In this document: in pieces, positions 1-57,865 of the stretch | Layout of the letters: each line of letters starts with the position of its first letter | How positions within the stretch are numbered: position 1 is the stretch's first letter | Source of the DNA: a virus | DNA length: 57,865 nucleotides | Virus record (IMG/VR): IMGVR_UViG_3300024999_000121 | Span: 1 to 57,865 of that record | Strand: one strand, 5' to 3' | Program-made: the position numbers and the translations under genes | The notes under the pieces: model-generated | Databases searched by the model: none | Seen by the model: only the letters and a program-made list of their open reading frames with translations | Told to the model about the DNA's origin: nothing

Positions 1-1
1 A

Positions 2-190
2 GGCTATTACTTCTCGGCAATCCAAGTATTAGCTCAATCTGTCGTTGCTTCACAGACCAACGTAACTGGCGAGGTCACAGCACAACTTAGCGATTTTACA
101 GCACTACCGGCAGGGGTAACTATTCCTACAAAGTTAACCAAGATAGCCCTGACAAGTGGAGAAGCAATTGGCATTCTTGCAAGAACATAA
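2..190 (+). CDS. Small structural protein, C-terminal part (runs in from before the window)
   Basis: An open frame enters at base 2 and stops with TAA at 188-190, giving 62 residues that end GEAIGILART. The segment is rich in Ala, Thr and Val with short beta-like stretches. It lies between the off-window capsid genes and the connector gene, where head decoration or capsid-associated proteins usually sit. The start is not in the window, so the family cannot be fixed. That it is a real gene is well supported; the role is inference from position. Confidence 0.65.
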   Translation, partial: GYYFSAIQVLAQSVVASQTNVTGEVTAQLSDFTALPAGVTIPTKLTKIALTSGEAIGILART

Positions 191-225
191 TGCTATTACA
201 TTAAACGAAAAGGGGGATTTACCCC

Positions 226-1173
226 ATGGCGATCACTTATGGAGCAATTAGAACGTCAACTCTGCGCTTGTTAGACGAATACAGTTCAAGAGGAACCATT
301 CAAGTCCCTTCAAAAGTAGCGGATTACGGTTTCAAAATACAGCAATTAGTAAATGAATCAATTTACGAACTTGCTTCAACTACAGCCAAGCTTCCTAAAA
401 CTCTCTTAATTCCTCATAATCCTGTCAAAAACACCCTTGCCGACGATACGAGTTCGATAAAACAGCATATTCCCGGCATTGACTTCTCGATAACGCTTGT
501 GAATGGGAAGTCAACTTTTTTTGAAGCTACCGGACCAGCGACAATAGTTATCGAGCAATCGAGTAATGGCACGACCTACACGGAGATTGAGACAATTACT
601 ATAGCTTCAACCGTAACAACTTTTGCAGAATACAGGCGACTTATAACTCCGACTTTAGCAACAAACACGGTTAGATTGCGCTTTACTGGCGATTACGTTT
701 ACCTGTTTAGGAATTATGTACTGTATCCGTATTCTTGGCCTACGGCGGCAGACGTACCACAGCACTCTCCTTGGTGGAAGGTTACAACTCCAAGCGATTT
801 CCTTGACCTAAACTATGTAGAAATTAGGAGGGACGCAAGGCAATTTATTCCTTATTCCAATATGATCAAGACTCCTGAGAACGAACTTTTTTTCAACTCA
901 TTTGAGGGTCCTGCGGAATTTCTTATCCACTACTGGCGTAAGCCAACTCTCTTAACCTTCACCAACGTTCAAGCAACAGACGATGCCCTGATAATCGACC
1001 TTCGAGATGATGCTGCATTAATTTTGCCATACAACTGTGCTGGAACAATCATGAACTCGGAGGAAGATGGCCTCGGGGATCGCTACTTAAAGAAATACAC
1101 AGAAAAACGCATGAACCTCATTTCAAGTACAGCCTCGCACGTATCAAGCCTAAGTAATTTGTACACATGGTAG
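226..1173 (+). CDS. Putative head-tail connector/adaptor protein
   Basis: A 315-residue protein starting at ATG after AAGGGGG. The N-terminus (TSTLRLLDEYSSRG, then KIQQLVNESIYELA) is helical, like adaptor proteins that dock under the portal. The middle, about 80-230, is beta-rich with several Trp/Tyr. It is followed closely by tail genes. No enzyme motif is visible. Position directly after the capsid-side gene and before the propeller-like tail protein fits an adaptor or tail accessory factor of a short-tailed phage; the role is inferred from order rather than from a decisive motif. Confidence 0.6.
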   Translation: MAITYGAIRTSTLRLLDEYSSRGTIQVPSKVADYGFKIQQLVNESIYELASTTAKLPKTLLIPHNPVKNTLADDTSSIKQHIPGIDFSITLVNGKSTFFEATGPATIVIEQSSNGTTYTEIETITIASTVTTFAEYRRLITPTLATNTVRLRFTGDYVYLFRNYVLYPYSWPTAADVPQHSPWWKVTTPSDFLDLNYVEIRRDARQFIPYSNMIKTPENELFFNSFEGPAEFLIHYWRKPTLLTFTNVQATDDALIIDLRDDAALILPYNCAGTIMNSEEDGLGDRYLKKYTEKRMNLISSTASHVSSLSNLYTW

Positions 1174-1186
1174 GAGGTGAGGACAT

Positions 1187-1456
1187 ATCGCAACCGAAAC
1201 ATATAGCTTCCCCGATGGCTTCGCAGGCGGCCTGAGGATTGACCTTAGCCCCGATAAAATACCTTCTTCTGCAAGCCCTGATATGCAGAACATAAATTTT
1301 TTTGACGGAGCAATCCCAACTAAACGAAAAGGCTTCTCCCGCCCCTACTCCGCCTCACTTGGACCAACTCCAATCCGTCTAATGACCGAATTTAAGACAA
1401 ACGGCGAAACCGAATTCCTCATCGTATGCGGAGGTTCCCTATACAAAAAGAATTGA
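1187..1456 (+). CDS. N-terminal segment of a tail (propeller-type) protein, apparent ATC start
   Basis: An 89-codon frame reads ATETYSFPDGFAGGLRIDL..., ending IVCGGSLYKKN before TGA. An in-frame TGA sits at 1178-1180, so the only upstream start choice is ATC at 1187, placed just after a strong TAGGAGGTGAGGA ribosome binding site. The first ATG (1283) lacks a ribosome binding site. The text resembles the N-terminus of podovirus tail proteins (a 'glycine-rich leader, then gold-standard KRKGFS and LYK' layout), and the downstream 570-residue protein looks like the rest. Either a split protein or a 5' remnant; ATC use is inferred. Confidence 0.55.
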   Translation: MATETYSFPDGFAGGLRIDLSPDKIPSSASPDMQNINFFDGAIPTKRKGFSRPYSASLGPTPIRLMTEFKTNGETEFLIVCGGSLYKKN

Positions 1457-1466
1457 GGTGTAACTC

Positions 1467-1865
1467 TTGGCAGATATAACTCTCCAGGAACTATTTGACG
1501 CTACGGCAAACGTAGCAGGTACAGGCTTTGCATCAGCAGCGCGAACAGCCACGGTATCAAGTTCTGACATAACAAACTTAGGCGGCAAGGGCGTTATTGT
1601 CATCCTTGACGTAACTGCATCAGCGGATACCCCAAGCATTACATTAAAAATCGAAGGCAAGGACCCTGTTTCTGGTAAATACTACACTATCCTCGAATCA
1701 GCAGCGGTAACTGCAACAAGCACAAACATCTATAGGGTTCATCCTTCATTAACCGCAGCATCCAACTTGATAGCAAAAGATGCAATCCCCAAAACATTCC
1801 GCATAACCATGACTCATGCGGACGCGGATTCCATCACATATTCGGTAGGCTATAGTTTGGTTTAG
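1467..1865 (+). CDS. Small virion/decoration-type protein
   Basis: A 132-residue protein from TTG at 1467 with AATTGAGGTG upstream. It has the pattern KGVIVILDVTASADTPSITLKIEGKD followed by GKYYTILESAAVTAT and TFRITMTHADADSITYSV, a beta-sandwich-like sequence seen in small phage structural proteins. It is sandwiched between two parts of what looks like one tail protein, so it may be an insertion. The product is probably virion-associated; exact place is unknown. Confidence 0.6.
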   Translation: MADITLQELFDATANVAGTGFASAARTATVSSSDITNLGGKGVIVILDVTASADTPSITLKIEGKDPVSGKYYTILESAAVTATSTNIYRVHPSLTAASNLIAKDAIPKTFRITMTHADADSITYSVGYSLV

Positions 1866-1886
1866 CCTCTCATAAGGGGGTTCAGT

Positions 1887-3599
1887 ATGGCAATTGCAAC
1901 ATTTTGGGCAGGTACAGACGGTAAAGATGGAACATATGGAGTAGACGCAACAACAGCACTAGATGGAACTGCCTCGGCATCTGTCTTTTTTTCTTTATGG
2001 ACAGAATTCGAAGGTATTCTTCAAGGACTAACCGATGCCCCAACAACTTCCTTCGAGTCAGGCGACAAGGTTTACTTCCTTACAGGCAATGAATACGTCT
2101 ACTATAACGGCACAACAGCAGGTAACGTCACGGATATTGCCAAGGTCCCAACTGTTACGCTAGGTAAAAAACCTGATGGCACAAGCGGAACAGCAAACGA
2201 AAAGTTCAATCATTTGAGTGACAAATGGAAAACAAGCTATGACCCTGACGGAATAGCGACAGCGTTTGTACTCGACAAAATATATCAATCTGATGGCGTA
2301 ACCCCAATTACCCTCTCAGCAAATCTATTTAAAGCGTACATTTATGAAGTAGAAAAAGTAGAAGGTACAGACTTCACCTTCAATCGTACAACATGGACAG
2401 CAACCTTCACCTCTGCCCCTGCTGCTGGAACTGATACCCTGCAAATTCAATTAGAGGCAACCGCGCTCATGGACCAAACCCTTATCACTAAATGCACCAT
2501 GGCTATTGAGTACGCAGGTAACAATAATACCGCTGTATTCATTTCAGGGCATCCAACCTACCCGAATATAGTTTGTTATTCATGGTTTTACGACCCAACA
2601 TACTTTCCTGAAGATGCTGACATAAGCGTTGGTAACGACTCCCGAAGTGTCACTGGTTGGGGAAGAATGAACGATTACCTTATCACCTACAAAGAGCCGG
2701 GTGATGAATTTGTACAATGGTATTCGTACATTAATGTGGATTCTACTTCTGGCGCAGTCACGGTCCCTACATTCGGTCTAAATGATGAGTTTGGATGCAT
2801 CGCAGGGCGAACCGTTCGCCCTGCTCAGAATGGGCTTCTTGTCCTCTCTGATAAGGGAGTAGTATGGACTTGGGCTAGCCTAACCAAGGGACAAGCTAAC
2901 TGCAAAATAGTCAGTCAAGGCGTAAACGGTAAGAACGGCATAGCAAGTGGAATCCTTGACAACACGAAAGCAGACTTAGCCTTATCCCATGCTGAAATAA
3001 GCGGAAACAAATACCTTCTGCATATCAAGGACAAGGTTTGGGTGTTGGACCTTGAATATTCAGACTTGGCAGGTGGAGTTTATTGTTGGTATCCCTACAC
3101 TGGTATTTACGCCAATGCAGGATACTTCCTGACACGTTCAGACGTTCTATATATCGGCGATAACGTAAACGGGCTTATCTATTCCGAACAGCAAATAACC
3201 AACGATAACCCTTACTCCGACAATGGCGTAGCGATAGACGCGTGGTGGACTTCGCCTCTTATGTTCCTAGGTGGTAGAGAATGGATAAAGAAGTTTGAAC
3301 GGATCAATCTTACATTTAAAGCATCATACGGAACAGAACACATCCTTACGCTTATCTCTGATTCAGGGGAAGAAGATATAACCCTCTTGCAAGAATCAGG
3401 GATTTTTGATGCCCGGTACTTCCACGCTTCATATTTCAATGCAGGAACGGAAGCGCCTAGCTACCCTAAATCACAGGGCGAGAAAATAGGAATCAAGGCT
3501 GAGTATTTCCAGTTCAGAATCAGAAATAACATGCTTAATCGCAGTATAGCCATGTTAGCGGCTATGATTAGTTTCAAGCTGAGGAAGAAGGTGAAGTAA
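1887..3599 (+). CDS. Tail hub/stabilisation-like (beta-propeller-type) protein
   Basis: A 570-residue protein from ATG with TAAGGGGG upstream. It has repeated beta-strand blocks with motifs such as SFESGDKVYFLTGNEYVYYNG, HPTYPNIVCYSWFYDPTYFPE and WGRMNDYLITYKEPGDEF, the layout of propeller-like tail stabilisation proteins of short-tailed phages. The fragment at 1187-1456 looks like its missing N-terminus. The stop TAA overlaps the next ATG by one base, so translation is probably coupled to the fibre gene. Function is inferred from pattern and position. Confidence 0.6.
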   Translation: MAIATFWAGTDGKDGTYGVDATTALDGTASASVFFSLWTEFEGILQGLTDAPTTSFESGDKVYFLTGNEYVYYNGTTAGNVTDIAKVPTVTLGKKPDGTSGTANEKFNHLSDKWKTSYDPDGIATAFVLDKIYQSDGVTPITLSANLFKAYIYEVEKVEGTDFTFNRTTWTATFTSAPAAGTDTLQIQLEATALMDQTLITKCTMAIEYAGNNNTAVFISGHPTYPNIVCYSWFYDPTYFPEDADISVGNDSRSVTGWGRMNDYLITYKEPGDEFVQWYSYINVDSTSGAVTVPTFGLNDEFGCIAGRTVRPAQNGLLVLSDKGVVWTWASLTKGQANCKIVSQGVNGKNGIASGILDNTKADLALSHAEISGNKYLLHIKDKVWVLDLEYSDLAGGVYCWYPYTGIYANAGYFLTRSDVLYIGDNVNGLIYSEQQITNDNPYSDNGVAIDAWWTSPLMFLGGREWIKKFERINLTFKASYGTEHILTLISDSGEEDITLLQESGIFDARYFHASYFNAGTEAPSYPKSQGEKIGIKAEYFQFRIRNNMLNRSIAMLAAMISFKLRKKVK

Positions 3600-4972
3600 T
3601 GGCATTTCCAACAATGGGGGCAATAACTGAAAAGTTCGTAGGGCAACCGTACGACCTGAATAGCGTCTTAACCCCTGCTCAAGTGTGGGCAAAGCTTGAC
3701 TCTCCACCCGAAGAGGTAAGGGTTGCGTTAAATGCAGTTGTTGCCTTACTTAATGCTATCACAGACGGGATAAGTGGCGCAGACAGCCTTGGCATACCCG
3801 AAACCATAGCAGGAAGCGGGGCGAATGTAAGAGATAGAGCAGATTGGCTTTATGCTCAGATAGTTGCTGCGGTGTTAGGGGAGATACCTGACGGTTCGTT
3901 GACTACAGCTAAGCATGCTAATAGTTCTGTCACGGCGGCAAAGTGCGCGGCAGACGTTGCGACTCAGGCTGAGTTGGATAATTTAGCAGGAGCAGGACGA
4001 ACAACAGAAACAGTAAAGGATAATGCGGATACCATTGCTAACCATTCAGCAAATACTACTACTGCCCACGGTGCTGTATCGGCAGCGACAGCAAGTAAGA
4101 TCATAATTCGTGATGCGTCAGGCAGGGCAAAGGTAGCGGCCCCAAGCGCAACAGATGACATTGCGCTATTAAGCACAGTTACGGGCAATGTCGAAGATAC
4201 TCCAACGGCAGGGCACACGACTAATGCGGCAAGCAGTAATTCAGTTGCTATACTTCAGGCGGATTACGCGACAGACACAGGTGTAGTAAATGCTTATGCG
4301 ATTACACTAAACCCTGCTCCGGTGGCATATGAGATAGGCAAGATTTATAAATTTAAAGCCGCTAATGCTAATACAGGAGCATCAACCTTTGCTATAGGGG
4401 CATTGGTTGCAACGGCGATAAAAAAGAATGTGTCAGTGGCTTTAGCGGCAGGGGATATTCCGGCAGGGGGAATAATACCCGTTATGTATGATGGCACAAA
4501 TTTTCAACTAATCCCAATAGCTCCACCGAGTGCCGCATCCGAAACCGTAGCAGGTATTACAGAGTATGCTACAGCAGCAGAGGTTACAGCAGGGGTTAGT
4601 ACCACATTAGCAATAACTCCTGCGGGGGCGAAGGTGGAACTGGACAAAAAAGCAAATATAACAAGCGGAGGTTATACTGGTAATGCAACTTCTCCGAGGA
4701 CAATATCGTTGAGCTTTACTCCCAAGTTTGTTTATGTTACGAGACTAGGTGGTTCGACACCAACTGACTCAGTAACCGGAATAACTGGTTATGATGCTAC
4801 TGCACCAACATTAGGTAAATACGATACAAGTAATAGTAATATAGCCTCGTATTTAGCAGGCGACAACAATTCTATCGTTATCACTACCAACGGATTTATC
4901 GTAAGACACAACAGCACGTATAATGGGTATAACATAAACGGCATATCGTATGGATATACAGCTATAGGATAG
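3599..4972 (+). CDS. Tail fibre/receptor-binding protein
   Basis: A 457-residue protein whose ATG overlaps the preceding stop. About 90-210 is Ala/Thr/Asp-rich with NHSANTTTAHGAVSAATASK and IIIRDASGRAKVAAPSA, typical of trimeric fibre shafts. Another shaft-like part (ETVAGITEYATAAEVTAGV) leads into a C-terminal head beginning GGYTGNATSPRTISLSFTPKFVYV, about 360-457, a recurrent fibre-tip layout. It likely contacts the host surface. The C-terminus is Tyr/Asn/Gly-rich, as expected for a variable tip. Confidence 0.75.
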   Translation: MAFPTMGAITEKFVGQPYDLNSVLTPAQVWAKLDSPPEEVRVALNAVVALLNAITDGISGADSLGIPETIAGSGANVRDRADWLYAQIVAAVLGEIPDGSLTTAKHANSSVTAAKCAADVATQAELDNLAGAGRTTETVKDNADTIANHSANTTTAHGAVSAATASKIIIRDASGRAKVAAPSATDDIALLSTVTGNVEDTPTAGHTTNAASSNSVAILQADYATDTGVVNAYAITLNPAPVAYEIGKIYKFKAANANTGASTFAIGALVATAIKKNVSVALAAGDIPAGGIIPVMYDGTNFQLIPIAPPSAASETVAGITEYATAAEVTAGVSTTLAITPAGAKVELDKKANITSGGYTGNATSPRTISLSFTPKFVYVTRLGGSTPTDSVTGITGYDATAPTLGKYDTSNSNIASYLAGDNNSIVITTNGFIVRHNSTYNGYNINGISYGYTAIG

Positions 4973-4982
4973 GGGGACAAAG

Positions 4983-5339
4983 ATGTATACGATAATTAAC
5001 AAAAGCACAGGTTATGAGATTCGCACTCATGATATGTTTAGATGCTCCAATATTTTCCCTAACTTAGAACTAGGAGAAAATGAGCAAATTGTGCTTATAC
5101 CAGTTTTGCTAATTGGGTTAATCAACAACGCTTATGAATGTTCTATTTCCGTTGGACAAGAAGGGATAGTAACGGCAATAAACGTAACAAAGACAATGGC
5201 AGAATGGCAAGCAGAGCAGCCAATAGTAACCCAACCTAAATCAGAACTTGAACTATTACAGGAACAACTAGCAACTCAAAACCAAACTCAATCAGATTTT
5301 ATGGATTATATTTTTGCGTCATTTCCAGAAATAGCCTAA
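4983..5339 (+). CDS. Small fibre-associated protein, unknown
   Basis: A 118-residue protein starting at ATG after GGGGGACAAAG. The N-terminus YTIINKSTGYEIRTHD has beta character; the C-terminal third (KSELELLQEQLATQNQTQSDF) is a Gln-rich helix that may form a short coiled coil. It lies immediately after the fibre gene and before a small XkdX-like gene, so a fibre accessory or chaperone role is possible. No known motif is recognised. Confidence 0.55.
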   Translation: MYTIINKSTGYEIRTHDMFRCSNIFPNLELGENEQIVLIPVLLIGLINNAYECSISVGQEGIVTAINVTKTMAEWQAEQPIVTQPKSELELLQEQLATQNQTQSDFMDYIFASFPEIA

Positions 5340-5358
5340 TTTAAAGGAGGTGATAAAC

Positions 5359-5595
5359 ATGGCAATAACTTCTATTCTTCCGTTTCGAACATCCACATAT
5401 GCAAGAGCAATCTATGTGTATGGCACAAACAGGCTGACCGCAAGAGATGGCTTCCCCGGAGTTGCAGAAGGTTACTACACACCAGTAGAACAGTATGCAG
5501 CAGCAAATTACACTACTGCACAAATTGACTTAGCATTAGCTTATGGGTGGTTGACGCAGACTGAATACGATGAGACTATGGCTTTCAAAATCTAA
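5359..5595 (+). CDS. XkdX-like small protein
   Basis: A 78-residue protein. The start is set at ATG 5359, eight bases after AAAGGAGGTGA; an upstream in-frame GTG at 5350 lies inside that ribosome binding site. The C-terminus (YTTAQIDLALAYGWLTQTEYDETM) has the 'helix, GW(I/L)T, EYDE' ending seen in small XkdX-type proteins encoded after fibre genes. Function of that family is unknown. It closes the fibre block ahead of two hairpins. Confidence 0.6.
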   Translation: MAITSILPFRTSTYARAIYVYGTNRLTARDGFPGVAEGYYTPVEQYAAANYTTAQIDLALAYGWLTQTEYDETMAFKI

Positions 5596-5602
5596 CCACA
5601 CA

Positions 5603-5645
5603 AGGGCAAAAGATAGACTAGAGATAGTCTCTTTTCTTTTGCCCT
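5603..5645 (+). terminator. Two-part stem-loop after the fibre genes
   Basis: An outer perfect stem (AGGGCAAAAGA with TCTTTTGCCCT) encloses an inner 6-bp stem AGACTA/TAGTCT closed by a GAGA tetraloop. There is no long T-run directly after the outer stem. Probably a transcript-end or processing structure. Confidence 0.55.
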
Positions 5646-5661
5646 GCTTTAATGAATTTTC

Positions 5662-5690
5662 AAAGCTGAAAGGCTTTTTTATTTTGTTTT
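5662..5690 (+). terminator. Probable Rho-independent terminator
   Basis: AAAGC and GCTTT form a short stem with loop TGAAAG, followed by a T-rich tract (TTTTTTATTTTGTTTT). It sits in the only gap within the fibre-to-ejection-gene run. Confidence 0.55.
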
Positions 5691-5715
5691 ATTCTTCTCC
5701 AAAGGAGGCGAAAGC

Positions 5716-7257
5716 GTGGCTACAAACTCAACCCTATCCCAAGAAGATTACCAACAAAACTTAACCGACTTAAATGATGTAACTGCAACTGCGGCAGCTA
5801 CAGCCAAACAGGACGTACTTCGTCAAGCGTGGGAGAGCGACCAACAGACTTACAACGCACAAAATGCTGCGGTTGCGAACAACTATCAAAGTGCTACTAA
5901 TGCGATCAATCTTCAGCGACAGACGCAACTTCCCAAATATCAAGCTCAAAAAGATGCGACTAGTTCAGATGCGGCGGCAACACAGCGTCGAACGGAAGCC
6001 CTAAATTCAATGGGTGGAACATACAACTCGGGCGCAAACAGGAGTCAGATGTTAGGGATTGACCTAAATAGGCAGAGTGTCTTACAAGGCATACAGAGCG
6101 ACCAGAATAACTTCGAGACATCTACGGGTAATGCTCTGACGGAAGCGGATTCGGCGAGGGTCGCGGCATTAAATGATATTGCTGGAAAGTTAGCCCTTGG
6201 CACAACACAGTACAACGATGGAGCATTGGCATTAAGGACTCAACTTGAGTCAGACAAGCAAACCGGGGCATTAAAAGCCGTCTTAGATGCTCAAGCGCGA
6301 GCAGATGAGCAATATCAATTCAACACGACGACAGGGCTTCAGCAGCAACAAATTAACAATCAAGTGGCACAGTATGCATCCACTTTAGCTCAGGAAAATG
6401 AGCAATTCAGAATTACGTCTAATATGACGCAACAACAGATTAATAATCAGGTTTCGCAGTTTAGACAAGGCTTGGAGCAAAATGCAAGTCAATTCGGCGT
6501 AACCTCTGCACAAACACAACAGCAGATCGATAGCCAAGTTTCGCAGTACGCCACCTCCCTAGCACAGTCTAATTCTCAATTCGAGAGAACTGCTGGTCAA
6601 TCGGATACTCAAATAACCAACCAGGCTAATCAGAATGCTGCTCAACTAGCCCAAAACGCTGCTCAATTCGCCGTAGCTTCAGCGCAAACGCAACAGCAAA
6701 TCGATGATGCCGCTTCTCAGTTTGCCGAGTCATTAGGACTATCTAAGGAACAACTTGCTGCTCAAATAGCTCAAAATGGCTTTGGTAATACTATGGCTGC
6801 GTTGAACTATAATGCGTCCATTGACCAAACTGAATTTAACAATGGTATTGCGGTTTATGGTGCAACTGGGGTTTATGGTGGAGACGTTAGTTCTGGAACG
6901 GACAGGGCTGTCGTTAATCCAGACGGAACAATTAGCACAATTCCTGTAGATGCAACTCCTGACACGACTCCTGATACACTTGATATATCTGGAAATGTGG
7001 CCACACCGACTACGGGCATTACTGTCGGCAAAACAGGAACAAAGTGGAAGAACTACCCTGAGGTTGACCGTAACACTGATGCCCCGGCAACAAATAGTGA
7101 AGGTGAGGAACTAACGGGGTACAGAATGACAGCCATTAGAGGAGAACACAGGTATTACGTTCCTATTTACTCTGGGCAAATGTCAAAGGGAACCGTTCCA
7201 ACAGGCGCTACGATCAATGGATCAAAAGGCGGCGTGCCAACCTTTAAGGATTGGTAA
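5716..7257 (+). CDS. Helical virion protein with five 29-residue Gln-rich repeats
   Basis: A 513-residue protein from GTG after AAAGGAGGCG. Residues 1-200 are helical and rich in Gln, Ala and Asn. Residues 210-354 are five tandem 29-residue units, each beginning (Q/D)(Q/T)QI and containing a Q-(Y/F)-A-x-x-LAQ core, so a long regular helical rod is likely. The C-terminal part is beta-rich (TDRAVVNPDGTISTIPV). It is encoded just before the transglycosylase and the 953-residue protein, like ejection or internal virion proteins. No enzyme motif. Confidence 0.55.
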   Translation: MATNSTLSQEDYQQNLTDLNDVTATAAATAKQDVLRQAWESDQQTYNAQNAAVANNYQSATNAINLQRQTQLPKYQAQKDATSSDAAATQRRTEALNSMGGTYNSGANRSQMLGIDLNRQSVLQGIQSDQNNFETSTGNALTEADSARVAALNDIAGKLALGTTQYNDGALALRTQLESDKQTGALKAVLDAQARADEQYQFNTTTGLQQQQINNQVAQYASTLAQENEQFRITSNMTQQQINNQVSQFRQGLEQNASQFGVTSAQTQQQIDSQVSQYATSLAQSNSQFERTAGQSDTQITNQANQNAAQLAQNAAQFAVASAQTQQQIDDAASQFAESLGLSKEQLAAQIAQNGFGNTMAALNYNASIDQTEFNNGIAVYGATGVYGGDVSSGTDRAVVNPDGTISTIPVDATPDTTPDTLDISGNVATPTTGITVGKTGTKWKNYPEVDRNTDAPATNSEGEELTGYRMTAIRGEHRYYVPIYSGQMSKGTVPTGATINGSKGGVPTFKDW

Positions 7258-7279
7258 ACTCAAAGAAAGGATGATTAAT

Positions 7280-7792
7280 ATGGCTGCGGTTGACCCAAAT
7301 AGACCCGGATATTACATGGACGGAACACCTATACCCAGCCGAACTGATCCTGAGGCGACTAATCGGGTTGCGGCTATGCAAGCGGGGTTTGGGGAATCTC
7401 AGCCTCAAGCTCAAGCTCAATCTCAATCCCAAGCTCAACCTCAGCCCATTAGAAAGTCCGGCAATCCATATAATAACCCGAGCAAAAAGCCAATCTACAT
7501 GACTGCTGATAATCAGATAGCTGATGGCCCGGGAAAAGGTGTGTATGCCTATTATGGAGTGCCGGGCATGGAATTACGCACGCAGTTTAACGCGCAGAAT
7601 GAATTTAAGGACAAGATGGAACAATGGGCTAAGGAGTTTGCAGAGACGCAGAGTCAGAATAAGTTTGATAACGGGATATCAGAAGGAACGCTGACTGGTT
7701 ATTATAACGGGAAGAAAACAATTAGCACTAAAACAGGGGGTACCAATACGGCGGCTCGTAAATACTACGTAAACGGAGTGCTGCAATCATAA
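7280..7792 (+). CDS. Small virion-region protein, unknown
   Basis: About 170 residues. ATG 7280 is chosen because AAAGAAAGG lies just upstream; an in-frame ATG at 7271 overlaps the end of that signal and earlier starts lie inside the previous gene. Residues about 38-55 are an Ala/Gln/Ser/Pro run (QPQAQAQSQSQAQPQP). The rest is polar with no domain I recognise. Its place among ejection-type genes suggests a virion component. Confidence 0.5.
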   Translation: MAAVDPNRPGYYMDGTPIPSRTDPEATNRVAAMQAGFGESQPQAQAQSQSQAQPQPIRKSGNPYNNPSKKPIYMTADNQIADGPGKGVYAYYGVPGMELRTQFNAQNEFKDKMEQWAKEFAETQSQNKFDNGISEGTLTGYYNGKKTISTKTGGTNTAARKYYVNGVLQS

Positions 7793-7804
7793 CACCTAGT
7801 ACCA

Positions 7805-7830
7805 AGAGAGAGTCTTAATCGACTCTCTCT
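7805..7830. terminator. Intergenic hairpin
   Basis: A perfect 10-bp stem, AGAGAGAGTC with GACTCTCTCT, and loop TTAATC, lies between two virion genes. No T-run follows, so it may act in RNA processing or partial termination. Confidence 0.45.
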
Positions 7831-7854
7831 ATTTCTCAAGAAAGGATGATGAGC

Positions 7855-9408
7855 GTGGCTATTTATGGCCTACAGGATGATGTCTTGGCCAATAAAGGGA
7901 AGAATGTTCAATTATATATTCCAGGGCAAACCAAGCTTACCGCGCAAGATATATTTCTCGGTGGCCCTGGAACAGGCGTAACAGATGAAATGATTGGGTC
8001 GGCCACAAGAGTACACGGCGAGTCGCCTGAAGATACTGCGTACGGATTAGAGCAATACCTAAACAGCATCGAGAATGGAACCTCAATGAATGCTGCGCCT
8101 GACCAACCCGACAGTTCAAGTTCAAGGACTTTTGGACTACAAGCAGACGTAGACGCAAACAAGGGGCGAAGCGTAAATCTTTATGTTCCGGGTAAAACCC
8201 AATTGTCGGCACGGGATGTATTCTTGGGCGGCACAGGTACAGGAGTTACGGATGAGCAGCTAAATGGGGCGCAGCGCATATTCGGGCAGGACGCTGTCGG
8301 TACTCGACAGGCCTACAATGAATATAGTGGTGATCTTTCGTCACAGACTCGGGCTGCTATAGCTCAAAATGCTGCGCCTAGGGTAGATTCAGACAGAGGT
8401 ATCCCAACACTGGCCCGTCAACAGATGGAAATAAATCAAGCCAAAGATATGGTAGACCTCCCGGTAAAGACATCCGTGGCAACCGGGAAATACCTCGGCA
8501 TGGATACGCTTGAGCAGAAAAAGTATGATGAAAAACTTAGGCAAGATGCGCTTGACGATGAATGGAAGCAGAAAAACTTTGACTACAGCATGTCGAAGGA
8601 TACTCTCGATAATAAGTATAAGTATGACGCATTGAATTCTGGTAATTACAGCGATGCTGAAAGCCGGAAGATTTCTCAACAAAATGCCAACGTGAATGAG
8701 TTGAATGTAACGGGTGAGTGGCCCAGTAGCGGAGGCGGCGCAAGTTCGGGCGAATATTCATCATCGATCAATAAGTACGCACAACAGTACGGAGTATCAC
8801 CCGGACTTATCAGTGCAGTTATTAACCAGGAGAGCGGAGGGAATCCTAGCGCAATCAGTTCCGCGGGAGCCAGCGGGATAATGCAACTTATGCCCGGTAC
8901 CGCGAGGGAGTTGGGGGTAACTGATACCTCTAGCGTTGATCAGAACATAATGGGCGGGACGAAATACCTTAGCCAACAACTGCAGAAATATGGAAACAAT
9001 GAATTAGCGTTGGCGGCTTATAATGCTGGACCTGGTGCTGTGGATAATGCTATTAGTAAGGCTGGAAGTAGGGATTGGACTGCTGTATCTCAATTCCTAC
9101 CGAGAGAAACGCAGGGTTACGTGCCGTCTATCTTAGGTAGCGTGAAAACAGCTCCGCTAAAAACCAAAAAGCCAGAACCATTTAGTGATACCGCCACCAA
9201 TAGTATGATGAACCAAATGAAAGGCGCATTGGCTGAAGGGGCGACTATTGATGATCTAATAGAGGACTTGGGTGTATATCAAAGTGATGGCACAGCAAGG
9301 CTCAGAAACTACGATAATAGTTTCCTTATGAATTGGCTTCAGTCACAGAAAGCCAAGACTGAGAGTCAAGCTGATGGATTAACAAAATCAGCATTCAAAC
9401 GGTGGTAG
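7855..9408 (+). CDS. Virion-associated lytic transglycosylase (SLT domain)
   Basis: About 517 residues from GTG 7855; AAAGGA at 7841-7846 is spaced for this start, with in-frame ATGs at 7846 and 7849 as alternatives. Residues about 305-425 are an SLT domain: INKYAQQYGVSPGLISAV, catalytic Glu in NQESGGNP (about 326), GIMQLMPGTA, and ALAAYNAGPGAV. The enzyme would cut peptidoglycan glycan strands during DNA entry. The N-terminus holds a duplicated unit of about 65 residues (about 4-68 and 93-157; FGLQxDVxANKG ... FLGGxGTGVTDE). Confidence 0.85.
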   Translation: MAIYGLQDDVLANKGKNVQLYIPGQTKLTAQDIFLGGPGTGVTDEMIGSATRVHGESPEDTAYGLEQYLNSIENGTSMNAAPDQPDSSSSRTFGLQADVDANKGRSVNLYVPGKTQLSARDVFLGGTGTGVTDEQLNGAQRIFGQDAVGTRQAYNEYSGDLSSQTRAAIAQNAAPRVDSDRGIPTLARQQMEINQAKDMVDLPVKTSVATGKYLGMDTLEQKKYDEKLRQDALDDEWKQKNFDYSMSKDTLDNKYKYDALNSGNYSDAESRKISQQNANVNELNVTGEWPSSGGGASSGEYSSSINKYAQQYGVSPGLISAVINQESGGNPSAISSAGASGIMQLMPGTARELGVTDTSSVDQNIMGGTKYLSQQLQKYGNNELALAAYNAGPGAVDNAISKAGSRDWTAVSQFLPRETQGYVPSILGSVKTAPLKTKKPEPFSDTATNSMMNQMKGALAEGATIDDLIEDLGVYQSDGTARLRNYDNSFLMNWLQSQKAKTESQADGLTKSAFKRW

Positions 9409-9426
9409 TATTAAGGGGGCGTTGCC

Positions 9427-12288
9427 GTGGCTTGGTTAAGCAATAGCACTCAATCGAAAACGAAATGGCTAAAGGACCCCGGATCTCTCCTGGAAGAAGA
9501 TGATTTTTCAACTGCTCAGAAATCCATGAGGACAGAGGTTAATAACAAAACCTCTGCACTGAGGTCAAGATCGTTGCCTGTGCCCGGGGAATCTGACGAT
9601 CGCAATTGGCTTGAGCGAAAGCTCAACACACCACAAGATACTGGGCTGCTCGGTGATGTCTTAGATGTTATTTCGCGCGGTCAGTATGCTTCGGCTAATG
9701 TGGCTAAAACATTGACTGATAGTAAAGATGATTCAATGGGAGATGTCGCAAGCTCTGCATACCGAGGACTAAGTGGGGAAGATAAAACTTCATACAGGGA
9801 TGTGTTGGAGCAATCGGGGATGGAGCGCGGTAAGCTACGCTCTGTATTGGGATTCGCTGGCGATACCTTACTCGACCCAACCACCTACCTAACTCTTGGG
9901 GTTGGCGCAGGGGCTAAGATTGGGGGCAAGGTGGCCGCTAAAGGATTAGGGAAGGTTATTCCCAAGGCACTAGGAAAAGAGGCCGTAGATCGCGGTGGAT
10001 TGAAGTTCATGGGAGCATCCCTTATCCCGGGTAGCGTCATCGAATCGGGGGCAGAAAAGATTGGCTTGAATAAAGTGGGTAACTTGCTCAGGGATTCTAA
10101 ACCAGTTCAAGTATTAGGCAAGGCTCTTGTGCCGAATTTCAGAGAAGCAGGAATGGATAAGGCGGCATGGGATGCGTTTGTCGATACAAAGAAAGGTTAT
10201 CAAAATTCCCTATCCTATGCTCAGAATAAGGCCGTGGATGACGCTATCAGTATGGCTGAGGGATTTACACCAGCAGAGAGAACTACAGCCTCACATGCCG
10301 TTCAGCACCCCTCTATGTACACAGGGGCAAGTGATAGAGTGAAGGAACTTGCCGACATGGCAAGCAAGTCGCTCAACGCTTCTGCGACAGAAGAGGTTGG
10401 GCTAGGATTACTAAAAACCCCAAGAGCTAACTACTTGCCGGGGATATATCCCGATAAAGAGAAGAAGTTCCTCGGGGGGATAATAAATAACCCGGGTATA
10501 AAAGCATCAATCGGAGGCCACGGAAAAGCTAAAACATATGACACCTTGGCGCAAGCTCAAAACGCAGGACTAAAACCGGAAACGGATATCGCTAAACTAG
10601 TTGGTTCTCGTCAAGTTGTATCGGCGCGAGCTGTCGAAACACAGAAATTTATCAACGAAACCTTAGAAAAGTATGGAACAAAGATTAATGCCAAGAATAT
10701 TGACAAGATTGATCCGAGTATGGGGGTTTATCTACCCAAGGGAAGTCTTGCCTTTTTCCCTGCCGGTACTGTCCCTGATGAGTTCTTGGAATTAGTTAAG
10801 GGTATGGGTAAGGAAGAAATGATCGAAGTCCCTGCCGGGGCAATCAGAAGTGGTATGCTTGTTTCGAAGAATGTCCCGGTATATGCCCTGCCTAAACAAA
10901 TAGCCGGGGAGCTAAACAATTTCAAGGCTTCGCAATCTGACGAGGGTAGCAAGGGTATACTGGGAGCATATGACAAAGCTTTAAATTTATGGAAGGGGTA
11001 TGCCACGGCCGTTAACCCTGGGTTCCATATTCGCAATGCTCAATCCAACGCCTTTCAGACCGCATTAAACAGTGGTAAGGAATTACTTAATTCTATGAAC
11101 CACGTTAGGGCATTAGGCGTAAACGCAACCGATCTACCCCTTATCGGAAAGAAGGTATCTGACAAAACGATTGATGTCGGCGGAAAAAAGATGACTCTCG
11201 CTAAAACTAAAGAGTTGATGAAGAAAGAAGGAGTCATTGGTTCGGGGTGGTTCGGCTCGGATATACCCGGATACATCGAAAAGAAACTTGATGCAGGGAT
11301 AAAAGGTAATCTATCCCCTCAACTTCTGAATCCATTATCTCAAAATAACGCATTAATTAAAGCAGGAAGAACCGTAGGTACTGGGGTAGAGAATCAGGCC
11401 CGGGCATTCAACTTCCTTTCTGAACTAAGGAAAACTGGTGACGTAAAGCAATCCGCAAAGACTGTAGATAAAACACTCTTCGATTATAGGGATGTTACGC
11501 CTTTTGAGAAGAATGTCCTAAAGAGAACAGTTCCCTTCTATACATGGTTGCGGAAAAACGTCCCGCTACAGGCTGAGAACTTAATCAGGACTCCTGGTAA
11601 ATATGCGGCAACTCAAAAGGCACTCAACGGGGTTAGGGATCTCTCTGAACCTGTTAACGAAAAGAATATGCCCGAGTATATGGACAATCCAAATTGGGTC
11701 AAGACCCCACTTGAACAGGGTGGAAATCCTATGTACTGGAATGCTAATCTACCGATCGGAGACTTGGAGAAGTTGAATCCTGCTCAAATCGGAAAAACTG
11801 CACTTAGTTCGTTATCCCCGTTACTCAAGGCCCCGCTAGAACTAGGATTCAATCAGAATACTTTCTTTGGTGATAAGATCGAGAAATATCCCGGAGAAAT
11901 GAAAAAGGCACCCGGGTATGTTCCTGACCTACCGGATGCCGTTGTTAAGCTATTGGGCGCACAATACGGAGTAAGCAAAGAGGGAGTAGAGGAATTACAG
12001 GTCCCGGCAGGCGTTAGGTATATGATGTCGCAAGTTCCTTTTATGGAGAATGTATCTAAGTCTCTTGATCTAAAAGGTGATAAGAAGTTCAACCAGCTAC
12101 TCACCTTCTTGATGGGGGCGAAAATAACTCCATTCGACGCAAAGAAAGCAGAGATGAATGCGCTATATGACCAAAGGGATGCACTTCGGGCAGCGTTTGA
12201 TAAATACCAAACTCAAGGGTTGCTGGAATCTGATGAAGAATTAGCTAAGGCTAAGAAGAAAAAAAAGGGAACGAGTTGGCTAAAATAA
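9427..12288 (+). CDS. Large internal/ejection-type virion protein
   Basis: A 953-residue protein from GTG after TAAGGGGG. Near 142-175 there is a Gly/Ala/Lys-rich hydrophobic stretch (LGVGAGAKIGGKVAAKGLGK). The C-terminal half has FDYRDVTPFEKNVLKRTVPFYTWLRKN, reminiscent of the LPD38-type segment found in large polyvalent phage proteins. It ends in a lysine run. Size and position after the transglycosylase gene suggest it is packaged in the head and ejected with DNA. The LPD38 comparison is from memory of the motif and needs a profile search. Confidence 0.55.
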   Translation: MAWLSNSTQSKTKWLKDPGSLLEEDDFSTAQKSMRTEVNNKTSALRSRSLPVPGESDDRNWLERKLNTPQDTGLLGDVLDVISRGQYASANVAKTLTDSKDDSMGDVASSAYRGLSGEDKTSYRDVLEQSGMERGKLRSVLGFAGDTLLDPTTYLTLGVGAGAKIGGKVAAKGLGKVIPKALGKEAVDRGGLKFMGASLIPGSVIESGAEKIGLNKVGNLLRDSKPVQVLGKALVPNFREAGMDKAAWDAFVDTKKGYQNSLSYAQNKAVDDAISMAEGFTPAERTTASHAVQHPSMYTGASDRVKELADMASKSLNASATEEVGLGLLKTPRANYLPGIYPDKEKKFLGGIINNPGIKASIGGHGKAKTYDTLAQAQNAGLKPETDIAKLVGSRQVVSARAVETQKFINETLEKYGTKINAKNIDKIDPSMGVYLPKGSLAFFPAGTVPDEFLELVKGMGKEEMIEVPAGAIRSGMLVSKNVPVYALPKQIAGELNNFKASQSDEGSKGILGAYDKALNLWKGYATAVNPGFHIRNAQSNAFQTALNSGKELLNSMNHVRALGVNATDLPLIGKKVSDKTIDVGGKKMTLAKTKELMKKEGVIGSGWFGSDIPGYIEKKLDAGIKGNLSPQLLNPLSQNNALIKAGRTVGTGVENQARAFNFLSELRKTGDVKQSAKTVDKTLFDYRDVTPFEKNVLKRTVPFYTWLRKNVPLQAENLIRTPGKYAATQKALNGVRDLSEPVNEKNMPEYMDNPNWVKTPLEQGGNPMYWNANLPIGDLEKLNPAQIGKTALSSLSPLLKAPLELGFNQNTFFGDKIEKYPGEMKKAPGYVPDLPDAVVKLLGAQYGVSKEGVEELQVPAGVRYMMSQVPFMENVSKSLDLKGDKKFNQLLTFLMGAKITPFDAKKAEMNALYDQRDALRAAFDKYQTQGLLESDEELAKAKKKKKGTSWLK

Positions 12289-12290
12289 AG

Positions 12291-12316
12291 GCAAGGAGCA
12301 TTTTACTCCTTGCTTC
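12291..12316. terminator. Bidirectional terminator
   Basis: GCAAGGAG and CTCCTTGC form an 8-bp stem with loop CATTTTA, followed by TTCTTT and preceded by A-rich sequence. It separates the rightward virion genes from converging leftward genes. Confidence 0.75.
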
Positions 12317-12527
12317 TTTCTAGGCTATATTGAGCATTGTCTAAAATTGTTTTTGCGTACTCGATTTGTTTTTTATCGGATGAACTTAGTAATTGCCTTG
12401 CTTCAACGATCGAGCCCCTTAGATTTCCGATGTCCTTCAGATAGCCTTGGATAACCTTGTATCCTATTCCGCAATAGAAAATAGTCATTACGACAATCGT
12501 GGTAAAGATTGCTTCTGACTTTTTCAA
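12303..12527 (-). CDS. Small membrane protein with coiled-coil tail
   Basis: A 74-residue leftward protein with TTG start and AAGGAGT about ten bases upstream. One N-terminal membrane span (IFTTIVVMTIFYCGIGYKVI) is followed by a charged helix (SIVEARQLLSSSDKKQIEYAK). It lies beside the secreted-protein pair in a leftward block away from virion genes, suggesting expression in the lysogen. Superinfection exclusion is one possibility; function is not shown by sequence. Confidence 0.5.
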   Translation of the reverse strand: MKKSEAIFTTIVVMTIFYCGIGYKVIQGYLKDIGNLRGSIVEARQLLSSSDKKQIEYAKTILDNAQYSLERSKE

Positions 12528-12642
12528 TTAGCATCACTCCTTAATTTGTATCCTGTTAAATAAACACAAGCACAGAACAATACCACAACAATACTCTATC
12601 ATAATACTAAGTCTATTATCTAACAACTCACCCTAATATAAA

Positions 12643-12666
12643 AGAGCAGGGTCAATTCCCTGCTCT
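12643..12666 (-). terminator. Terminator of the secreted-protein pair
   Basis: AGAGCAGGG and CCCTGCTCT form a 9-bp stem with a 6-base loop. On the minus strand it follows the 12681 gene and is succeeded by a T-rich TTTATATT tract. Confidence 0.7.
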
Positions 12667-12680
12667 ATCTTTATGCTCTT

Positions 12681-13397
12681 TTATGGAACCAAACTTAACG
12701 CCTGTAGTTGAGCTATTGCCACATCATCCTTTAACGATCCGTGTAGAACCTGCGTTGCGATACTGTTGTACTGTTTTGCTTTTAAACCTAACCCCGGGCC
12801 CTGCATGATCATCCCTTGAACTATTCGTTTAAATGTAGCATTTGATTCATACTTCAGCTTATGAATCTGCAACTCGATAATTAGGTTGCTGATTCTAGCG
12901 TTGATGGTTAACGTCGACCCAACAGGAGCCACAATCTCTTGCGCTCTCATGGCTGCAATTTGATCCGACTTACTAGGTTTCAATGTTGTTGCCTTAACTT
13001 TTTTAGTAAAAGAAGACATGTAGCCATCCTTTACGGAACAGACCATAAAGTACATCGTAGTGCTAGGTTGTATGCCATAGGCATTAGCTGAATAATCTCC
13101 ATTCCATGCAAAATCATTTGTGCCGTCCGAGTTGGTGAGCAGAGTGAAGGCCCCGTCCTTGTCGTAACAATGATAAACTAGGTAGTAATCCGCGCCCACA
13201 ACCTTACTCCATCCTATCTTTATCTGACTACTAGATACGGCTTTTGCCTTTACCGTTTTTGGTGCTTTAGTGTCTACTAATTCAATCCGAGGTGAATTAG
13301 TTTGCGTTGTATTCACTGGTATTTCTCCTGCCATAACGGGCAACGTAAGCACTACGACCATCATTATAGCCAAGACCACCGATTTAATTTTTTTCAT
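12681..13397 (-). CDS. Secreted Fn3-type protein with a shared C-terminal domain
   Basis: A 238-residue protein. Residues 1-24 are a signal peptide (KKIKSVVLAIMMVVVLTLPVMAGE). About 45-140 look like a fibronectin type III domain (APKTVKAKAVSSSQIKIGWSKV ... YYLVY ... TMYFMVCSV). The last 85 residues closely match the C-terminal part of the upstream neighbour, sharing LQIHKLK, a Lys-Ala-(K/R)-(Q/R)-(Y/F)-N block and AQLQALSLV. It is leftward, opposite to virion genes, so a secreted lysogenic-conversion product is likely. No catalytic motif is visible. Confidence 0.7.
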   Translation of the reverse strand: MKKIKSVVLAIMMVVVLTLPVMAGEIPVNTTQTNSPRIELVDTKAPKTVKAKAVSSSQIKIGWSKVVGADYYLVYHCYDKDGAFTLLTNSDGTNDFAWNGDYSANAYGIQPSTTMYFMVCSVKDGYMSSFTKKVKATTLKPSKSDQIAAMRAQEIVAPVGSTLTINARISNLIIELQIHKLKYESNATFKRIVQGMIMQGPGLGLKAKQYNSIATQVLHGSLKDDVAIAQLQALSLVP

Positions 13398-13415
13398 TCC
13401 TTCACCTCTTTCCCC

Positions 13416-13793
13416 CTATTGAACCAAGCTCAATGCCTGCAATTGGTCTATAGCCTCGTCGTCGGTCATAAATCCATACGAGGACATGAGTGCTATGCAA
13501 TTAAATCTCCTAGCCTTTAGGGTTAGCGTGTCGCCATCCGAAAACATTAAGCCTTGGGCTATTTGGGCGAATGTAGAATCCGACTCAACCTTCAACTTGT
13601 GTATTTGCAACTCGGTGGTCAGGTTAAATATCCTAGCGTCAAGGGTGATCATGCCAAACATTTCAAGAGAACGTACATCGGCAATTTCTTGGGCCATAGT
13701 GGCAGCATCAGTTGTCTCTTCTGCTAATACGGGTAACGTGAACATTAGGGTTAGCGTCATGGCTAATATCAACGACTTGATTAATTTTTTCAT
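13416..13793 (-). CDS. Secreted small protein, paralogue of the 12681 gene
   Basis: A 125-residue protein with a signal peptide (LIKSLILAMTLTLMFTLPVLA, cut near AEE). The mature part corresponds to the C-terminal domain of the downstream gene: AQEIA, ITLDARIFNLTTELQIHKLK, LTLKARRFN, IDQLQALSLV. It precedes the paralogue by 18 bases in one operon and lacks the Fn3 domain. Both probably act outside the cell or at the envelope. The shared domain is not one I recognise. Confidence 0.7.
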   Translation of the reverse strand: MKKLIKSLILAMTLTLMFTLPVLAEETTDAATMAQEIADVRSLEMFGMITLDARIFNLTTELQIHKLKVESDSTFAQIAQGLMFSDGDTLTLKARRFNCIALMSSYGFMTDDEAIDQLQALSLVQ

Positions 13794-13877
13794 TTTCTTC
13801 CCCCTCTAAATTTTCCCACCATCATACCACGTTACTTCTGCGAAATTTAACGTAAAATGGAACAAGGAATAAAATTA

Positions 13878-13904
13878 CTTTACAGCAATTGTCTTTATGT
13901 AAAG
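13878..13904. promoter_or_regulatory. Inverted repeat in the divergent control region
   Basis: CTTTACA (13878-13884) and TGTAAAG (13898-13904) face each other between the leftward secreted-protein genes and the rightward leader RNA. Similar TTTACAT...ATGTAAAG arms occur at the XRE repressor promoter (24903-24928). A repressor operator is likely. On the minus strand a TGGTATGAT extended -10 lies near 13820-13830. Confidence 0.5.
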
Positions 13905-13928
13905 TGATATTCGTGGTACACTATTAAA

Positions 13929-14066
13929 ACTAAGGCTTGGCTAGACTGATCATCTAGCGACAGACGCCCCTTGTCCGGGCGGCCTTAGTATACGGACAAA
14001 TCCCAATGACAAGGGGTGCTAACGTTGCACCTAAGAAGACAGGTATCGTAATGATGCCTGTCTTTT
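13929..14066 (+). ncRNA. Structured leader RNA with terminator, unknown class
   Basis: P1 pairs ACTAAGGC (13929-13936) with GCCTTAGT (13982-13989). P2 pairs GCTAGA (13940) with TCTAGC (13953) around a 7-base loop. P3 pairs CGCCC (13965) with GGGCG (13977) around CTTGTCC. The P3 loop TTGTCC can form a 6-bp pseudoknot with GGACAA (13994-13999), or CCCCTTGTC (13967-13975) can instead pair over 9 bp with GACAAGGGG (14008-14016). A GGTGC/GCACC hairpin and an AAGACAGG/CCTGTCTT terminator with TTTT follow, 26 bases before the next ATG. It looks like a switchable attenuator. It does not match a riboswitch class I know. Confidence 0.6.
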
Positions 14067-14091
14067 CCTATTCCCATCTAGGAGGTGCAAA

Positions 14092-14508
14092 ATGTGGTCA
14101 AAACTTACTTACTTCCTCAAAGAAAAAGAACAAACTCCACTCGATAACCATAACGAAAGCACTCGTTCATGGTCCAAGGGTTACCGAAAGGCCTTTACTG
14201 AAACATGCGAATTCGTATCAAAGATAAAACAGAGAGATAACAAGCCTCTAATTATCGGCATACTCACGGTAACCCTCATGCTCTCTGCTCTCCTTGTTCT
14301 CTACATCCGGGATGCTCCGGCCAAGATAGACGTCAACTCTGCAAGTGTACAGGCATTGGAGTCTCTACCAGACATTGGACCTGTATTGGCCGAGAGGATT
14401 ATTGATGGTAGACCATATCATGATATCGAGGAATTAGATCGGGTAAAGGGTATCGGCCCAGCGACCATTGATGCGATTAAGGATAAGGCGACAGCGAAGG
14501 AGTGGTAA
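14092..14508 (+). CDS. Membrane-anchored helix-hairpin-helix (ComEA-like) protein
   Basis: A 138-residue protein from ATG after GGAGGTGC. A cytoplasmic N-terminus with basic residues is followed by one membrane span at about 55-73 (LIIGILTVTLMLSALLVLYI). Residues about 78-138 are two helix-hairpin-helix motifs (IDVNSASVQALESLPDIGPVLA; LDRVKGIGPATIDAI) like the DNA-binding part of ComEA. The HhH part would lie outside the membrane. It overlaps the region before a BhlA-like holin gene. The role in a phage is unclear. Confidence 0.7.
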   Translation: MWSKLTYFLKEKEQTPLDNHNESTRSWSKGYRKAFTETCEFVSKIKQRDNKPLIIGILTVTLMLSALLVLYIRDAPAKIDVNSASVQALESLPDIGPVLAERIIDGRPYHDIEELDRVKGIGPATIDAIKDKATAKEW

Positions 14509-14510
14509 AC

Positions 14511-14738
14511 GTGGAGAGCTTAATAAAGTATGGAATTGACAATAACATCATTTTTCTATCCCTCTTCGTAATGTCAATAGGCGGGTTATCCTGGCTTATA
14601 AAATGGATACTCCATACCAACGATGAAAGAGAAGGACGATATATCACAACAATTGAGAAGTTATCAGATAACCTTGAGGTTGTTAATGACGTTCGTACTT
14701 CTGTAGAAAGAATCGAGCGAAAACTAGAATCAAGATAG
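14511..14738 (+). CDS. BhlA/UviB-type holin-like protein
   Basis: 75 residues if started at GTG 14511, which is spaced nine bases from GAAGGAG; an in-frame GTG at 14502 is the alternative. One membrane span (IIFLSLFVMSIGGLSWLIKWIL) is followed by a charged helix (NDEREGRYITTIEKLSDNLE), the layout of the BhlA/UviB group. It lies directly before the amidase region, fitting a lysis role. Confidence 0.7.
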   Translation: MESLIKYGIDNNIIFLSLFVMSIGGLSWLIKWILHTNDEREGRYITTIEKLSDNLEVVNDVRTSVERIERKLESR

Positions 14739-14754
14739 AAAGGGATGGTTAATC

Positions 14755-14874
14755 ATGGCTTACCAAATATCAGAACAACTACTTAAGCTTAATCGTCCGG
14801 GTAGTATTAGCCATTCTCCAACAATTTCAAGATGTATGTCTCTAATATTTCTTGAACACTTGTTTTGTGCTTAA
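14755..14874 (+). pseudogene. 5' remnant of an amidase gene
   Basis: The first 16 codons (MAYQISEQLLKLNRPG) with a good ribosome binding site match the start of the intact amidase at 15997 (PYKMSEQLIKYNRS). After 14802 similarity ends and the frame runs to a stop at 14872. It looks like the old start of an amidase gene cut off by the nuclease cassette that follows. The nucleotide difference from the intact copy suggests allele replacement rather than a simple insertion. Confidence 0.7.
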
Positions 14875-14941
14875 TAGCGTAGATCAGTAGTTGCTGAGAT
14901 ACTTCTTCATCCAGCCTGAATGCAATTTGTTTCTTAGCCAT
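14807..14941 (-). CDS. Ribbon-helix-helix (Arc/CopG-type) repressor of the nuclease cassette
   Basis: A 44-residue leftward protein from ATG at 14941 with GCAAGGAGGC upstream. KKQIAFRLDEEVSQQLLIYAI is a beta-strand then helix and TSVQEILETYI a second helix, the RHH fold. It is divergent from the nuclease gene and the gap holds tandem 8-base repeats that fit an RHH operator. It would repress the nuclease and itself. Its 3' end runs up to the amidase remnant. Confidence 0.75.
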   Translation of the reverse strand: MAKKQIAFRLDEEVSQQLLIYAIKHKTSVQEILETYILKLLENG

Positions 14942-14955
14942 AAGTGTATGCCTCC

Positions 14956-14992
14956 TTGCTATTTATATGATATCATGATATAATGACATCAT
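14956..14992 (+). promoter_or_regulatory. Nuclease promoter with 8-bp tandem operator
   Basis: TTGCTA (14956-14961) and TATAAT (14978-14983) are spaced by 16. Overlapping them are three 8-base units, ATGATATC, ATGATATA and ATGACATC (14967-14990), one a perfect ATGATATCAT palindrome. This is the expected kind of site for cooperative RHH dimers. Confidence 0.65.
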
Positions 14993-15017
14993 AACATATA
15001 AGGGGGGAAAAAGCAAT

Positions 15018-15962
15018 TTGGGCGGTAAAAAGAAAAAGACACACGAAGAATTTGTGAAAGAAGTATATAGCCTAGCTGGTGATGGATATACAGTGTTGGG
15101 GCAATATATTAACACAACCACAAAAGTATTAATACGACATAATACATGTGGATCTGAATATCTAGTTTTTCCCAGAAGTGTATTCCGTGGTAGTGGATGT
15201 ATGAAATGTTTCGGCAACATAAAGAAAACAACACAGCAGGTTAGGGGAATTATACAGGATCTTGTTGGTTCTGAATATTCACTAATTGGCGAATATTCAG
15301 GGGCTAATGAAAAGATGGAGTTCATACACAATGCCTGCATGAAAAACTTTTTCATGTCTTATGGTGCTTTTGTGAATCACAACCATAGATGCCCAAACTG
15401 TATGAAAAACAAGACTATTAGCGATACTGAATTTACTGAACGCGTTCTTGAATTGGGTAATGGGGAGTATACTGTTTTGGGCAAATTCGTAAATACAAAA
15501 ACAAAAGTTAAGGTAAAACACGTCATAAAGGGATGCGGATACGAATGGAGTGTATTACCTGATTCGTTTTTAAATAAGCAAAGCAGGTGTCCAAAGTGTA
15601 ATGAATCTAAGGGCGAAAGAAGGATCCATGAAATATTAACCAGCAAAGGCATGCCATATAATGAACAGCACGTCTTCGCTGGTTTAGTGGGGGTTGGTGG
15701 TGGATTACTAAAATTTGACGCTTCAGTATTTAAGGATAAGGAAAAGCGCACTTTGTGGTTTTTGATTGAATTTGATGGCATACAACATCTTAGATGGGTT
15801 AAAGGATTTTATACAGAAGAAAACTTTATCAAGCTTCAGTATCACGATAAATTAAAAGATAATTACTGCTTAAAGTACGGCATCCCCCTTCTACGCATAT
15901 CATATCAAGCGTCAAATACCATAGAGGAAACACTTACTAAATTTATTAAGGAACTGTCCTAG
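15018..15962 (+). CDS. Free-standing homing endonuclease, Vsr/EDxHD-like, with zinc-binding repeats
   Basis: A 314-residue protein from TTG after AGGGGGG. The N-terminal two thirds hold three repeats, each ending in a Cys pair: (V/L/I)xxH(N)xC/G...GSGCMKC, ...HRCPNC and ...SRCPKC, preceded by (Y)TVLGQ/K(Y/F)xNTxTKVxxxH. The C-terminus has ESKGERRIHEIL, then EFDGIQHLRW and YHDKLKDNYCLKYGIPLLRISY, the E-D-x-H-D arrangement of Vsr-fold nucleases. It likely cuts amidase alleles lacking the cassette. Its own RHH repressor is divergent. Confidence 0.75.
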   Translation: MGGKKKKTHEEFVKEVYSLAGDGYTVLGQYINTTTKVLIRHNTCGSEYLVFPRSVFRGSGCMKCFGNIKKTTQQVRGIIQDLVGSEYSLIGEYSGANEKMEFIHNACMKNFFMSYGAFVNHNHRCPNCMKNKTISDTEFTERVLELGNGEYTVLGKFVNTKTKVKVKHVIKGCGYEWSVLPDSFLNKQSRCPKCNESKGERRIHEILTSKGMPYNEQHVFAGLVGVGGGLLKFDASVFKDKEKRTLWFLIEFDGIQHLRWVKGFYTEENFIKLQYHDKLKDNYCLKYGIPLLRISYQASNTIEETLTKFIKELS

Positions 15963-15979
15963 GGAGACGGTTCTTTTTT
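15951..15979 (+). terminator. Terminator overlapping the nuclease stop codon
   Basis: GAACTGTC and GACGGTTC form an 8-bp stem (one G-U pair) around a loop containing the TAG stop, followed by six T. It insulates the amidase from the nuclease transcript. Confidence 0.75.
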
Positions 15980-15996
15980 ATATGGAGGATGAATTA

Positions 15997-16626
15997 ATGC
16001 CTTACAAAATGTCAGAACAGCTAATCAAGTATAATAGATCATATCAAAGGCTAAACCCTGTTGGTTACGTCATCCATAGCACAGGTAACCCTAATGATAC
16101 CGTGCAGGGAGAGCGTGATTATTTTAATAGCGGCGACCGTCAAGCTTCCGTTCATTACTTTGTGGGGGCCAACACTATAATCAGATGTATTCCTGAAAAT
16201 GAAGTAGCCTGGGGATGCGGCCCGACAGGCAACCATCGTTATCTACAGGTCGAAATGTGCGAAGGTGAATCGTTCGACGAAGTTTGGGAAAACACGGTTT
16301 CTCTTGTCGCTGAGGCGTGCGTTCGGTATGGTTGGTATACTGGCCCTAATGTGTATTCTCATCGTGGTATATCGCAAATGTGGCACGAGACAAATCACGT
16401 GGATCCTATTGAGTTCTTAGCCAAACATGGCAAAACGTGGGATGATTTGTTAAATGCTATTGATGCGGAGATGAAGAGGATTAAGGATGGAGTTGGCAGT
16501 GTGGCAGAGGCTAAGCCGGACAAGGACGGGTACCTGCTGGTGCGTGTTCTAGATTCAAAATCGGCAGAAGTTCAAGCACAGATCATCAAAATGGGTTATG
16601 CGTGCAAGCCTATTATTCTTCCGTAG
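15997..16626 (+). CDS. N-acetylmuramoyl-L-alanine amidase (endolysin)
   Basis: 209 residues from ATG 15997, chosen by GGAGG placed just upstream and by alignment with the remnant start at 14755. The Amidase_2/PGRP fold is shown by VIHSTGN (first zinc His), ASVHYFVG, AWGCG, VEMCEG and ETNHVDP (C-terminal zinc His). It cleaves the lactyl-amide bond of peptidoglycan for lysis. The tail (about 160-209, GYLLVRVLDSKSAEVQAQIIKMG) may be a small wall-binding part. It is flanked by two holin-like genes. Confidence 0.85.
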   Translation: MPYKMSEQLIKYNRSYQRLNPVGYVIHSTGNPNDTVQGERDYFNSGDRQASVHYFVGANTIIRCIPENEVAWGCGPTGNHRYLQVEMCEGESFDEVWENTVSLVAEACVRYGWYTGPNVYSHRGISQMWHETNHVDPIEFLAKHGKTWDDLLNAIDAEMKRIKDGVGSVAEAKPDKDGYLLVRVLDSKSAEVQAQIIKMGYACKPIILP

Positions 16627-16631
16627 AAAAA

Positions 16632-16667
16632 GTATACCTTGGTATACCTGTAAACTTTTAGTATACC
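16632..16667. promoter_or_regulatory. Three GTATACC elements before the second holin-like gene
   Basis: GTATACC TT GGTATAC is a perfect inverted repeat at 16632-16647, and a further GTATACC lies at 16661-16667, just before the ribosome binding site AAGGAAAGG. A hairpin or operator controlling the downstream membrane protein is possible. Confidence 0.4.
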
Positions 16668-16689
16668 GTTAAGGAAAGGAATGAATCCC

Positions 16690-16887
16690 ATGCGAGAAAA
16701 AGCCACAATCATAGCCATAGGGGGAGTCGTGCTTATTATACTATCCCTCATTGCCTCATCAGGAGTCACTAAGCAGCCTGTGGACTCCGAACTAATCAAG
16801 ATGGCAGTATCGGGCCTTGTTGGGTTCGCAGGAGGTATTGGGGGCACGGTAGCGGTCACAGCATTAAATGCAGGCAAAACAGAATAG
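16690..16887 (+). CDS. Two-span holin-like membrane protein
   Basis: 65 residues from ATG 16690, spaced ten bases from AAGGAAAGG; ATG 16681 touches that signal. Two hydrophobic spans (ATIIAIGGVVLIILSLIA; MAVSGLVGFAGGIGGTVAVTAL) flank a short polar turn. With the amidase upstream it is a good candidate for the second lysis membrane protein, holin or antiholin. Confidence 0.65.
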   Translation: MREKATIIAIGGVVLIILSLIASSGVTKQPVDSELIKMAVSGLVGFAGGIGGTVAVTALNAGKTE

Positions 16888-16891
16888 ACCA

Positions 16892-16920
16892 TTCTTCCCA
16901 TGTGGGAAATATGGTATAAT
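16892..16920 (+). promoter_or_regulatory. Promoter with inverted repeat in the spacer
   Basis: A consensus -10 TATAAT (16915-16920) lies 17 bases after TTCTTC. Between them TTCCCA TG TGGGAA (16895-16908) is a perfect 6-bp inverted repeat, a likely operator. No coding start follows within 180 bases, so the product is probably a small RNA. Confidence 0.55.
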
Positions 16921-16926
16921 AAACTC

Positions 16927-17025
16927 ATTAGAAAAAGAGAAATCTTTTGCGGAGCGAAATTGTGGGCATACCATAAGGACGCTCTATTTTTACTTGCCTC
17001 TCCTTAGCTGGAGGGGCTTATTTTT
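16927..17025 (+). ncRNA. Predicted small RNA of about 100 nt
   Basis: From the promoter at 16915 the transcript would contain a hairpin AAAAGA-GAAA-TCTTTT (GNRA tetraloop, 16933-16948), a longer hairpin GAGCG...CGCTC (16952-16984) with an inner TGTGG/CCATA stem, and a terminator GCCTCTCC/GGAGGGGC (16996-17017) followed by TTATTTTTA. No convincing frame with a ribosome binding site is present. Confidence 0.55.
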
Positions 17026-17060
17026 ATGTCCAAATATCGTAAATTCCCCATAATATAGGG

Positions 17061-17090
17061 TTGGACTATTATCGTAATAGGTTGTATGAT
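17061..17090 (+). promoter_or_regulatory. Promoter-operator of the Phd/Rep operon
   Basis: TTGGAC and TATGAT are spaced by 18. CTATTA TCG TAATAG (17066-17080) is a perfect inverted repeat filling the spacer. It lies 23 bases before the Phd-like gene, so autoregulation by that antitoxin-type protein is likely. Confidence 0.6.
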
Positions 17091-17112
17091 TGTTTGCATA
17101 GGAGGTGTTTAA

Positions 17113-17301
17113 GTGAATAGCAATATTAAGTTTTCCCCTGAACAATTAGTATCCACTACTCAAATTCTGAGGAACTTTTCCCATAACTTCGAGAAGGCGT
17201 CTAATCAACCTCTATTTATTCAAAGGAATCAAGAAATCGAGTGGGTTCTACTAAGCCTAACGGAATACGAAAGACTGATAAACGAAAGGAAGAAAAAATA
17301 A
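17113..17301 (+). CDS. Phd/YefM-type antitoxin-like regulator, no toxin partner
   Basis: A 62-residue protein from GTG after GGAGGTG. SPEQLVSTTQILRNFSHNFEK, then QPLFIQRNQEIEWVLLSLTEYERL, is the Phd/YefM pattern: N-terminal DNA-binding part and the 'xLSxxEYExL' helix. A typical antitoxin is followed by a toxin gene; here a replication protein follows four bases later. It probably represses the operon through the upstream inverted repeat. Confidence 0.7.
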   Translation: MNSNIKFSPEQLVSTTQILRNFSHNFEKASNQPLFIQRNQEIEWVLLSLTEYERLINERKKK

Positions 17302-17304
17302 AGC

Positions 17305-18624
17305 ATGGCTATAGCATCAAGAGATTCGCCGACGAATGACAACTGGGCTTACTACGAACATCTATTTGATGCTACAACGGATGGTTACATATCATTCGTG
17401 GAAATCAATAATAAATCAGGCGAAAAATTTGTTAGGTCATATAGCACTAATTTGAAATCACTAAGATCAATTGCAACAGCAACAGAGGGCAGAGAAGATA
17501 CCTATGTTAGTCCGAACACATACTTTATGCCTAGACGTTCAGTAAGCAACATTAGACAATATAGGTGCTTATTTATCGACTTGGATATAGAAAAGTACGG
17601 AAAGCATAGCAAGGAAGAAACATTCAAGGAAATACTAGAATTAGTTACTAGTGGTCGTATTCCAATGCCGAGTATGATGACGGACAGTGGCAGAGGGTTT
17701 CACCTGTACTTCAGAGTCAAAAACGCACCAAGGCAAGCGCTTCAAACATTTCAAGAGTTAGAAGATTATCTGTACTATCAACTGAAGGACTTAGGAGCCG
17801 ATCTGAGCGCGACAGATAGCGCGAGAGTACTTAGAATACCCGGAACTATAAATAGTCGCAACAGAGAAGTTTGTAGCATCATATACCAAAACAACGACAC
17901 AGAATATACGATGTACGATTTGAGAGAACATTATCTTAATTACGAAGAGAACAAACGGAATTGGGCTAAGAAAAAAGAGTTCAAGCCTAAGAAAGTTTGC
18001 ATAGTTCGTAATCTATTTAACTCCTATAGCCTTCATATGGGCAGAGTTGATGATGTACAGGCAATATGCAAGCTAAGGAATTATGATGTTGAGGGTTACA
18101 GAAACTTTGTCCTCCATTGCTTTAGTTACTGGAAGGGAATCTATATTAGAGATACGGAACAACTTCTAAGGGAAACTATGGAGTTCAATGGAAAGTTCAA
18201 AAATCCGTTATCCGATAGTGAAGTAAGGATAATATGTAAATCAGTAAAGAAGGCTATCGAAAAGTTTATCGACTACGAACAAGGTATACGAAGCGGATTA
18301 GTCAAACGAGTTACTAAGGGCATGAGGGATAAGCCGGGTTACTGGTATACAAACGCTTATCTGCTCAAGAAGCTAGATATTACGGATACGGAACAGGAAA
18401 AACTCAAAACGATTATTGACGCTTCAGAAAAGTATCGTAGGAAAAAAATTAGAAGAGATGCTAATCGAAGAAATGAAAATGGATTAACCGTGAGACAGCA
18501 AGCAAAACAAGACAAAATAAGGGAAGTCAAGGAACTTTATGAAAACGGTTCAACGCAATCTGAAATAGTTAAGGCGTTGAAAATAACCAAAGGGACTGTT
18601 TCTAAATATATCAGTTATGAATAG
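17305..18624 (+). CDS. Plasmid-type replication protein with AEP primase domain and C-terminal HTH
   Basis: A 439-residue protein. Residues about 15-190 are an archaeo-eukaryotic primase fold: LFIDLDIE (Asp92/Asp94), SGRGFHLYF (His133) and ARVLRIPGTINSR (174-185). Residues about 345-439 hold basic helices and a helix-turn-helix (STQSEIVKALKITKGTVSKYI). Proteins of this kind initiate replication of Firmicutes plasmids. It is co-transcribed with the Phd-like gene. It differs from the primase-helicase at 38529, so the genome carries two AEP-type proteins. Confidence 0.7.
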   Translation: MAIASRDSPTNDNWAYYEHLFDATTDGYISFVEINNKSGEKFVRSYSTNLKSLRSIATATEGREDTYVSPNTYFMPRRSVSNIRQYRCLFIDLDIEKYGKHSKEETFKEILELVTSGRIPMPSMMTDSGRGFHLYFRVKNAPRQALQTFQELEDYLYYQLKDLGADLSATDSARVLRIPGTINSRNREVCSIIYQNNDTEYTMYDLREHYLNYEENKRNWAKKKEFKPKKVCIVRNLFNSYSLHMGRVDDVQAICKLRNYDVEGYRNFVLHCFSYWKGIYIRDTEQLLRETMEFNGKFKNPLSDSEVRIICKSVKKAIEKFIDYEQGIRSGLVKRVTKGMRDKPGYWYTNAYLLKKLDITDTEQEKLKTIIDASEKYRRKKIRRDANRRNENGLTVRQQAKQDKIREVKELYENGSTQSEIVKALKITKGTVSKYISYE

Positions 18625-18643
18625 TTTCCTGAAAGTGTCCCTT

Positions 18644-18684
18644 ATACAGTGTGTGTTAGGGAACTAAGCCAATACACACTGTAT
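18644..18684. repeat. Long inverted repeat after the AEP replication gene
   Basis: ATACAGTGTGTGTT (18644-18657) and AATACACACTGTAT (18671-18684) pair over 14 positions with one G-T, around 13 bases. No T-run follows. It could be an origin or nick structure for the Rep protein, or an RNA 3' end. Confidence 0.5.
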
Positions 18685-18720
18685 TAAGACAAGCAATATC
18701 GAAAGGTAGGTGAGTAATCC

Positions 18721-18978
18721 TTGGGATGTGCAATGGAAAAATTCTCAGACGGATCAACAATATTTTGGTGCGGTAGCGGCATCGACCCCTGCTCTGTATG
18801 CGGTGATATCTCAACAACCTTATGCGATTATCCGGTCGGTCAGCGCAAAACATGTGATCAACCACTTTGTGAAAAGCACTCCATTAAGCAGGGTGCAGAA
18901 TGGCAAGATATTCATTTTTGCCCGGTGCATGTTCTTATCGCTAGGGGATTAGTTAACGAAGGGGATGAGTGGAAATAA
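18721..18978 (+). CDS. Cys/His-rich small protein
   Basis: An 85-residue protein from TTG 18721, eight bases after AGGTGAG. Cysteine pairs (DPCSVCGD, TLCDYPVGQRKTCDQPLC, then HFCPVH) suggest a zinc-binding fold. It heads a run of tightly packed small genes. No function is recognised. Confidence 0.6.
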   Translation: MGCAMEKFSDGSTIFWCGSGIDPCSVCGDISTTLCDYPVGQRKTCDQPLCEKHSIKQGAEWQDIHFCPVHVLIARGLVNEGDEWK

Positions 18979-19290
18979 ATGCAAGCTATAAAAATGAACA
19001 TTGGCGGTATCAAGTGCGACAACAAAGAATGCAACTTCAAGGACATGAGTGTCCAATTCGAGGACTACTATAAATGGCTAAATAAGCCTTGTCCTAAGTG
19101 TGGAAGTAATCTATTGACTCAACAGGACTACGACACGGTTAAAATATTAATTGACCTTACTGCGATAGTAAATGAGGAAGTTTCAGACGTTGATGAGGGT
19201 GAGCAATTATTCAAGATGTCGGTTGAGTTTAATGGAACGAGTAGGGTTGTGTTTTCGGATATTGAACCGATTGAGAAGGAGGGGGAATAA
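18979..19290 (+). CDS. Zinc-ribbon protein, unknown
   Basis: A 103-residue protein starting immediately after the previous stop. KCDNKECNF and PCPKCGSN form a C-x4-C...C-x2-C ribbon over the first 45 residues; the rest is acidic with beta strands (MSVEFNGTSRVVFSDI). Part of the tightly packed small-gene operon. Confidence 0.6.
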   Translation: MQAIKMNIGGIKCDNKECNFKDMSVQFEDYYKWLNKPCPKCGSNLLTQQDYDTVKILIDLTAIVNEEVSDVDEGEQLFKMSVEFNGTSRVVFSDIEPIEKEGE

Positions 19291-19292
19291 CC

Positions 19293-19598
19293 TTGGAAGG
19301 AAGAAGTAGAAAACCCATGACAAGTGGAGTAGGGGCGATGATAAATAACACCAACTACAAAGACATCGGCATGAATAACCATGATGAGTTAAAAGAGTTT
19401 GTAAATGGAGAGCTTTACCTTAACAACACAATCGTCAATACTTGTCTCAAATTCTACAGAAGCGGCGACATATCATATGAAAATGCACTCCTGAGGGCTA
19501 TTGTACATTTAGCCGAAAGATCGGATGCTTTACAAGATGATTTAGTTAAGCGAATAATGCGTGAATCACCCTCAAATGCATGGAGGGATATAAAATGA
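19293..19598 (+). CDS. Hypothetical helical protein
   Basis: A 101-residue protein from TTG two bases after the previous stop, preceded by GGAGGGGG. It is mostly helical (HDELKEFVNGELYLNN; ENALLRAIVHLAERSD). Its stop overlaps the next ATG. No domain is recognised. Confidence 0.5.
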   Translation: MEGRSRKPMTSGVGAMINNTNYKDIGMNNHDELKEFVNGELYLNNTIVNTCLKFYRSGDISYENALLRAIVHLAERSDALQDDLVKRIMRESPSNAWRDIK

Positions 19599-20056
19599 AC
19601 TGCCAAACCTGCGCAACTCCAACTAAATACACAACTGGCTTCTGGGACGGAGAATGCGGTACATTTGGACAACTATTTGATTGTCAAAATCTCAACTGTA
19701 AGACAAAGCAGGACAAAATAAAAGACGCTGAATCTGAGGAAGAAAAAAGACAAGCAGTAGTCAAAGCAAACGCCAGGAACGAAGTGCAAATGATATCGAT
19801 CAGGTCCAAAAGAAAAGAACTGCAGATAACTATCTCAAAGATGGCTAAGTCGCTTGGCATATCTCCTTCAGATTATAGCAATTATGAGCAGTGCAGAGTT
19901 GCATTGCCTGTGGAGATGGCGGAGAGGATTGAGGGTATGTTTAGGGATAATGAGGTCAGGGCAATAATGAATCCCAGCGTAGAGGGTGACCCTGTTTTAC
20001 CGGAAAAGTTAATCAAAACTATGCGTAGAGTCGGAAAGGAAGCGTTGGATAAATGA
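19595..20056 (+). CDS. Zinc-finger plus XRE-type HTH protein
   Basis: 153 residues from ATG 19595, overlapping the previous stop and preceded by GGAGGG. Residues 1-40 hold NCQTCATP and CGTFGQLFDCQNLNC. About 65-125 is an XRE helix-turn-helix (KRKELQITISKMAKSLGISPSDYSNYEQ). Likely a DNA-binding regulator in the early operon. Confidence 0.6.
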   Translation: MNCQTCATPTKYTTGFWDGECGTFGQLFDCQNLNCKTKQDKIKDAESEEEKRQAVVKANARNEVQMISIRSKRKELQITISKMAKSLGISPSDYSNYEQCRVALPVEMAERIEGMFRDNEVRAIMNPSVEGDPVLPEKLIKTMRRVGKEALDK

Positions 20057-20289
20057 ACGAAAAGGAAAAGCAAAGATGCTACATGTCTTTAGTGGGTTGC
20101 TATTGGTTAAGTGTTCATCAGGATCTACGTCCTTGTCGGGGGTGCGATGAGGAGCATCTCCAATATATTGCAGATAAGGAGGAAACGTGGTTCTTTAATG
20201 ATAAGCCTAACGAAAAAGATTTCTTATGGTTTAATCCTAAAGACGGGAAACTGATAATCGGGCATAGTGAGGATAGTGATAATGGCTAA
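20053..20289 (+). CDS. Hypothetical protein with CRGC motif
   Basis: A 78-residue protein whose ATG overlaps the previous stop. It has CYMSLVGCYWLS and RPCRGCDEEH and is Trp/Phe-rich (DFLWFNPKDGKLIIG). Unknown role. Confidence 0.5.
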   Translation: MNEKEKQRCYMSLVGCYWLSVHQDLRPCRGCDEEHLQYIADKEETWFFNDKPNEKDFLWFNPKDGKLIIGHSEDSDNG

Positions 20290-20569
20290 ATACCAGCACT
20301 ACAAAGGTGGCATCTACACGTTGATAACCCTCGCTGTCCATACTGAAACCGATGAAAGACTCGTGATATATTGGGATAAGGAGGATTTAGTATTCGCTAG
20401 ACCCTAGGATATGTTTTTTGGTAAGGTTAAGGTAGGGGTAATGAGTGTACCGAGGTTCGCGGAGATTAAGCCAAAGGAGATTGTTCCTGCAGTAAGCACG
20501 AATCTTGTTAAGCCTAAAGAAAACTACATGAGTAATCTGCTGAGGAAATACGGGAGGAATAAACCATGA
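20282..20569 (+). pseudogene. DUF1653-like gene interrupted by an in-frame TAG
   Basis: ATG 20282 overlaps the previous gene. Codons 1-41 read KYQHYKGGIYTLITLAVHTETDERLVIYW...VFARP, the DUF1653 pattern, then TAG (20405). The same frame continues DMFFGKVKVGVM... to TGA at 20567, which overlaps the next ATG. DUF1653 proteins usually read (W)xRPxxMF here, so the TAG replaces one codon inside a conserved motif. Truncated product or nonsense mutation; the kept frame and overlap show recent damage. Confidence 0.7.
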
Positions 20570-20772
20570 CATACGGAATTAGATTTAATCTATTTTTCAA
20601 AAGTCAGATAGAAAAGACAAATCAAGAGAAGATTGAGGCGTTGAAACAGTATTCAGTTGGCGATGCGTTAACCTTACTAAGGAATATCGAGGAATCACCT
20701 AGAGAGTTCGACGGGGAGATAATTCAAGGGGTTTATGCTTGTTTATTTGATAAAGGTATTATGTGCATGTGA
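20566..20772 (+). CDS. Hypothetical small protein
   Basis: A 68-residue protein from ATG overlapping the preceding TGA, with GGGAGG upstream. It is helical (EKTNQEKIEALKQYSVGDALTLL). No recognised domain. Confidence 0.45.
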   Translation: MTYGIRFNLFFKSQIEKTNQEKIEALKQYSVGDALTLLRNIEESPREFDGEIIQGVYACLFDKGIMCM

Positions 20773-20792
20773 TGAGTAGGGAGAAATAAGCG

Positions 20793-21110
20793 ATGAAACA
20801 AGAAATAACAAAAGAGCAACTAGAATCTCTTCCAATGACCAAACTGGATAAACTTCATGATTACTGGTTTAGAGGAACGTGGACCGAAAGGAATGCCTTG
20901 AAATATTGCATTGAGGTAAAGGGGATTTGCGTTCCTGTTTTAACGATTGGGCAATGTATTGAATTCCTGCGTGACAAGGCAGAATAGGAAACGGATGGAG
21001 GCTTAGAAAATGTTTCGCTAACGGAACCGAGTTTAGCTATTAGCTGGAACGAGGAAGCATATCCAGAGTTGGCAGATGCTTTGTGGGGCGCAGTTAAATC
21101 GATATTGTAG
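20793..21110 (+). pseudogene. Small phage protein interrupted by an in-frame TAG
   Basis: Codons 1-64 (LHDYWFRGTWTERNALKYCI ... LTIGQCIEFLRDKAE) end at TAG 20985. The same frame continues 41 codons to ALWGAVKSIL and TAG at 21108. The tail LW(G/Q)AVK(S/K)IL also ends the next gene, which is a paralogue, so the two parts were one protein of about 105 residues. Confidence 0.65.
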
Positions 21111-21119
21111 GGGGTAAAA

Positions 21120-21487
21120 ATGATGAGACAACGGATAATGGCTGATCAACTCCAGCAACTCTCTCCTGACCAACAAAACTGAGGGAATGGTGGTCTATTC
21201 ACCAACAGCAAGGCGATGTATTTATTTGTCTTGGTAATGACTTTTTAAGCGGAAAAGAATTTGTATGGGATGGAGGCGGCAATCCTCTAAGCCAATCCGT
21301 TCCGCTTCTATCAATCGGACAATGTATCCAAATTATAAAGAATGGTAAAAAATCTTTTATTATTGATATTTTTACAAACTCAGTTGAGTTGTACGACACC
21401 CATAGAAGTCTGGAAAATGATGAAAGTTTTTCTAAGGGAAGAGAGCTTATGGACACACTTTGGCAAGCAGTCAAGAAAATATTGTAG
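21120..21487 (+). pseudogene. Frameshifted paralogue of the 20793 gene
   Basis: ATG 21120 follows TAGGGGG. Codons 1-20 (RQRIMADQLQQLSPDQQN) meet TGA at 21180, but from CTG 21179 another frame continues LREWWSIHQQQGD ... LLSIGQCIQIIKNG ... LMDTLWQAVKKIL to TAG 21485. One missing A in CAACAAAACTG restores a QQKLREWW join that aligns with DKLHDYWF of the paralogue. Confidence 0.7.
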
Positions 21488-21499
21488 GGGGAATCCACT

Positions 21500-21691
21500 G
21501 TGTTAACTAAATATTGCAAATGGTTTTGCACAGAATTCATCGACGACAACAAGTGGCTTTTTGAAAGCAATTGCGGCGAAAAGCGTGTAGTATCAAGGAA
21601 TGAAAAATTTTATAAGCACATTCATCGTGATGACGATCTTAATTTGTGCCCAAAGTGTGAAAAGCCTATTACGGTTGGTGAGTTGATGTGA
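21500..21691 (+). CDS. Small protein with CPKC knuckle
   Basis: A 63-residue protein from GTG after TAGGGGG. The C-terminus has NLCPKCEKPI and an N-terminal Cys pair (YCKWFC), suggesting zinc binding. Its last codons overlap the next start. Confidence 0.5.
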   Translation: MLTKYCKWFCTEFIDDNKWLFESNCGEKRVVSRNEKFYKHIHRDDDLNLCPKCEKPITVGELM

Positions 21692-22131
21692 TTAATTTTA
21701 GGGTGGTGAAGAAGTTGAATCTATTACCATGTCCTGAATGTGGAAATAAGCCAAATCTAGTTTCTTGTGAACCAGAACATCAAAGTATGAAGTATTTTTG
21801 CGGTGTTCACATTTCTTGCGGAGATTGGAAAAGTAGCGAAGAACTAGCTGGTGAGGATTGGAATAAGCGCGTGCAGGAGTACGAATCATCTAAACAACGG
21901 GATAATAAAAAGGAATTTAACAACATTTCTAATCTGGAAATAATTCAGCAAGGCAGAATGAAAACATCCATATCCTGCGATAACTGCGATTACGAAACGG
22001 GCCTCATGGAACAGAGGGATGCTGTGTTTAGAATTAATATGCATGGTGGGTATTTTATGTTCGACGGAGAAGGCGGGCCGGATAGTAAGTGTCCTGGTTG
22101 TGGACTTAACTCATTATGCACAGAAAGTTAA
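21688..22131 (+). CDS. Lar-like zinc-finger protein
   Basis: A 147-residue protein from GTG 21688; an in-frame GTG at 21706 is possible. LLPCPECGNKPNLV, then HISCGDWKSSEELAGEDWNKRV, is the Lar/restriction-alleviation pattern (two Cys pairs and a C-terminal W-N-x-R). A second part has SCDNCDYETG and SKCPGCG, a further ribbon. Lar proteins modulate host restriction; whether this one does is unknown. Confidence 0.6.
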   Translation: MINFRVVKKLNLLPCPECGNKPNLVSCEPEHQSMKYFCGVHISCGDWKSSEELAGEDWNKRVQEYESSKQRDNKKEFNNISNLEIIQQGRMKTSISCDNCDYETGLMEQRDAVFRINMHGGYFMFDGEGGPDSKCPGCGLNSLCTES

Positions 22132-22154
22132 TATTGTGGGGAGGATTAAGAGGG

Positions 22155-22355
22155 ATGGCAAGAAAGTTATTTCAATGCGAAAAGTGTAATTCAGTTCACG
22201 CTTCAGAGAAGGAAGCTGATAGGTGCGAATCAACCCATTTGGAGCCAGAAAAACAAGAGTTAGTATTTAGTGAAAAAGATAGGAAATCAGAATATCCTTC
22301 AGAAGTTAAGTTATGGTTTAATAAGAAGTGCGTTACCTATACTAGACAGCAATAA
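22155..22355 (+). CDS. Small C2-type zinc-finger protein
   Basis: 66 residues from ATG 22155, nine bases after GGGGAGG. FQCEKCNSVHASEKEADRCESTH is a compact Cys2-(His/Cys) finger. It is the last gene before a strong terminator. Confidence 0.55.
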   Translation: MARKLFQCEKCNSVHASEKEADRCESTHLEPEKQELVFSEKDRKSEYPSEVKLWFNKKCVTYTRQQ

Positions 22356-22367
22356 ATAACACAAACA

Positions 22368-22392
22368 AATACCATCCAACTCGGATGGTATT
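22368..22392. terminator. Terminator between converging operons
   Basis: AATACCATCC and GGATGGTATT form a perfect 10-bp stem with a 5-base loop. It separates the rightward small genes from the leftward replicon operon. The following 140 bases hold no gene I can support. Confidence 0.7.
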
Positions 22393-22532
22393 ATCTATTC
22401 CAGGTACCAACGTTCGGATATTCTACCTCCCCCACTCTCCCCTGCTCAACTCATCTCTGTCCAAATGCCCTCTTTTGCACAATCTACAAGGATAGGAGGG
22501 AGGCTACCCGAACAATCGGCTATATAATGTCG

Positions 22533-22667
22533 CTATAACGTTCGCCTAACTCTATAACCCTTCTTGCGCTTCTTAGGTTGGAATACTGGAACAGCCTCAC
22601 GATGCTGAGGCAACATAAAAATAAATAAGAGTGGACCGAATACAATCGCTAAGGTAATCCATGTCAC
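22533..22667 (-). CDS. Very small membrane protein
   Basis: A 44-residue leftward protein from GTG at 22667, overlapping the stop of the RHH gene, with AAAGGGGG upstream. One span (WITLAIVFGPLLFIFML) and a basic tail (PKKRKKGYRVRR). It ends the replicon operon. Unknown role. Confidence 0.5.
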   Translation of the reverse strand: MTWITLAIVFGPLLFIFMLPQHREAVPVFQPKKRKKGYRVRRTL

Positions 22668-22879
22668 GCTTGTTCCCCCTTTGACATTGCTAACTTTATC
22701 ACAAGGGAGCGCAATCGGTCAGCCTCTTCCTTCAATCGTTCTGTTTCTCCTAGTAATTCTGAGCAGGCTAAATTAACTGCAGCATTACGTGAGATCCCGC
22801 AGCCCTTTGCATAAGCATCTAAATCCTTCAAGAGTGGGGTGGAGAAGTGAATTAGTGCCGGCTTCTTTTTCTTTTCCAT
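22664..22879 (-). CDS. RHH (CopG/ParG-like) DNA-binding protein
   Basis: A 71-residue protein with GGGAGGTTG upstream. KKPALIHFSTPLLKDLDAYAKGCGISRNAAVNLA is the strand-helix-helix RHH fold, followed by a charged helix (ETERLKEEADRLRSLV). It lies in the rep operon beside a coiled-coil protein, so it may act in partition or copy control. A 17-bp palindrome lies just upstream. Confidence 0.65.
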   Translation of the reverse strand: MEKKKKPALIHFSTPLLKDLDAYAKGCGISRNAAVNLACSELLGETERLKEEADRLRSLVIKLAMSKGEQA

Positions 22880-22893
22880 GGAGCAACCTCCCT

Positions 22894-22910
22894 TATATCA
22901 AGTTGATATA
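22894..22910. promoter_or_regulatory. 17-bp palindrome before the RHH gene
   Basis: TATATCAA G TTGATATA is perfect. Its core TATCAAGTTGATA recurs reversed at 22990-23002 inside the coiled-coil gene. It is a likely operator or centromere-like site for the RHH or MerR-type protein. Confidence 0.55.
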
Positions 22911-22938
22911 TGTTTATGGGAGTTTGCAGGAAATATGA

Positions 22939-23484
22939 CTAGCTTTTGCTGAAGAATTTCCACCAGGGTTTTTTATTGCGTTGCTGCTGTATCAACTTGA
23001 TATCGTTGAGCTTCTGTAGCACTTCAGCGTCTCTGCTCTCTGCGCTCCTGCGGCTATCCTCAGCTTTCTCGTAGAGCTTTACGAATCCTTTATCGAATTC
23101 TGCCCTCATGTCCTCAAGTTCATCTTGAAGTTTGAGTATAATGTGGTTCTGTTTAGCTAGTTCTTCGAGTAGAGTATGGCGGATATTCTGCGCTAAATCT
23201 TCCTGTTGTACTACTTTTGTTCTGTTATTTTCCATCAACTCGGTTGAATTAGGTATAGCGTATCCATACTTTTTGTCAAGGTCCTGCTTTATTTGCTCGT
23301 AATCAAGCCCATCTTTATAATGCTTGGCAACGAGCAGGAATAGTTCAATATTTGACTCATCATACTTACGGTGTCGGCCTTCTCCTGATACTTTTAGATA
23401 TTCTTCAAAGCGATCACGGTAGAAGGCAGCAAGGCTTGCTCCGATTCCAACTCTTTCCGCTATCTGTTTTAGGGTTAAATCCAT
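22939..23484 (-). CDS. MerR-type HTH plus coiled-coil protein, partition-like
   Basis: About 181 residues from ATG 23484, eleven bases after GGAAAGG (GTG at 23493 is too close). Residues 1-75 are a MerR-like HTH (LTLKQIAERVGIGASLAAFYRDRF ... RHRKYDESNIELF). About 90-165 is a coiled coil, and the C-terminus is basic and aromatic (KKPWWKFFSKS). HTH plus coiled coil beside rep resembles single-protein partition factors such as pSK1 Par; that comparison is by layout. Confidence 0.6.
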   Translation of the reverse strand: MDLTLKQIAERVGIGASLAAFYRDRFEEYLKVSGEGRHRKYDESNIELFLLVAKHYKDGLDYEQIKQDLDKKYGYAIPNSTELMENNRTKVVQQEDLAQNIRHTLLEELAKQNHIILKLQDELEDMRAEFDKGFVKLYEKAEDSRRSAESRDAEVLQKLNDIKLIQQQRNKKPWWKFFSKS

Positions 23485-23502
23485 GTTATGCACAACCTTT
23501 CC

Positions 23503-23656
23503 TGTGGATAACTTATTAATAAGATAATATGTAAAGGTTATTTATGAGTAGTTATTTATGTATGTAGATCTGTTCATTTTGATCAGACGGCCTGTTCATT
23601 TTGATCAGGCGTTGCCTGTTCATTTTGATCAGACGGTTTCCTACCCCTGTGGATAA
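23503..23656. other. Iteron-type replication origin with two DnaA boxes
   Basis: Three direct repeats of CTGTTCATTTTGATCAG lie at 23570-23586, 23592-23608 and 23616-23632 (22 and 24 bases apart). Perfect DnaA boxes (TTATCCACA on the minus strand) flank them at 23503-23511 and 23648-23656. An AT-rich stretch at about 23510-23566 contains TTATTAATAA and two GTTATTTATG. This is the standard layout of an iteron plasmid origin, adjacent to the rep gene. Confidence 0.85.
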
Positions 23657-23668
23657 GTCCTGAAACCC

Positions 23669-24064
23669 CTATAGATGCTCACTATTCTTCTCTAAATAGG
23701 CATTCCATAGCTCGTTAAGTTTGCCATAATCTATGGTGTACCACTTAGTATGGTCGCCTTTATCTCCATTTAATTCTACACTTACAACTACCCCTAATCC
23801 CTCAAGATCTTTTATCATCCTCCTGATTGTCATTGCCGACCACCACGGGGACTGTTTGTGCCATTGCTCATAAGTATTCCATACCCATCTCCTACGCTCT
23901 ATAATGACCCCTGACTCCGTGTTGAGCCAATAGTGTAACTTCTGCACAAAGACAGCCTTATCAAGCCCCAGAACCTTAACTAGCCTCTCCTGAATAACAA
24001 CCAAGTGCCCGTCATGTATGAGTAGGTCAGACTTGTACTCTGTTGACATTTTTGGAATTTGCAC
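23669..24064 (-). CDS. Plasmid-type replication initiator-like wHTH protein
   Basis: 131 residues from GTG 24064; ATG 24049 has no ribosome binding site. The pattern VVIQERLVKVLGLDKAVFVQKLHYWLN, WVWNTYEQWHKQSPWWS, TIRRMIKDLEGLGVV is a winged helix common to phage/plasmid replication proteins. It is short, so it may be the DNA-binding initiator alone. It sits next to the iterons. Its AGGAG signal lies inside the 3' arm of the attenuator hairpin, so RNA folding should control its translation too. Confidence 0.65.
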   Translation of the reverse strand: MQIPKMSTEYKSDLLIHDGHLVVIQERLVKVLGLDKAVFVQKLHYWLNTESGVIIERRRWVWNTYEQWHKQSPWWSAMTIRRMIKDLEGLGVVVSVELNGDKGDHTKWYTIDYGKLNELWNAYLEKNSEHL

Positions 24065-24097
24065 AATAAAAAAACTCCTGTCTAATCAAATTAAAGG

Positions 24098-24126
24098 ATG
24101 ACAGAAGTAGGAATGTGTTTTATACT
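24098..24126 (+). promoter_or_regulatory. Promoter for a counter-transcript of the rep leader
   Basis: ATGACA (24098-24103) and TATACT (24121-24126) with 17 bases between, each one base from consensus-like. It points into the rep leader from the opposite strand. Confidence 0.6.
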
Positions 24127-24132
24127 AAATTA

Positions 24133-24211
24133 AAGCACATATAGACTCCTGTCGGGGGCCTCTTCGAACAATCACTTTGGCGGTGGGTAGTTCGGAGAGG
24201 TTTTTCCTTTT
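24133..24211 (+). ncRNA. Predicted antisense RNA controlling rep
   Basis: Transcription from the ATGACA/TATACT promoter would give about 75-80 nt ending at a hairpin: CCTCTTCGAAC (24159-24169) with GTTCGGAGAGG (24190-24200), 11 bp, then TTTTTCCTTTT. It is fully complementary to the rep leader, including the CGACAGGAGT part of the switch. This matches the antisense-attenuation control of pT181/pIP501-type plasmids. Confidence 0.65.
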
Positions 24212-24247
24212 CTCCCTAATTCGACAGGTTGAATCTATTATCCTACC

Positions 24248-24361
24248 TTAGCTAAAAAAATAAGTAACGAACTCATGGAGATACCGAGGATCGAGTATGG
24301 TCAGGTCATTATCAACGACTATCCACTTAAAGAATCCGCCTAAATCCATTTCAATAATCAT
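24248..24361 (-). CDS. Possible leader-encoded small protein
   Basis: A 37-codon leftward frame from ATG 24361 with AAGAAAGGAAGG upstream, reading IIEMDLGGFFKWIVVDNDLTI and ending TYFFS. It lies in the rep mRNA leader ahead of the switch. It may be a small control protein or leader peptide. Length alone does not prove it. Confidence 0.4.
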   Translation of the reverse strand: MIIEMDLGGFFKWIVVDNDLTILDPRYLHEFVTYFFS

Positions 24362-24477
24362 CCGCAAACCTTCCTTTCTTATCCCATGATACAATATCCC
24401 TCCTTTGTATTAAGGGGGTAACAAAAACTATATTTCCGACTATATATTTCCTTATGTGCATAAATGTACAAAAAGAA

Positions 24478-24511
24478 GAGAGTATCCGATGTATTGCGAT
24501 TGGATACTCTC
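24478..24511 (-). terminator. Terminator of the repressor gene
   Basis: GAGAGTATCC and GGATACTCTC form a perfect 10-bp stem. Read leftward it is followed by TTCTTTTT. It separates repressor and rep leader. Confidence 0.7.
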
Positions 24512-24518
24512 TAAATAT

Positions 24519-24902
24519 TCATTTAGACTTCATTTTTTTTATAGTCTCTAGGAGATCGCGGAGGAATATGGGGTCAATTTGCTCGTTGTACAAGTCCTTT
24601 GCCAACATAGCGTATGGCAAGCTTTCCTGTTTGGCGAAGAACTCTATTACATCATCCGGTAGATCAACGTTGTTTAACTCGGTGAGTTTACGGAGAGACA
24701 TGATGTTGTTGTCTAGGAGATAGGCAGAGTCAACTCCAAGCGCTGTAGCTACTTTTTCCAATGCCTTAATCGACATGTTGCTTTTTCCTGTTTCTGCATC
24801 AGACAAATAAGACAAGGAAAAACCTGTTAAGTCGCGCAGATCGGCAAGCGTCATTCCTCTTACAGTTTCTCTTATATATCTAATTTTGTGACCATAGTCC
24901 AT
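24519..24902 (-). CDS. XRE-family repressor
   Basis: A 127-residue protein with GGAGGAT upstream. Residues 5-62 are an XRE helix-turn-helix (IRYIRETVRGMTLADLRDLTGFSLSYLSDAETGKSNMSIKALEKVA). The C-terminal helices (DDVIEFFAKQESLPYAM) may dimerise, as in SinR-type proteins. Divergent from a Cro-like gene, so it is the likely lysogeny repressor. It lacks a LexA/CI-type autoprotease domain, so induction probably needs an antirepressor. Confidence 0.8.
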   Translation of the reverse strand: MDYGHKIRYIRETVRGMTLADLRDLTGFSLSYLSDAETGKSNMSIKALEKVATALGVDSAYLLDNNIMSLRKLTELNNVDLPDDVIEFFAKQESLPYAMLAKDLYNEQIDPIFLRDLLETIKKMKSK

Positions 24903-25127
24903 TTTACATATCCTCCATCCATGTAAAGTATTATCTAATTATTAGTATTCTCATTTACACATGTTCGTTATAACTGAAACTAAATATTTTTACAATTATT
25001 CCGAAATAGGCTATATTTATGCTTGATTTATCGCCGTCACCGATATATACTAAGCATATGTTATAGATTAATGGTCTAGAACTCCGAAACCAAGTATTCG
25101 GTATTACTTTAAAAGGGGGTGGATGAA
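24903..25127. promoter_or_regulatory. Divergent repressor/Cro control region
   Basis: TTTACAT (24903) and ATGTAAAG (24921) form an inverted repeat over the repressor start region, and TTTACAC recurs at 24954. CCGAA and TTCGG arms lie near 25083-25103. No gene is seen here. Promoters for both directions should lie within it. Confidence 0.5.
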
Positions 25128-25325
25128 TTGACAATCGGCAGCCAAGTTCGTAAATATCGAAATAAGAAAGCATGGACATTAAGCGAGCTTGGGGAACGCG
25201 CAAAGCTCAAGGGTAACACTCTGAGCGATATTGAAAATGATAAGTGCGATCCAAGTTTAAGGTCGCTAAGAAGGGTAGCTGAAGCCCTTGAGATCGAAGT
25301 TGCCTGCCTGTTCCAAACGGTGTAA
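25128..25325 (+). CDS. Cro-like XRE protein
   Basis: 65 residues from TTG 25128, spaced seven bases from GGGGGTG (GTG 25119 lies inside that signal). TIGSQVRKYRNKKAWTLSELGERAKLKGNTLSDIENDKCDPSLRSLRRVAEAL is a complete XRE HTH. Divergent from the repressor, it is the likely lytic-side regulator. Confidence 0.7.
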   Translation: MTIGSQVRKYRNKKAWTLSELGERAKLKGNTLSDIENDKCDPSLRSLRRVAEALEIEVACLFQTV

Positions 25326-25738
25326 ATCTTTCTTTTTTATTTTACTATTTAAAAAGTCCATTAACCTTAATCAAACCTTCCGATTGCCTGACCAGCAAAT
25401 AGAAGGGAGTCAATTACCTTTATTTTATTTAATGGATTTGGCATACTTCCAGTCAATCAATACGGACCAGGTATTGATAAGCCGAAAGTACGCCGAATGA
25501 GCAACATTGCTCTGAGTAATTTTTCGTCCCACCACAGAACGATTCAGGTACTTCAATACCTGCATTAAACACCGCCGTAGTCCATAGGGCTTGTTTGCTA
25601 CGCTCTTGTTTAACTGTGTTCAGTTTACACTATAAACAATAGCTTGACAAGAGGTTTTTCAATTAATTTATGACAAATTTGCAAAAAAGTATTAGAAAAA
25701 GTATGTTTTGGAAACGTTTCGTCAAGGAGGGGAAGGTA
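25326..25738. other. Gene-poor stretch upstream of the antirepressor operon
   Basis: About 410 bases without a supported gene. It holds a CAGGTA/TACCTG hairpin (about 25546-25564), a TTTACAC element near 25624, and a -35 TTGACA (25644-25649) with a weak TTTATG 17 bases on, likely driving the next gene. Short frames here lack ribosome binding sites. Confidence 0.4.
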
Positions 25739-26002
25739 ATGGAGAAGATTCTAGTAGATGAATTCAGACGGTTGACAGGCTTTAACGGTGGCGATATTGC
25801 CGCTAAGTACAATGTTAGTCGGCAGTTTGTCCATCAAGTATTGAATAATTACTCGTTAACACATAGGGCGAGTTCGGCATTCTTCCTTAACTCAATGATC
25901 GGAGAACAGATTTCATCACTGAGAAGACAGATACAGGACTTGGAGTTATTACAGGTCAATATTGAGGGTAGCGTAACGAATAGGGAGGACAAGCATGAGT
26001 AA
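25739..26002 (+). CDS. Small HTH protein
   Basis: 87 residues from ATG 25739 after GGAGGGG. GGDIAAKYNVSRQFVHQVLNNYS is a helix-turn-helix; the C-terminal half is helical (EQISSLRRQIQDLELLQ). It overlaps the ORF6N gene and probably belongs to the lysis-lysogeny switch. Confidence 0.55.
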   Translation: MEKILVDEFRRLTGFNGGDIAAKYNVSRQFVHQVLNNYSLTHRASSAFFLNSMIGEQISSLRRQIQDLELLQVNIEGSVTNREDKHE

Positions 26003-26750
26003 TTTAATTCCGGTTGAATATCAAGGTCAAAGAATTCTTACGACTTCACAATTGGCCGAGTCGTATGGGACGGACAACAAACACATATCTGACAACTACG
26101 TCAACAACTCATCAAGGTACACCATCGGGAAGCATCTATTCAAATTAGAAGGAGAAGCACTATCTAGGTTCAAAGAAGGGTATCCGAAAATTTCCGATAG
26201 CCTTAAATTTACCTCAATCCTTCTGCTCTGGACAGAAAAGGGAGCATGGCTCCATGCCAAATCTCTCAACACTGACAAAGCATGGGAAGCGTATGAGATA
26301 TTGGTCGATGATTATTACTCAGTCAAGAAGTCGTTACCTAAATCAAACGTACCGAACGAAGCACAAATGCTAAGAGCACAAGCAATGCACAAAAACGCAG
26401 TTGCGGCACAAGCAAAGCTAATGAAGGAAATTGCATCAGAGTTCCAGAGCAAGTTATCCGGCGAAGCTGTTCAACTTCTACTAGGTGGAATTACCGAACT
26501 TCTAATGGGCAGGCCACTTCTCCCGATGCCGACGATTGATAAAACTTACACAGCTACGGAGATTGGCGCAGCATTGGGAGTTACCTCAACTAAGATCGGC
26601 AAGTTAGCAAATGCGAACAATCTCAAAACGGATGAGTATGGAATTACTGTGCTGGACAAGTCCCCATATAGCAGTAAGCAGGTTCCGGCGTTTAGGTATA
26701 ACGAATGTGGGTTTGAGAAGCTGAGGGAGTTAGTGGGTGAATCGGAGTAA
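25995..26750 (+). CDS. ORF6N-domain antirepressor-like protein
   Basis: A 251-residue protein. Residues 1-100 follow the ORF6N pattern (IPVEYQGQRILTTSQLAESYGT, KHISDNYVNN, FTSILLLWTEKGAWLHAKSLNTDKAWEAYE). About 180-250 is a second DNA-binding part (TATEIGAALGVTSTKIGKLANANNL). Such proteins often oppose the prophage repressor. It lies right after the immunity genes. Confidence 0.75.
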   Translation: MSNLIPVEYQGQRILTTSQLAESYGTDNKHISDNYVNNSSRYTIGKHLFKLEGEALSRFKEGYPKISDSLKFTSILLLWTEKGAWLHAKSLNTDKAWEAYEILVDDYYSVKKSLPKSNVPNEAQMLRAQAMHKNAVAAQAKLMKEIASEFQSKLSGEAVQLLLGGITELLMGRPLLPMPTIDKTYTATEIGAALGVTSTKIGKLANANNLKTDEYGITVLDKSPYSSKQVPAFRYNECGFEKLRELVGESE

Positions 26751-27019
26751 TGGTGGATATCGAATTCGATGAAGAAAAACCATTATCAGAAGAAAGCCGC
26801 GTTCACCTAATCGAAGGAGCCATAAAGCACAGAACGCAAACTGAAAGTATACCAAACCTAAAAGGTTTTACCGAATATCTACTAAGGAGTCTTATGAATG
26901 ACGAATGCCTACGCTGTCAACTCTGCAAATCAAACATGGGGAAATGCAACGGTAAGCAAGGCGGAAATCCGTGCTTGATGTTCAAGAAGACTAAGGTTGT
27001 TCATTTTGAAATCAAATAA
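26750..27019 (+). CDS. Small protein with C-terminal Cys cluster
   Basis: An 89-residue protein whose ATG overlaps the previous stop. The C-terminus has CLRCQLCKSNMGKC and PCLMFK, a C-x2-C-x5-C...C-x-x-F pattern shared with genes at 30363 and 47128. Unknown role; metal binding is likely. Confidence 0.5.
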   Translation: MVDIEFDEEKPLSEESRVHLIEGAIKHRTQTESIPNLKGFTEYLLRSLMNDECLRCQLCKSNMGKCNGKQGGNPCLMFKKTKVVHFEIK

Positions 27020-27033
27020 AACCGAGGTGAATC

Positions 27034-27228
27034 ATGTCAAACCAAACGCTCGAACAACGTATCGCATCCCTCGAAAAAGAGGTATCCGAACTAAAGGCAC
27101 AAGTTGCCAACCATCCATCATTCGAAGTAATTCGAGACGCATCAATTGATATTTTTCTCGAAGTGATCAAGGTTCAAAGGAAATTATGGGGTCGTAGTAA
27201 TCAAATGAAAGCGAGGAAATCTAATTGA
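27034..27228 (+). CDS. Short coiled-coil protein
   Basis: 64 residues with a clear heptad start (EQRIASLEKEVSELKAQV) after CGAGGTGA. Overlaps the next gene by four bases. No specific function visible. Confidence 0.45.
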   Translation: MSNQTLEQRIASLEKEVSELKAQVANHPSFEVIRDASIDIFLEVIKVQRKLWGRSNQMKARKSN

Positions 27229-27476
27229 AAACTAACAACCCAGCCAATCAAATCAGTCAAGCGGCCAAATCACGCGGTCTATCCTACTGGGAGTACATCG
27301 AATCAACTCAACCCCATCATGTGCAAAAGTTCGTTTGGGGTGGAAAGAAGGAAACTGCCAAAGAGAAACGCGAGGCCGTAGACAAGGTTATCTCTCGTCT
27401 CGGTAGTTCAGGTAATCCCATGGCGAGGTTGTTCGCTCAAATGCGGAGTTTGATTGGGAAGAGGAGTGCTTATTGA
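27225..27476 (+). CDS. Hypothetical basic protein
   Basis: An 83-residue basic protein from TTG overlapping the previous stop. It is Lys/Arg-rich (GGKKETAKEKREAVDKVISRLG) with no recognised domain. Stop overlaps the next ATG. Confidence 0.45.
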   Translation: MKTNNPANQISQAAKSRGLSYWEYIESTQPHHVQKFVWGGKKETAKEKREAVDKVISRLGSSGNPMARLFAQMRSLIGKRSAY

Positions 27477-27790
27477 TGAAAATATACGTGGCGGGAAAGA
27501 TCACTGGGAATGACAATTTCGTCGAACAATTCAAGCAAGCAGAAACAATGCTGAAGGAAAAAGGGCATGTTGTAATTAACCCATCGTTATTGCCTATTGG
27601 GTTTGAACACGGAGAGTATATGAGCGTGTGTCTACCGATGGTGAGGATATGCGATGCCATCTATTTACTGAATGATTGGGGGTCTAGCAGGGGTGCAAAT
27701 ATGGAAAAGGACTATGCCGGATGTTTGGGCAAATTGATCTTTTTCGAGGGAGATACGCCATGCAGCATCAGAAAGCCGGAAACCAAGTGA
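27476..27790 (+). CDS. DUF4406/nucleoside 2-deoxyribosyltransferase-like protein
   Basis: 104 residues from ATG 27476. MKIYVAGKITG, HVVINPSLLP, MVRICDAIYLLNDWGSSRGA, then ME, match the short deoxyribosyltransferase-like fold. It may handle nucleotides or nucleoside signals. Catalytic competence is not certain from sequence. Confidence 0.65.
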   Translation: MKIYVAGKITGNDNFVEQFKQAETMLKEKGHVVINPSLLPIGFEHGEYMSVCLPMVRICDAIYLLNDWGSSRGANMEKDYAGCLGKLIFFEGDTPCSIRKPETK

Positions 27791-27933
27791 GGAAAGATCA
27801 AAAAAGGCGTTTATCTTATCAGGAGCAACAACGCATTAAGGCAAACTACGGCAAAACCTTTAAGGATGTTCTGAAGTCGGTGCAGTTAACTGAAGGTCAG
27901 TTGAAAGTTTTCACATCAAAGTTAATTAAATAA
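27760..27933 (+). CDS. Small basic protein
   Basis: 57 residues from ATG 27760 after GAGGGA, overlapping the previous gene. Basic N-terminus (HQKAGNQVRKDQKRRLSYQEQQR). No recognised domain. Confidence 0.4.
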   Translation: MQHQKAGNQVRKDQKRRLSYQEQQRIKANYGKTFKDVLKSVQLTEGQLKVFTSKLIK

Positions 27934-27951
27934 TCAAAAAGGAAGTGCCCA

Positions 27952-28212
27952 ATGAGAATAAATATCAACGAAAAATACTGTGTAACCTCAAATACCAACT
28001 CCATGATGGTCAACCAAAGAAACGTTCCACCTAAGTTCGACAAGGATGGCGAGGAAGTTCTTACCACGATTGCCCACCTACTCACATTGAATCAATGCTA
28101 TAAATTCCTTCTTCGCCATCAAATCAGGATTTCCAAGGCGACTGGATTCAAGGAGCTAATGGAGGAAGTTGGCCGGATTGAGAAGGAGCTAGACGATTCT
28201 ATAAGGATTTAA
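27952..28212 (+). CDS. Hypothetical protein
   Basis: An 86-residue protein from ATG after AAAGGAAG. C-terminal helix (FKELMEEVGRIEKELDD). No recognised domain. Confidence 0.45.
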   Translation: MRININEKYCVTSNTNSMMVNQRNVPPKFDKDGEEVLTTIAHLLTLNQCYKFLLRHQIRISKATGFKELMEEVGRIEKELDDSIRI

Positions 28213-28226
28213 GGGGGGCAAGAGAA

Positions 28227-28559
28227 TTGCAAACATGGGAAATGGTTAAGGAATTGACAGAAAATCCAACCAAGGAATTCGAAAGAGTTGGTGACAGGAA
28301 AATATTTAAAGCATCTCCTAAGATTAAGGGCGGACTAGTAATTACGCATTATGTAAGTGATTTGCACACTTCATTCGAGTGTATAACCTTGACAGACGAT
28401 TGGGAATTAGTACGCACGCCTGTTAACTTCTTAGCGGCAACCGAAAGCGGTAAAGATATTAGACCGGAAGGCTATGGAGGCGCGTATTATTCTTTAGCTT
28501 ATTGGTTGAACGGTAGACTTGACGCATCCATGATATGCGGAAAATGGCTAATCGAATAA
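28227..28559 (+). CDS. Phage protein of a three-member paralogue family
   Basis: A 110-residue protein from TTG after AAGGGGGG. Ends DWELVRTPVNFLAATESGKDIRP...LDASMICGKWLIE, paralleling DWEKVREKVDFMTAANSGKRIKP...LDMINGKWEIE at 35122 and EWELVPQEVTW...YGKWYIL at 35462. Function of the family is unknown. Confidence 0.55.
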   Translation: MQTWEMVKELTENPTKEFERVGDRKIFKASPKIKGGLVITHYVSDLHTSFECITLTDDWELVRTPVNFLAATESGKDIRPEGYGGAYYSLAYWLNGRLDASMICGKWLIE

Positions 28560-28572
28560 AGGAGGTATCCCA

Positions 28573-28800
28573 ATGGTGAAGCAAAAACCTCAACTCTGCC
28601 TTTGCGGCAAAGAAGTCAACTTGCCAGATGGAGAAGTCAAAACAGTTTGTTCCTGCTCTAGGCCATGGGAAATCAGCACTGAAGGAATCCTGTTCACTAA
28701 TTTGATGTTCTCATTTGAACCTGTCGAGAAGGTTGCCCCTTTTTTAACGAAGGATCGTCCGAGGAATAAACGAAAGAGAAAGGCAGGAATGAGTAAATGA
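28573..28800 (+). CDS. Small Cys-containing protein
   Basis: A 75-residue protein after AAAGGAGG. LCLCGKEV and TVCSCSRPWE are Cys pairs; the C-terminus is strongly basic (KDRPRNKRKRKAGMSK). Possibly nucleic-acid binding. Confidence 0.45.
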   Translation: MVKQKPQLCLCGKEVNLPDGEVKTVCSCSRPWEISTEGILFTNLMFSFEPVEKVAPFLTKDRPRNKRKRKAGMSK

Positions 28801-29378
28801 AAACTGTAGAGGAAGTCACTAAACTAGCAGCAGAGTGGTGGTCCGATAAGGTTTGTCACCCTAAGTTCGATAATGGAGACTCTTCGCAAACTGGTGGTAT
28901 GACTATGATGATGGCGATGTTATGCACAAAACCTGTTCAAAACGATTCCAAGCAACTATTCACTGATATTTTAGCTAAAAAGATTATCCCAGTACTCGAA
29001 TCAATAGACCGTGATGTTATTTTGAGCGTTGACTACGGACCAGACAGGATGCTTCACGATGCGGCGCAAGAAGCCGATATACCTTCAACGAACTTCCCGT
29101 GGAAAACAACTATGTGGATCACTAATCATCATGTCGCTGTTCGCTATGGGTATCGCGCTCCGATTGAATACTTGTACATGGATATAGATTATTGCGAACA
29201 ACAGATTGAGAGGCATAAGCAAAGCATTGCCCATTACCGGGATGAGTCCTACTTTTCATTCTATGAGGATGTTGAATACCGCAAGAAACAAATGCGTGAG
29301 GGAGAAACAGAGGCAATTGAGCAATTGGAGTTATGGGAGAAGAGAAAGGCGGGATTCGGATGTTCAAAATCAAAGTAA
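28797..29378 (+). CDS. Hypothetical 193-residue phage protein
   Basis: ATG overlaps the previous stop. N-terminal TVEEVTKLAAEWWSDKV, Met-rich GGMTMMMAMLC, then ITNHHVAVRYGYRAPIEYLY and a charged helical tail (EYRKKQMREGETEAIEQLE). I do not recognise a family. Confidence 0.5.
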   Translation: MKTVEEVTKLAAEWWSDKVCHPKFDNGDSSQTGGMTMMMAMLCTKPVQNDSKQLFTDILAKKIIPVLESIDRDVILSVDYGPDRMLHDAAQEADIPSTNFPWKTTMWITNHHVAVRYGYRAPIEYLYMDIDYCEQQIERHKQSIAHYRDESYFSFYEDVEYRKKQMREGETEAIEQLELWEKRKAGFGCSKSK

Positions 29379-29662
29379 TCGGCAAAAGAGTCTGCGAGGC
29401 AATTGGCAATCAGTTAGTGCGTTTCGAGTGGTTTCGGAGAGAGGTGCAAGCTTATGAGGATAGGCAAGCAAAACAACTGTATGAGCAGAAGATGCAGAGG
29501 AATAAGGATCACTGGGCAGACCTGATGAAGTCAGGCGGCAGTATGCGGAGCGAGGATAAGGAAGATGACAGCATGAAAGTGGTTGAACTGTTTAATCCAG
29601 TGTTCTCTCGGATGGATTGTGTAAATTGGGGCGAAAGGAACAAACGCTATGACCGCATATGA
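29360..29662 (+). CDS. Hypothetical charged protein
   Basis: 100 residues from ATG 29360, overlapping the previous gene. Helical and charged (EVQAYEDRQAKQLYEQKMQR). No recognised domain. Confidence 0.4.
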   Translation: MFKIKVIGKRVCEAIGNQLVRFEWFRREVQAYEDRQAKQLYEQKMQRNKDHWADLMKSGGSMRSEDKEDDSMKVVELFNPVFSRMDCVNWGERNKRYDRI

Positions 29663-30002
29663 AGAAGAAGTATTGTCCATCATCAACACCCTCCAAATAC
29701 CTCAACATATGAAGGGGTTCAAGCTCATCACAACCGCAATGGATCTTATCAACTCAAATCCTATGTACCTCCTAAAGTGGGCAAAGCTCCACGGCAAGAT
29801 TAGCGAACTCCACGACTGTTCGCCTCGCCAAGTAGAGGGCAATATCTATCACTGTCTGCAATGTGCTAAAACTGATTTTTATACTCAGAAGGAAGTGCTA
29901 GGCACTAATTACGAAATGGGAACAGCCGAGTTCTTGGCAACATTGCATCGAGTAATAACGATTCGGATGGCAGATAAGGAGGAACTGTCATGCGTAAATT
30001 GA
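29649..30002 (+). CDS. Spo0A C-terminal (effector) domain-like protein
   Basis: A 117-residue protein. LSIINTLQIPQHMKGFKLITTAMDLI, LLKWAKLHGKISELHDCSPRQVEGNIYHCLQCAK follows the Spo0A DNA-binding domain: 'IGIPxHxKGxxYL', 'LYPxIAxxxxxTPxxVERxIRHAI'. No receiver domain is present. It could bind host 0A boxes and bias sporulation or phage development. Confidence 0.7.
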   Translation: MTAYEEEVLSIINTLQIPQHMKGFKLITTAMDLINSNPMYLLKWAKLHGKISELHDCSPRQVEGNIYHCLQCAKTDFYTQKEVLGTNYEMGTAEFLATLHRVITIRMADKEELSCVN

Positions 30003-30379
30003 CCAAGGATGAGCTAAGTGCAATCCAAGACCTATCGGACAATACATCCCTAATTGAGCAAGTTAGCACCGACCGCCATTCCAATACATTAACCAGAATT
30101 ACTGTGATATCTCAGGTTAACGCTGATTGGGATCGAGTAGATGCCTTACTAAATAGCATCTTTCCAGAATTGGAGTATCGCGGAAAGTCTGGAATCGATA
30201 CTAAGGACGGAATTATATCAGAACATTTCTCAATAGATGTTGATGGAGAAACCTTGATAAATCTTTGCATGAAAAAGGACCCCACTGCAATGGAGTCCGA
30301 AGGAAAAACTACTCAAGAACAGTTTACCAGAAATGATGAAGTTTTAGAACTACCAGGGCCATGTGAATCTTGTGTTTAA
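29990..30379 (+). CDS. Hypothetical protein
   Basis: A 129-residue acidic protein from ATG after AAGGAGG. Beta-rich middle (LTRITVISQVNADWDRV). Ends PGPCESCV. No known family. Confidence 0.45.
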   Translation: MRKLTKDELSAIQDLSDNTSLIEQVSTDRHSNTLTRITVISQVNADWDRVDALLNSIFPELEYRGKSGIDTKDGIISEHFSIDVDGETLINLCMKKDPTAMESEGKTTQEQFTRNDEVLELPGPCESCV

Positions 30380-30557
30380 GGGCAGAGAATGGTATCGAGA
30401 ATTTCATGAGCAGGATTATGAAAACTCTGGGGATGAATTAGAACACGAAGATGATTTAGGGAACTGCACAAAATGCGAACACAATTCCTACTGCACAGGA
30501 GGGTGCCTAAATAGAGCATCGCATTGCTGGAAATTTAAAAAGAAGGAAGAGGTATAA
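30363..30557 (+). CDS. Small four-cysteine protein
   Basis: 64 residues. CTKCEHNSYCTGGCLNRASHCWKFKKK is a dense Cys cluster of the same style as at 26750 and 47128. Overlaps the previous gene. Confidence 0.45.
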   Translation: MNLVFKGREWYREFHEQDYENSGDELEHEDDLGNCTKCEHNSYCTGGCLNRASHCWKFKKKEEV

Positions 30558-30559
30558 AT

Positions 30560-32566
30560 ATGAATCAAACCGATATCAGACTCCAATCGTTATCCCTTAA
30601 AAACTTTAAAGGGGTAGAGGATTTTACCCTGAACTTAGGCGGCGCGAATGCTGATATTTTTGGCAGAAATGCCACAGGCAAATCAACCTTATTTGACAGT
30701 AGCCAATGGCTTCTTTTCGGGAAAGATTCTTCCGGAAGGGCAGACTATCAAGTGAAGCCACAGGATAAGGATGGAAACGAGATCCATCACTTGGATTGCA
30801 TAGTAGAGGGTGTTTTTACGGTTAATGAAAAACCACTCAAACTCAAGCGTCAACTCTCTGAAAAGTGGGTTAAAAAACAAGGCACTCAAACGAAAGAATT
30901 CACAGGTAATGAAACAAAATACTGGGTCAACGATGTCCCAGTAAAGGCTAAAGACTACGCTGTCGAAATCAACATGCTCATAAAGGAGAATATCTTTAAG
31001 CTCCTGACAAATCCCCTCTTTTTCAATACGGATGGCAAGGGTTTTGGTTGGCAGGAAAGAAGAAGGATTCTTTTCGAGATATGCGGTGATGTTTCGGATT
31101 CGGATGTTATTGATTCATTGGTTACTGTAGGTGATAAAAGCATGTTAGATCTGCAGATGGTCATTAACTCCGGCAGAACGATTGACAATCACAAGTTGGT
31201 AGTTGCCGACAAGATCAAAAACACTAAATCCCAAATGGATGGGATTCCTTATCAAATCAATGAGCAGCAACGAAGCATTACGGTAGATGCAGTAGATTAC
31301 ACGGCGACTAAAGCATCTCTACAGGAGCAGAAAGACGCTTTACGGGCTATTGAATTAGAACTAGCTACAAACGCACAAGGGGCTAGTTTGTACCGTCAGA
31401 AACAGCAACAGGCGTATAAGCTGCAGAACGAATTGGATGCCCGAAAGAAGGAACTTGATAATTACTCGTTGTCTGGATTAAAAAAGGCAATCGAGGAAAA
31501 ATCGCAACTCGAAGGAGAGAGATACCTTATCTCCGCAGAGGTTAAGAAGTTGGGTTCTAATTCGGAATTAAGGTCCATGGAACTAGAAAATATCGAAAGG
31601 TCAATTATTGAGCTACGTAAAACATGGGCAGAGGAAAACTCCAAGCAATTCGTTGCCCCTGATGGATTTAGTTGTCCAACTTGTGAACAACCACTACCCG
31701 AAGGTAAGGCGCAGGAGAAGATCGACAAGTTAAAAGAAAACTTTGACAAGAATAAAATTCAGGTTATCTCTGGTATTCGTAAGCAGGGTACAGATGCAGG
31801 AAATAGATCTGAAGTTCTTAACGAAGAAAAAGTATTAGATGCCGAGACTCTAGCCAAACACGAAATCAGATTAACTCAAATATACGAGAGAATTGTTGAG
31901 TTGGAAAATGACATAGAGTGTGAAAAAGCCGAACGCGGCAACAGGTACAACTACTCTCTTGATTTGAAATATTCAAGCCTGACCGACGAACTCCAAGCCC
32001 TACAAACCGAACTAAATAAACCCATCGAGGACACGACAACCGAACTCCTCACCAAAAAACAAGAAACAACATCACTAATCGAATCCCTGAATAAAACCCT
32101 CAACCAAAAGGAAGTAGTCGAAAAAGCCAAACTTCGCATTGAAGAACTCAAGTCAGAAGAAAGCAAATTGGCGGCAGAACTAAACGAATACGAGCGTCAG
32201 GATTTTCTAATTAAAGAGTTCACAAGGGCGAAGGTTCGTATGTTGGAGGATTCGATTAACAATCGATTTAAGACGGTTAAATTCAAACTATTCGATACGC
32301 TGAATGATGGAACACAAAAAGAAGTTTGCCGGACACTTGTCAATACAAACGGGGTACTGGTTGAATTCGATGGAGCCAATAACGGCGGAAAGATCAATAC
32401 AGGATTAGAAATTATTGGGCTTTTGTCAGAGTTTTACGGGGTTAACTGCCCGATATTCGTGGATAACGCAGAGTCGTTAACTAGTTTTGTGGATGTTAAT
32501 GCGCAGGTTATTAAGCTAATTGTAAGCGAACAGGATTCCAAATTGAGAGTGGAGGTACAAGTGTAA
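30560..32566 (+). CDS. SbcC/Rad50-like ATPase
   Basis: A 668-residue protein. Walker A GRNATGKST (35-43) in an ABC-type head, long coiled coils, a zinc hook CPTC at about 372-375, and a C-terminal head with CPIFVDNAES (about 632-638, Walker B-like). Such proteins work with a nuclease in DNA end processing. Its stop overlaps recT, and the MBL-fold gene follows, forming a recombination module. Confidence 0.85.
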   Translation: MNQTDIRLQSLSLKNFKGVEDFTLNLGGANADIFGRNATGKSTLFDSSQWLLFGKDSSGRADYQVKPQDKDGNEIHHLDCIVEGVFTVNEKPLKLKRQLSEKWVKKQGTQTKEFTGNETKYWVNDVPVKAKDYAVEINMLIKENIFKLLTNPLFFNTDGKGFGWQERRRILFEICGDVSDSDVIDSLVTVGDKSMLDLQMVINSGRTIDNHKLVVADKIKNTKSQMDGIPYQINEQQRSITVDAVDYTATKASLQEQKDALRAIELELATNAQGASLYRQKQQQAYKLQNELDARKKELDNYSLSGLKKAIEEKSQLEGERYLISAEVKKLGSNSELRSMELENIERSIIELRKTWAEENSKQFVAPDGFSCPTCEQPLPEGKAQEKIDKLKENFDKNKIQVISGIRKQGTDAGNRSEVLNEEKVLDAETLAKHEIRLTQIYERIVELENDIECEKAERGNRYNYSLDLKYSSLTDELQALQTELNKPIEDTTTELLTKKQETTSLIESLNKTLNQKEVVEKAKLRIEELKSEESKLAAELNEYERQDFLIKEFTRAKVRMLEDSINNRFKTVKFKLFDTLNDGTQKEVCRTLVNTNGVLVEFDGANNGGKINTGLEIIGLLSEFYGVNCPIFVDNAESLTSFVDVNAQVIKLIVSEQDSKLRVEVQV

Positions 32567-33573
32567 TGGCAAACGAAGTAGCTGTAAAGCCAGAATCCGA
32601 ACTAACCATGTCTGAGAGATTTACAAACAAGGTACTTGCTGAATTTAAAAGTGGAGTAGGGGGAATAGTTCTTACCAATTTCCAACATCGTCTAGTTCAA
32701 AACTATTTCATCGTTGCCGATATGGCGCTAAAATCCGCAGAGGCGAAGCGCCTGAAGAAGACTAAGAACAAGGACCCATTACCCGTCACTTGGGCCAATG
32801 TGGACATGGAGAAACTTTCTCAAAGCGTTGTAGCTGCCGCGAGGATTGGTTGGGACCCTCAGCAGGACAACCATGTGAGCCTTATCCCTTATAAGGAAAA
32901 CGGGGCTACTAAATATAACCTGACGTTCATGTCTGGGTATCGAGGTATTGAATTAAAGGCCGTGAAATACGGTCTAGATGTCCCCGCTGTTATCGTTGAA
33001 CTAGTTTACTCTACGGATAAATTTAGGTCGATAAAAAAGGACCACAAGAACAAGGTTGAGCTTTATGAGTTTGAAATTACTAATGACTTTGATCGCGGGA
33101 CCTTGGTTGGTGGGTTCTACTACCATTCATTTGAAAACCCAGAGAAAAACAAACTTGTCGTCATGCCACTAAAGGAAATAGAAAAAAGAAAACCGAAATA
33201 CGCTTCCGCTGAGTTTTGGGGTGGGGAAAAGGATGTCTGGAAAGACGGAAAACCAGTGGGTAAGGAAAAGATAGAAGGTTGGTACGACAAGATGTGCCAC
33301 AAGACCATTTACCGGGCTGCCTACAAAGACATCACTATCGACAGTCAAAAGATCGACGATGATTATCTTCGACTCAATCAAATGGAAAACGAGTTCAAGG
33401 AAGCTGAAGTTGAACAAACGATTGCCGAAAATGCAAACGGTAATGTCATCGATATTCAATCTGAGGACGTTTCAAACGACCACGAAACTGAAGGCATAAC
33501 CGATGCAGAGATAGTTGAAATGGACAAACTAGCCGAAGAATTGAACAACCCACCAACTGGGCCGGGGTTCTGA
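32566..33573 (+). CDS. recT: RecT single-strand annealing protein
   Basis: A 335-residue protein overlapping the previous stop. SQSVVAAARIGWDPQQDNHVSLIPY, FMSGYRGIELKAVKYG and WYDKMCHKTIYRAAYKDI match RecT. It anneals complementary single strands in phage recombination. The C-terminal 60 residues are acidic, as in SSB-interacting tails. Confidence 0.85.
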   Translation: MANEVAVKPESELTMSERFTNKVLAEFKSGVGGIVLTNFQHRLVQNYFIVADMALKSAEAKRLKKTKNKDPLPVTWANVDMEKLSQSVVAAARIGWDPQQDNHVSLIPYKENGATKYNLTFMSGYRGIELKAVKYGLDVPAVIVELVYSTDKFRSIKKDHKNKVELYEFEITNDFDRGTLVGGFYYHSFENPEKNKLVVMPLKEIEKRKPKYASAEFWGGEKDVWKDGKPVGKEKIEGWYDKMCHKTIYRAAYKDITIDSQKIDDDYLRLNQMENEFKEAEVEQTIAENANGNVIDIQSEDVSNDHETEGITDAEIVEMDKLAEELNNPPTGPGF

Positions 33574-33574
33574 T

Positions 33575-34315
33575 ATGAACCTAAAAGTTATCAGTTCAGG
33601 ATCAAAAGGGAATGCCTACATCCTCCACACTGACACCGGAAATCTTCTCTTGGAGTGTGGGGTTCGGTTCAAGGAGATACAACAAGCGTTAGAATTTGAC
33701 ACAGCAAGCGTTCAGGGTTGTCTATTAACTCACTCACACAATGACCACAGCAAATGTACCAAGGACATCTTTGAGGCTGGTATAGACGTTTATATGACCC
33801 CTGACACGGCAACCGCAGTTAAAGCAGAGGGGCATCGGTTAAATATCATCGAGGCAGGTAATCAATTCAATGTGGGGGACTTCATTGTCCTCCCATTCCC
33901 TACCGAGCATGATGCGCCTGGATCAGTAGGATATTTAATCCAATACAAACCAACGGGCGAAAAGCTAATTTTTGCAACAGACACATACTTTATTCGCAAT
34001 CGTTTTTCTGGACTAGATTACATTCTCATAGAAAGTAACTACTGCAAAGACACCCTAGACGCAAATATCGAGGCCGGATATATCTCTTGCGAACAAAAGA
34101 ACCGTTTACTAGAATCTCACTTTTCGCTGGAACACGTCAAAGAGTTTTTATCGGCAAATGATTTGTCTAAAGTGAAGGTCATCGTCTTATTGCATTTATC
34201 AAGTGCCAACTCGGACGCAAAAAGAATGGTTCAGGAGATTGAGAAATTAACAGGAAAAGTCGTTATTGTTGCGGAGGCCGGGAAAAATATACCACTTGAG
34301 CTTTATCCTTTTTAA
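33575..34315 (+). CDS. Metallo-beta-lactamase-fold nuclease/hydrolase
   Basis: A 246-residue protein. SSGSKGNAYIL, THSHNDHSK (HxHxDH metal motif, about 52-60), EHDAPGSVGYLI, FATDT and a late LLHLS match the YycJ-like MBL fold. Placed directly after RecT, it is a plausible exonuclease partner. Its start follows two bases after the recT stop. Confidence 0.8.
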   Translation: MNLKVISSGSKGNAYILHTDTGNLLLECGVRFKEIQQALEFDTASVQGCLLTHSHNDHSKCTKDIFEAGIDVYMTPDTATAVKAEGHRLNIIEAGNQFNVGDFIVLPFPTEHDAPGSVGYLIQYKPTGEKLIFATDTYFIRNRFSGLDYILIESNYCKDTLDANIEAGYISCEQKNRLLESHFSLEHVKEFLSANDLSKVKVIVLLHLSSANSDAKRMVQEIEKLTGKVVIVAEAGKNIPLELYPF

Positions 34316-34355
34316 AAACAAAGGGCAGCTAACAACTGCCCAATCGAGGTGAAAT

Positions 34356-34859
34356 ATGTTCACTTACTATATCCAACCAACTCACTACGAGCAAGCTGAG
34401 AAAAACGGCATAAGCGCACACACATTAGAGCGTCGAGTGCGAGAGTCTGCTTGGCCTATGGAAAAGGCAACAACAACAAAGCCACAACAAAGAACATCCT
34501 GCAAAGAATGGGCAGACGTAGCGAAGGAAAATGGCATTAGTGCTAACTCATTCTACCGCAGGGCTAACCAGTACGGATGGTCACTAGAACGAGCAGCAAC
34601 TCAACCTATTCAGGATCGCAAGGGACAAGCGGAACACGCTAGAAAATCGAAGAAGCGAGTTTATCCCTTGAAAATCCTGAAGAAGGCGAAAAAGAACGGC
34701 ATACCGCTAGGGACATTTCGCGCAAGAGTCAGGTTGGGGTGGACGCAGAAAGACGCTGCAACTAGACCAGTCATGACGAAGAGGGAGATAGGCCTAATGG
34801 CAAAGGGTACGAGTCAAAGGCTAATTAATAGCATTGCAAGAAGGGAGATAAAACAATGA
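34356..34859 (+). CDS. Triple-repeat small HTH-like protein
   Basis: A 167-residue basic protein with three copies of a unit 'A-x-K/E-N-G-I-(S/P)-x-x-(T/S)-(L/F)...R(V/A)...W...A(A/T)(T)': near 12-43, 52-85 and 106-137. Each looks like a short helix-turn-helix. Preceded by CGAGGTGA. A DNA-binding role is inferred. Confidence 0.55.
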   Translation: MFTYYIQPTHYEQAEKNGISAHTLERRVRESAWPMEKATTTKPQQRTSCKEWADVAKENGISANSFYRRANQYGWSLERAATQPIQDRKGQAEHARKSKKRVYPLKILKKAKKNGIPLGTFRARVRLGWTQKDAATRPVMTKREIGLMAKGTSQRLINSIARREIKQ

Positions 34860-35125
34860 AACCACTAGGCATCTCAATAACAATGGACTCATTCGGCAGA
34901 ATTACAATCCCAAAGTCGCTCAGGTTATCTATGGGATACGAGCCAGCTACGGCATTGGAAATGTTAGCCGACGGGAAAGGGTTGCGGATACAGAAGCACT
35001 CGATAGGATGCATGTTCTGCGAGTCTGAGGTTAAGGTTGTGGCATGGCATGGGGATAAAGTTTGCAGGGCATGTGCGAGTGATATTTTGTCTAAGGGAGT
35101 TAAGGAAGGGGTTGCTGAAGGATGA
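34856..35125 (+). CDS. AbrB-like regulator with zinc ribbon
   Basis: An 89-residue protein. ISITMDSFGRITIPKSLRLSMGY is the swapped-hairpin AbrB/SpoVT pattern. The C-terminus adds CMFCESEV...KVCRACASD, a C4 ribbon. AbrB-type proteins bind DNA in transition-state control. Confidence 0.7.
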   Translation: MKPLGISITMDSFGRITIPKSLRLSMGYEPATALEMLADGKGLRIQKHSIGCMFCESEVKVVAWHGDKVCRACASDILSKGVKEGVAEG

Positions 35126-35448
35126 AATTATATTCCATGATCGAAGAGTTAAGTTATGATCCGAAAATTCAATTTTCAAGCGATAGGGACGAGAAAATAG
35201 TATTTGCCAAGGTTAATCCGTTTTGCATAGGTTACATTAACTCTGCTCGAAGGTTTTGTTTACTAGAAATGTGCGAGCATGATTTAATGGCTGATTGGGA
35301 AAAAGTTCGCGAGAAAGTTGATTTCATGACAGCCGCAAATAGCGGAAAGCGAATCAAGCCAATTAATCACGATATTGACGGGTTCCTTTATTTTAACGAC
35401 TGGAATTTATCGTTAGATATGATCAATGGGAAATGGGAAATAGAGTAG
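35122..35448 (+). CDS. Paralogue of the 28227 family
   Basis: A 108-residue protein overlapping the previous stop. DWEKVREKVDFMTAANSGKRIKP and DMINGKWEIE match the 28227 gene. Unknown function. Confidence 0.5.
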   Translation: MKLYSMIEELSYDPKIQFSSDRDEKIVFAKVNPFCIGYINSARRFCLLEMCEHDLMADWEKVREKVDFMTAANSGKRIKPINHDIDGFLYFNDWNLSLDMINGKWEIE

Positions 35449-35461
35449 AGGAGTGGTATTG

Positions 35462-35809
35462 ATGAAAACTGGCGAGATTTATACCCATGCGCTGACTAAT
35501 CCAAAAGCTAGATTTATGAGTAGCGAAAATGGTCCATTCCCCGAATTTGAGGCTCATTTTAACGAAGTAGGCAAGTTGGTTACGGGCGAAGGGAGAGATG
35601 AGTCATTAGTTTATGCTCCGTATGATATGGAATGGGAATTAGTTCCTCAAGAAGTAACCTGGCACGAAGCGATAAACTTATGGCTGGATGGAAATTCTGT
35701 TGTATGTGAATACAAAGGGAATAGGCATGGCTTTGATGCTGGAGGAATCATCATGGCAATGCATGTTGATAAAGAAAAGTTGAAGTATGGAAAATGGTAC
35801 ATCCTGTGA
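35462..35809 (+). CDS. Third member of the 28227 family
   Basis: 115 residues from ATG 35462, eight bases after GAGGAG. EWELVPQEVTWHEAINLWLDGNSV and YGKWYIL relate it to the 28227 and 35122 genes; the middle also resembles small phage proteins with a TWxEAxxxxxxG motif. Confidence 0.5.
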   Translation: MKTGEIYTHALTNPKARFMSSENGPFPEFEAHFNEVGKLVTGEGRDESLVYAPYDMEWELVPQEVTWHEAINLWLDGNSVVCEYKGNRHGFDAGGIIMAMHVDKEKLKYGKWYIL

Positions 35810-35952
35810 CCACTCCTAAGCGTAAATGCCTAGTCTTAAAATGCATATTCAATTCAGGCTATCCAACTCAACACTGCCAAGTATCTGTTCCTAAATGCAA
35901 GTTGAGGGATGAGGGGTTTAGAAATCTTGAAAAGGCGATGAAGGACGAGTAA
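35806..35952 (+). CDS. Small Cys-containing protein
   Basis: 48 residues from GTG overlapping the previous TGA. TPKRKCLVLKCIFNSGY and HCQVSVPKCKLR hold two Cys pairs. The tight overlap supports translation. Unknown role. Confidence 0.45.
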   Translation: MTTPKRKCLVLKCIFNSGYPTQHCQVSVPKCKLRDEGFRNLEKAMKDE

Positions 35953-35968
35953 ATAATACAGCGAATAA

Positions 35969-35988
35969 AGGCCGGGTAATTCCGGCCT
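35969..35988. terminator. Hairpin before the methyltransferase gene
   Basis: AGGCCGG and CCGGCCT form a 7-bp GC-rich stem with loop GTAATT. There is no T-run; the 3' arm ends next to the GGAGG of the following gene, so it may tune its translation. Confidence 0.5.
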
Positions 35989-36001
35989 ATGGAGGAAATA
36001 G

Positions 36002-36781
36002 ATGGAAATATTTCACGACCACTTTCAGAACTACAAGCGATATAACATCCCAAAGGCTCAATTGGTAATAGCAGACATTCCTTATAATATTTCCACGAAC
36101 GCTTATGCTAGTTCGCCTTCTTGGTACAAGGATGGTGACAACAAAAACGGAGAGAGTGAGCTTGCTAAAACATCATTCTTTGATACGGACGAAAACTTTA
36201 AAATACCTGAATTCATGCACTTCGTAAATACCATGCTGAAAAAAGAGCCGAAGGAGAAGGGGCAAGCTGGCTGCATGATCGTTTTTTGCGAGTTTGAGCA
36301 ACAATTTTCCTTGATAACAAAGGCTAAAGAGTACGGCTTTAATCACTATATCAACATGGTTTTTCGCAAAAATTATTCAGCGCAGGTACTTAAAGCAAAT
36401 ATGAAAGTGGTAGGGAATTGTGAGTATGCCGTTCTCTTGTACAGGGATAAGCTGCCCAAATTTAACAACAACGGGAAAATGGTATTCAACTGCTTGGATT
36501 ATCAAAGAGATACCGAGACACCAAAGATTCACCCAACCCAGAAGAGTATTCATGTCATAAAACATCTTATTGAGATTTTTACGGATGTGGGTGACGTAGT
36601 AATAGACCCGTGCGCTGGAAGTGGAGTCACCTTGCTTGCTGCCGAGCAATTAGGGCGCAAGCCTTATGGATTTGAGATTAAAAGGAATTACGTTGACGAT
36701 TTCAAAAACAAATTAGCAAATAGTGTGCAAAGATCATTTTTCAATCTTGAATTTGAGCAGATGCAGCTACAGAAGGGGTAA
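36002..36781 (+). CDS. DNA methyltransferase, amino type (beta-like order)
   Basis: A 259-residue protein. Catalytic DIPYN at 25-29 precedes the SAM motif DPCAGSGVT at about 202-210, with HPTQK upstream (about 180), the order of beta-class N6-adenine or N4-cytosine enzymes. No nuclease partner is adjacent, so protective or regulatory methylation is likely. Confidence 0.8.
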   Translation: MEIFHDHFQNYKRYNIPKAQLVIADIPYNISTNAYASSPSWYKDGDNKNGESELAKTSFFDTDENFKIPEFMHFVNTMLKKEPKEKGQAGCMIVFCEFEQQFSLITKAKEYGFNHYINMVFRKNYSAQVLKANMKVVGNCEYAVLLYRDKLPKFNNNGKMVFNCLDYQRDTETPKIHPTQKSIHVIKHLIEIFTDVGDVVIDPCAGSGVTLLAAEQLGRKPYGFEIKRNYVDDFKNKLANSVQRSFFNLEFEQMQLQKG

Positions 36782-36798
36782 AAAAAATAAGGCAGAGA

Positions 36799-36951
36799 TT
36801 AATCCTCTCTGCCGACTGAATCCTTATTTAATCCATCTTCTGCTAATTTGCAAATCTGCTGACTAAATGAACGCTTCTCCCTTTCTGATAGCTTTAGAAT
36901 TTTATCGTGTAGATCCTGATCAATCGTTATGGTTATTTTCTTCTTAGCCAT
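36799..36951 (-). CDS. RHH repressor
   Basis: 50 residues from ATG 36951 with TTGGAGGTG upstream; longer upstream frame lacks that signal. KKKITITIDQDLHDKILKLSEREKRSFSQQICKLAEDG is a clear Arc/CopG fold. Divergent from the DnaD-like replication gene, which it may repress. Confidence 0.7.
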   Translation of the reverse strand: MAKKKITITIDQDLHDKILKLSEREKRSFSQQICKLAEDGLNKDSVGRED

Positions 36952-36979
36952 ATGATACACCTCCAATACATCAAGTATA

Positions 36980-37047
36980 GCATATGCCATACAAGGTGTA
37001 AATATACATGGTATGGTATGGTAAACGGTGGCAAGGTATGGTATAAT
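36980..37047 (+). promoter_or_regulatory. Replication-gene promoter with repeated GGTATG
   Basis: TATAAT (37042-37047) with extended TGG before it. Upstream are GCATATGC (36980), CATAC, and several GGTATG copies (about 37009-37041). A repeated operator for the divergent RHH protein is likely. Confidence 0.55.
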
Positions 37048-37064
37048 ACTAATATAGGAAGGAA

Positions 37065-37865
37065 GTGGTGACAAGATTGAAATACACAGTCTTAGGGTTT
37101 CAACAAGAGAAGTTAATAGAGAACGGGTTATGCATGAATGATGCCTTAATATTAAGGACTATAAAGGATATGTACTCCTCGGCATCAATGGAATTCAAAG
37201 ATTTCGATGGAATTAAGTACGTATGGATTAACTACACATATCTAGCTAAGCAAATACCTATTATAGGGAAAAAAAGATACCTAATGAGTAGAATCGAATC
37301 ATATGGAAAAGAGCATCTCCTATTAAGGGTTCTAGAAAAAACAAGACATGGGCAAAAGGGAAACTTCTCCTATGTATCACCTACTGAAAAGTTGGATAAT
37401 CTGCAAGACTATGACCCTTATGCACAGAACGCACAAGGGGGCTTATGCACAGAACGCACAAGCCTTACGCATGAATCGCATAACAAAGATACTTCTATTA
37501 GTGATACTTCTATAAATAAAATACCCTATGTGGAAATAGTGGACTATCTTAACCTGCAGACTAAATCTTCCTATAGGTCTAGCGGAAATTCCATAAGAAC
37601 TCTGATTCATGCAAGATGGGAAGATGGATACAGGCTAGATAATTTTAAAAAGGTTATTGATAACAAGGTGTCTAGTTGGACTGGAACTGAACACGAAAAG
37701 TATCTTAGGCCGGAAACATTGTTTGGCACAAAGTTTGATAGCTATCTAAATGAAAAAGGTTCATCCATCAAGAAGTCAACCAGTCCACTTCAGGGGGAAG
37801 ATGCAAGGGCAATGCTTAGGAGGCAAAGAGAAGAATTGAAGTCGAGAGAGGATGTTAAGTCGTGA
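37065..37865 (+). CDS. DnaD-like replication initiator protein
   Basis: A 266-residue protein from GTG after AGGAAGGAA (GTG 37068 possible). The N-terminus is a winged-helix-like part (ALILRTIKDMYSS ... YVWINYTYLAKQIP). About 170-235 is the conserved phage C-terminal segment (VEIVDYLNLQTKSSYR ... DGYRLDNFKKVIDNKV ... LRPETLFGTKFDSYLN). Such proteins open origins or recruit loaders. Confidence 0.75.
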   Translation: MVTRLKYTVLGFQQEKLIENGLCMNDALILRTIKDMYSSASMEFKDFDGIKYVWINYTYLAKQIPIIGKKRYLMSRIESYGKEHLLLRVLEKTRHGQKGNFSYVSPTEKLDNLQDYDPYAQNAQGGLCTERTSLTHESHNKDTSISDTSINKIPYVEIVDYLNLQTKSSYRSSGNSIRTLIHARWEDGYRLDNFKKVIDNKVSSWTGTEHEKYLRPETLFGTKFDSYLNEKGSSIKKSTSPLQGEDARAMLRRQREELKSREDVKS

Positions 37866-38107
37866 CATTAAACGATACTATTTCAATGCTGGAAATCATC
37901 ACTGACTTTTATCCAGAAATGAAAATGACAGAGAAAACTCCTGAGCGTTGGCAGATGTTAATTCATAAAATCAAAAAAGAGGATATGTGGAGATATGTTC
38001 AGCAGTACGTTTCTGAAAGTAATAGGCCGCCGCACATATCCGATTTTAAACAGATGTGGCAGGGTGATCCTTCGGCAGTAGCTTGTAACGATAAGGTGGG
38101 TGAATGA
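37862..38107 (+). CDS. G39P-like helicase loader/inhibitor
   Basis: An 81-residue protein overlapping the previous stop. ISMLEIITDFYPEMKMTEKTPERWQMLI and NRPPHISDFKQMW fit small helicase-loader proteins encoded after DnaD-like genes. It lies two genes before the primase-helicase. Confidence 0.6.
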   Translation: MTLNDTISMLEIITDFYPEMKMTEKTPERWQMLIHKIKKEDMWRYVQQYVSESNRPPHISDFKQMWQGDPSAVACNDKVGE

Positions 38108-38532
38108 AGATGTTGGATGATTTAAAAAAGAATGAGTTTGTGAGTTTATTCCCAGCTAATAAGAAAAGCACGATTTGCAACAAGATACTTGAGCAAATAC
38201 GTTTAGGGGGGACTAACAGACTTGGGATTGCCATAAGCGTAGTATCTAAATTGAATAAATACCCAGACGATAATGGCGATTTACTGTTTACCCTTGGGAT
38301 GAATAAGGACCTATTCATGGATGCGATTACCTACTACATCGAACACGAAAAGCTGTCTCATGCTGAAAAGGAAGAACTGAAGCGTTCTAAGGGCAAGGAA
38401 TATATCGAGGTAAATATGGGGCAGCAATCTATTACTGAAAAGCAAATATGGAAGCTCAATAAGTTGGGGTACGAGGGAACCTATGATTTAACAAAGCTTG
38501 AGGCAAGCCGAAAGATCGAAGAGCTTCTATGA
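38104..38532 (+). CDS. Replication-region hypothetical protein
   Basis: A 142-residue helical protein overlapping both neighbours by four bases. KKSTICNKILEQIRLGGTNRLGIAI and SITEKQIWKLNKLGYEGTYDLTKLEASR. The C-terminal part resembles small helical appendages of phage replication proteins. Unknown. Confidence 0.5.
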   Translation: MKMLDDLKKNEFVSLFPANKKSTICNKILEQIRLGGTNRLGIAISVVSKLNKYPDDNGDLLFTLGMNKDLFMDAITYYIEHEKLSHAEKEELKRSKGKEYIEVNMGQQSITEKQIWKLNKLGYEGTYDLTKLEASRKIEELL

Positions 38533-40469
38533 AGAAGGAAGGGTTCATAAAGAACATTCCTCCCGAAATGCAACGACAAAAGAATTGGGTTGCATGGATC
38601 TTGAAGCAGAACAAAGACAATCCTACGCGAATGGATAAAGTTCCGGTCAATGCGGTGACTAAGGGTATGGCTCAATCCAATAATCCCGAAACATGGTGCA
38701 ACCTGAATATCGCATTGGAGTATGCAGCCAAGAACAACTTGAACGGCATCGGGTTTATGCTATCCCCCCCATTTGTAGGTATAGACATAGACCATTGCAT
38801 AAATGAGCAGGGAGAATTATCCCCCTTGGCTGATGAGATTCTAGAACAGTTACCTACTTATGCTGAGATTTCCCCAAGTGGGACAGGACTCCATATCTTC
38901 TGTAGAGGAACATTACCACCCAAGGGACGCAAGAATAGCTCTCTGGGGCTAGAGATTTACACGGAGGGGCGTTTCCTAACCTTCACCGGTAAACTGCTCA
39001 CTAGCCACCCTCCAACGCTTGCAGATTGCAACGAGCAGATACAGGCTATACACGCTAAATATTTGGACAAGCCGGAACCTCCAAAAAGGGAACGAGTTTC
39101 ATCTACAGTAACGCTTGGAGGTGGTGACGTTTTAGAAAAAGCCATGAGTAGTAAGAATGGAGATAAGTTCAAGGATTTATACAACGGAAGCTGGCAAGGA
39201 TACGCATCATCCCAAAGCGAGGCCGATCTTGCATTCTGTAACTCATTGGCATTCTGGACCGGGGCGAACGAGCAAACTATGGATTCAATTTTTAGGCAAT
39301 CGGGATTATTCAGGGATAAATGGGACGAACGACATTTTAGCTCTGGAAAAACCTATGGTCAGTCTGTGTTAGGAAAGGCCATAGACGGATGCAACGAGGT
39401 TTATAGGGTGAAGGAAGAAAGAATAAAAGAGGTTATTCCGGAGGTAACGGCAGACGAAATACTTTCGGGTCCAAGTAAGCGAGCGGACATGTTTTTCAGA
39501 CAGTCGTATCGCCGGACAGGGATACTTGGGTACAAAATAGGAGATCAATTCAAGGACTTAATGCACAAGTTGGATGGAATACAACCTGGAATGTACCTTT
39601 TGGGAGCAATTTCTAATGTCGGAAAGACGAGCTGGCTACTAAATTTATGTAAAAGCCTGGTTGAAAATAACGAAGAACTGCAAGTTGTATTCTTTTCGAT
39701 TGATGATAATTTCAGGAAAATATATTACCGACTTCTGGCAATGCAAACGATGCAGGAAATTAACTTCGTCTCAAACATCGGACAGCATGTCACTTATAAC
39801 AAGGAAATGAGCGAAGAAGATAAGAAGAGCAAACTATCTACCCTTGAGGTTGGGAAAGCAATGATTGATGTCCTACTAAGCAGGTTTACCCTTCTTGATG
39901 AAATGGACGGTAATAGCCTGGGGTACATCGAAAAAACCATCGAAAAGCTGCATGAACTTAATCCAAGATTGGTCGTGGTGGTTGATAACTTCCATAAGAT
40001 ACGAACCCCATCCCGGGGAGCATCGGAACCAAAGAACAGATTCACCCTATTGTCTGAGGAAATGAAGAGAATCACAAACAGATTCGATATCCCAGTACTT
40101 ATGACGGTTGAGCTTAGAAAACCAAACGGAAATAAGCCTCCTACGGTTGACGACCTAAAGGACACGGTTGACCTACATTATGATTCGGACATAGTTTTCC
40201 TACTCCATAGCGATAGTGAGCGAAATAAAGATAGTACAAAATACATTGACGCAATGATAAATGGCAAGGAGCATCATTCTCCAATCGTTGACTTGATTGT
40301 AGCGAAGAACAAATTGTCTGGGTTCAAGGGAACCATTGAATATGTCCTTGTCCCAAGTTTAGCAATCTACCAAGAAGAGGATTATTTCAGGAAAAATTTA
40401 GCTCAAGGGGTAATGAGGTTAAAGAATATAGGGGTTGAGGTAAAGAAGGACGTTGGTTGTCCATGGTAA
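38529..40469 (+). CDS. Fused AEP primase and DnaB-like helicase
   Basis: A 646-residue protein. Residues about 15-190 are an AEP primase-like part (VGIDIDH, 83-89; ISPSGTGLHIFCRG). About 345-600 is a RecA/DnaB-like helicase: AISNVGKTSW (Walker A, about 360-369), VVFFSIDDN, RLVVVVDNFHKI (Walker B) and VLMTVELRK. It would prime and unwind the phage fork. Heads the replication elongation functions after the initiator genes. Confidence 0.8.
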   Translation: MKKEGFIKNIPPEMQRQKNWVAWILKQNKDNPTRMDKVPVNAVTKGMAQSNNPETWCNLNIALEYAAKNNLNGIGFMLSPPFVGIDIDHCINEQGELSPLADEILEQLPTYAEISPSGTGLHIFCRGTLPPKGRKNSSLGLEIYTEGRFLTFTGKLLTSHPPTLADCNEQIQAIHAKYLDKPEPPKRERVSSTVTLGGGDVLEKAMSSKNGDKFKDLYNGSWQGYASSQSEADLAFCNSLAFWTGANEQTMDSIFRQSGLFRDKWDERHFSSGKTYGQSVLGKAIDGCNEVYRVKEERIKEVIPEVTADEILSGPSKRADMFFRQSYRRTGILGYKIGDQFKDLMHKLDGIQPGMYLLGAISNVGKTSWLLNLCKSLVENNEELQVVFFSIDDNFRKIYYRLLAMQTMQEINFVSNIGQHVTYNKEMSEEDKKSKLSTLEVGKAMIDVLLSRFTLLDEMDGNSLGYIEKTIEKLHELNPRLVVVVDNFHKIRTPSRGASEPKNRFTLLSEEMKRITNRFDIPVLMTVELRKPNGNKPPTVDDLKDTVDLHYDSDIVFLLHSDSERNKDSTKYIDAMINGKEHHSPIVDLIVAKNKLSGFKGTIEYVLVPSLAIYQEEDYFRKNLAQGVMRLKNIGVEVKKDVGCPW

Positions 40470-40487
40470 TGAAAGGAGTGTCAAGCT

Positions 40488-40568
40488 GTGAAGGATGATG
40501 AATTCGACGACATTATGAAGAATATATCCAGATTGGTAGGAGTGCTGAAGAAAACTGATGAGAGATGA
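40488..40568 (+). CDS. Tiny protein candidate
   Basis: 26 codons from GTG after GAAAGGAGTG: KDDEFDDIMKNISRLVGVLKK. It is amphipathic and well spaced, but too short to be sure. Confidence 0.35.
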   Translation: MKDDEFDDIMKNISRLVGVLKKTDER

Positions 40569-40577
40569 GGAACCAAA

Positions 40578-40742
40578 ATGAAATACATGATTCGCCAAAT
40601 GCAATTACAAAAGGTTTATGGGGAAATGAACGCGCTATTGGCTACATTTTATGATCCGCATGATGGCGGCGGACCTGAGTATCCCGATGCTCGTAAAATT
40701 ATTGAAGATATGATCGAGGAATTAGGAAATAACTTTGGATAG
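40578..40742 (+). CDS. Small hypothetical protein
   Basis: 54 codons from ATG: MIRQMQLQKVYGEMNALLATF ... ARKIIEDMIEELGNN. Preceded by GAGGAACC. Fits tightly in the operon. Unknown. Confidence 0.45.
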   Translation: MKYMIRQMQLQKVYGEMNALLATFYDPHDGGGPEYPDARKIIEDMIEELGNNFG

Positions 40743-40753
40743 GGGGAATCAAA

Positions 40754-40825
40754 ATGAAAATGTCAAAGGAAAAGTTTGATGAAATTGCGAGAAAGATAGT
40801 TAAGTTGTTGGAGGTGAGAGGATGA
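40754..40825 (+). CDS. Tiny protein candidate
   Basis: 23 codons (KMSKEKFDEIARKIVKLLEVRG) after AGGGGGAA; its stop overlaps the next ATG. Likely translated, perhaps for coupling. Confidence 0.35.
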   Translation: MKMSKEKFDEIARKIVKLLEVRG

Positions 40826-41433
40826 AAAAGGATTTATTACTCTTTGGGGCAATACTGGAAAGCGATATATACGATGATGGATACGGAATAACAGAGGATG
40901 ACGAGCGACTTCTTCGCGTGGCACTCATGAAAGTATACGGGGTTTGCGAAAGTGATTCAGCCGAAAGGAAAGAGGAGGCGGATGCCATTGTTTTTGAAGA
41001 TATGAAAAAGTTGGTTGTTGAAACGAGATGTAAGGTAAACATTTTTGTAAATGAGTCGAAACAAGATTTAGCGATAAATCTTAACTTCTGGAACATAGCT
41101 CGGGAACTCCTGCATGAAAGCAATTGCCGGAAGCGTCGATACGCCTGTGTTATCGCTAACGATGGGGTAATCATAGCTACTGGGTACAATCAACCTCTCG
41201 CAGCATGTACTACGTGCGTTAGGATGGATGTCGAACATAACACAGGGAGTTACGATGATTGTCCAGCGGTGCATGCTGAAGTTTCTGCCTTGATTAATGC
41301 TCCGCAAGAGTTATTGGAAGGTGCTGAACTCTACCTAGTCTGTGCTGACGAACCGAATCCTATACCATGCCCGGGGTGTGCAAAATTGCTGAAATGGGCA
41401 GGGGTTAAGGTGATGAAGGAGGTTGAGGGGTGA
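40822..41433 (+). CDS. Deoxycytidylate deaminase family protein
   Basis: A 203-residue protein. The zinc site is HAE (151-153) and CPGC (183-186) with RRYACVIANDGVIIATGYN and CTTCVRMD before it. It would deaminate dCMP to dUMP, feeding thymidylate synthesis, consistent with the dUTPase nearby. The first 90 residues are an extra domain with no motif I recognise. Confidence 0.75.
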   Translation: MKKDLLLFGAILESDIYDDGYGITEDDERLLRVALMKVYGVCESDSAERKEEADAIVFEDMKKLVVETRCKVNIFVNESKQDLAINLNFWNIARELLHESNCRKRRYACVIANDGVIIATGYNQPLAACTTCVRMDVEHNTGSYDDCPAVHAEVSALINAPQELLEGAELYLVCADEPNPIPCPGCAKLLKWAGVKVMKEVEG

Positions 41434-41633
41434 GCGAGAAGGAGAAAGCTGTTGAATTACTGAAGGCCCTTACTTCCTATGTCGAATGGGATTGTATATG
41501 GGAATCTATCGAAGGATGCAATGGAAAGTGTATTTTCAGTAAAAAGGTTAAAATAGGAAACAATTCTATCTGTTCCGCTATACGGGAAATTCAGCGAGAA
41601 TTAAGGGATTGTATGGGTGGTGAAATAAAATAA
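41430..41633 (+). CDS. Small Cys-containing protein
   Basis: 67 residues from GTG overlapping the previous stop. CIWESIEGCNGKCIFSKK and NSICSAI. Possible metal site; unknown. Confidence 0.45.
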   Translation: MSEKEKAVELLKALTSYVEWDCIWESIEGCNGKCIFSKKVKIGNNSICSAIREIQRELRDCMGGEIK

Positions 41634-41644
41634 AACACGGCAAC

Positions 41645-42376
41645 ATGCGAACCTATGGCACAATTCTCACGGAAAAACTAGCCAGCGAAAAATGCACGAC
41701 AAGGGCTAGTCCTTGCGTTCGCTACTTCGTGAATGCTGAGGGTGAGAGGATTTCGAGTCCTGAAGAGTTTGAGATGAGTAGGGATGCGTTTATAACTCCT
41801 ACAGAATACAGAAAGAGGGTGGATGGGTTGCCTAAGAGAGACGAGCGAGGTAAGTTCGTTAAGAAGTCAGCAGAGGGCACGGAAGGGGCATTTAAAGAGA
41901 GTAAAGAAGTTGAGGGTGTGATTGTTGGGGGAGGTGGCGAGGAATGTTCTAGAGCGTCATATATGGACGAAAAGTTTGGACTGGAATGGGCCGAGAAGGA
42001 ATTGAGACACGAGCATCCTGAGTGGAAAGAAGGTGATATTTGTCCTGATTGCGGAAAGTTTGAGGTTGAGGGGAAAACCGGACTGTGCAAAAGTTGTAAT
42101 GATGAGCTGAAGAATACAGACATGAGTTATTTTGATGAAAATAAGGATGATCTCGAAGGATTAGCGGAGCCTGAACCTGCGTGGGGCACATTAAGCGATA
42201 ATCAGTTAGCGAGGATAATGGGAGCAGTTAACAAACTCGAAACTGAAGAAGATGACGAAGAATTGTTGACAGAAATCGGTGGCTGGCTGAAGGGAATCAG
42301 AGAGAGAACAATTAAGCGAGCTGGGATTAAGTTTGACGAGCGAATGACCGAGATGATGGCCGGGGTACAGGGATAA
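41645..42376 (+). CDS. Zinc-ribbon protein, unknown
   Basis: A 243-residue acidic protein. DICPDCGKFEVEGKTGLCKSCNDE (about 133-156) is a C4 ribbon. Flanks are low-complexity and acidic. No good ribosome binding site precedes the ATG, so the start is uncertain. Confidence 0.5.
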   Translation: MRTYGTILTEKLASEKCTTRASPCVRYFVNAEGERISSPEEFEMSRDAFITPTEYRKRVDGLPKRDERGKFVKKSAEGTEGAFKESKEVEGVIVGGGGEECSRASYMDEKFGLEWAEKELRHEHPEWKEGDICPDCGKFEVEGKTGLCKSCNDELKNTDMSYFDENKDDLEGLAEPEPAWGTLSDNQLARIMGAVNKLETEEDDEELLTEIGGWLKGIRERTIKRAGIKFDERMTEMMAGVQG

Positions 42377-42405
42377 TAAATTAAAATAATCGGAGGAAGA
42401 TAATA

Positions 42406-42792
42406 ATGAATAGTGCTAATTTAGTTGGTCGCCTTTGTGCTGACCCAAGTTTAACGTATAGCCAAGCAGGTGTTGCCGTATGTAAATTTACCCTTGCCGT
42501 GAATCGTCCGTTTTCTAAAGAAAAAACAGCAGACTTTCTGCCTGTGATTTGTTTTAAAGCTACTGCTGAAAATGTTGCAAATTTTTTATTCAAGGGCAGC
42601 GAAGCATCCGTTACTGGATCAATTCAAACCTCGACATGGGAAAAAGATGGGGTTAAACAATACAAGACAGAGATTTTAGCGGAGAGAGTTGGCTTTATTG
42701 GTGGCAAGGCGCAACAAAGCAATAACAACGCAACAAGTGGTAATCCTGCCTTTGGGACAGAGGTACAATTAGACGAAACAATACCGTTCTGA
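42406..42792 (+). CDS. ssb: Single-stranded DNA-binding protein
   Basis: A 128-residue protein after GGAGGAAG. NSANLVGRLCADPSLTY, VCKFTLAVNRPF, FLPVICFKATAENVANFL, GSIQTSTWEKDG is an OB-fold SSB; the C-terminus ends DETIPF, the acidic partner-binding tip. Confidence 0.9.
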   Translation: MNSANLVGRLCADPSLTYSQAGVAVCKFTLAVNRPFSKEKTADFLPVICFKATAENVANFLFKGSEASVTGSIQTSTWEKDGVKQYKTEILAERVGFIGGKAQQSNNNATSGNPAFGTEVQLDETIPF

Positions 42793-42847
42793 TAATAATT
42801 ATAAATAGGGGTGCATACAAACCATCCACCCCTCGAAGGAGGCCACA

Positions 42848-43138
42848 ATGAAAAACACAAAAACAGCTCGACTAAAAACCCTCTACCCTACGCTCGCTGA
42901 ACTCGAAAAGGCAATAGGAAAGCATGGAAACGCATCAAAGCTTGCTTGCCACTTGAGTATGAGTCGGAAAACTATTACAGATTACAGACTGACATTGGGT
43001 GGCAATGGAACTATTCAGAGTGGTCGCAGGTACATGAAGGATTGTGAGTTGGATGAGAATATTCGCAAGGTAGTCGAGGATGCAGGGGTTGTTGGGGTTG
43101 GGGAAGCGCATCAGTGGATGGGGAAGGTTAAGATATGA
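42848..43138 (+). CDS. Small HTH protein
   Basis: A 96-residue protein after GGAGG. LAELEKAIGKHGNASKLACHLSMSRKTITDY is a helix-turn-helix-like segment. Possibly a regulator. Confidence 0.5.
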   Translation: MKNTKTARLKTLYPTLAELEKAIGKHGNASKLACHLSMSRKTITDYRLTLGGNGTIQSGRRYMKDCELDENIRKVVEDAGVVGVGEAHQWMGKVKI

Positions 43139-43491
43139 GGGTTAAGCGACCAGGTGGAAAATATCACGCTAAAAAAACTGTTGTCGATGGGATAATCTTT
43201 GACAGTAACAAAGAAAGTGTTAGGTATATTGAATTAAGGAATCTAAAAATGGTTGGAATAATTAAAGACTTCACATGTCAACCCTCGTTTGTTCTACAAG
43301 AAGGATATAGGCGCAAAGACGGAAAAAGAATACGGGCCATTAAGTATGTTGCAGACTTCGAAGTTATTTATCCTGACGGACATGCGGAAATAGAGGATGT
43401 AAAGGGTGTTCTGACTCCCGTTTTTAAGCTCAAGCAAAAGATACTCGAAAAGGTTTATCCTGATATTAATTTTAAGGTGGTAATGAAGTGA
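43135..43491 (+). CDS. DUF1064 nuclease-like protein
   Basis: A 118-residue protein. KYHAKKTVVDGIIFDSNKESVRYIEL, ADFEVIYPDGHAEIEDVKG and FKLKQKI match DUF1064, a PD-(D/E)xK-type fold (Glu in DSNKE, Asp in ADF, ExVKG-like). Holliday-junction or flap cleavage is the usual suggestion. Confidence 0.75.
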   Translation: MRVKRPGGKYHAKKTVVDGIIFDSNKESVRYIELRNLKMVGIIKDFTCQPSFVLQEGYRRKDGKRIRAIKYVADFEVIYPDGHAEIEDVKGVLTPVFKLKQKILEKVYPDINFKVVMK

Positions 43492-44027
43492 AAAGTTGCA
43501 GACATTGCAAACACGTATTCCAGCAACTAGAAAAAACTTGTGGGGTATGTAACAAGCACTATGGATTTCCAAAATGGGAACCGAAAACTCCTGTTATCCC
43601 AACCAAACTAATGGGTACCACAGACCCCATATTCCTTCCATACCGCAAGCGCGCCGACGATGCAGGGGCAGACCTACGAGCAAGGATAGATTCGTCCGTC
43701 CTCCTGCATCATGGACACATGCTTAAAATACCATCAGGAATCGGGGTATCTATCCCCGAAGGGTATGTTGGGCTAATACAACCAAGGTCGGGAGCATCAT
43801 CCGAGGGGAAGCTCGTTATCACTGGCACAATTGACCCCGGTTATTCTGGTGAAATGTCCATGAATATATTTAATCCTTTCGACTCGAATTATGTAGTTAT
43901 CAACCCAAAAGAGCGCATAGCCCAACTCGTTGTGGTGCCTTGTCTACAGACTGAGTTTGTGCAGGTTGATGAGCTGGGAGAGAGTGAGCGCGGAACCGCG
44001 GGGTTCGGATCGACAGGAAAGGAATGA
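43488..44027 (+). CDS. dut: dUTPase with N-terminal zinc ribbon
   Basis: 179 residues from GTG overlapping the previous stop. The five dUTPase motifs are DDAGADLRA, PRSGASSEG, GTIDPGYSGEM, KERIAQLVVVP and RGTAGFGSTG. The first 30 residues are an added C4 ribbon (SCRHCKHVF...KTCGVCNKHYG), unusual for the family. It removes dUTP, fitting the deaminase upstream. Confidence 0.9.
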   Translation: MKSCRHCKHVFQQLEKTCGVCNKHYGFPKWEPKTPVIPTKLMGTTDPIFLPYRKRADDAGADLRARIDSSVLLHHGHMLKIPSGIGVSIPEGYVGLIQPRSGASSEGKLVITGTIDPGYSGEMSMNIFNPFDSNYVVINPKERIAQLVVVPCLQTEFVQVDELGESERGTAGFGSTGKE

Positions 44028-44131
44028 GCTTGACTATGGAAACCATCAGAACTTGGCTGAAAATCCTGAACGAGAAGTATTTGGCGTTACCGAGGGTTGA
44101 TGATCAGAGGAAGACAGAGAAGGAGGAATAG
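44024..44131 (+). CDS. Tiny protein candidate
   Basis: 35 codons from ATG overlapping the dUTPase stop (TMETIRTWLKILNEKYLALP...). AGGAAAGGA lies upstream. Unknown. Confidence 0.4.
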   Translation: MSLTMETIRTWLKILNEKYLALPRVDDQRKTEKEE

Positions 44132-44134
44132 GTT

Positions 44135-44554
44135 TTGGAGGAAAAGTTTAGCTCTATCCTTGAGCAAATTATTGAGCTACTTACCAAGAAAAGAAACGAC
44201 TATGGAGACAACTATGAACAGGGTAGAGAGAAGCGTGGACCGGTTGCCTTTTATCTTCGCATAGAGGATAAATTGAACCGCATTGAACAGTTGGATTCTA
44301 ATCCTGCGCAAGTTAAGACGGAGTCAATTGAGGACACGCTTAACGACATTATAGGATATTGCACTCTTGAGATTAATTATCGAAGGGAGAAGGAATCATC
44401 GGAGAGTACAAGGTTAAGGTGCGCTGATGGTTTCTGCACAAATGAGGAAATGGTTACAAGCAAAGACGTTACTGAGTGTAAGAATGCCATCACTATAAGC
44501 AAGGGTCTTAATTGGTTTGTATCTTGCCCGAGAAGATCTGGGAATGATGATTAA
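44135..44554 (+). CDS. DUF1599/MazG-like nucleotide pyrophosphohydrolase-type protein
   Basis: 139 residues from TTG. KKRNDYGDNYEQGREKRGPVAFYLRIEDKLNRIEQL ... ESIEDTLNDIIGYCTL is the DUF1599 helical pattern. The last 40 residues contain Cys and may add another function. Probably nucleotide metabolism. Confidence 0.65.
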   Translation: MEEKFSSILEQIIELLTKKRNDYGDNYEQGREKRGPVAFYLRIEDKLNRIEQLDSNPAQVKTESIEDTLNDIIGYCTLEINYRREKESSESTRLRCADGFCTNEEMVTSKDVTECKNAITISKGLNWFVSCPRRSGNDD

Positions 44555-44569
44555 GGGGGAATTAACTAA

Positions 44570-44824
44570 ATGTTAATGGATAAAATTCGCGAAAAAATGG
44601 ACAAGCGATATAACACAGATTTGACGGTGAAGCTTGCAGACATGGGGTTTACGGCAAGAACATTTCACACGCTCAGAAGGGCCGGGATAGAGGTATCCGG
44701 CGACTTAGCTAAGTTGTCATGGAAAGAGCTTATGGGGTACAGAAATGTTGTGCGCATGACATGTCAGGAAGCGAGCGATAAGTTGGAGGATATGGGGTTA
44801 TCGTTGAGAAAGGAAGGGAGATAG
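44570..44824 (+). CDS. RNA polymerase alpha-CTD-like protein (short)
   Basis: An 84-residue protein. Residues about 17-82 follow alpha-CTD: LADMGFTARTFHTLRRAGIEVSGDLAKLSWKELMGYRN...EASDKLEDMGLSLRK. The Arg of the DNA-binding 'xR' position (AR) is kept. It may dock on promoters or activators like the host subunit. It directly precedes a second alpha-CTD-like gene. Confidence 0.65.
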   Translation: MLMDKIREKMDKRYNTDLTVKLADMGFTARTFHTLRRAGIEVSGDLAKLSWKELMGYRNVVRMTCQEASDKLEDMGLSLRKEGR

Positions 44825-44825
44825 T

Positions 44826-45329
44826 ATGGATAAGGTAAAGGTAACGATTGAATACATGGGTGACGTACAGAAGTTTGAGTGTGATGTCGTGCTTATGGGA
44901 GGGGCCAACATCGAGCTAAAAGAGGGAGGACTACCCCGTATTGCATTAAGGGGAGCAATGCGGGGTAGTGGTGATATATTATCTCTCAATAGGATTTACG
45001 CTTGCTTGGGAAATTCGGTACATGAAAATAATATCAAACAAGCGTATGGGATGAGCAACGAAGAGGCGGTGGAAAGCGTTAGAGATATTATGCCTAAGGC
45101 GGAGAGAATGGAAGGAAACTTACTCGACAAAAGCCTTGAGGAACTAGATGTAACCGTCCGGTCCTACAATTGTCTGAAGGGAGCAGGGATTAACTGTGTG
45201 GGTGATTTAGTAAAGATGTCCGAGGATGATTTGTGCCACATTAGGAATATGGGTAGGAGGTGCGTTGAAGAGATTGCGGAGAAGCTGAAGGAGATTGGGT
45301 TGGAGTTAAGGGAGGATGGTGTTAAATGA
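44826..45329 (+). CDS. RNA polymerase alpha-CTD-like protein with N-terminal domain
   Basis: A 167-residue protein. About 100-163 is alpha-CTD: LDKSLEELDVTVRSYNCLKGAGINCVGDLVKMSEDDLCHIRNMGRRCVEEIAEKL. VRS.NCLK matches the DNA-contacting segment around Arg265 of E. coli alpha. Residues 1-95 are a separate beta-rich part (KVKVTIEYMGDVQKFEC). Probably redirects host transcription. Confidence 0.75.
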   Translation: MDKVKVTIEYMGDVQKFECDVVLMGGANIELKEGGLPRIALRGAMRGSGDILSLNRIYACLGNSVHENNIKQAYGMSNEEAVESVRDIMPKAERMEGNLLDKSLEELDVTVRSYNCLKGAGINCVGDLVKMSEDDLCHIRNMGRRCVEEIAEKLKEIGLELREDGVK

Positions 45330-45628
45330 TTTACGAAAATGATAAGCAGATAACCGTTGTGCTTGGAGAAGGTGATATTGCGCTAGGGGTTTCAGTGATG
45401 GATGATAATCCATACGGGATATCTATTCAGCAGTTAAACGGAAAACACGAAATTGGTTCGGAATTAGGAACCGACGACATAAAGGATGGCGTTAAGCAGA
45501 TAAGTATCTTGTTTGCGAATAAAGAAGGAATTGAATCGTTAGCCAGGGCACTTGAAAGGTTTGCGAAAGCTGTTGCTGGTAAACGGCAGGAGGAAGACTA
45601 TGAATCTAAAACTACGTCTGAAGCTTAG
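45326..45628 (+). CDS. Hypothetical protein
   Basis: A 100-residue protein overlapping the previous stop. Beta-rich N-terminus (DKQITVVLGEGDIALGVSVMD) and helical C-terminus (GIESLARALERFAKAVAG). No known family. Confidence 0.45.
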   Translation: MIYENDKQITVVLGEGDIALGVSVMDDNPYGISIQQLNGKHEIGSELGTDDIKDGVKQISILFANKEGIESLARALERFAKAVAGKRQEEDYESKTTSEA

Positions 45629-45761
45629 AGGGTGGCTGGATGAAAAGTACTGCACGAACAACGGGGAAGTTGCTTATATATCAGTGGTTTGTTGTGTTAT
45701 TGGGTTTTTGCTGTGTGTGTTGGTATTAAAGTATGGAGGGTTTAGATACATGCGTCAATAA
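45600..45761 (+). CDS. Small membrane protein
   Basis: 53 residues from ATG 45600 after CAGGAGGA. One span (VAYISVVCCVIGFLLCVLVLKY). Overlaps the previous gene. Unknown. Confidence 0.45.
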   Translation: MNLKLRLKLRGWLDEKYCTNNGEVAYISVVCCVIGFLLCVLVLKYGGFRYMRQ

Positions 45762-45822
45762 GTCCTGCCCACTGAAAGTAAGAAATAAAGGAATACTTTG
45801 CTTAGGGTATATGGGGAAATAG
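45733..45822 (+). CDS. Tiny Cys-containing frame (uncertain)
   Basis: 29 codons (EGLDTCVNKSCPLKVRNKGILCLGY) that echo the small Cys proteins elsewhere, but no ribosome binding site. Weak support. Confidence 0.2.
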   Translation: MEGLDTCVNKSCPLKVRNKGILCLGYMGK

Positions 45823-45838
45823 GAGGGGGATTGGGACG

Positions 45839-46258
45839 ATGGCAATACAAGAATTTGCTAAGATGTTGGATGGCCGGGAAAGTGGTAACGAGATTACCTG
45901 CGAAGAAATAGAACAAGCTAAGGAGTTGGGATTCGTCGTGGTATGTGGATACTCGGACGATAATGCTGAATTACAGGGAGCTATTCGCGATGAAATTAGC
46001 TGCTTCGAGGGTGGAGAAATACGCTTAGACAGCAATGGTGTATTTGAAGAATGCGATTGCGAATGCTCGCACTCTGTACTGGCGAAGGAAAAATGCAAGC
46101 TGATTGACATTAGGTGGGATGACAGCGAAGGAGAATATGCTTGGACTTATGAAACAGAAATACCTCATGCAACATTTGATGTACTGGACGAGGGAGGCAA
46201 TAAGTGGTGCAGGGGTATTGTGTTCGATATTAAAAGCTTGGAGGAAGCAAAATGCTAA
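45839..46258 (+). CDS. Hypothetical phage protein
   Basis: A 139-residue acidic protein after AGGAGGGGG. EEIEQAKELGFVVVCGYSDDNAELQGAI is a common start for small phage proteins; then ECDCECSHSVLAKEKC and a beta-rich tail. Unknown function. Confidence 0.55.
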   Translation: MAIQEFAKMLDGRESGNEITCEEIEQAKELGFVVVCGYSDDNAELQGAIRDEISCFEGGEIRLDSNGVFEECDCECSHSVLAKEKCKLIDIRWDDSEGEYAWTYETEIPHATFDVLDEGGNKWCRGIVFDIKSLEEAKC

Positions 46259-46407
46259 ATGCAGATATGTTAAAAGAAAACAGCGTCCTGATTGAAGGAA
46301 AATGGTTTGCAGCTAGGCCGATTACAGGGAGTTTGATTAGTAGATTGAGAGATGCAATTCAGGTACTAAAGGGCACGGCTGATGCAGTTAAATTTTATAA
46401 GCAATAA
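46252..46407 (+). CDS. Small hypothetical protein
   Basis: 51 codons from ATG overlapping the previous stop, preceded by TTGGAGGAA. LKENSVLIEGKWFAARPITGSL... Likely translated; unknown. Confidence 0.45.
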   Translation: MLNADMLKENSVLIEGKWFAARPITGSLISRLRDAIQVLKGTADAVKFYKQ

Positions 46408-46423
46408 GGGGTGATCTCCAGCG

Positions 46424-46957
46424 ATGATAAAAGAATCCCAAAACATACTTGAAGAACGTCTCAAACTTTACAAAAAACACAAGGCCGAAATAACTACAGC
46501 ATCGCAAAGAATTGCAGTATGGCAGGATGCCTTAAAAAGCGGAGAATTGTGGATGTTCGAAAACAGTGTTAGCAGGGTGGAAGGAATGCCACACGCGACC
46601 ACTACAACGTCACCTACGGAGCGCATAGCACAGCAGAGAGAGGTTACGGCCGAGTTAGTGCAGGAATGGATTGACGAGGATAAATCAAGGGTTCGCTACA
46701 AAACAGTAGAGATAGAACAGATTGACGAGGGCCTAAGGGCGTTAACCAAGGAACAACAGACCGTCATTGAATCTAAATACTTCGAGGCTATGACATGGAG
46801 AAATATAGAGATTGCCTTTAACGAACGTCATTCAGTGGGAAGAGTTTATATCACTGATGAGATGCTAAGAAAGATAAACAAGATAGCATTGGAGGTGCTA
46901 TGGGAGATACTTGGCCCCTTATTCCAAAGGTATCTTTACTGCAGGAAGTGCGTGTAA
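46424..46957 (+). CDS. RinA/ArpU-type late transcription regulator
   Basis: A 177-residue protein. Helical N-terminus, then a sigma-70 region-4-like part (IDEGLRALTKEQQTVIESKYFEAMTWRNIEIAFNER ... ITDEMLRKINKIALEVL). Genes of this kind end the early operon and activate terminase and virion genes. Confidence 0.7.
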   Translation: MIKESQNILEERLKLYKKHKAEITTASQRIAVWQDALKSGELWMFENSVSRVEGMPHATTTTSPTERIAQQREVTAELVQEWIDEDKSRVRYKTVEIEQIDEGLRALTKEQQTVIESKYFEAMTWRNIEIAFNERHSVGRVYITDEMLRKINKIALEVLWEILGPLFQRYLYCRKCV

Positions 46958-47064
46958 TACCGCTTTAATACACTGACATTACCATTATATGATAATAAGA
47001 CATGTTACAATATTAATATGCAGGGTGATCCGTTACCCATCTAAAGTACGGAAGATTACAAAAT

Positions 47065-47105
47065 AAAGACGCTCTCGACCTATAATGTGGTCCAGAGCGT
47101 CTTTT
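47065..47105 (+). terminator. Early-operon terminator
   Basis: AAAGACGCTCT and AGAGCGTCTTT form an 11-bp stem with an 18-base loop, followed by TT. It directly follows the late-regulator gene. Confidence 0.75.
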
Positions 47106-47127
47106 CTAATTTGGAGGTGGAACTTAT

Positions 47128-47283
47128 TTGGATTGCAAATTATGCTCCAGGCAGAAGCGATGTCCTGATAAGGATAAGCCTCCGAAGGATTGTGTTAGGT
47201 TCGTTGAGTTTGCGGATAGTAAGAGGTTTGAGATTGTTGATCGGGTTATGAGGCAAAATCGTGGCGTGTATGTGCAGGAATGA
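47128..47283 (+). CDS. Small four-cysteine protein
   Basis: 51 residues from TTG after GGAGGTGG. DCKLCSRQKRCPDKDKPPKDCVRFVEF matches the C-x2-C-x5-C...C-x-x-F style of 26750 and 30363. The good start signal supports it. Unknown role. Confidence 0.5.
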   Translation: MDCKLCSRQKRCPDKDKPPKDCVRFVEFADSKRFEIVDRVMRQNRGVYVQE

Positions 47284-47374
47284 GAAGAAGCCCTATTGCT
47301 AGGACTTCAGGGAATTTAGCATTAGTTCCAGTTCGGAACCTCTTACCCACGTACAGTTTATGTTGTTGTGGCAT

Positions 47375-47566
47375 TTATCCCATATGCCAAAAATTGTTTC
47401 GTTTTTGGCATATGCACCTTGAATAGTTGTCCGGGTTGGATGCTTCGCTTTCGCACTTAATTATGTCATATGGCTTATCTCCCATCGTTACCGCTATGTC
47501 GCTTGATTGGTTTATGATCCCTTGTAGGTCGCTGGGTAGTTCGTCGAAGGTTACTGGCTTTCGCAT
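47375..47566 (-). CDS. Leftward accessory gene, unknown
   Basis: A 63-residue protein overlapping the end of the upstream gene by 16 bases. KPVTFDELPSDLQGIINQSSDIAVTMGDKPYDIIKCE. Last gene of the leftward block. No known family. Confidence 0.5.
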   Translation of the reverse strand: MRKPVTFDELPSDLQGIINQSSDIAVTMGDKPYDIIKCESEASNPDNYSRCICQKRNNFWHMG

Positions 47567-47721
47567 TTACCCAACTCCTTGGTTCTAATGGATTCGATAA
47601 ACTCTCTGACCTTGATCAACTCTGCCTCAGTGACATAGATTGAGCAGTTTTTGCGGCCGGATGATTTGCGACCTGAGTTGGGGCGATTACCACCGTGTTG
47701 GTTAGTTGGTTTATTCATCAT
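47551..47721 (-). CDS. RHH-like small DNA-binding protein
   Basis: About 56 residues from ATG 47721 with GAGGTG upstream. NQHGGNRPNSGRKSSGRKNCSIYVTEAELIKVREFIESI has a basic arm followed by an RHH-type strand-helix. It may regulate the leftward block. Confidence 0.55.
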   Translation of the reverse strand: MMNKPTNQHGGNRPNSGRKSSGRKNCSIYVTEAELIKVREFIESIRTKELGKCESQ

Positions 47722-47756
47722 TTTAAAATTCACCTCTTCCCAGAGCTTTACTTACT

Positions 47757-48242
47757 TTAAAACATTCCGAAAGCTACTTGCAGAATGCCTTCTTTTGCAA
47801 TTTTTAAGATTTGTTTTTGGATTGGACTTTGTGGTGATTTTTCATAGTAGTCATCTTGCCAAGCAAAAGACAAAGATTCTTCTTCGCCATTAAAAACGGC
47901 CGTAACGGTTGCCTTGAGAGGATTATCCATATACGGAGGATTTTCCCCGCTTTCTGGATATGAGCACCATCGGCCAACGGAAAAAGTTCCTGCTCCGCTA
48001 CGGTGATAAGGAATATCTGCGACCAAACGACAATCAATAGAATCTGTCCAAGATGATGGTACAGATCTTGCCTCTATATGAATATGACCGTCATAGTCAT
48101 TCCCATATTCATAAACCGAAGGATATTTCACGGTTGAAATTTCGCAATCAAAATGGCGACGTTGTAGTAATTTGCCCAGAACATCGGAAATGGAGTATCT
48201 TTCCCGGCGAGTTGGGGAAATAAATTTAAATTCGTTTTCCAT
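47757..48242 (-). CDS. Leftward accessory gene, unknown
   Basis: A 161-residue protein with AAGGAGGAG upstream. Beta-rich with many aromatic residues (IDCRLVADIPYHRSGAGTFSVGRWCSY; ATVTAVFNGEEESLSFAWQDDYY). No known motif. Upstream is the 170-residue gene in the same direction. Confidence 0.55.
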   Translation of the reverse strand: MENEFKFISPTRRERYSISDVLGKLLQRRHFDCEISTVKYPSVYEYGNDYDGHIHIEARSVPSSWTDSIDCRLVADIPYHRSGAGTFSVGRWCSYPESGENPPYMDNPLKATVTAVFNGEEESLSFAWQDDYYEKSPQSPIQKQILKIAKEGILQVAFGMF

Positions 48243-48290
48243 AATAACTCTCCTCCTTACCCCGCTCCTTGCAAGCTGACGGGTTATGTT

Positions 48291-48803
48291 TTAGATGGAT
48301 TTAAGCCATCCGGACTTCAGTTTCCATGCGTTCATGGATGAATTAATCGTAACTCGAAATTCTGTATCATACCAAGCAATGCGGGTTCCGGTTGGAATTT
48401 CTACCATTATAGTTCCAGGTGGAATTTGGGTTTTTTCGTTTGGCCATGCTCCATAAAAGCAGGTTTCTACATTTGCCATTTCTTTTCCAGAGAATCCGAG
48501 GTGATAACCAACCATAGGTTCGGTTGTGATCTCTTCACTAGTCATGCGTTCAGTCCAGTCTTCGAATTGCGCAGGTTTAGAAGCGGTTTCTGTTATGGCT
48601 AGTTTCTTGGATTTGGCTGGAATTTTGAAGTTAATCCTTTCGCCTAAAGCAAACCTTTCTGCCGTAACGATGTCTCCGAACTTGCGAAATGTTCTGCCGT
48701 AAGGTGTGTGAAATAGAACGAAAACCCCGTTACCGCCGCGATCTTCAATTTTAATGTCGCTGGCGCGTAATCCAGATAATGAGACAGTGGATAGAGTTTT
48801 CAT
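48291..48803 (-). CDS. Leftward accessory gene, unknown
   Basis: A 170-residue protein with CAAGGAGGTAAAC upstream. Beta-rich (GVFVLFHTPYGRTFRKFGDIV; GTIMVEIPTGTRIAWYDTEFRVTIN). It has its own strong promoter at 48836-48864. Unknown function; candidate anti-defence or lysogeny gene. Confidence 0.55.
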   Translation of the reverse strand: MKTLSTVSLSGLRASDIKIEDRGGNGVFVLFHTPYGRTFRKFGDIVTAERFALGERINFKIPAKSKKLAITETASKPAQFEDWTERMTSEEITTEPMVGYHLGFSGKEMANVETCFYGAWPNEKTQIPPGTIMVEIPTGTRIAWYDTEFRVTINSSMNAWKLKSGWLKSI

Positions 48804-48835
48804 ACTGTTTACCTCCTTGTTTTTGATCTTGATTT

Positions 48836-48864
48836 ATTGTACTGCATATCAAGTTATGTGTCAA
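48836..48864 (-). promoter_or_regulatory. Near-consensus promoter with TATCAAGTT repeats
   Basis: On the minus strand TTGACA (48864-48859) and TACAAT (48841-48836) are 17 apart. TATCAAGTT occurs at 48847-48855 in the spacer and at 48872-48880, matching half of the palindrome before the RHH gene at 22894. Confidence 0.7.
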
Positions 48865-49035
48865 TGGTGTTTATCAAGTTTATTTTGTTATGTTGTTGTC
48901 GTACTGTTGTGGGCTTAGTAATAATGATTGCGGTGTGATTTTGTGTTGCAATTGTTATTAGTGAGCTTGTAGAGCTTGCTGTGGGTTGTGGTGGCATAAG
49001 GAAAGACCACCTTATTTGGCAGTCCTTAATCCTCG

Positions 49036-49617
49036 TTAGTTATTAACACTTACCGCTCTATCTCCTATTGCGGTCCATACCTCGTAGCCATCCTTTCTGA
49101 GATTTTGTATTTTGACCTCTGCATCTTTGGATAATCCGTCGATGTGTGTGCTGCTCCATTCGTGCTGCGAGTGTGATGTTCCGCGGACCTTAAAACTGAT
49201 TTCGTCGTATCCTGCATCATTGTTTGGTCCAGTAAGCTCATTCCTAGTGTCGCCCTTGATGCACTTGGATGCGGTGATCTCGTAATACTCATACTTTTCA
49301 GTCGTTTTAGCGTTCTTTGGTCTTCCGCCCTTTTTGCCGTTTTCTCGGGCTGTGGTGGTTTTAGCTTCTGACTTTTTACTGCCTCCTAGTTTTCCCATTG
49401 CGATTGCTGCCTGACTTACCGCTAAATTAACTGCAACTTGATCGCAAATGTATTGCTCGACACTTGTAGTGCAAGGGTAAACGCCTGAGTCGTACCTAAT
49501 GCAGTAGTCGGCATCCACAAACTTGATGTCTACGTCGGACATAGGGATTAGGTTGTCGTTAACTAGCATAGCAAAGAGTGTACAGTCGTTGACCTTGCCG
49601 TGGTTAATTGTTTTCAT
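49036..49617 (-). CDS. Leftward accessory gene with AT-hook-like segment
   Basis: A 193-residue protein with AAGAAGGAATT upstream. Middle has ARENGKKGGRPKNAKTTEKYEYYEI, a basic GGRPK motif like an AT-hook. C-terminus is GYDEISFKVRGTSHSQHEW and a helical tail. Unknown function. Follows the 143-residue gene. Confidence 0.5.
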   Translation of the reverse strand: MKTINHGKVNDCTLFAMLVNDNLIPMSDVDIKFVDADYCIRYDSGVYPCTTSVEQYICDQVAVNLAVSQAAIAMGKLGGSKKSEAKTTTARENGKKGGRPKNAKTTEKYEYYEITASKCIKGDTRNELTGPNNDAGYDEISFKVRGTSHSQHEWSSTHIDGLSKDAEVKIQNLRKDGYEVWTAIGDRAVSVNN

Positions 49618-49669
49618 TTCAATTCCTTCTTTCTACCGGGTATTATGGCTCCCGGCTGGCCTTGTGGGA

Positions 49670-50101
49670 TTATGATTGAGCAGCTTTGTCTCGCGCTGCT
49701 TGCACCTGTGTCTTTGCTTTTTGCATGTAAGCGTTCGCTAGATTTCTGTGTTCGATCCACCATTTTGCCGTGCAGTTGCTTTCGCCTAGTTCGTTGATGG
49801 CTTTTTCCAATTTGTCAGCATAGTCGGTAAATACTCCATCCGTACGACCCTTGTAATAATCCATTTCACGCTGGAGGTCTTTTAAGTTTTGAGCTATGAT
49901 TTCCTTGGCCCAAGCGATTTGTTTTTCGCTTCCAGTTAAATTTTCAATGGCTTTCATGATCTTAGTTGCTCCTTTCTTGACAGATGCCCACAATGTACGA
50001 AGTGCAAGAGCCAGCCGAGCTGAGTAGTCACCGATCATTTGCTTTGCCATTTGGTGAGCCTCGACCATCATCTCGCGTTTGTTCATTTTGATCTTCGTCA
50101 T
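49670..50101 (-). CDS. Leftward accessory gene, helical
   Basis: A 143-residue helical protein with GAAAGGAGTTG upstream (AHQMAKQMIGDYSARLALALRTLW ... AKEIIAQNLKDLQREMDYY). First gene of the leftward block behind an operator-bearing promoter. Unknown. Confidence 0.5.
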   Translation of the reverse strand: MTKIKMNKREMMVEAHQMAKQMIGDYSARLALALRTLWASVKKGATKIMKAIENLTGSEKQIAWAKEIIAQNLKDLQREMDYYKGRTDGVFTDYADKLEKAINELGESNCTAKWWIEHRNLANAYMQKAKTQVQAARDKAAQS

Positions 50102-50130
50102 ATGAGCAACTCCTTTCTTTATCTGATCAC

Positions 50131-50160
50131 ATTGTATCCCAAGCGGTTGGGTTACGTCAA
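50131..50160 (-). promoter_or_regulatory. Strong leftward promoter with operator in spacer
   Basis: On the minus strand TTGACG (50160-50155) and TACAAT (50136-50131) are 18 apart. CCCAA GCGG TTGGG (50138-50151) is a perfect inverted repeat in the spacer. Confidence 0.7.
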
Positions 50161-50325
50161 GAGGATATTAGAGATTATTTTTTGTTTGTTTTTAGTTTGG
50201 TGGCATATATAGAAGCAATGTTTTAAGAGTGCTATTAAGTTATTGAGTAGATTGTATTGGATGGGTTAGTAGTGGGCTTAGAATTGATGTGGTGGGTTGT
50301 AGTGAGGGATTAAGGAGGTGTGCTG

Positions 50326-50871
50326 ATGATGGCAGAAGTAATTGAAAAGAAGAATGTTGGAGGTAGGCCGACTAAGTATGATGAGAAGTATAATAAACAA
50401 GCTTATAAGTTGTGTCTGTTGGGTGCAACTGATATAGATTTAGCTAAGTTTTTTGAAGTGGAAGAGAGAACTGTTAATAATTGGAAAGATGATTATCCAG
50501 AGTTTTTTCAGTCCATTAAAAATGGTAAGGAAATTGCTGATGCTGAGATAGCTTCTAAACTGTATCATAGAGCGTCTGGATACAGTCATCCTGAGGACAA
50601 AATCTTCATGCATGATGGCGAACCTGTCATTGTGTCGACAACTAAGCACTATCCACCAGACGCAACTTCTGCCATTTTTTGGTTAAAGAATAGACAACCT
50701 GCTAAATGGAGAGATACCCAAAACATAGAGGTAACTGGTCCAAACGGCGGCCCTCTGCAAATCCAATCAATCGCCACACTCTCTGACTCCGACCTCAAAC
50801 TGATGATCGAGATTATGGAGCGATCACAAATCCAGGGAGAGGTAGTCGATATAGAGTCATCGGAGGACTGA
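50326..50871 (+). CDS. terS: Terminase small subunit
   Basis: About 181 residues from ATG 50326, seven bases after GGAGG (ATG 50329 possible). N-terminal HTH (KYNKQAYKLCLLGATDIDLAKFFEVEERTVNNWK), then FQSIKNGKEIADAEIASKLYHRASGY and FWLKNRQPAKWRD, as in phage terminase small subunits. It recognises packaging DNA. The large subunit lies 3.3 kb away, with other genes between. Confidence 0.8.
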   Translation: MMAEVIEKKNVGGRPTKYDEKYNKQAYKLCLLGATDIDLAKFFEVEERTVNNWKDDYPEFFQSIKNGKEIADAEIASKLYHRASGYSHPEDKIFMHDGEPVIVSTTKHYPPDATSAIFWLKNRQPAKWRDTQNIEVTGPNGGPLQIQSIATLSDSDLKLMIEIMERSQIQGEVVDIESSED

Positions 50872-51240
50872 TTTGTCCGTCAGTGGTGGATTATCAGGGT
50901 ATTGAGCAGATCAAGGCCCTATGATCCGCCTATAGGTTGATTCTGAATGTGACACAACAGGATTATGTAACATTCGCCTTGATTGGATGTAGTTACCGCT
51001 TAGCTAGTAGAGCGTGGTAATAGCTAAGAGCGTGCTGGTGGTAAATACTACTGTAATCGTATAGTCAGCTCTGCTGTACTGCTGATCTGCCTGTGCGTGG
51101 CTGTGCATCTGGGATAGCCCGGCTGTGTACCAGAGATTCGGATACCGGGGGGAGGGCGTTGGCCGGGGTTGGTGGATTCTATGTATACTCCCCCTAACAA
51201 CTATAATATTTTATTTTTAAATTTTTAAGGAGTTGATTAA
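50872..51240. other. Non-coding structured stretch after the terminase small subunit
   Basis: About 370 bases with stops in all frames. CTTAGCTA...TAGCTAAG (near 51000-51031) forms a perfect 8-bp stem that competes with TTACC...GGTAA arms. The later part is rich in CTG/TGC words. A packaging site or a non-coding RNA could lie here; nothing decisive is seen. Confidence 0.4.
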
Positions 51241-51417
51241 ATGCAAATTCACTTCTACATAACCTCATCCGATTTAGAACGATATCAAAAAGAAGGTTCA
51301 TGCTACGTACAGTGCAGGAAGCAATACGATTTACTTCATATTAGCATCGGCCTAAATAACCACACTATCGAAAAATTGGAAAACTCAGAGGAATATATCT
51401 TAAGGAAAATTAACTAA
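51241..51417 (+). CDS. Small hypothetical protein
   Basis: 58 codons from ATG after TAAGGAGTTG: QIHFYITSSDLERYQKEGSCYVQCRK ... The good signal supports it. Unknown. Confidence 0.5.
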   Translation: MQIHFYITSSDLERYQKEGSCYVQCRKQYDLLHISIGLNNHTIEKLENSEEYILRKIN

Positions 51418-51450
51418 TTCTCTAAAATATTTTATAAATTTTTTAGAGAA
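51418..51450. terminator. AU-rich hairpin before the 51468 gene
   Basis: TTCTCTAAAA and TTTTAGAGAA form a 10-bp stem. The 3' arm adjoins the AAGGAG of the next gene. Confidence 0.45.
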
Positions 51451-51467
51451 AAGGAGATGCACTAATA

Positions 51468-51959
51468 ATGAATCCCGAATTAATAGAAAAACTAAATGGT
51501 TTACTCAAAGTGCAAGGTACAGACGGTAACTGGAATCACGACAACTACATGTGCGGAATGTTCAACGGTATGGAGTTGATGCTTTCTATCATTGAGAATA
51601 GAGAAGTTAACTACAAAAGCCCATCCGATGCAAAGAAAGAGGTAATAAAAATGAACGTCAAAGAAAAACTCATCAAGCAATTAGGCGCACTTGAGAATCT
51701 GCAATTACTCGCCATTAACGCTAACGAATTCGGTACAGCATTGAGCGTTTCAGGAATGATGCTCGACTACATAAGAAATATTGAAGCAACTCAGACGCAA
51801 GAGGAATCAGATTGCGTTAAAGATTACATCTGCCATGACTGTGAAGAAGCCATAGCAAAAGAAATACTACATCAAGAGATTGCGGATACATGCGATATGC
51901 CGATTGAAATCGTCAAACGAGTTTTGGCTGGGCAAGAAGAAGTGTTGAATGGAGATTAG
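51468..51959 (+). CDS. Hypothetical protein
   Basis: A 163-residue protein after AAAGGAG. LIEKLNGLLKVQ ... MCGMFNGMELML ... ICHDCEEAIAKEI. Helical with some Cys. Unknown. Confidence 0.5.
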   Translation: MNPELIEKLNGLLKVQGTDGNWNHDNYMCGMFNGMELMLSIIENREVNYKSPSDAKKEVIKMNVKEKLIKQLGALENLQLLAINANEFGTALSVSGMMLDYIRNIEATQTQEESDCVKDYICHDCEEAIAKEILHQEIADTCDMPIEIVKRVLAGQEEVLNGD

Positions 51960-51961
51960 CA

Positions 51962-52168
51962 ATGGACTGCGTTAAATGCCCGGTCACAGACCTATGTAAA
52001 TACAGGGCACATGCAATTAATGTTTCTAGGATGATTAAGGAAATAGAATTATCAGGACTTCCGTTTATTGTAACCATGAGGTGTGAGCACTACTTAGATG
52101 AGTTAGTTAGAAAAGATGCGCTTCAGATGGAAAAAATAAAACAAGCTGAGTTGAACAAAATGAGTTAA
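51962..52168 (+). CDS. Small Cys-containing protein
   Basis: 68 residues. MDCVKCPVTDLCKYRAH at the N-terminus is a C-x2-C-x5-C knuckle. Helical remainder. Unknown. Confidence 0.45.
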   Translation: MDCVKCPVTDLCKYRAHAINVSRMIKEIELSGLPFIVTMRCEHYLDELVRKDALQMEKIKQAELNKMS

Positions 52169-52466
52169 CCGCGTTGGTGCGTAGGATACGTACGTTAAGC
52201 CTTGTGCAGACGATTAGCATCAATCCCTAGGGGAATGCGGATTTATTGATAATAAAATTACACATTTTTGTGCTGAGAGACATGCTTATTGCACATTTTT
52301 GTGTGACCGATTAGATTAGGAACGCAACGAGGCTAGAACGTATATATAAACGAATTACACGAAGAAAACCCTATACTCTTAGGGAGAGTAAGGCTGAGTG
52401 CCATTTTTGCAACGTGTCGTTATGACACCTAAGTAATGCCCATTGAAGGGGCTTTTGAGGTGGAAT
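52169..52466. promoter_or_regulatory. Repeat-rich region before a wHTH gene
   Basis: CACATTTTTGTG occurs at 52261-52272 and 52292-52303. AACGTATATATAAACG (52337-52352) recurs with one change at 53766. Hairpins GTGTC/GACAC (about 52414) and an ACTCT/AGAGT stem lie nearby. No gene is supported in it. Confidence 0.5.
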
Positions 52467-53000
52467 ATGGAGAAGGATTTACTTGATTTCCTTAATGGGA
52501 ATACTAACGTATTGATTCCTCAAGGAGTCACGATTACTAGAGATAAAGCACCTAACGGGCAAGAATACATCACGGTCAAGATTGATAATGGCAACAGGGA
52601 ATTAACTCTCTATTCGTTTTGGCACAATCCAAATAAGCCAGCAAAAAAAGACAAGTCGCCGCCTAAGCATACTGGGGGGAAGAAGCCTTACGTCATGCTC
52701 ATGGTCGAAGAGATTGAGAAGTTGAAGAAAGGTGGGGTAAAGAATGTCGAAGAGTTGGCAGGGTACTTAGTATCTTTAGGAAAATATGTTGAATGGAATA
52801 CCGGAAGATTAATTCATGATAGAAGTAAAAATCCATTGAAGTATAAAGAATTACAAGCCATATTCGGTTGTGGAAACAAGAAATTAAACCGCCTATTGGG
52901 TGAAATGAAGGAACACGAACTCCTTTATTCAACTGATGGCGGTTATGTTATTTCCTCGAGACTTATCAAAAAAGGTAAAACAAATAAGGAGGGCGATTGA
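52467..53000 (+). CDS. Winged-helix replication- or regulation-type protein
   Basis: About 177 residues from ATG 52467 after GAGGTGG. KPYVMLMVEEIEKLKKGGVKNVEELAGYLVSLGKYVEW ... YKELQAIFGCGNKKLNRLLGEMKEHELLY is a winged helix like RepL-type plasmid proteins. The repeats just upstream fit a Rep or operator-binding role. Confidence in replication is low; DNA binding is likely. Confidence 0.55.
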   Translation: MEKDLLDFLNGNTNVLIPQGVTITRDKAPNGQEYITVKIDNGNRELTLYSFWHNPNKPAKKDKSPPKHTGGKKPYVMLMVEEIEKLKKGGVKNVEELAGYLVSLGKYVEWNTGRLIHDRSKNPLKYKELQAIFGCGNKKLNRLLGEMKEHELLYSTDGGYVISSRLIKKGKTNKEGD

Positions 53001-53002
53001 TT

Positions 53003-53647
53003 ATGCCTAATAGAGTCACTACTTACAACCAAGCGTTTCTTGGAGTATTGGGTATTCCTATGGATGCTAAGATTAAAGAGTTTGTTAAAAAGCTCGAGAG
53101 TGATGGACACACGGAGTCCGGTATTAGTTTTGGTATATGGAGAAGTCAAGATAAGTTAAATGCGTTTAAGCGTGACCGTAGGTTTATGAGTATATTGGAG
53201 AACGAGATTAATAAATGGTCATGGAAGAAGAACGACCCAAGGTGGACTGAATATTGGAACAGGAAGAATGAGTCAACAAAGGCTGAACGCATGAGAAAAG
53301 AGATAAAAGAGTTTGTGCGTGATGAAAAAGAACTAGATTCAATTAACGGTTCTGATAAAAAAAGATATAGAGGGTATGTCTACTTCATCCAAGGTCAATG
53401 TGGTGGGGCTATTAAGATTGGGTATTCACTTACCCCGAGCAGTAGATTAAAGACTTTACAAACTGGTTATCCAGATACTTTAAAGATGCTTCTTGTGATA
53501 CCGGGGGATGAGTCGATAGAACATGCGCTGCATCGACAATTTGAAGGGGCCAGATTAAAGGGAGAATGGTTTAGACCTGACGAATTGTTAATAGAAAAGA
53601 TTAAAGAGTTAAGTGCGAAATATAAACCATCAAGGCAAAAAATATAA
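53003..53647 (+). CDS. GIY-YIG/T5orf172-type protein
   Basis: About 214 residues from ATG 53003 after GGAGGG. C-terminus: GYVYFIQGQCGGAIKIGYSLTPSSRLKTLQTGYPDTLKMLLVIPG...EHALHRQFEGARLKGEWFRP, the T5orf172/GIY-YIG nuclease-like pattern. The N-terminal part is helical and basic. Possibly a mobile or homing element. Confidence 0.7.
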   Translation: MPNRVTTYNQAFLGVLGIPMDAKIKEFVKKLESDGHTESGISFGIWRSQDKLNAFKRDRRFMSILENEINKWSWKKNDPRWTEYWNRKNESTKAERMRKEIKEFVRDEKELDSINGSDKKRYRGYVYFIQGQCGGAIKIGYSLTPSSRLKTLQTGYPDTLKMLLVIPGDESIEHALHRQFEGARLKGEWFRPDELLIEKIKELSAKYKPSRQKI

Positions 53648-53826
53648 TCCCATTGATGCGATGCGAAACCTCCTTTTCCCCTCAATTCCCTTCTTCTAAA
53701 CCCAATCCCTTGAATATAACCGCACATAACCCATCAAACCGTTAAGTCCAAGCTATGCTCAAGCAAACGTATATTTAAACGTATCGGCAAAGGTTAAGGA
53801 TAAGCTAATTTCAGGAGGTGATCCGA

Positions 53827-54030
53827 TTGGCACTAAGAGTGAGGACAAATGGGAAAATATTATGTGCCGCAAAAAGTGAACCATTGCCTGGTGATATTTA
53901 TATCGATGATAATATCCACGGTTGGCTATCGGGATGTTATGAAATTATGGATAAGGTAATTGAATCATTGGGCGACGATGAAAACGGTCAAGAGGAATGG
54001 ATATTTATAATTTCCAAGGATAGTCAATAG
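53827..54030 (+). CDS. Hypothetical small protein
   Basis: 67 residues from TTG 53827, eight bases after AGGAGGTGA. ALRVRTNGKILCAAKSEPLPGDIYIDDNIHGWLS. No known family. Confidence 0.45.
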   Translation: MALRVRTNGKILCAAKSEPLPGDIYIDDNIHGWLSGCYEIMDKVIESLGDDENGQEEWIFIISKDSQ

Positions 54031-54040
54031 GAGTGAAATC

Positions 54041-54211
54041 ATGTCGGAAAATAGAGCATGTAAAAAGTTCGACGCTACAGACCCTACATACGAAAAAACA
54101 AACTGCGCTTCATGTACTCTGTGGAATGGAGTTAGATGCAGGGGAGAGGCGTTTGTTGTGGCAAGTCAGGATGAGAAGTATGAGGCTATGATTGGGTGGG
54201 AGAAGTGGTAG
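54041..54211 (+). CDS. Small Cys-containing protein
   Basis: 56 codons after AGGAGTG; overlaps the terminase start. ACKKFDATDPTYEKTNCASCTLWNGVRC. Possible metal binding. Unknown. Confidence 0.45.
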   Translation: MSENRACKKFDATDPTYEKTNCASCTLWNGVRCRGEAFVVASQDEKYEAMIGWEKW

Positions 54212-56019
54212 TAAAGGCAGAAACAAAAGACCCGCCAAAAAAGATTAAACCAAGCGATATTCCTACCTTGCAGTTAATGTACGATGAGCAAGCGAAGCGC
54301 GACGATGAATTTTGGCTTAAATACTATGTAAAAATTATTAACAAAGACGGAAACCAAGTGCCATTCGTGCTTAATCCAATCCAAAAGAAGATTGAAGATA
54401 AAATAAAAGAGCTTGAATCACAAGGGAAGCCTGCTCGAATCATTGTGCTCAAAGCGAGACAGGAGGGCGTGAGTACGTACATTCAAGCTAAGTTCTTGTG
54501 TCGAACCATAAAGAACAAGAACCGTAATGCTCTCGTGGTAGCTCATCGCGATGACAGCACAAACGCAATTTTTGATAAGGCTAAATACTCGAATTCATGC
54601 TTGCCTGACCATATAAAGCCCTTACAAAGAGCATCCAATGCTAGAGAGTTGATATTTGATACCCCTGTTACTCATAAGGGTAAAGAAAAAGGACTGAACA
54701 GTAAGATCAAAGTACAAACCGCAGGATCGGATGGTATTGGCCGGTCAGATACCTATCATTACATTCATTTATCGGAGTTTGCCTTTTACAGTGGCGACCC
54801 GTTAAAGGCCTTATCCGGTATCAATTCATCCGTCCCTAGTGTAGTTGGAACAATCGTAATTATTGAATCGACTGCCAACGGAAATAACTCATTCAAAACA
54901 CTGTGGGACTTAGCTGAATCAGGAGAAAACGATTACATCCCAATGTTTTTTTCATGGTTCGATTACCCTGATTATCAGATGCCGGTAACTGATGAAGAAC
55001 GTATTGAGATAATGTCTAGCCTGAATGAGTACGAGCAAGGCCTTGTTGATAACTACGAGCTTCCTGCTGAGAGGATTAAGTGGTACAGATGGAAATTAAA
55101 GAATGACTGTAATGGTGATAAGGACCTCATGCGCCAAGAAAATCCCAGCAATAGTCGGGAAGCGTTCCTCTCTACAGGACGGCCGGTGTTCGATAATGAA
55201 CGTGTTCTACTTCGTATAGAGCAACTCAAAAAGCAATACAAGACGAAGCCACCAAGGACAGGATATTTCATCTTTGAATGGAACGACCCTGATTCAAAAG
55301 ACAAAATAAGGGACAGTTCAATCAGGTTTATAGATTCACCCGGTGGCTATATTCATATTTACGAAGAACCAAGGAGTGGTCATCCTTTCGTTTTGGGGGG
55401 AGATACGGCCGCGGGCGGGGCGGATAGCTTCGGTGGTATAGGCATAAACAATTCATCAGGGAAAAGAGTTGTTGCTTTACATGGGAAAATGGCCATAGAT
55501 ACCTACACTCACCAAATGTATTGTTTAGGCAAATATTATAACAATGCGCTAATCAGTATTGAAATGAACCTGGACCGATACCCTATCGAAGAATTAGAGA
55601 GACTTAAATATTACAATCAATACAAGCGTGAAAGCGTAGACGATATTTACCACAAGAAGCTATATAAGCATGGATTTAAAACGGACGGTAATACGAGACC
55701 TTTCATCCTGTCGCTTTTGGTAGTTCTTATTAGAGACAATCCAGACCTATTTACTCACATCGGGTTCCTGTCTGAGTGTCTTACGTTTGTGATGGACAAG
55801 AATGGCAGACCGGATGCCGAGGCAGGAAAGCACGATGACTTGATTATGTCGGATGCAATCGCCAACGCAAGCAGAAGTCAAATGAGGTTTTCGGTCAATC
55901 GCAACGCCAAATTCGAACTCCCCGCCAACATGAGCGAGGAAGAAAAGTCGAGAGTTAAGGCTAATATCGATTTTGAAGATAAGTATGTGGAGATGGCTAA
56001 GTATCGGAGGAAGAAGTAG
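54196..56019 (+). CDS. terL: Terminase large subunit
   Basis: A 607-residue protein from GTG. Walker A-like KARQEGVST (86-94), Walker B YIHLSE (189-194), and nuclease residues GGDTAAGG (Asp403), SIEMN (Glu456) and HDDLIMSD (546-553). It packages DNA into the procapsid. Overlaps the small gene upstream; the portal follows in the same direction. Confidence 0.9.
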   Translation: MGEVVVKAETKDPPKKIKPSDIPTLQLMYDEQAKRDDEFWLKYYVKIINKDGNQVPFVLNPIQKKIEDKIKELESQGKPARIIVLKARQEGVSTYIQAKFLCRTIKNKNRNALVVAHRDDSTNAIFDKAKYSNSCLPDHIKPLQRASNARELIFDTPVTHKGKEKGLNSKIKVQTAGSDGIGRSDTYHYIHLSEFAFYSGDPLKALSGINSSVPSVVGTIVIIESTANGNNSFKTLWDLAESGENDYIPMFFSWFDYPDYQMPVTDEERIEIMSSLNEYEQGLVDNYELPAERIKWYRWKLKNDCNGDKDLMRQENPSNSREAFLSTGRPVFDNERVLLRIEQLKKQYKTKPPRTGYFIFEWNDPDSKDKIRDSSIRFIDSPGGYIHIYEEPRSGHPFVLGGDTAAGGADSFGGIGINNSSGKRVVALHGKMAIDTYTHQMYCLGKYYNNALISIEMNLDRYPIEELERLKYYNQYKRESVDDIYHKKLYKHGFKTDGNTRPFILSLLVVLIRDNPDLFTHIGFLSECLTFVMDKNGRPDAEAGKHDDLIMSDAIANASRSQMRFSVNRNAKFELPANMSEEEKSRVKANIDFEDKYVEMAKYRRKK

Positions 56020-56120
56020 TGGAAGAATTCAGATGTAAAAAATGTAATAAGCTGCTCGGAAAAGTAGAAGGAAGGGCAGAGATTAAGTGCCCAAGATGCG
56101 GTACAATTAACGAAAAATAG
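56019..56120 (+). CDS. Com-like zinc-finger protein
   Basis: 33 codons from GTG overlapping the terminase stop. FRCKKCNKLLGKVEGRAEIKCPRCGTIN is the Com pattern (C-x2-C...IKCPRC-x3-N). In phage Mu, Com controls translation of mom; no mom-like gene is seen here. Whether it has the same role is unknown. Confidence 0.7.
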   Translation: MEEFRCKKCNKLLGKVEGRAEIKCPRCGTINEK

Positions 56121-56140
56121 AACGCCGAAGGAGAGTGTCG

Positions 56141-56281
56141 ATGATGGAATTAACCAAAGAGGAACTTAAGAAAAAATTTGATGAGGTTACGGATGGAAGA
56201 AAAATATTAACCAAAGAGGCTATTGGCTTAATGATTGAAAATCAATGCCTAGCGTTAAGGGAATACTTTGAAAAAGAATGA
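56141..56281 (+). CDS. Small hypothetical protein
   Basis: 46 codons (or 45 from ATG 56144) after GAAGGAGAG: ELTKEELKKKFDEVTDGRKILTKEAIGLM. Helical. Unknown. Confidence 0.45.
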   Translation: MMELTKEELKKKFDEVTDGRKILTKEAIGLMIENQCLALREYFEKE

Positions 56282-56300
56282 AACCCAAGGAGGTTCTGCG

Positions 56301-56544
56301 ATGATTGATAGGATAGGAAATTTAGAAGCTAAGTACATGTCGGATAATTATTACCAGCCAACTCATGTTTATTTAGGTTTATTTAGGACGTGAGGAATAC
56401 CGAGAACTATTAAAAGAAACAACTATTCATTGCCATACGGCACAAAACGCAGTGATGAAAACCAGCGTGAATGGTTTATGGATTATTAAAGTGGCTGACC
56501 AAAATCATTTATCCGTAGGCTTTTCAATCGAAGAAGAAGCTTAA
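56301..56544 (+). pseudogene. Small gene disrupted by a 10-bp tandem duplication
   Basis: ATG 56301 follows AAGGAGG. The frame reads RIGNLEAKYMSDNYYQPTHVYLG then runs to TGA because GTTTATTTAG is duplicated (56367-56376, 56377-56386). Removing one copy joins HVYLG to REEYRELLKE...SVGFSIEEEA and TAA 56542, a protein of about 77 residues. Confidence 0.75.
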
Positions 56545-56562
56545 TAATCTAGAGGCTCTAGA

Positions 56563-56599
56563 AGCCCATCTCTCTTAACCGAGGGGTGGGCTATTTTTT
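56563..56599 (+). terminator. Terminator before the portal gene
   Basis: AGCCCATCTCTC and GAGGGGTGGGCT pair over 12 positions (two G-U) with loop TTAACC, then ATTTTTT. Strong Rho-independent form. Confidence 0.8.
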
Positions 56600-56620
56600 A
56601 TGTCCGAAAGAGGTGAAACA

Positions 56621-57865
56621 ATGTCGCTACTAACCAAAGCTAAGAAAGCGGTGGGAAAAATCATGGGCAAAAAAGAAATGGTTCAAAACGCTGAACAAGA
56701 AGAAGCCGACCGCGAACTCATAGAAAGATGGCAGCCAGTATTCGAGGCAGATAAAAGGGCCAAGAAGCCATGGGATGCAAGGTTCGACCAATGGGAAGCG
56801 ATCTATGATGCTGGCCGTGATTTCCAGAACTTAGAGGACGAATTCAGTAATTCTGGCAAAACCCCGCGAACGATAATTAACTTCCCTCGAATGATAGTGG
56901 AAAGTCTTATTGAGTTAAAAATTCCGGACCCTGACTTTAAGGCTGTATCCGGTGACGATGAGGAAGTTATCGAATCCCTCAAAAACTATGTCATGTATGT
57001 TGTTCGCTCTGCTCAACCATCACTAGAAGAAATGAATCTTCACAATGAGCGCAGGGTAATGAAACTAGGTGGAGCCTTCACGAAGATTCACTGGAACAAC
57101 AGCACTAAAAGGGCGGGCTATGTCGGAGAAATAGAACTTTCTGCACCTCACCCAAAAGACATCATCCCTAACCATGGTGCAACCTCAATCGACGATATGG
57201 AGCATTATCACCATCCAAATAACCGCACAGCGAACTATATAACTAAAAAATGGAAGCACATTACAAGGGATATGCTTGAGCAAAAAGCCCAATTATTCAA
57301 GGAATACGATGAGATTAGCGGTTCACAAAGGATATCCGTAGGAGATTCCGAGTCCGGTGATCAAGAGATGGGACTTGAAAAGTACACTATTATTGAGACA
57401 ACTTATCTGGATGAAGATAACGAACAATGCAAACTATGGTGGTCGGGCGACTTGGTTATTCTTCATACTCCTAAGTTTTATCATCGTAGGGATGAAGATG
57501 GAGTTTCGTTAAAGGAAAGTCATGAGTATGAGGGCAAGGAAGCCGACTACTACATCCCTAAATCGTGGGATCTCATATATCAACCGTTCATTCCTCGGGA
57601 CAAGTGTTTCTGGGGAATATCTATCATGGAAGATATTCACGACATTAACGAGGCAATCAAAAAGGCTGTTTATCAACATGAGGAAGAACACCTAAAGGGC
57701 AATATACATCTTTTAGTTGGAAGCCAAGAATTAAAGATAGCCTTAGAGTCTTCGATTTCAAAAGTTCATTATGTGCCTGACCCTAATCAAAGTGTCAAAG
57801 AAATAAACATGAGGGGTAACGTTGATGGAGTAGCCTGGATTAATCAGCTCAAGGAATGGATGCAA
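56621..57865 (+). CDS. Portal protein, N-terminal part (runs off the window)
   Basis: 415 codons are in the window from ATG after AGAGGTGA, with no stop. A charged N-terminus (ADRELIERWQPVFEADKRAKKPWDARFDQWEAIYDAG) leads to alternating helix and beta parts (RTIINFPRMIVESLIELKIPDPDFKAV; RDKCFWGISIMEDIHDINEAIKKA). It follows terL directly, as portals do. Identity rests on position and this pattern. Confidence 0.75.
   Translation, partial: MSLLTKAKKAVGKIMGKKEMVQNAEQEEADRELIERWQPVFEADKRAKKPWDARFDQWEAIYDAGRDFQNLEDEFSNSGKTPRTIINFPRMIVESLIELKIPDPDFKAVSGDDEEVIESLKNYVMYVVRSAQPSLEEMNLHNERRVMKLGGAFTKIHWNNSTKRAGYVGEIELSAPHPKDIIPNHGATSIDDMEHYHHPNNRTANYITKKWKHITRDMLEQKAQLFKEYDEISGSQRISVGDSESGDQEMGLEKYTIIETTYLDEDNEQCKLWWSGDLVILHTPKFYHRRDEDGVSLKESHEYEGKEADYYIPKSWDLIYQPFIPRDKCFWGISIMEDIHDINEAIKKAVYQHEEEHLKGNIHLLVGSQELKIALESSISKVHYVPDPNQSVKEINMRGNVDGVAWINQLKEWMQ

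What the first reader, a model, noticed from the sequence alone, without database searches (positions are those of the whole stretch)
13929..14066. Unclassified switch-like RNA leading the lysis region
Three-stem fold with a 6-bp loop pseudoknot, plus a competing 9-bp pairing with a downstream segment, then a terminator before a membrane HhH protein. The arm lengths (8-bp closing stem, 7-base loops, 5-bp third stem stacked on the first) even recall a tRNA lacking the D-arm. It could be a new riboswitch, an antitermination element or an RNA target of host factors.
Basis: partly seen in the sequence, partly recalled or inferred. Interest (0 to 1): 0.7.

Follow-up and report, generated by a model that had tools for sequence, protein, structure and literature searches.

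The report
Conserved switch-like RNA leading phage lysis genes
A 140-base RNA made just before the cell-bursting genes of this phage folds into a conserved knotted shape, also found in eleven other phage sequences, that appears able to hide or expose the translation start of the first lysis gene, so it may help decide when the host cell is burst open.

Summary
The three-stem fold, the loop pseudoknot and the second, competing pairing are all present at 13929-14066. They recur in 12 distinct sequences from 15 phage contigs, one copy per phage, directly upstream of a lysis cassette. A covariance model built from two near-identical sequences found most of the others (E 1e-9 to 3e-5). P1, P2 and P3 covary strongly: 20 of 24 pairs have two-sided changes, against a shuffled mean of 8.6. 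Both downstream partners of loop L3 follow its U-to-C change. No Rfam family matches. The tRNA resemblance is not conserved.

The element reaches further than reported. Its own promoter starts it at P1, and its 3' part includes the Shine-Dalgarno (SD) of the first lysis gene, either an HhH protein or an unrelated XhlA-type protein. The P5 3' arm (GCACCU) can pair with P5 or with the SD (AGGUGC); P5's 5' arm can instead pair in P4, whose loop carries the second anti-L3 copy.

Best reading: a two-state cis leader controlling lysis-gene translation, with logic like the cobalamin riboswitch kissing loop. The trigger (ligand, protein or folding kinetics) is unknown; nothing was tested experimentally. 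A lambda-like attenuation/antitermination leader is the main rival.

The parts
13886..13896 (+). Conserved box CAATTGTCTTT, 22 nt upstream of the -10 in most homologues (possible -35-like or activator site)
   Evidence: absent from L004, L013 and L023, so not essential
13914..13922 (+). Extended -10 promoter TGGTACACT; transcription would start at about 13928, at the 5' end of P1
   Evidence: TGnTAnnnT at the same distance from P1 in 11 of 12 homologues, judged by eye; consensus match only
13929..13936 (+). P1 5' arm ACTAAGGC (pairs with 13982-13989)
   Evidence: Covariation
13937..13939 (+). J1/2 junction UUG (consensus YWG)
   Evidence: Unpaired and conserved while the flanking stems vary (and sequences listed)
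13940..13958 (+). P2 hairpin GCTAGA-CTGATCA-TCTAGC; stem sequence, length and loop vary widely between homologues
   Evidence: extended in L013 and L023
13959..13964 (+). J2/3 junction GACAGA (consensus GACRRA)
   Evidence: Conserved unpaired core, one exception GTCAAA in L030
13965..13981 (+). P3 hairpin CGCCC-CTTGTCC-GGGCG; its loop L3 has two alternative downstream partners
13982..13989 (+). P1 3' arm GCCTTAGT
13994..13999 (+). Copy I, anti-L3 GGACAA: pseudoknot with L3 (UUGUCC)
   Evidence: Compensatory changes UUGCCU/AGGCAA, UUGCCC/GGGCAA, UAGCCC/GGGCUA
14000..14017 (+). P4 hairpin AUCCC...GGGGU; its loop presents copy II and its 3' arm overlaps the 5' arm of P5
   Evidence: In the minimum-energy fold of window and several homologues; arms present in the homologues; only modest covariation (ACCC/GGGU to ACCA/UGGU)
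14008..14016 (+). Copy II, second anti-L3 GACAAGGGG: competing pairing with L3/P3 5' arm
   Evidence: 93% paired, 3 of 1000 strand shuffles as good; energies
14015..14031 (+). P5 hairpin GGTGC-TAACGTT-GCACC; its 3' arm is also the anti-SD
   Evidence: Present in 12 of 12; nearly invariant, so covariation is uninformative
14026..14032 (+). Anti-SD UGCACCU, able to pair with 14083-14089
   Evidence: Best SD-upstream pairing among 134 strong-SD genes; in the minimum-energy fold
14036..14066 (+). Terminator-like hairpin AAGACAGGTATC-GTAAT-GATGCCTGTCTT followed by a short U run
   Evidence: present with different sequence in the homologues; not flagged by the scan (short U run)
14080..14089 (+). 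Shine-Dalgarno AGGAGGTGCA of the first lysis gene; AGGTGCA (14083-14089) pairs with the anti-SD
   Evidence: GGTGC in 11 of 12 leader-controlled genes and GGTGT in the twelfth, against 3 other genes among 114 strong-SD genes
14092..14508 (+). First lysis-cassette gene: membrane protein with helix-hairpin-helix domain (Pfam HHH_3)
14502..14738 (+). BhlA-type holin
   Evidence: weak, just above Pfam cut-off
15982..16626 (+). Endolysin, N-acetylmuramoyl-L-alanine amidase

Best explanation
It is a two-state, cis-acting leader RNA of the phage lysis operon. A promoter starts transcription at the 5' end of P1. The 5' domain (three-way junction P1/P2/P3 with conserved junction bases) is the sensor, and its loop L3 can pair with either of two downstream copies of the same anti-L3 sequence. 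When L3 pairs with copy I, next to P1, copy II and P4 are left unsupported; P5 then forms, its 3' arm is occupied, and the SD of the first lysis gene is open (ON). When L3 kisses copy II in the loop of P4, P4 is stabilised and takes the 5' arm of P5; the freed GCACCU then pairs with AGGUGC of the SD, and translation is shut (OFF). The hairpin between P5 and the SD may add partial termination. Shown here: the helices, both L3 partners, the conserved junction bases, the conserved SD complementarity and the placement. Inferred: that the states exchange in the cell, which state is ON, and what sets the balance (ligand, protein or folding order).
For: Strong covariation of P1-P3 and of L3:copy I, weaker for L3:copy II. 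A model from two near-identical sequences finds all but one (L076) of the other homologues tried, though L023 only at E 0.09-0.65; L076, absent from training, is found at E 5e-7 by the second model. One copy per phage, immediately upstream of the lysis cassette, in front of two unrelated first genes, HhH or XhlA type, which argues for cis control of the cassette. GGTGC at the SD in 11 of 12 leader-controlled genes, against 3 other genes among 114. Of 134 strong-SD genes ranked by best pairing of the SD to upstream sequence, the 8 leader-controlled ones rank 1, 3, 4, 5, 6, 9, 11 and 14. P5 and SD pairing are close in energy (-9.1 against -10.1 kcal/mol in the window), and whole-leader folds with one or the other differ by at most 3 kcal/mol in ten of eleven homologues, 6 in the window. 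No Rfam match.
Against: No experiment. P5 and the anti-SD:SD pairing are nearly invariant, so covariation cannot test them, and AGGAGGTG is itself close to a perfect SD, which makes part of the match cheap. P4 covaries at only one pair. The 12 sequences are related, and the L3 U-to-C change may be one to three events rather than five. The balance of copy I and copy II strength differs between homologues (L076 favours copy I; L023 and L058 favour copy II). Pseudoknots and kissing loops were scored only as isolated helices. The terminator-like hairpin is not explained by the translational switch alone.
Confidence: 0.55

Rival explanations
1. Late-promoter attenuation or antitermination module, as in lambda pR'-6S RNA-tR'-lysis genes or HK022 put: the RNA is made and ends at the hairpin at 14036-14066 until the RNA itself (put-like) or a phage protein lets polymerase read through to the lysis genes.
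For: The layout promoter - short RNA - terminator-like hairpin - lysis genes is the same. The RNA begins at the transcription start and is followed by the hairpin in the homologues. Relatives without the RNA also have a terminator-like hairpin before XhlA. HK022 putL lies just downstream of PL and acts in cis without a protein (PMC9378689).
Against: putRNA is about 70 nt with two stem-loops (PMC9378689); this one is larger, with a three-way junction and two alternative L3 partners. No upstream segment complementary to the terminator arms was seen to be conserved. The U run is short and the scan did not call it. It does not explain the conserved SD complementarity. No Q, ArpU or LoaP-like gene was recognised among the ten proteins scanned.
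Confidence: 0.22
2. Stand-alone small RNA (ending at about 14066) that acts in trans: antitoxin-like, regulator, or decoy for a host factor or defence system.
For: Own promoter and terminator-like end; compact knotted fold. In C. difficile prophages the antitoxin RNA RCd22 lies in the lysis module between promoter and terminator before abiF (PMC12373285).
Against: No RF03085 (abiF) match and no Abi_2 or ToxN-type gene follows. First gene varies between HhH and XhlA while the complementarity to its SD is kept, which points to cis action.
Confidence: 0.12
3. 5'-end stabiliser: the junction and L3:copy I pseudoknot at the very 5' end block 5'-to-3' decay (RNase J), as flaviviral xrRNA blocks Xrn1.
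For: Same secondary-structure order: three-way junction whose third loop pairs with a segment just 3' of the first stem (own knowledge of xrRNA; papers located); RNA starts at the 5' end of P1.
Against: Copy II, P4, P5 and the SD complementarity would have no role. Ring closure cannot be seen from sequence; defining xrRNA bases were not tested.
Confidence: 0.06
4. tRNA-like RNA without a D-arm that mimics tRNA for ribosomes or synthetases.
For: Stem and loop sizes in the window alone.
Against: No ARAGORN or Rfam tRNA hit on the element; P2 length and loop not conserved (5-base loop in L030, extra stem in L013 and L023); no CCA end or T-loop sequence.
Confidence: 0.01

Closest known systems
Cobalamin (corrinoid) riboswitch, L5-L13 kissing loop controlling the RBS hairpin
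   Same: Works like it: a loop of the 5' domain kisses the loop of an expression-platform stem, and forming that stem decides whether the ribosome-binding site is paired (PMC10653944).
   Different: Different sensor (three-way junction, no cobalamin aptamer by Rfam), a second alternative partner (copy I) for the kissing loop, no known ligand, phage lysis genes instead of metabolic genes.
Lambda pR'-6S RNA-tR' late leader and 21Q/lambda Q antitermination
   Same: Promoter, short structured RNA, terminator-like hairpin, then lysis genes; works at the same decision point.
   Different: In lambdoid phages Q binds DNA in the late promoter (PMC6606751); here the conserved element is RNA, and it also covers the SD.
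HK022 putRNA
   Same: cis-acting phage leader RNA near the transcription start.
   Different: Two stem-loops, about 70 nt, before early genes (PMC9378689); no three-way junction or SD complementarity described there.
RCd22 antitoxin RNA of the AbiF system (Rfam RF03085)
   Same: Promoter - about 130-nt RNA - terminator - gene, inside a phage lysis module.
   Different: Two abiF hairpin motifs and an Abi_2 toxin gene (PMC12373285); none is present here.
Flaviviral exoribonuclease-resistant RNA (xrRNA)
   Same: Three-way junction with the third loop paired to a segment 3' of the first stem.
   Different: Acts in 3' untranslated regions of RNA viruses against Xrn1; here a 5' leader of a DNA phage with an expression platform.

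Membership tests
Any of 4227 Rfam 15 families | Score at or above the family's gathering cut-off | tested here: not met
   No hit on the element in the window or ten homologous loci; permissive searches gave only chance-level scores, best 19 bits against a cut-off of 80
Cobalamin riboswitch | Cobalamin aptamer (Rfam model) | tested here: not met
   No hit
Cobalamin riboswitch | Kissing loop whose partner stem controls the ribosome-binding site (mechanism, not membership) | tested here: inconclusive
   L3:copy II complementarity covaries and lies in the P4 loop; P4, P5 and SD pairing are mutually exclusive by sequence; no functional test
Riboswitch in the strict sense | Conserved aptamer core that binds a small molecule | not testable with these tools
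   Junction bases YWG and GACRRA are conserved, but binding needs in-line probing
Riboswitch in the strict sense | Mutually exclusive structures that include an expression signal | tested here: met
   P5 3' arm can pair with either P5 5' arm or the SD in the homologues; by sequence only
HK022 put / antitermination RNA | Two adjacent stem-loops of about 70 nt | tested here: not met
   Three-way junction plus pseudoknot
Lambda-like pR'-tR' late leader | Promoter, short RNA and terminator before the lysis genes | tested here: inconclusive
   Promoter-like and terminator-like elements conserved by position; short U run, not called by the scan
Type III antitoxin / AbiF RNA | abiF motif RF03085 and an adjacent Abi_2 or ToxN-like gene | tested here: not met
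   No motif; following genes are HhH, holin or XhlA, and amidase
tRNA or tRNA-like RNA | tRNA model hit, conserved arm sizes | tested here: not met
   arm sizes vary
xrRNA | Resistance to 5'-to-3' exonuclease, ring-shaped fold | not testable with these tools
   Only the order of helices resembles it

The most novel reading that the evidence does not exclude
An undescribed riboswitch class carried only by phages, in which the three-way junction binds a host or infection signal (metabolite, nucleotide or ion) and the change of partner of one loop opens or closes the Shine-Dalgarno of the lysis operon, so that lysis timing is set by a small molecule through RNA.
Probability: 0.27. Interest if true: 0.87.

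Novelty: new variant of a known kind. Interest (0 to 1): 0.63.

Why it matters
Lysis timing is usually explained by holin proteins and by late-transcription factors. A conserved, switch-like leader RNA that covers the ribosome-binding site of the first lysis gene, kept in front of two unrelated first genes, would place an RNA decision at the last step of infection. If a ligand is found, it would be a phage-borne riboswitch for lysis; even if not, a loop with two covarying alternative partners is a clean natural model of RNA partner exchange. The short list of homologues makes it directly testable.

Tried and rejected
The HhH protein alone found no relatives; the tail and replication proteins did. 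Ordinary MAFFT alignments misplace P2 and copy I, so I used a structure model and a hand alignment. Pattern hits L010, L057, L064 and L103 and L140-L143 are chance: no model hit at a credible score or no fold around them. Relatives of the tail protein L024-L029 and L031 lack the RNA where searched. Genome collection: one distant tail hit; the RNA model found nothing in 291 genomes of that genome's class, so no host or prophage is known. Leader-peptide attenuation: a possible mini-ORF in the window is absent in L008 and L030. Antiterminator pairing with the terminator arm: no conserved complement seen. abiF-type antitoxin, tRNA mimic and put RNA considered and set aside as above. I first read copy II as a simple competitor of P3; the homologues show it sits in the P4 loop.

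Full report
What is there. The window is one IMG/VR phage record. At 13929-14066 on the + strand lie P1 (8 bp), P2 (6 bp, 7-base loop), P3 (5 bp, 7-base loop, directly joined to P1), a 6-bp match between loop L3 (UUGUCC) and GGACAA at 13994-13999, a 9-bp match between CCCCUUGUC and GACAAGGGG at 14008-14016, hairpin P5 (14015-14031) and a terminator-like hairpin (14036-14064) followed by a short U run. The fold energy is -56.7 kcal/mol against -36.4 +/- 3.8 for shuffles, z -5.3. ARAGORN and Rfam find nothing on it; at permissive thresholds only chance-level scores appear.

Homologues. The replication and tail proteins led to related contigs in which BLAST and inspection show the element. Pattern and protein searches added more. 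In all I have 12 distinct sequences in 15 contigs: window, L004, L063 (=L083), L008, L006 (=L012), L013, L007, L015, L030, L023, L058, L076. A covariance model built only from the window and the near-identical L004 finds L007, L008, L006, L015, L013 and L030 at E 3e-9 to 3e-5, L058 at 1e-7 and L063 at 5e-23, and L023 only weakly (E 0.26). The second model, trained without L076, finds L076 at E 5e-7 in a 66.5-kb phage contig; 14 of 21 phage records searched have the element, one copy each (a second hit in G007 overlaps the first on the other strand, E 0.02). Tail-protein relatives L024-L027, L029 and L031 have none in that search.

Covariation. On the model-fitted alignment 97.3% of cells pair, 20 of 24 pairs have changes on both sides, against 8.6 in shuffles (0 of 500), and sliding the partners by 1 to 3 columns drops pairing to 27-55%; RNAalifold finds the same helices on this alignment. 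Because that alignment leans to the structure, I also counted on a hand alignment with whole-strand shuffles: P1 outer 98%, P1 inner 100%, P2 97%, P3 98%, L3:copy I 97%, none reached in 1000 shuffles; L3:copy II 93%, reached in 3 of 1000. The hand alignment was made knowing the structure, so it is not blind either. L3 changes from UUGUCC to UUGCCC, UUGCCU or UAGCCC are matched in copy I (GGGCAA, AGGCAA, GGGCUA), and the U-to-C change also in copy II (GGGCAA, GGGCAG, GGGCGA). Exceptions: L023 and L058 keep only 4-5 pairs to copy I, L076 only 4 to copy II. How many independent events this is was not tested on a tree.

Conserved unpaired bases. J1/2 is UUG, UAG or CAG and J2/3 is GACRRA (GUCAAA in L030), while the stems around them change freely. 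This is what a binding core or a fixed tertiary core looks like; which of the two is not known.

The element extends to the Shine-Dalgarno. After copy I there is a short hairpin P4 (AUCCC/GGGGU in the window, ACCC/GGGU or ACCA/UGGU in others) whose loop holds copy II and whose 3' arm is the start of P5's 5' arm. P5's 3' arm GCACCU can pair with AGGUGC of the SD (window 14026-14032 with 14083-14089). In the minimum-energy fold of the window and most homologues it does so, with the terminator hairpin enclosed and, in several, P4 formed. Leader-controlled genes have GGTGC at the SD in 11 of 12 cases and GGTGT in the other; among 114 strong-SD genes of these phages only 3 unrelated genes have it. 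Ranking 134 strong-SD genes by best SD-to-upstream pairing puts the eight leader-controlled ones in that set at ranks 1, 3, 4, 5, 6, 9, 11 and 14. This is not independent evidence for each sequence, but the first gene is an HhH membrane protein in eight and an XhlA-like protein in four, so common descent of the gene alone does not explain it. Folds forced to have P5 or the SD pairing differ by 0.5-3 kcal/mol in ten of eleven tested and 6 in the window.

Promoter. An extended -10 (TGGTACACT) ends 6 bases before P1 and recurs in 11 of 12 homologues by inspection; a box CAATTGTCTTT lies about 22 bases further upstream in most but not all. The RNA therefore probably begins at P1.

How it most likely works. 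Three exclusive choices are chained: L3 with copy I or copy II; P4 or P5; P5 or SD pairing. L3:copy II would stabilise P4 by kissing, leaving GCACCU to close the SD (OFF); L3:copy I would leave P5 to form and the SD open (ON). This is the logic of the cobalamin riboswitch, in which the L5-L13 kissing loop stabilises P13 and thereby the RBS hairpin (PMC10653944). The assignment of ON and OFF, exchange in the cell, and the signal are inference. During transcription L3, P3 and copy I appear before copy II, so the first state formed should be the pseudoknot; a slow change of partner could itself be a timer.

Rivals. The order promoter - RNA - terminator-like hairpin - lysis genes is that of lambda pR'-tR' (own knowledge), where Q acts from a DNA site (PMC6606751), and cis-acting phage RNA antitermination exists (HK022 put, PMC9378689). 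I rank this second, because the U run is short, no antiterminator is seen, and the SD complementarity would be unexplained; both could operate together. A trans-acting RNA (compare RCd22, PMC12373285) is less likely. A tRNA mimic is contradicted by the homologues.

Verdict. Literature searches found no description of it. It is a new class of a known kind of thing, a cis-regulatory leader RNA, in an unusual place. Limits: all evidence is from sequence; homologues come from a handful of metagenomes; host unknown.

Noticed in passing
14739-15998: An HNH homing endonuclease gene (15018-15962) seems inserted at the start of the endolysin gene: the endolysin's first codons occur twice (about 14756 and 15998).
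   Followed up: partly
12681-13397 and 13416-13793 (- strand): Two related signal-peptide proteins on the opposite strand just upstream of the RNA; similar genes, some with Ig-like repeats, occupy the same place in several relatives (L007, L008, L015, L030).
   Followed up: partly
L007:3597-4694: A TnpB-like transposon nuclease gene between the moron gene and the RNA in one relative (judged by eye from the translation).
   Followed up: no
L029:7190-7301, L026:7160-7281: Relatives without the RNA also have a terminator-like hairpin and a GGTGC-containing SD before XhlA, so part of the arrangement may be older than the RNA.
   Followed up: partly
about 14830-14942 (- strand): A short ORF resembling a ribbon-helix-helix antitoxin next to the homing endonuclease gene (judged by eye).
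   Followed up: no
52997-53647: A T5orf172 / MUG113 (GIY-YIG type) endonuclease gene near the terminase.
   Followed up: no
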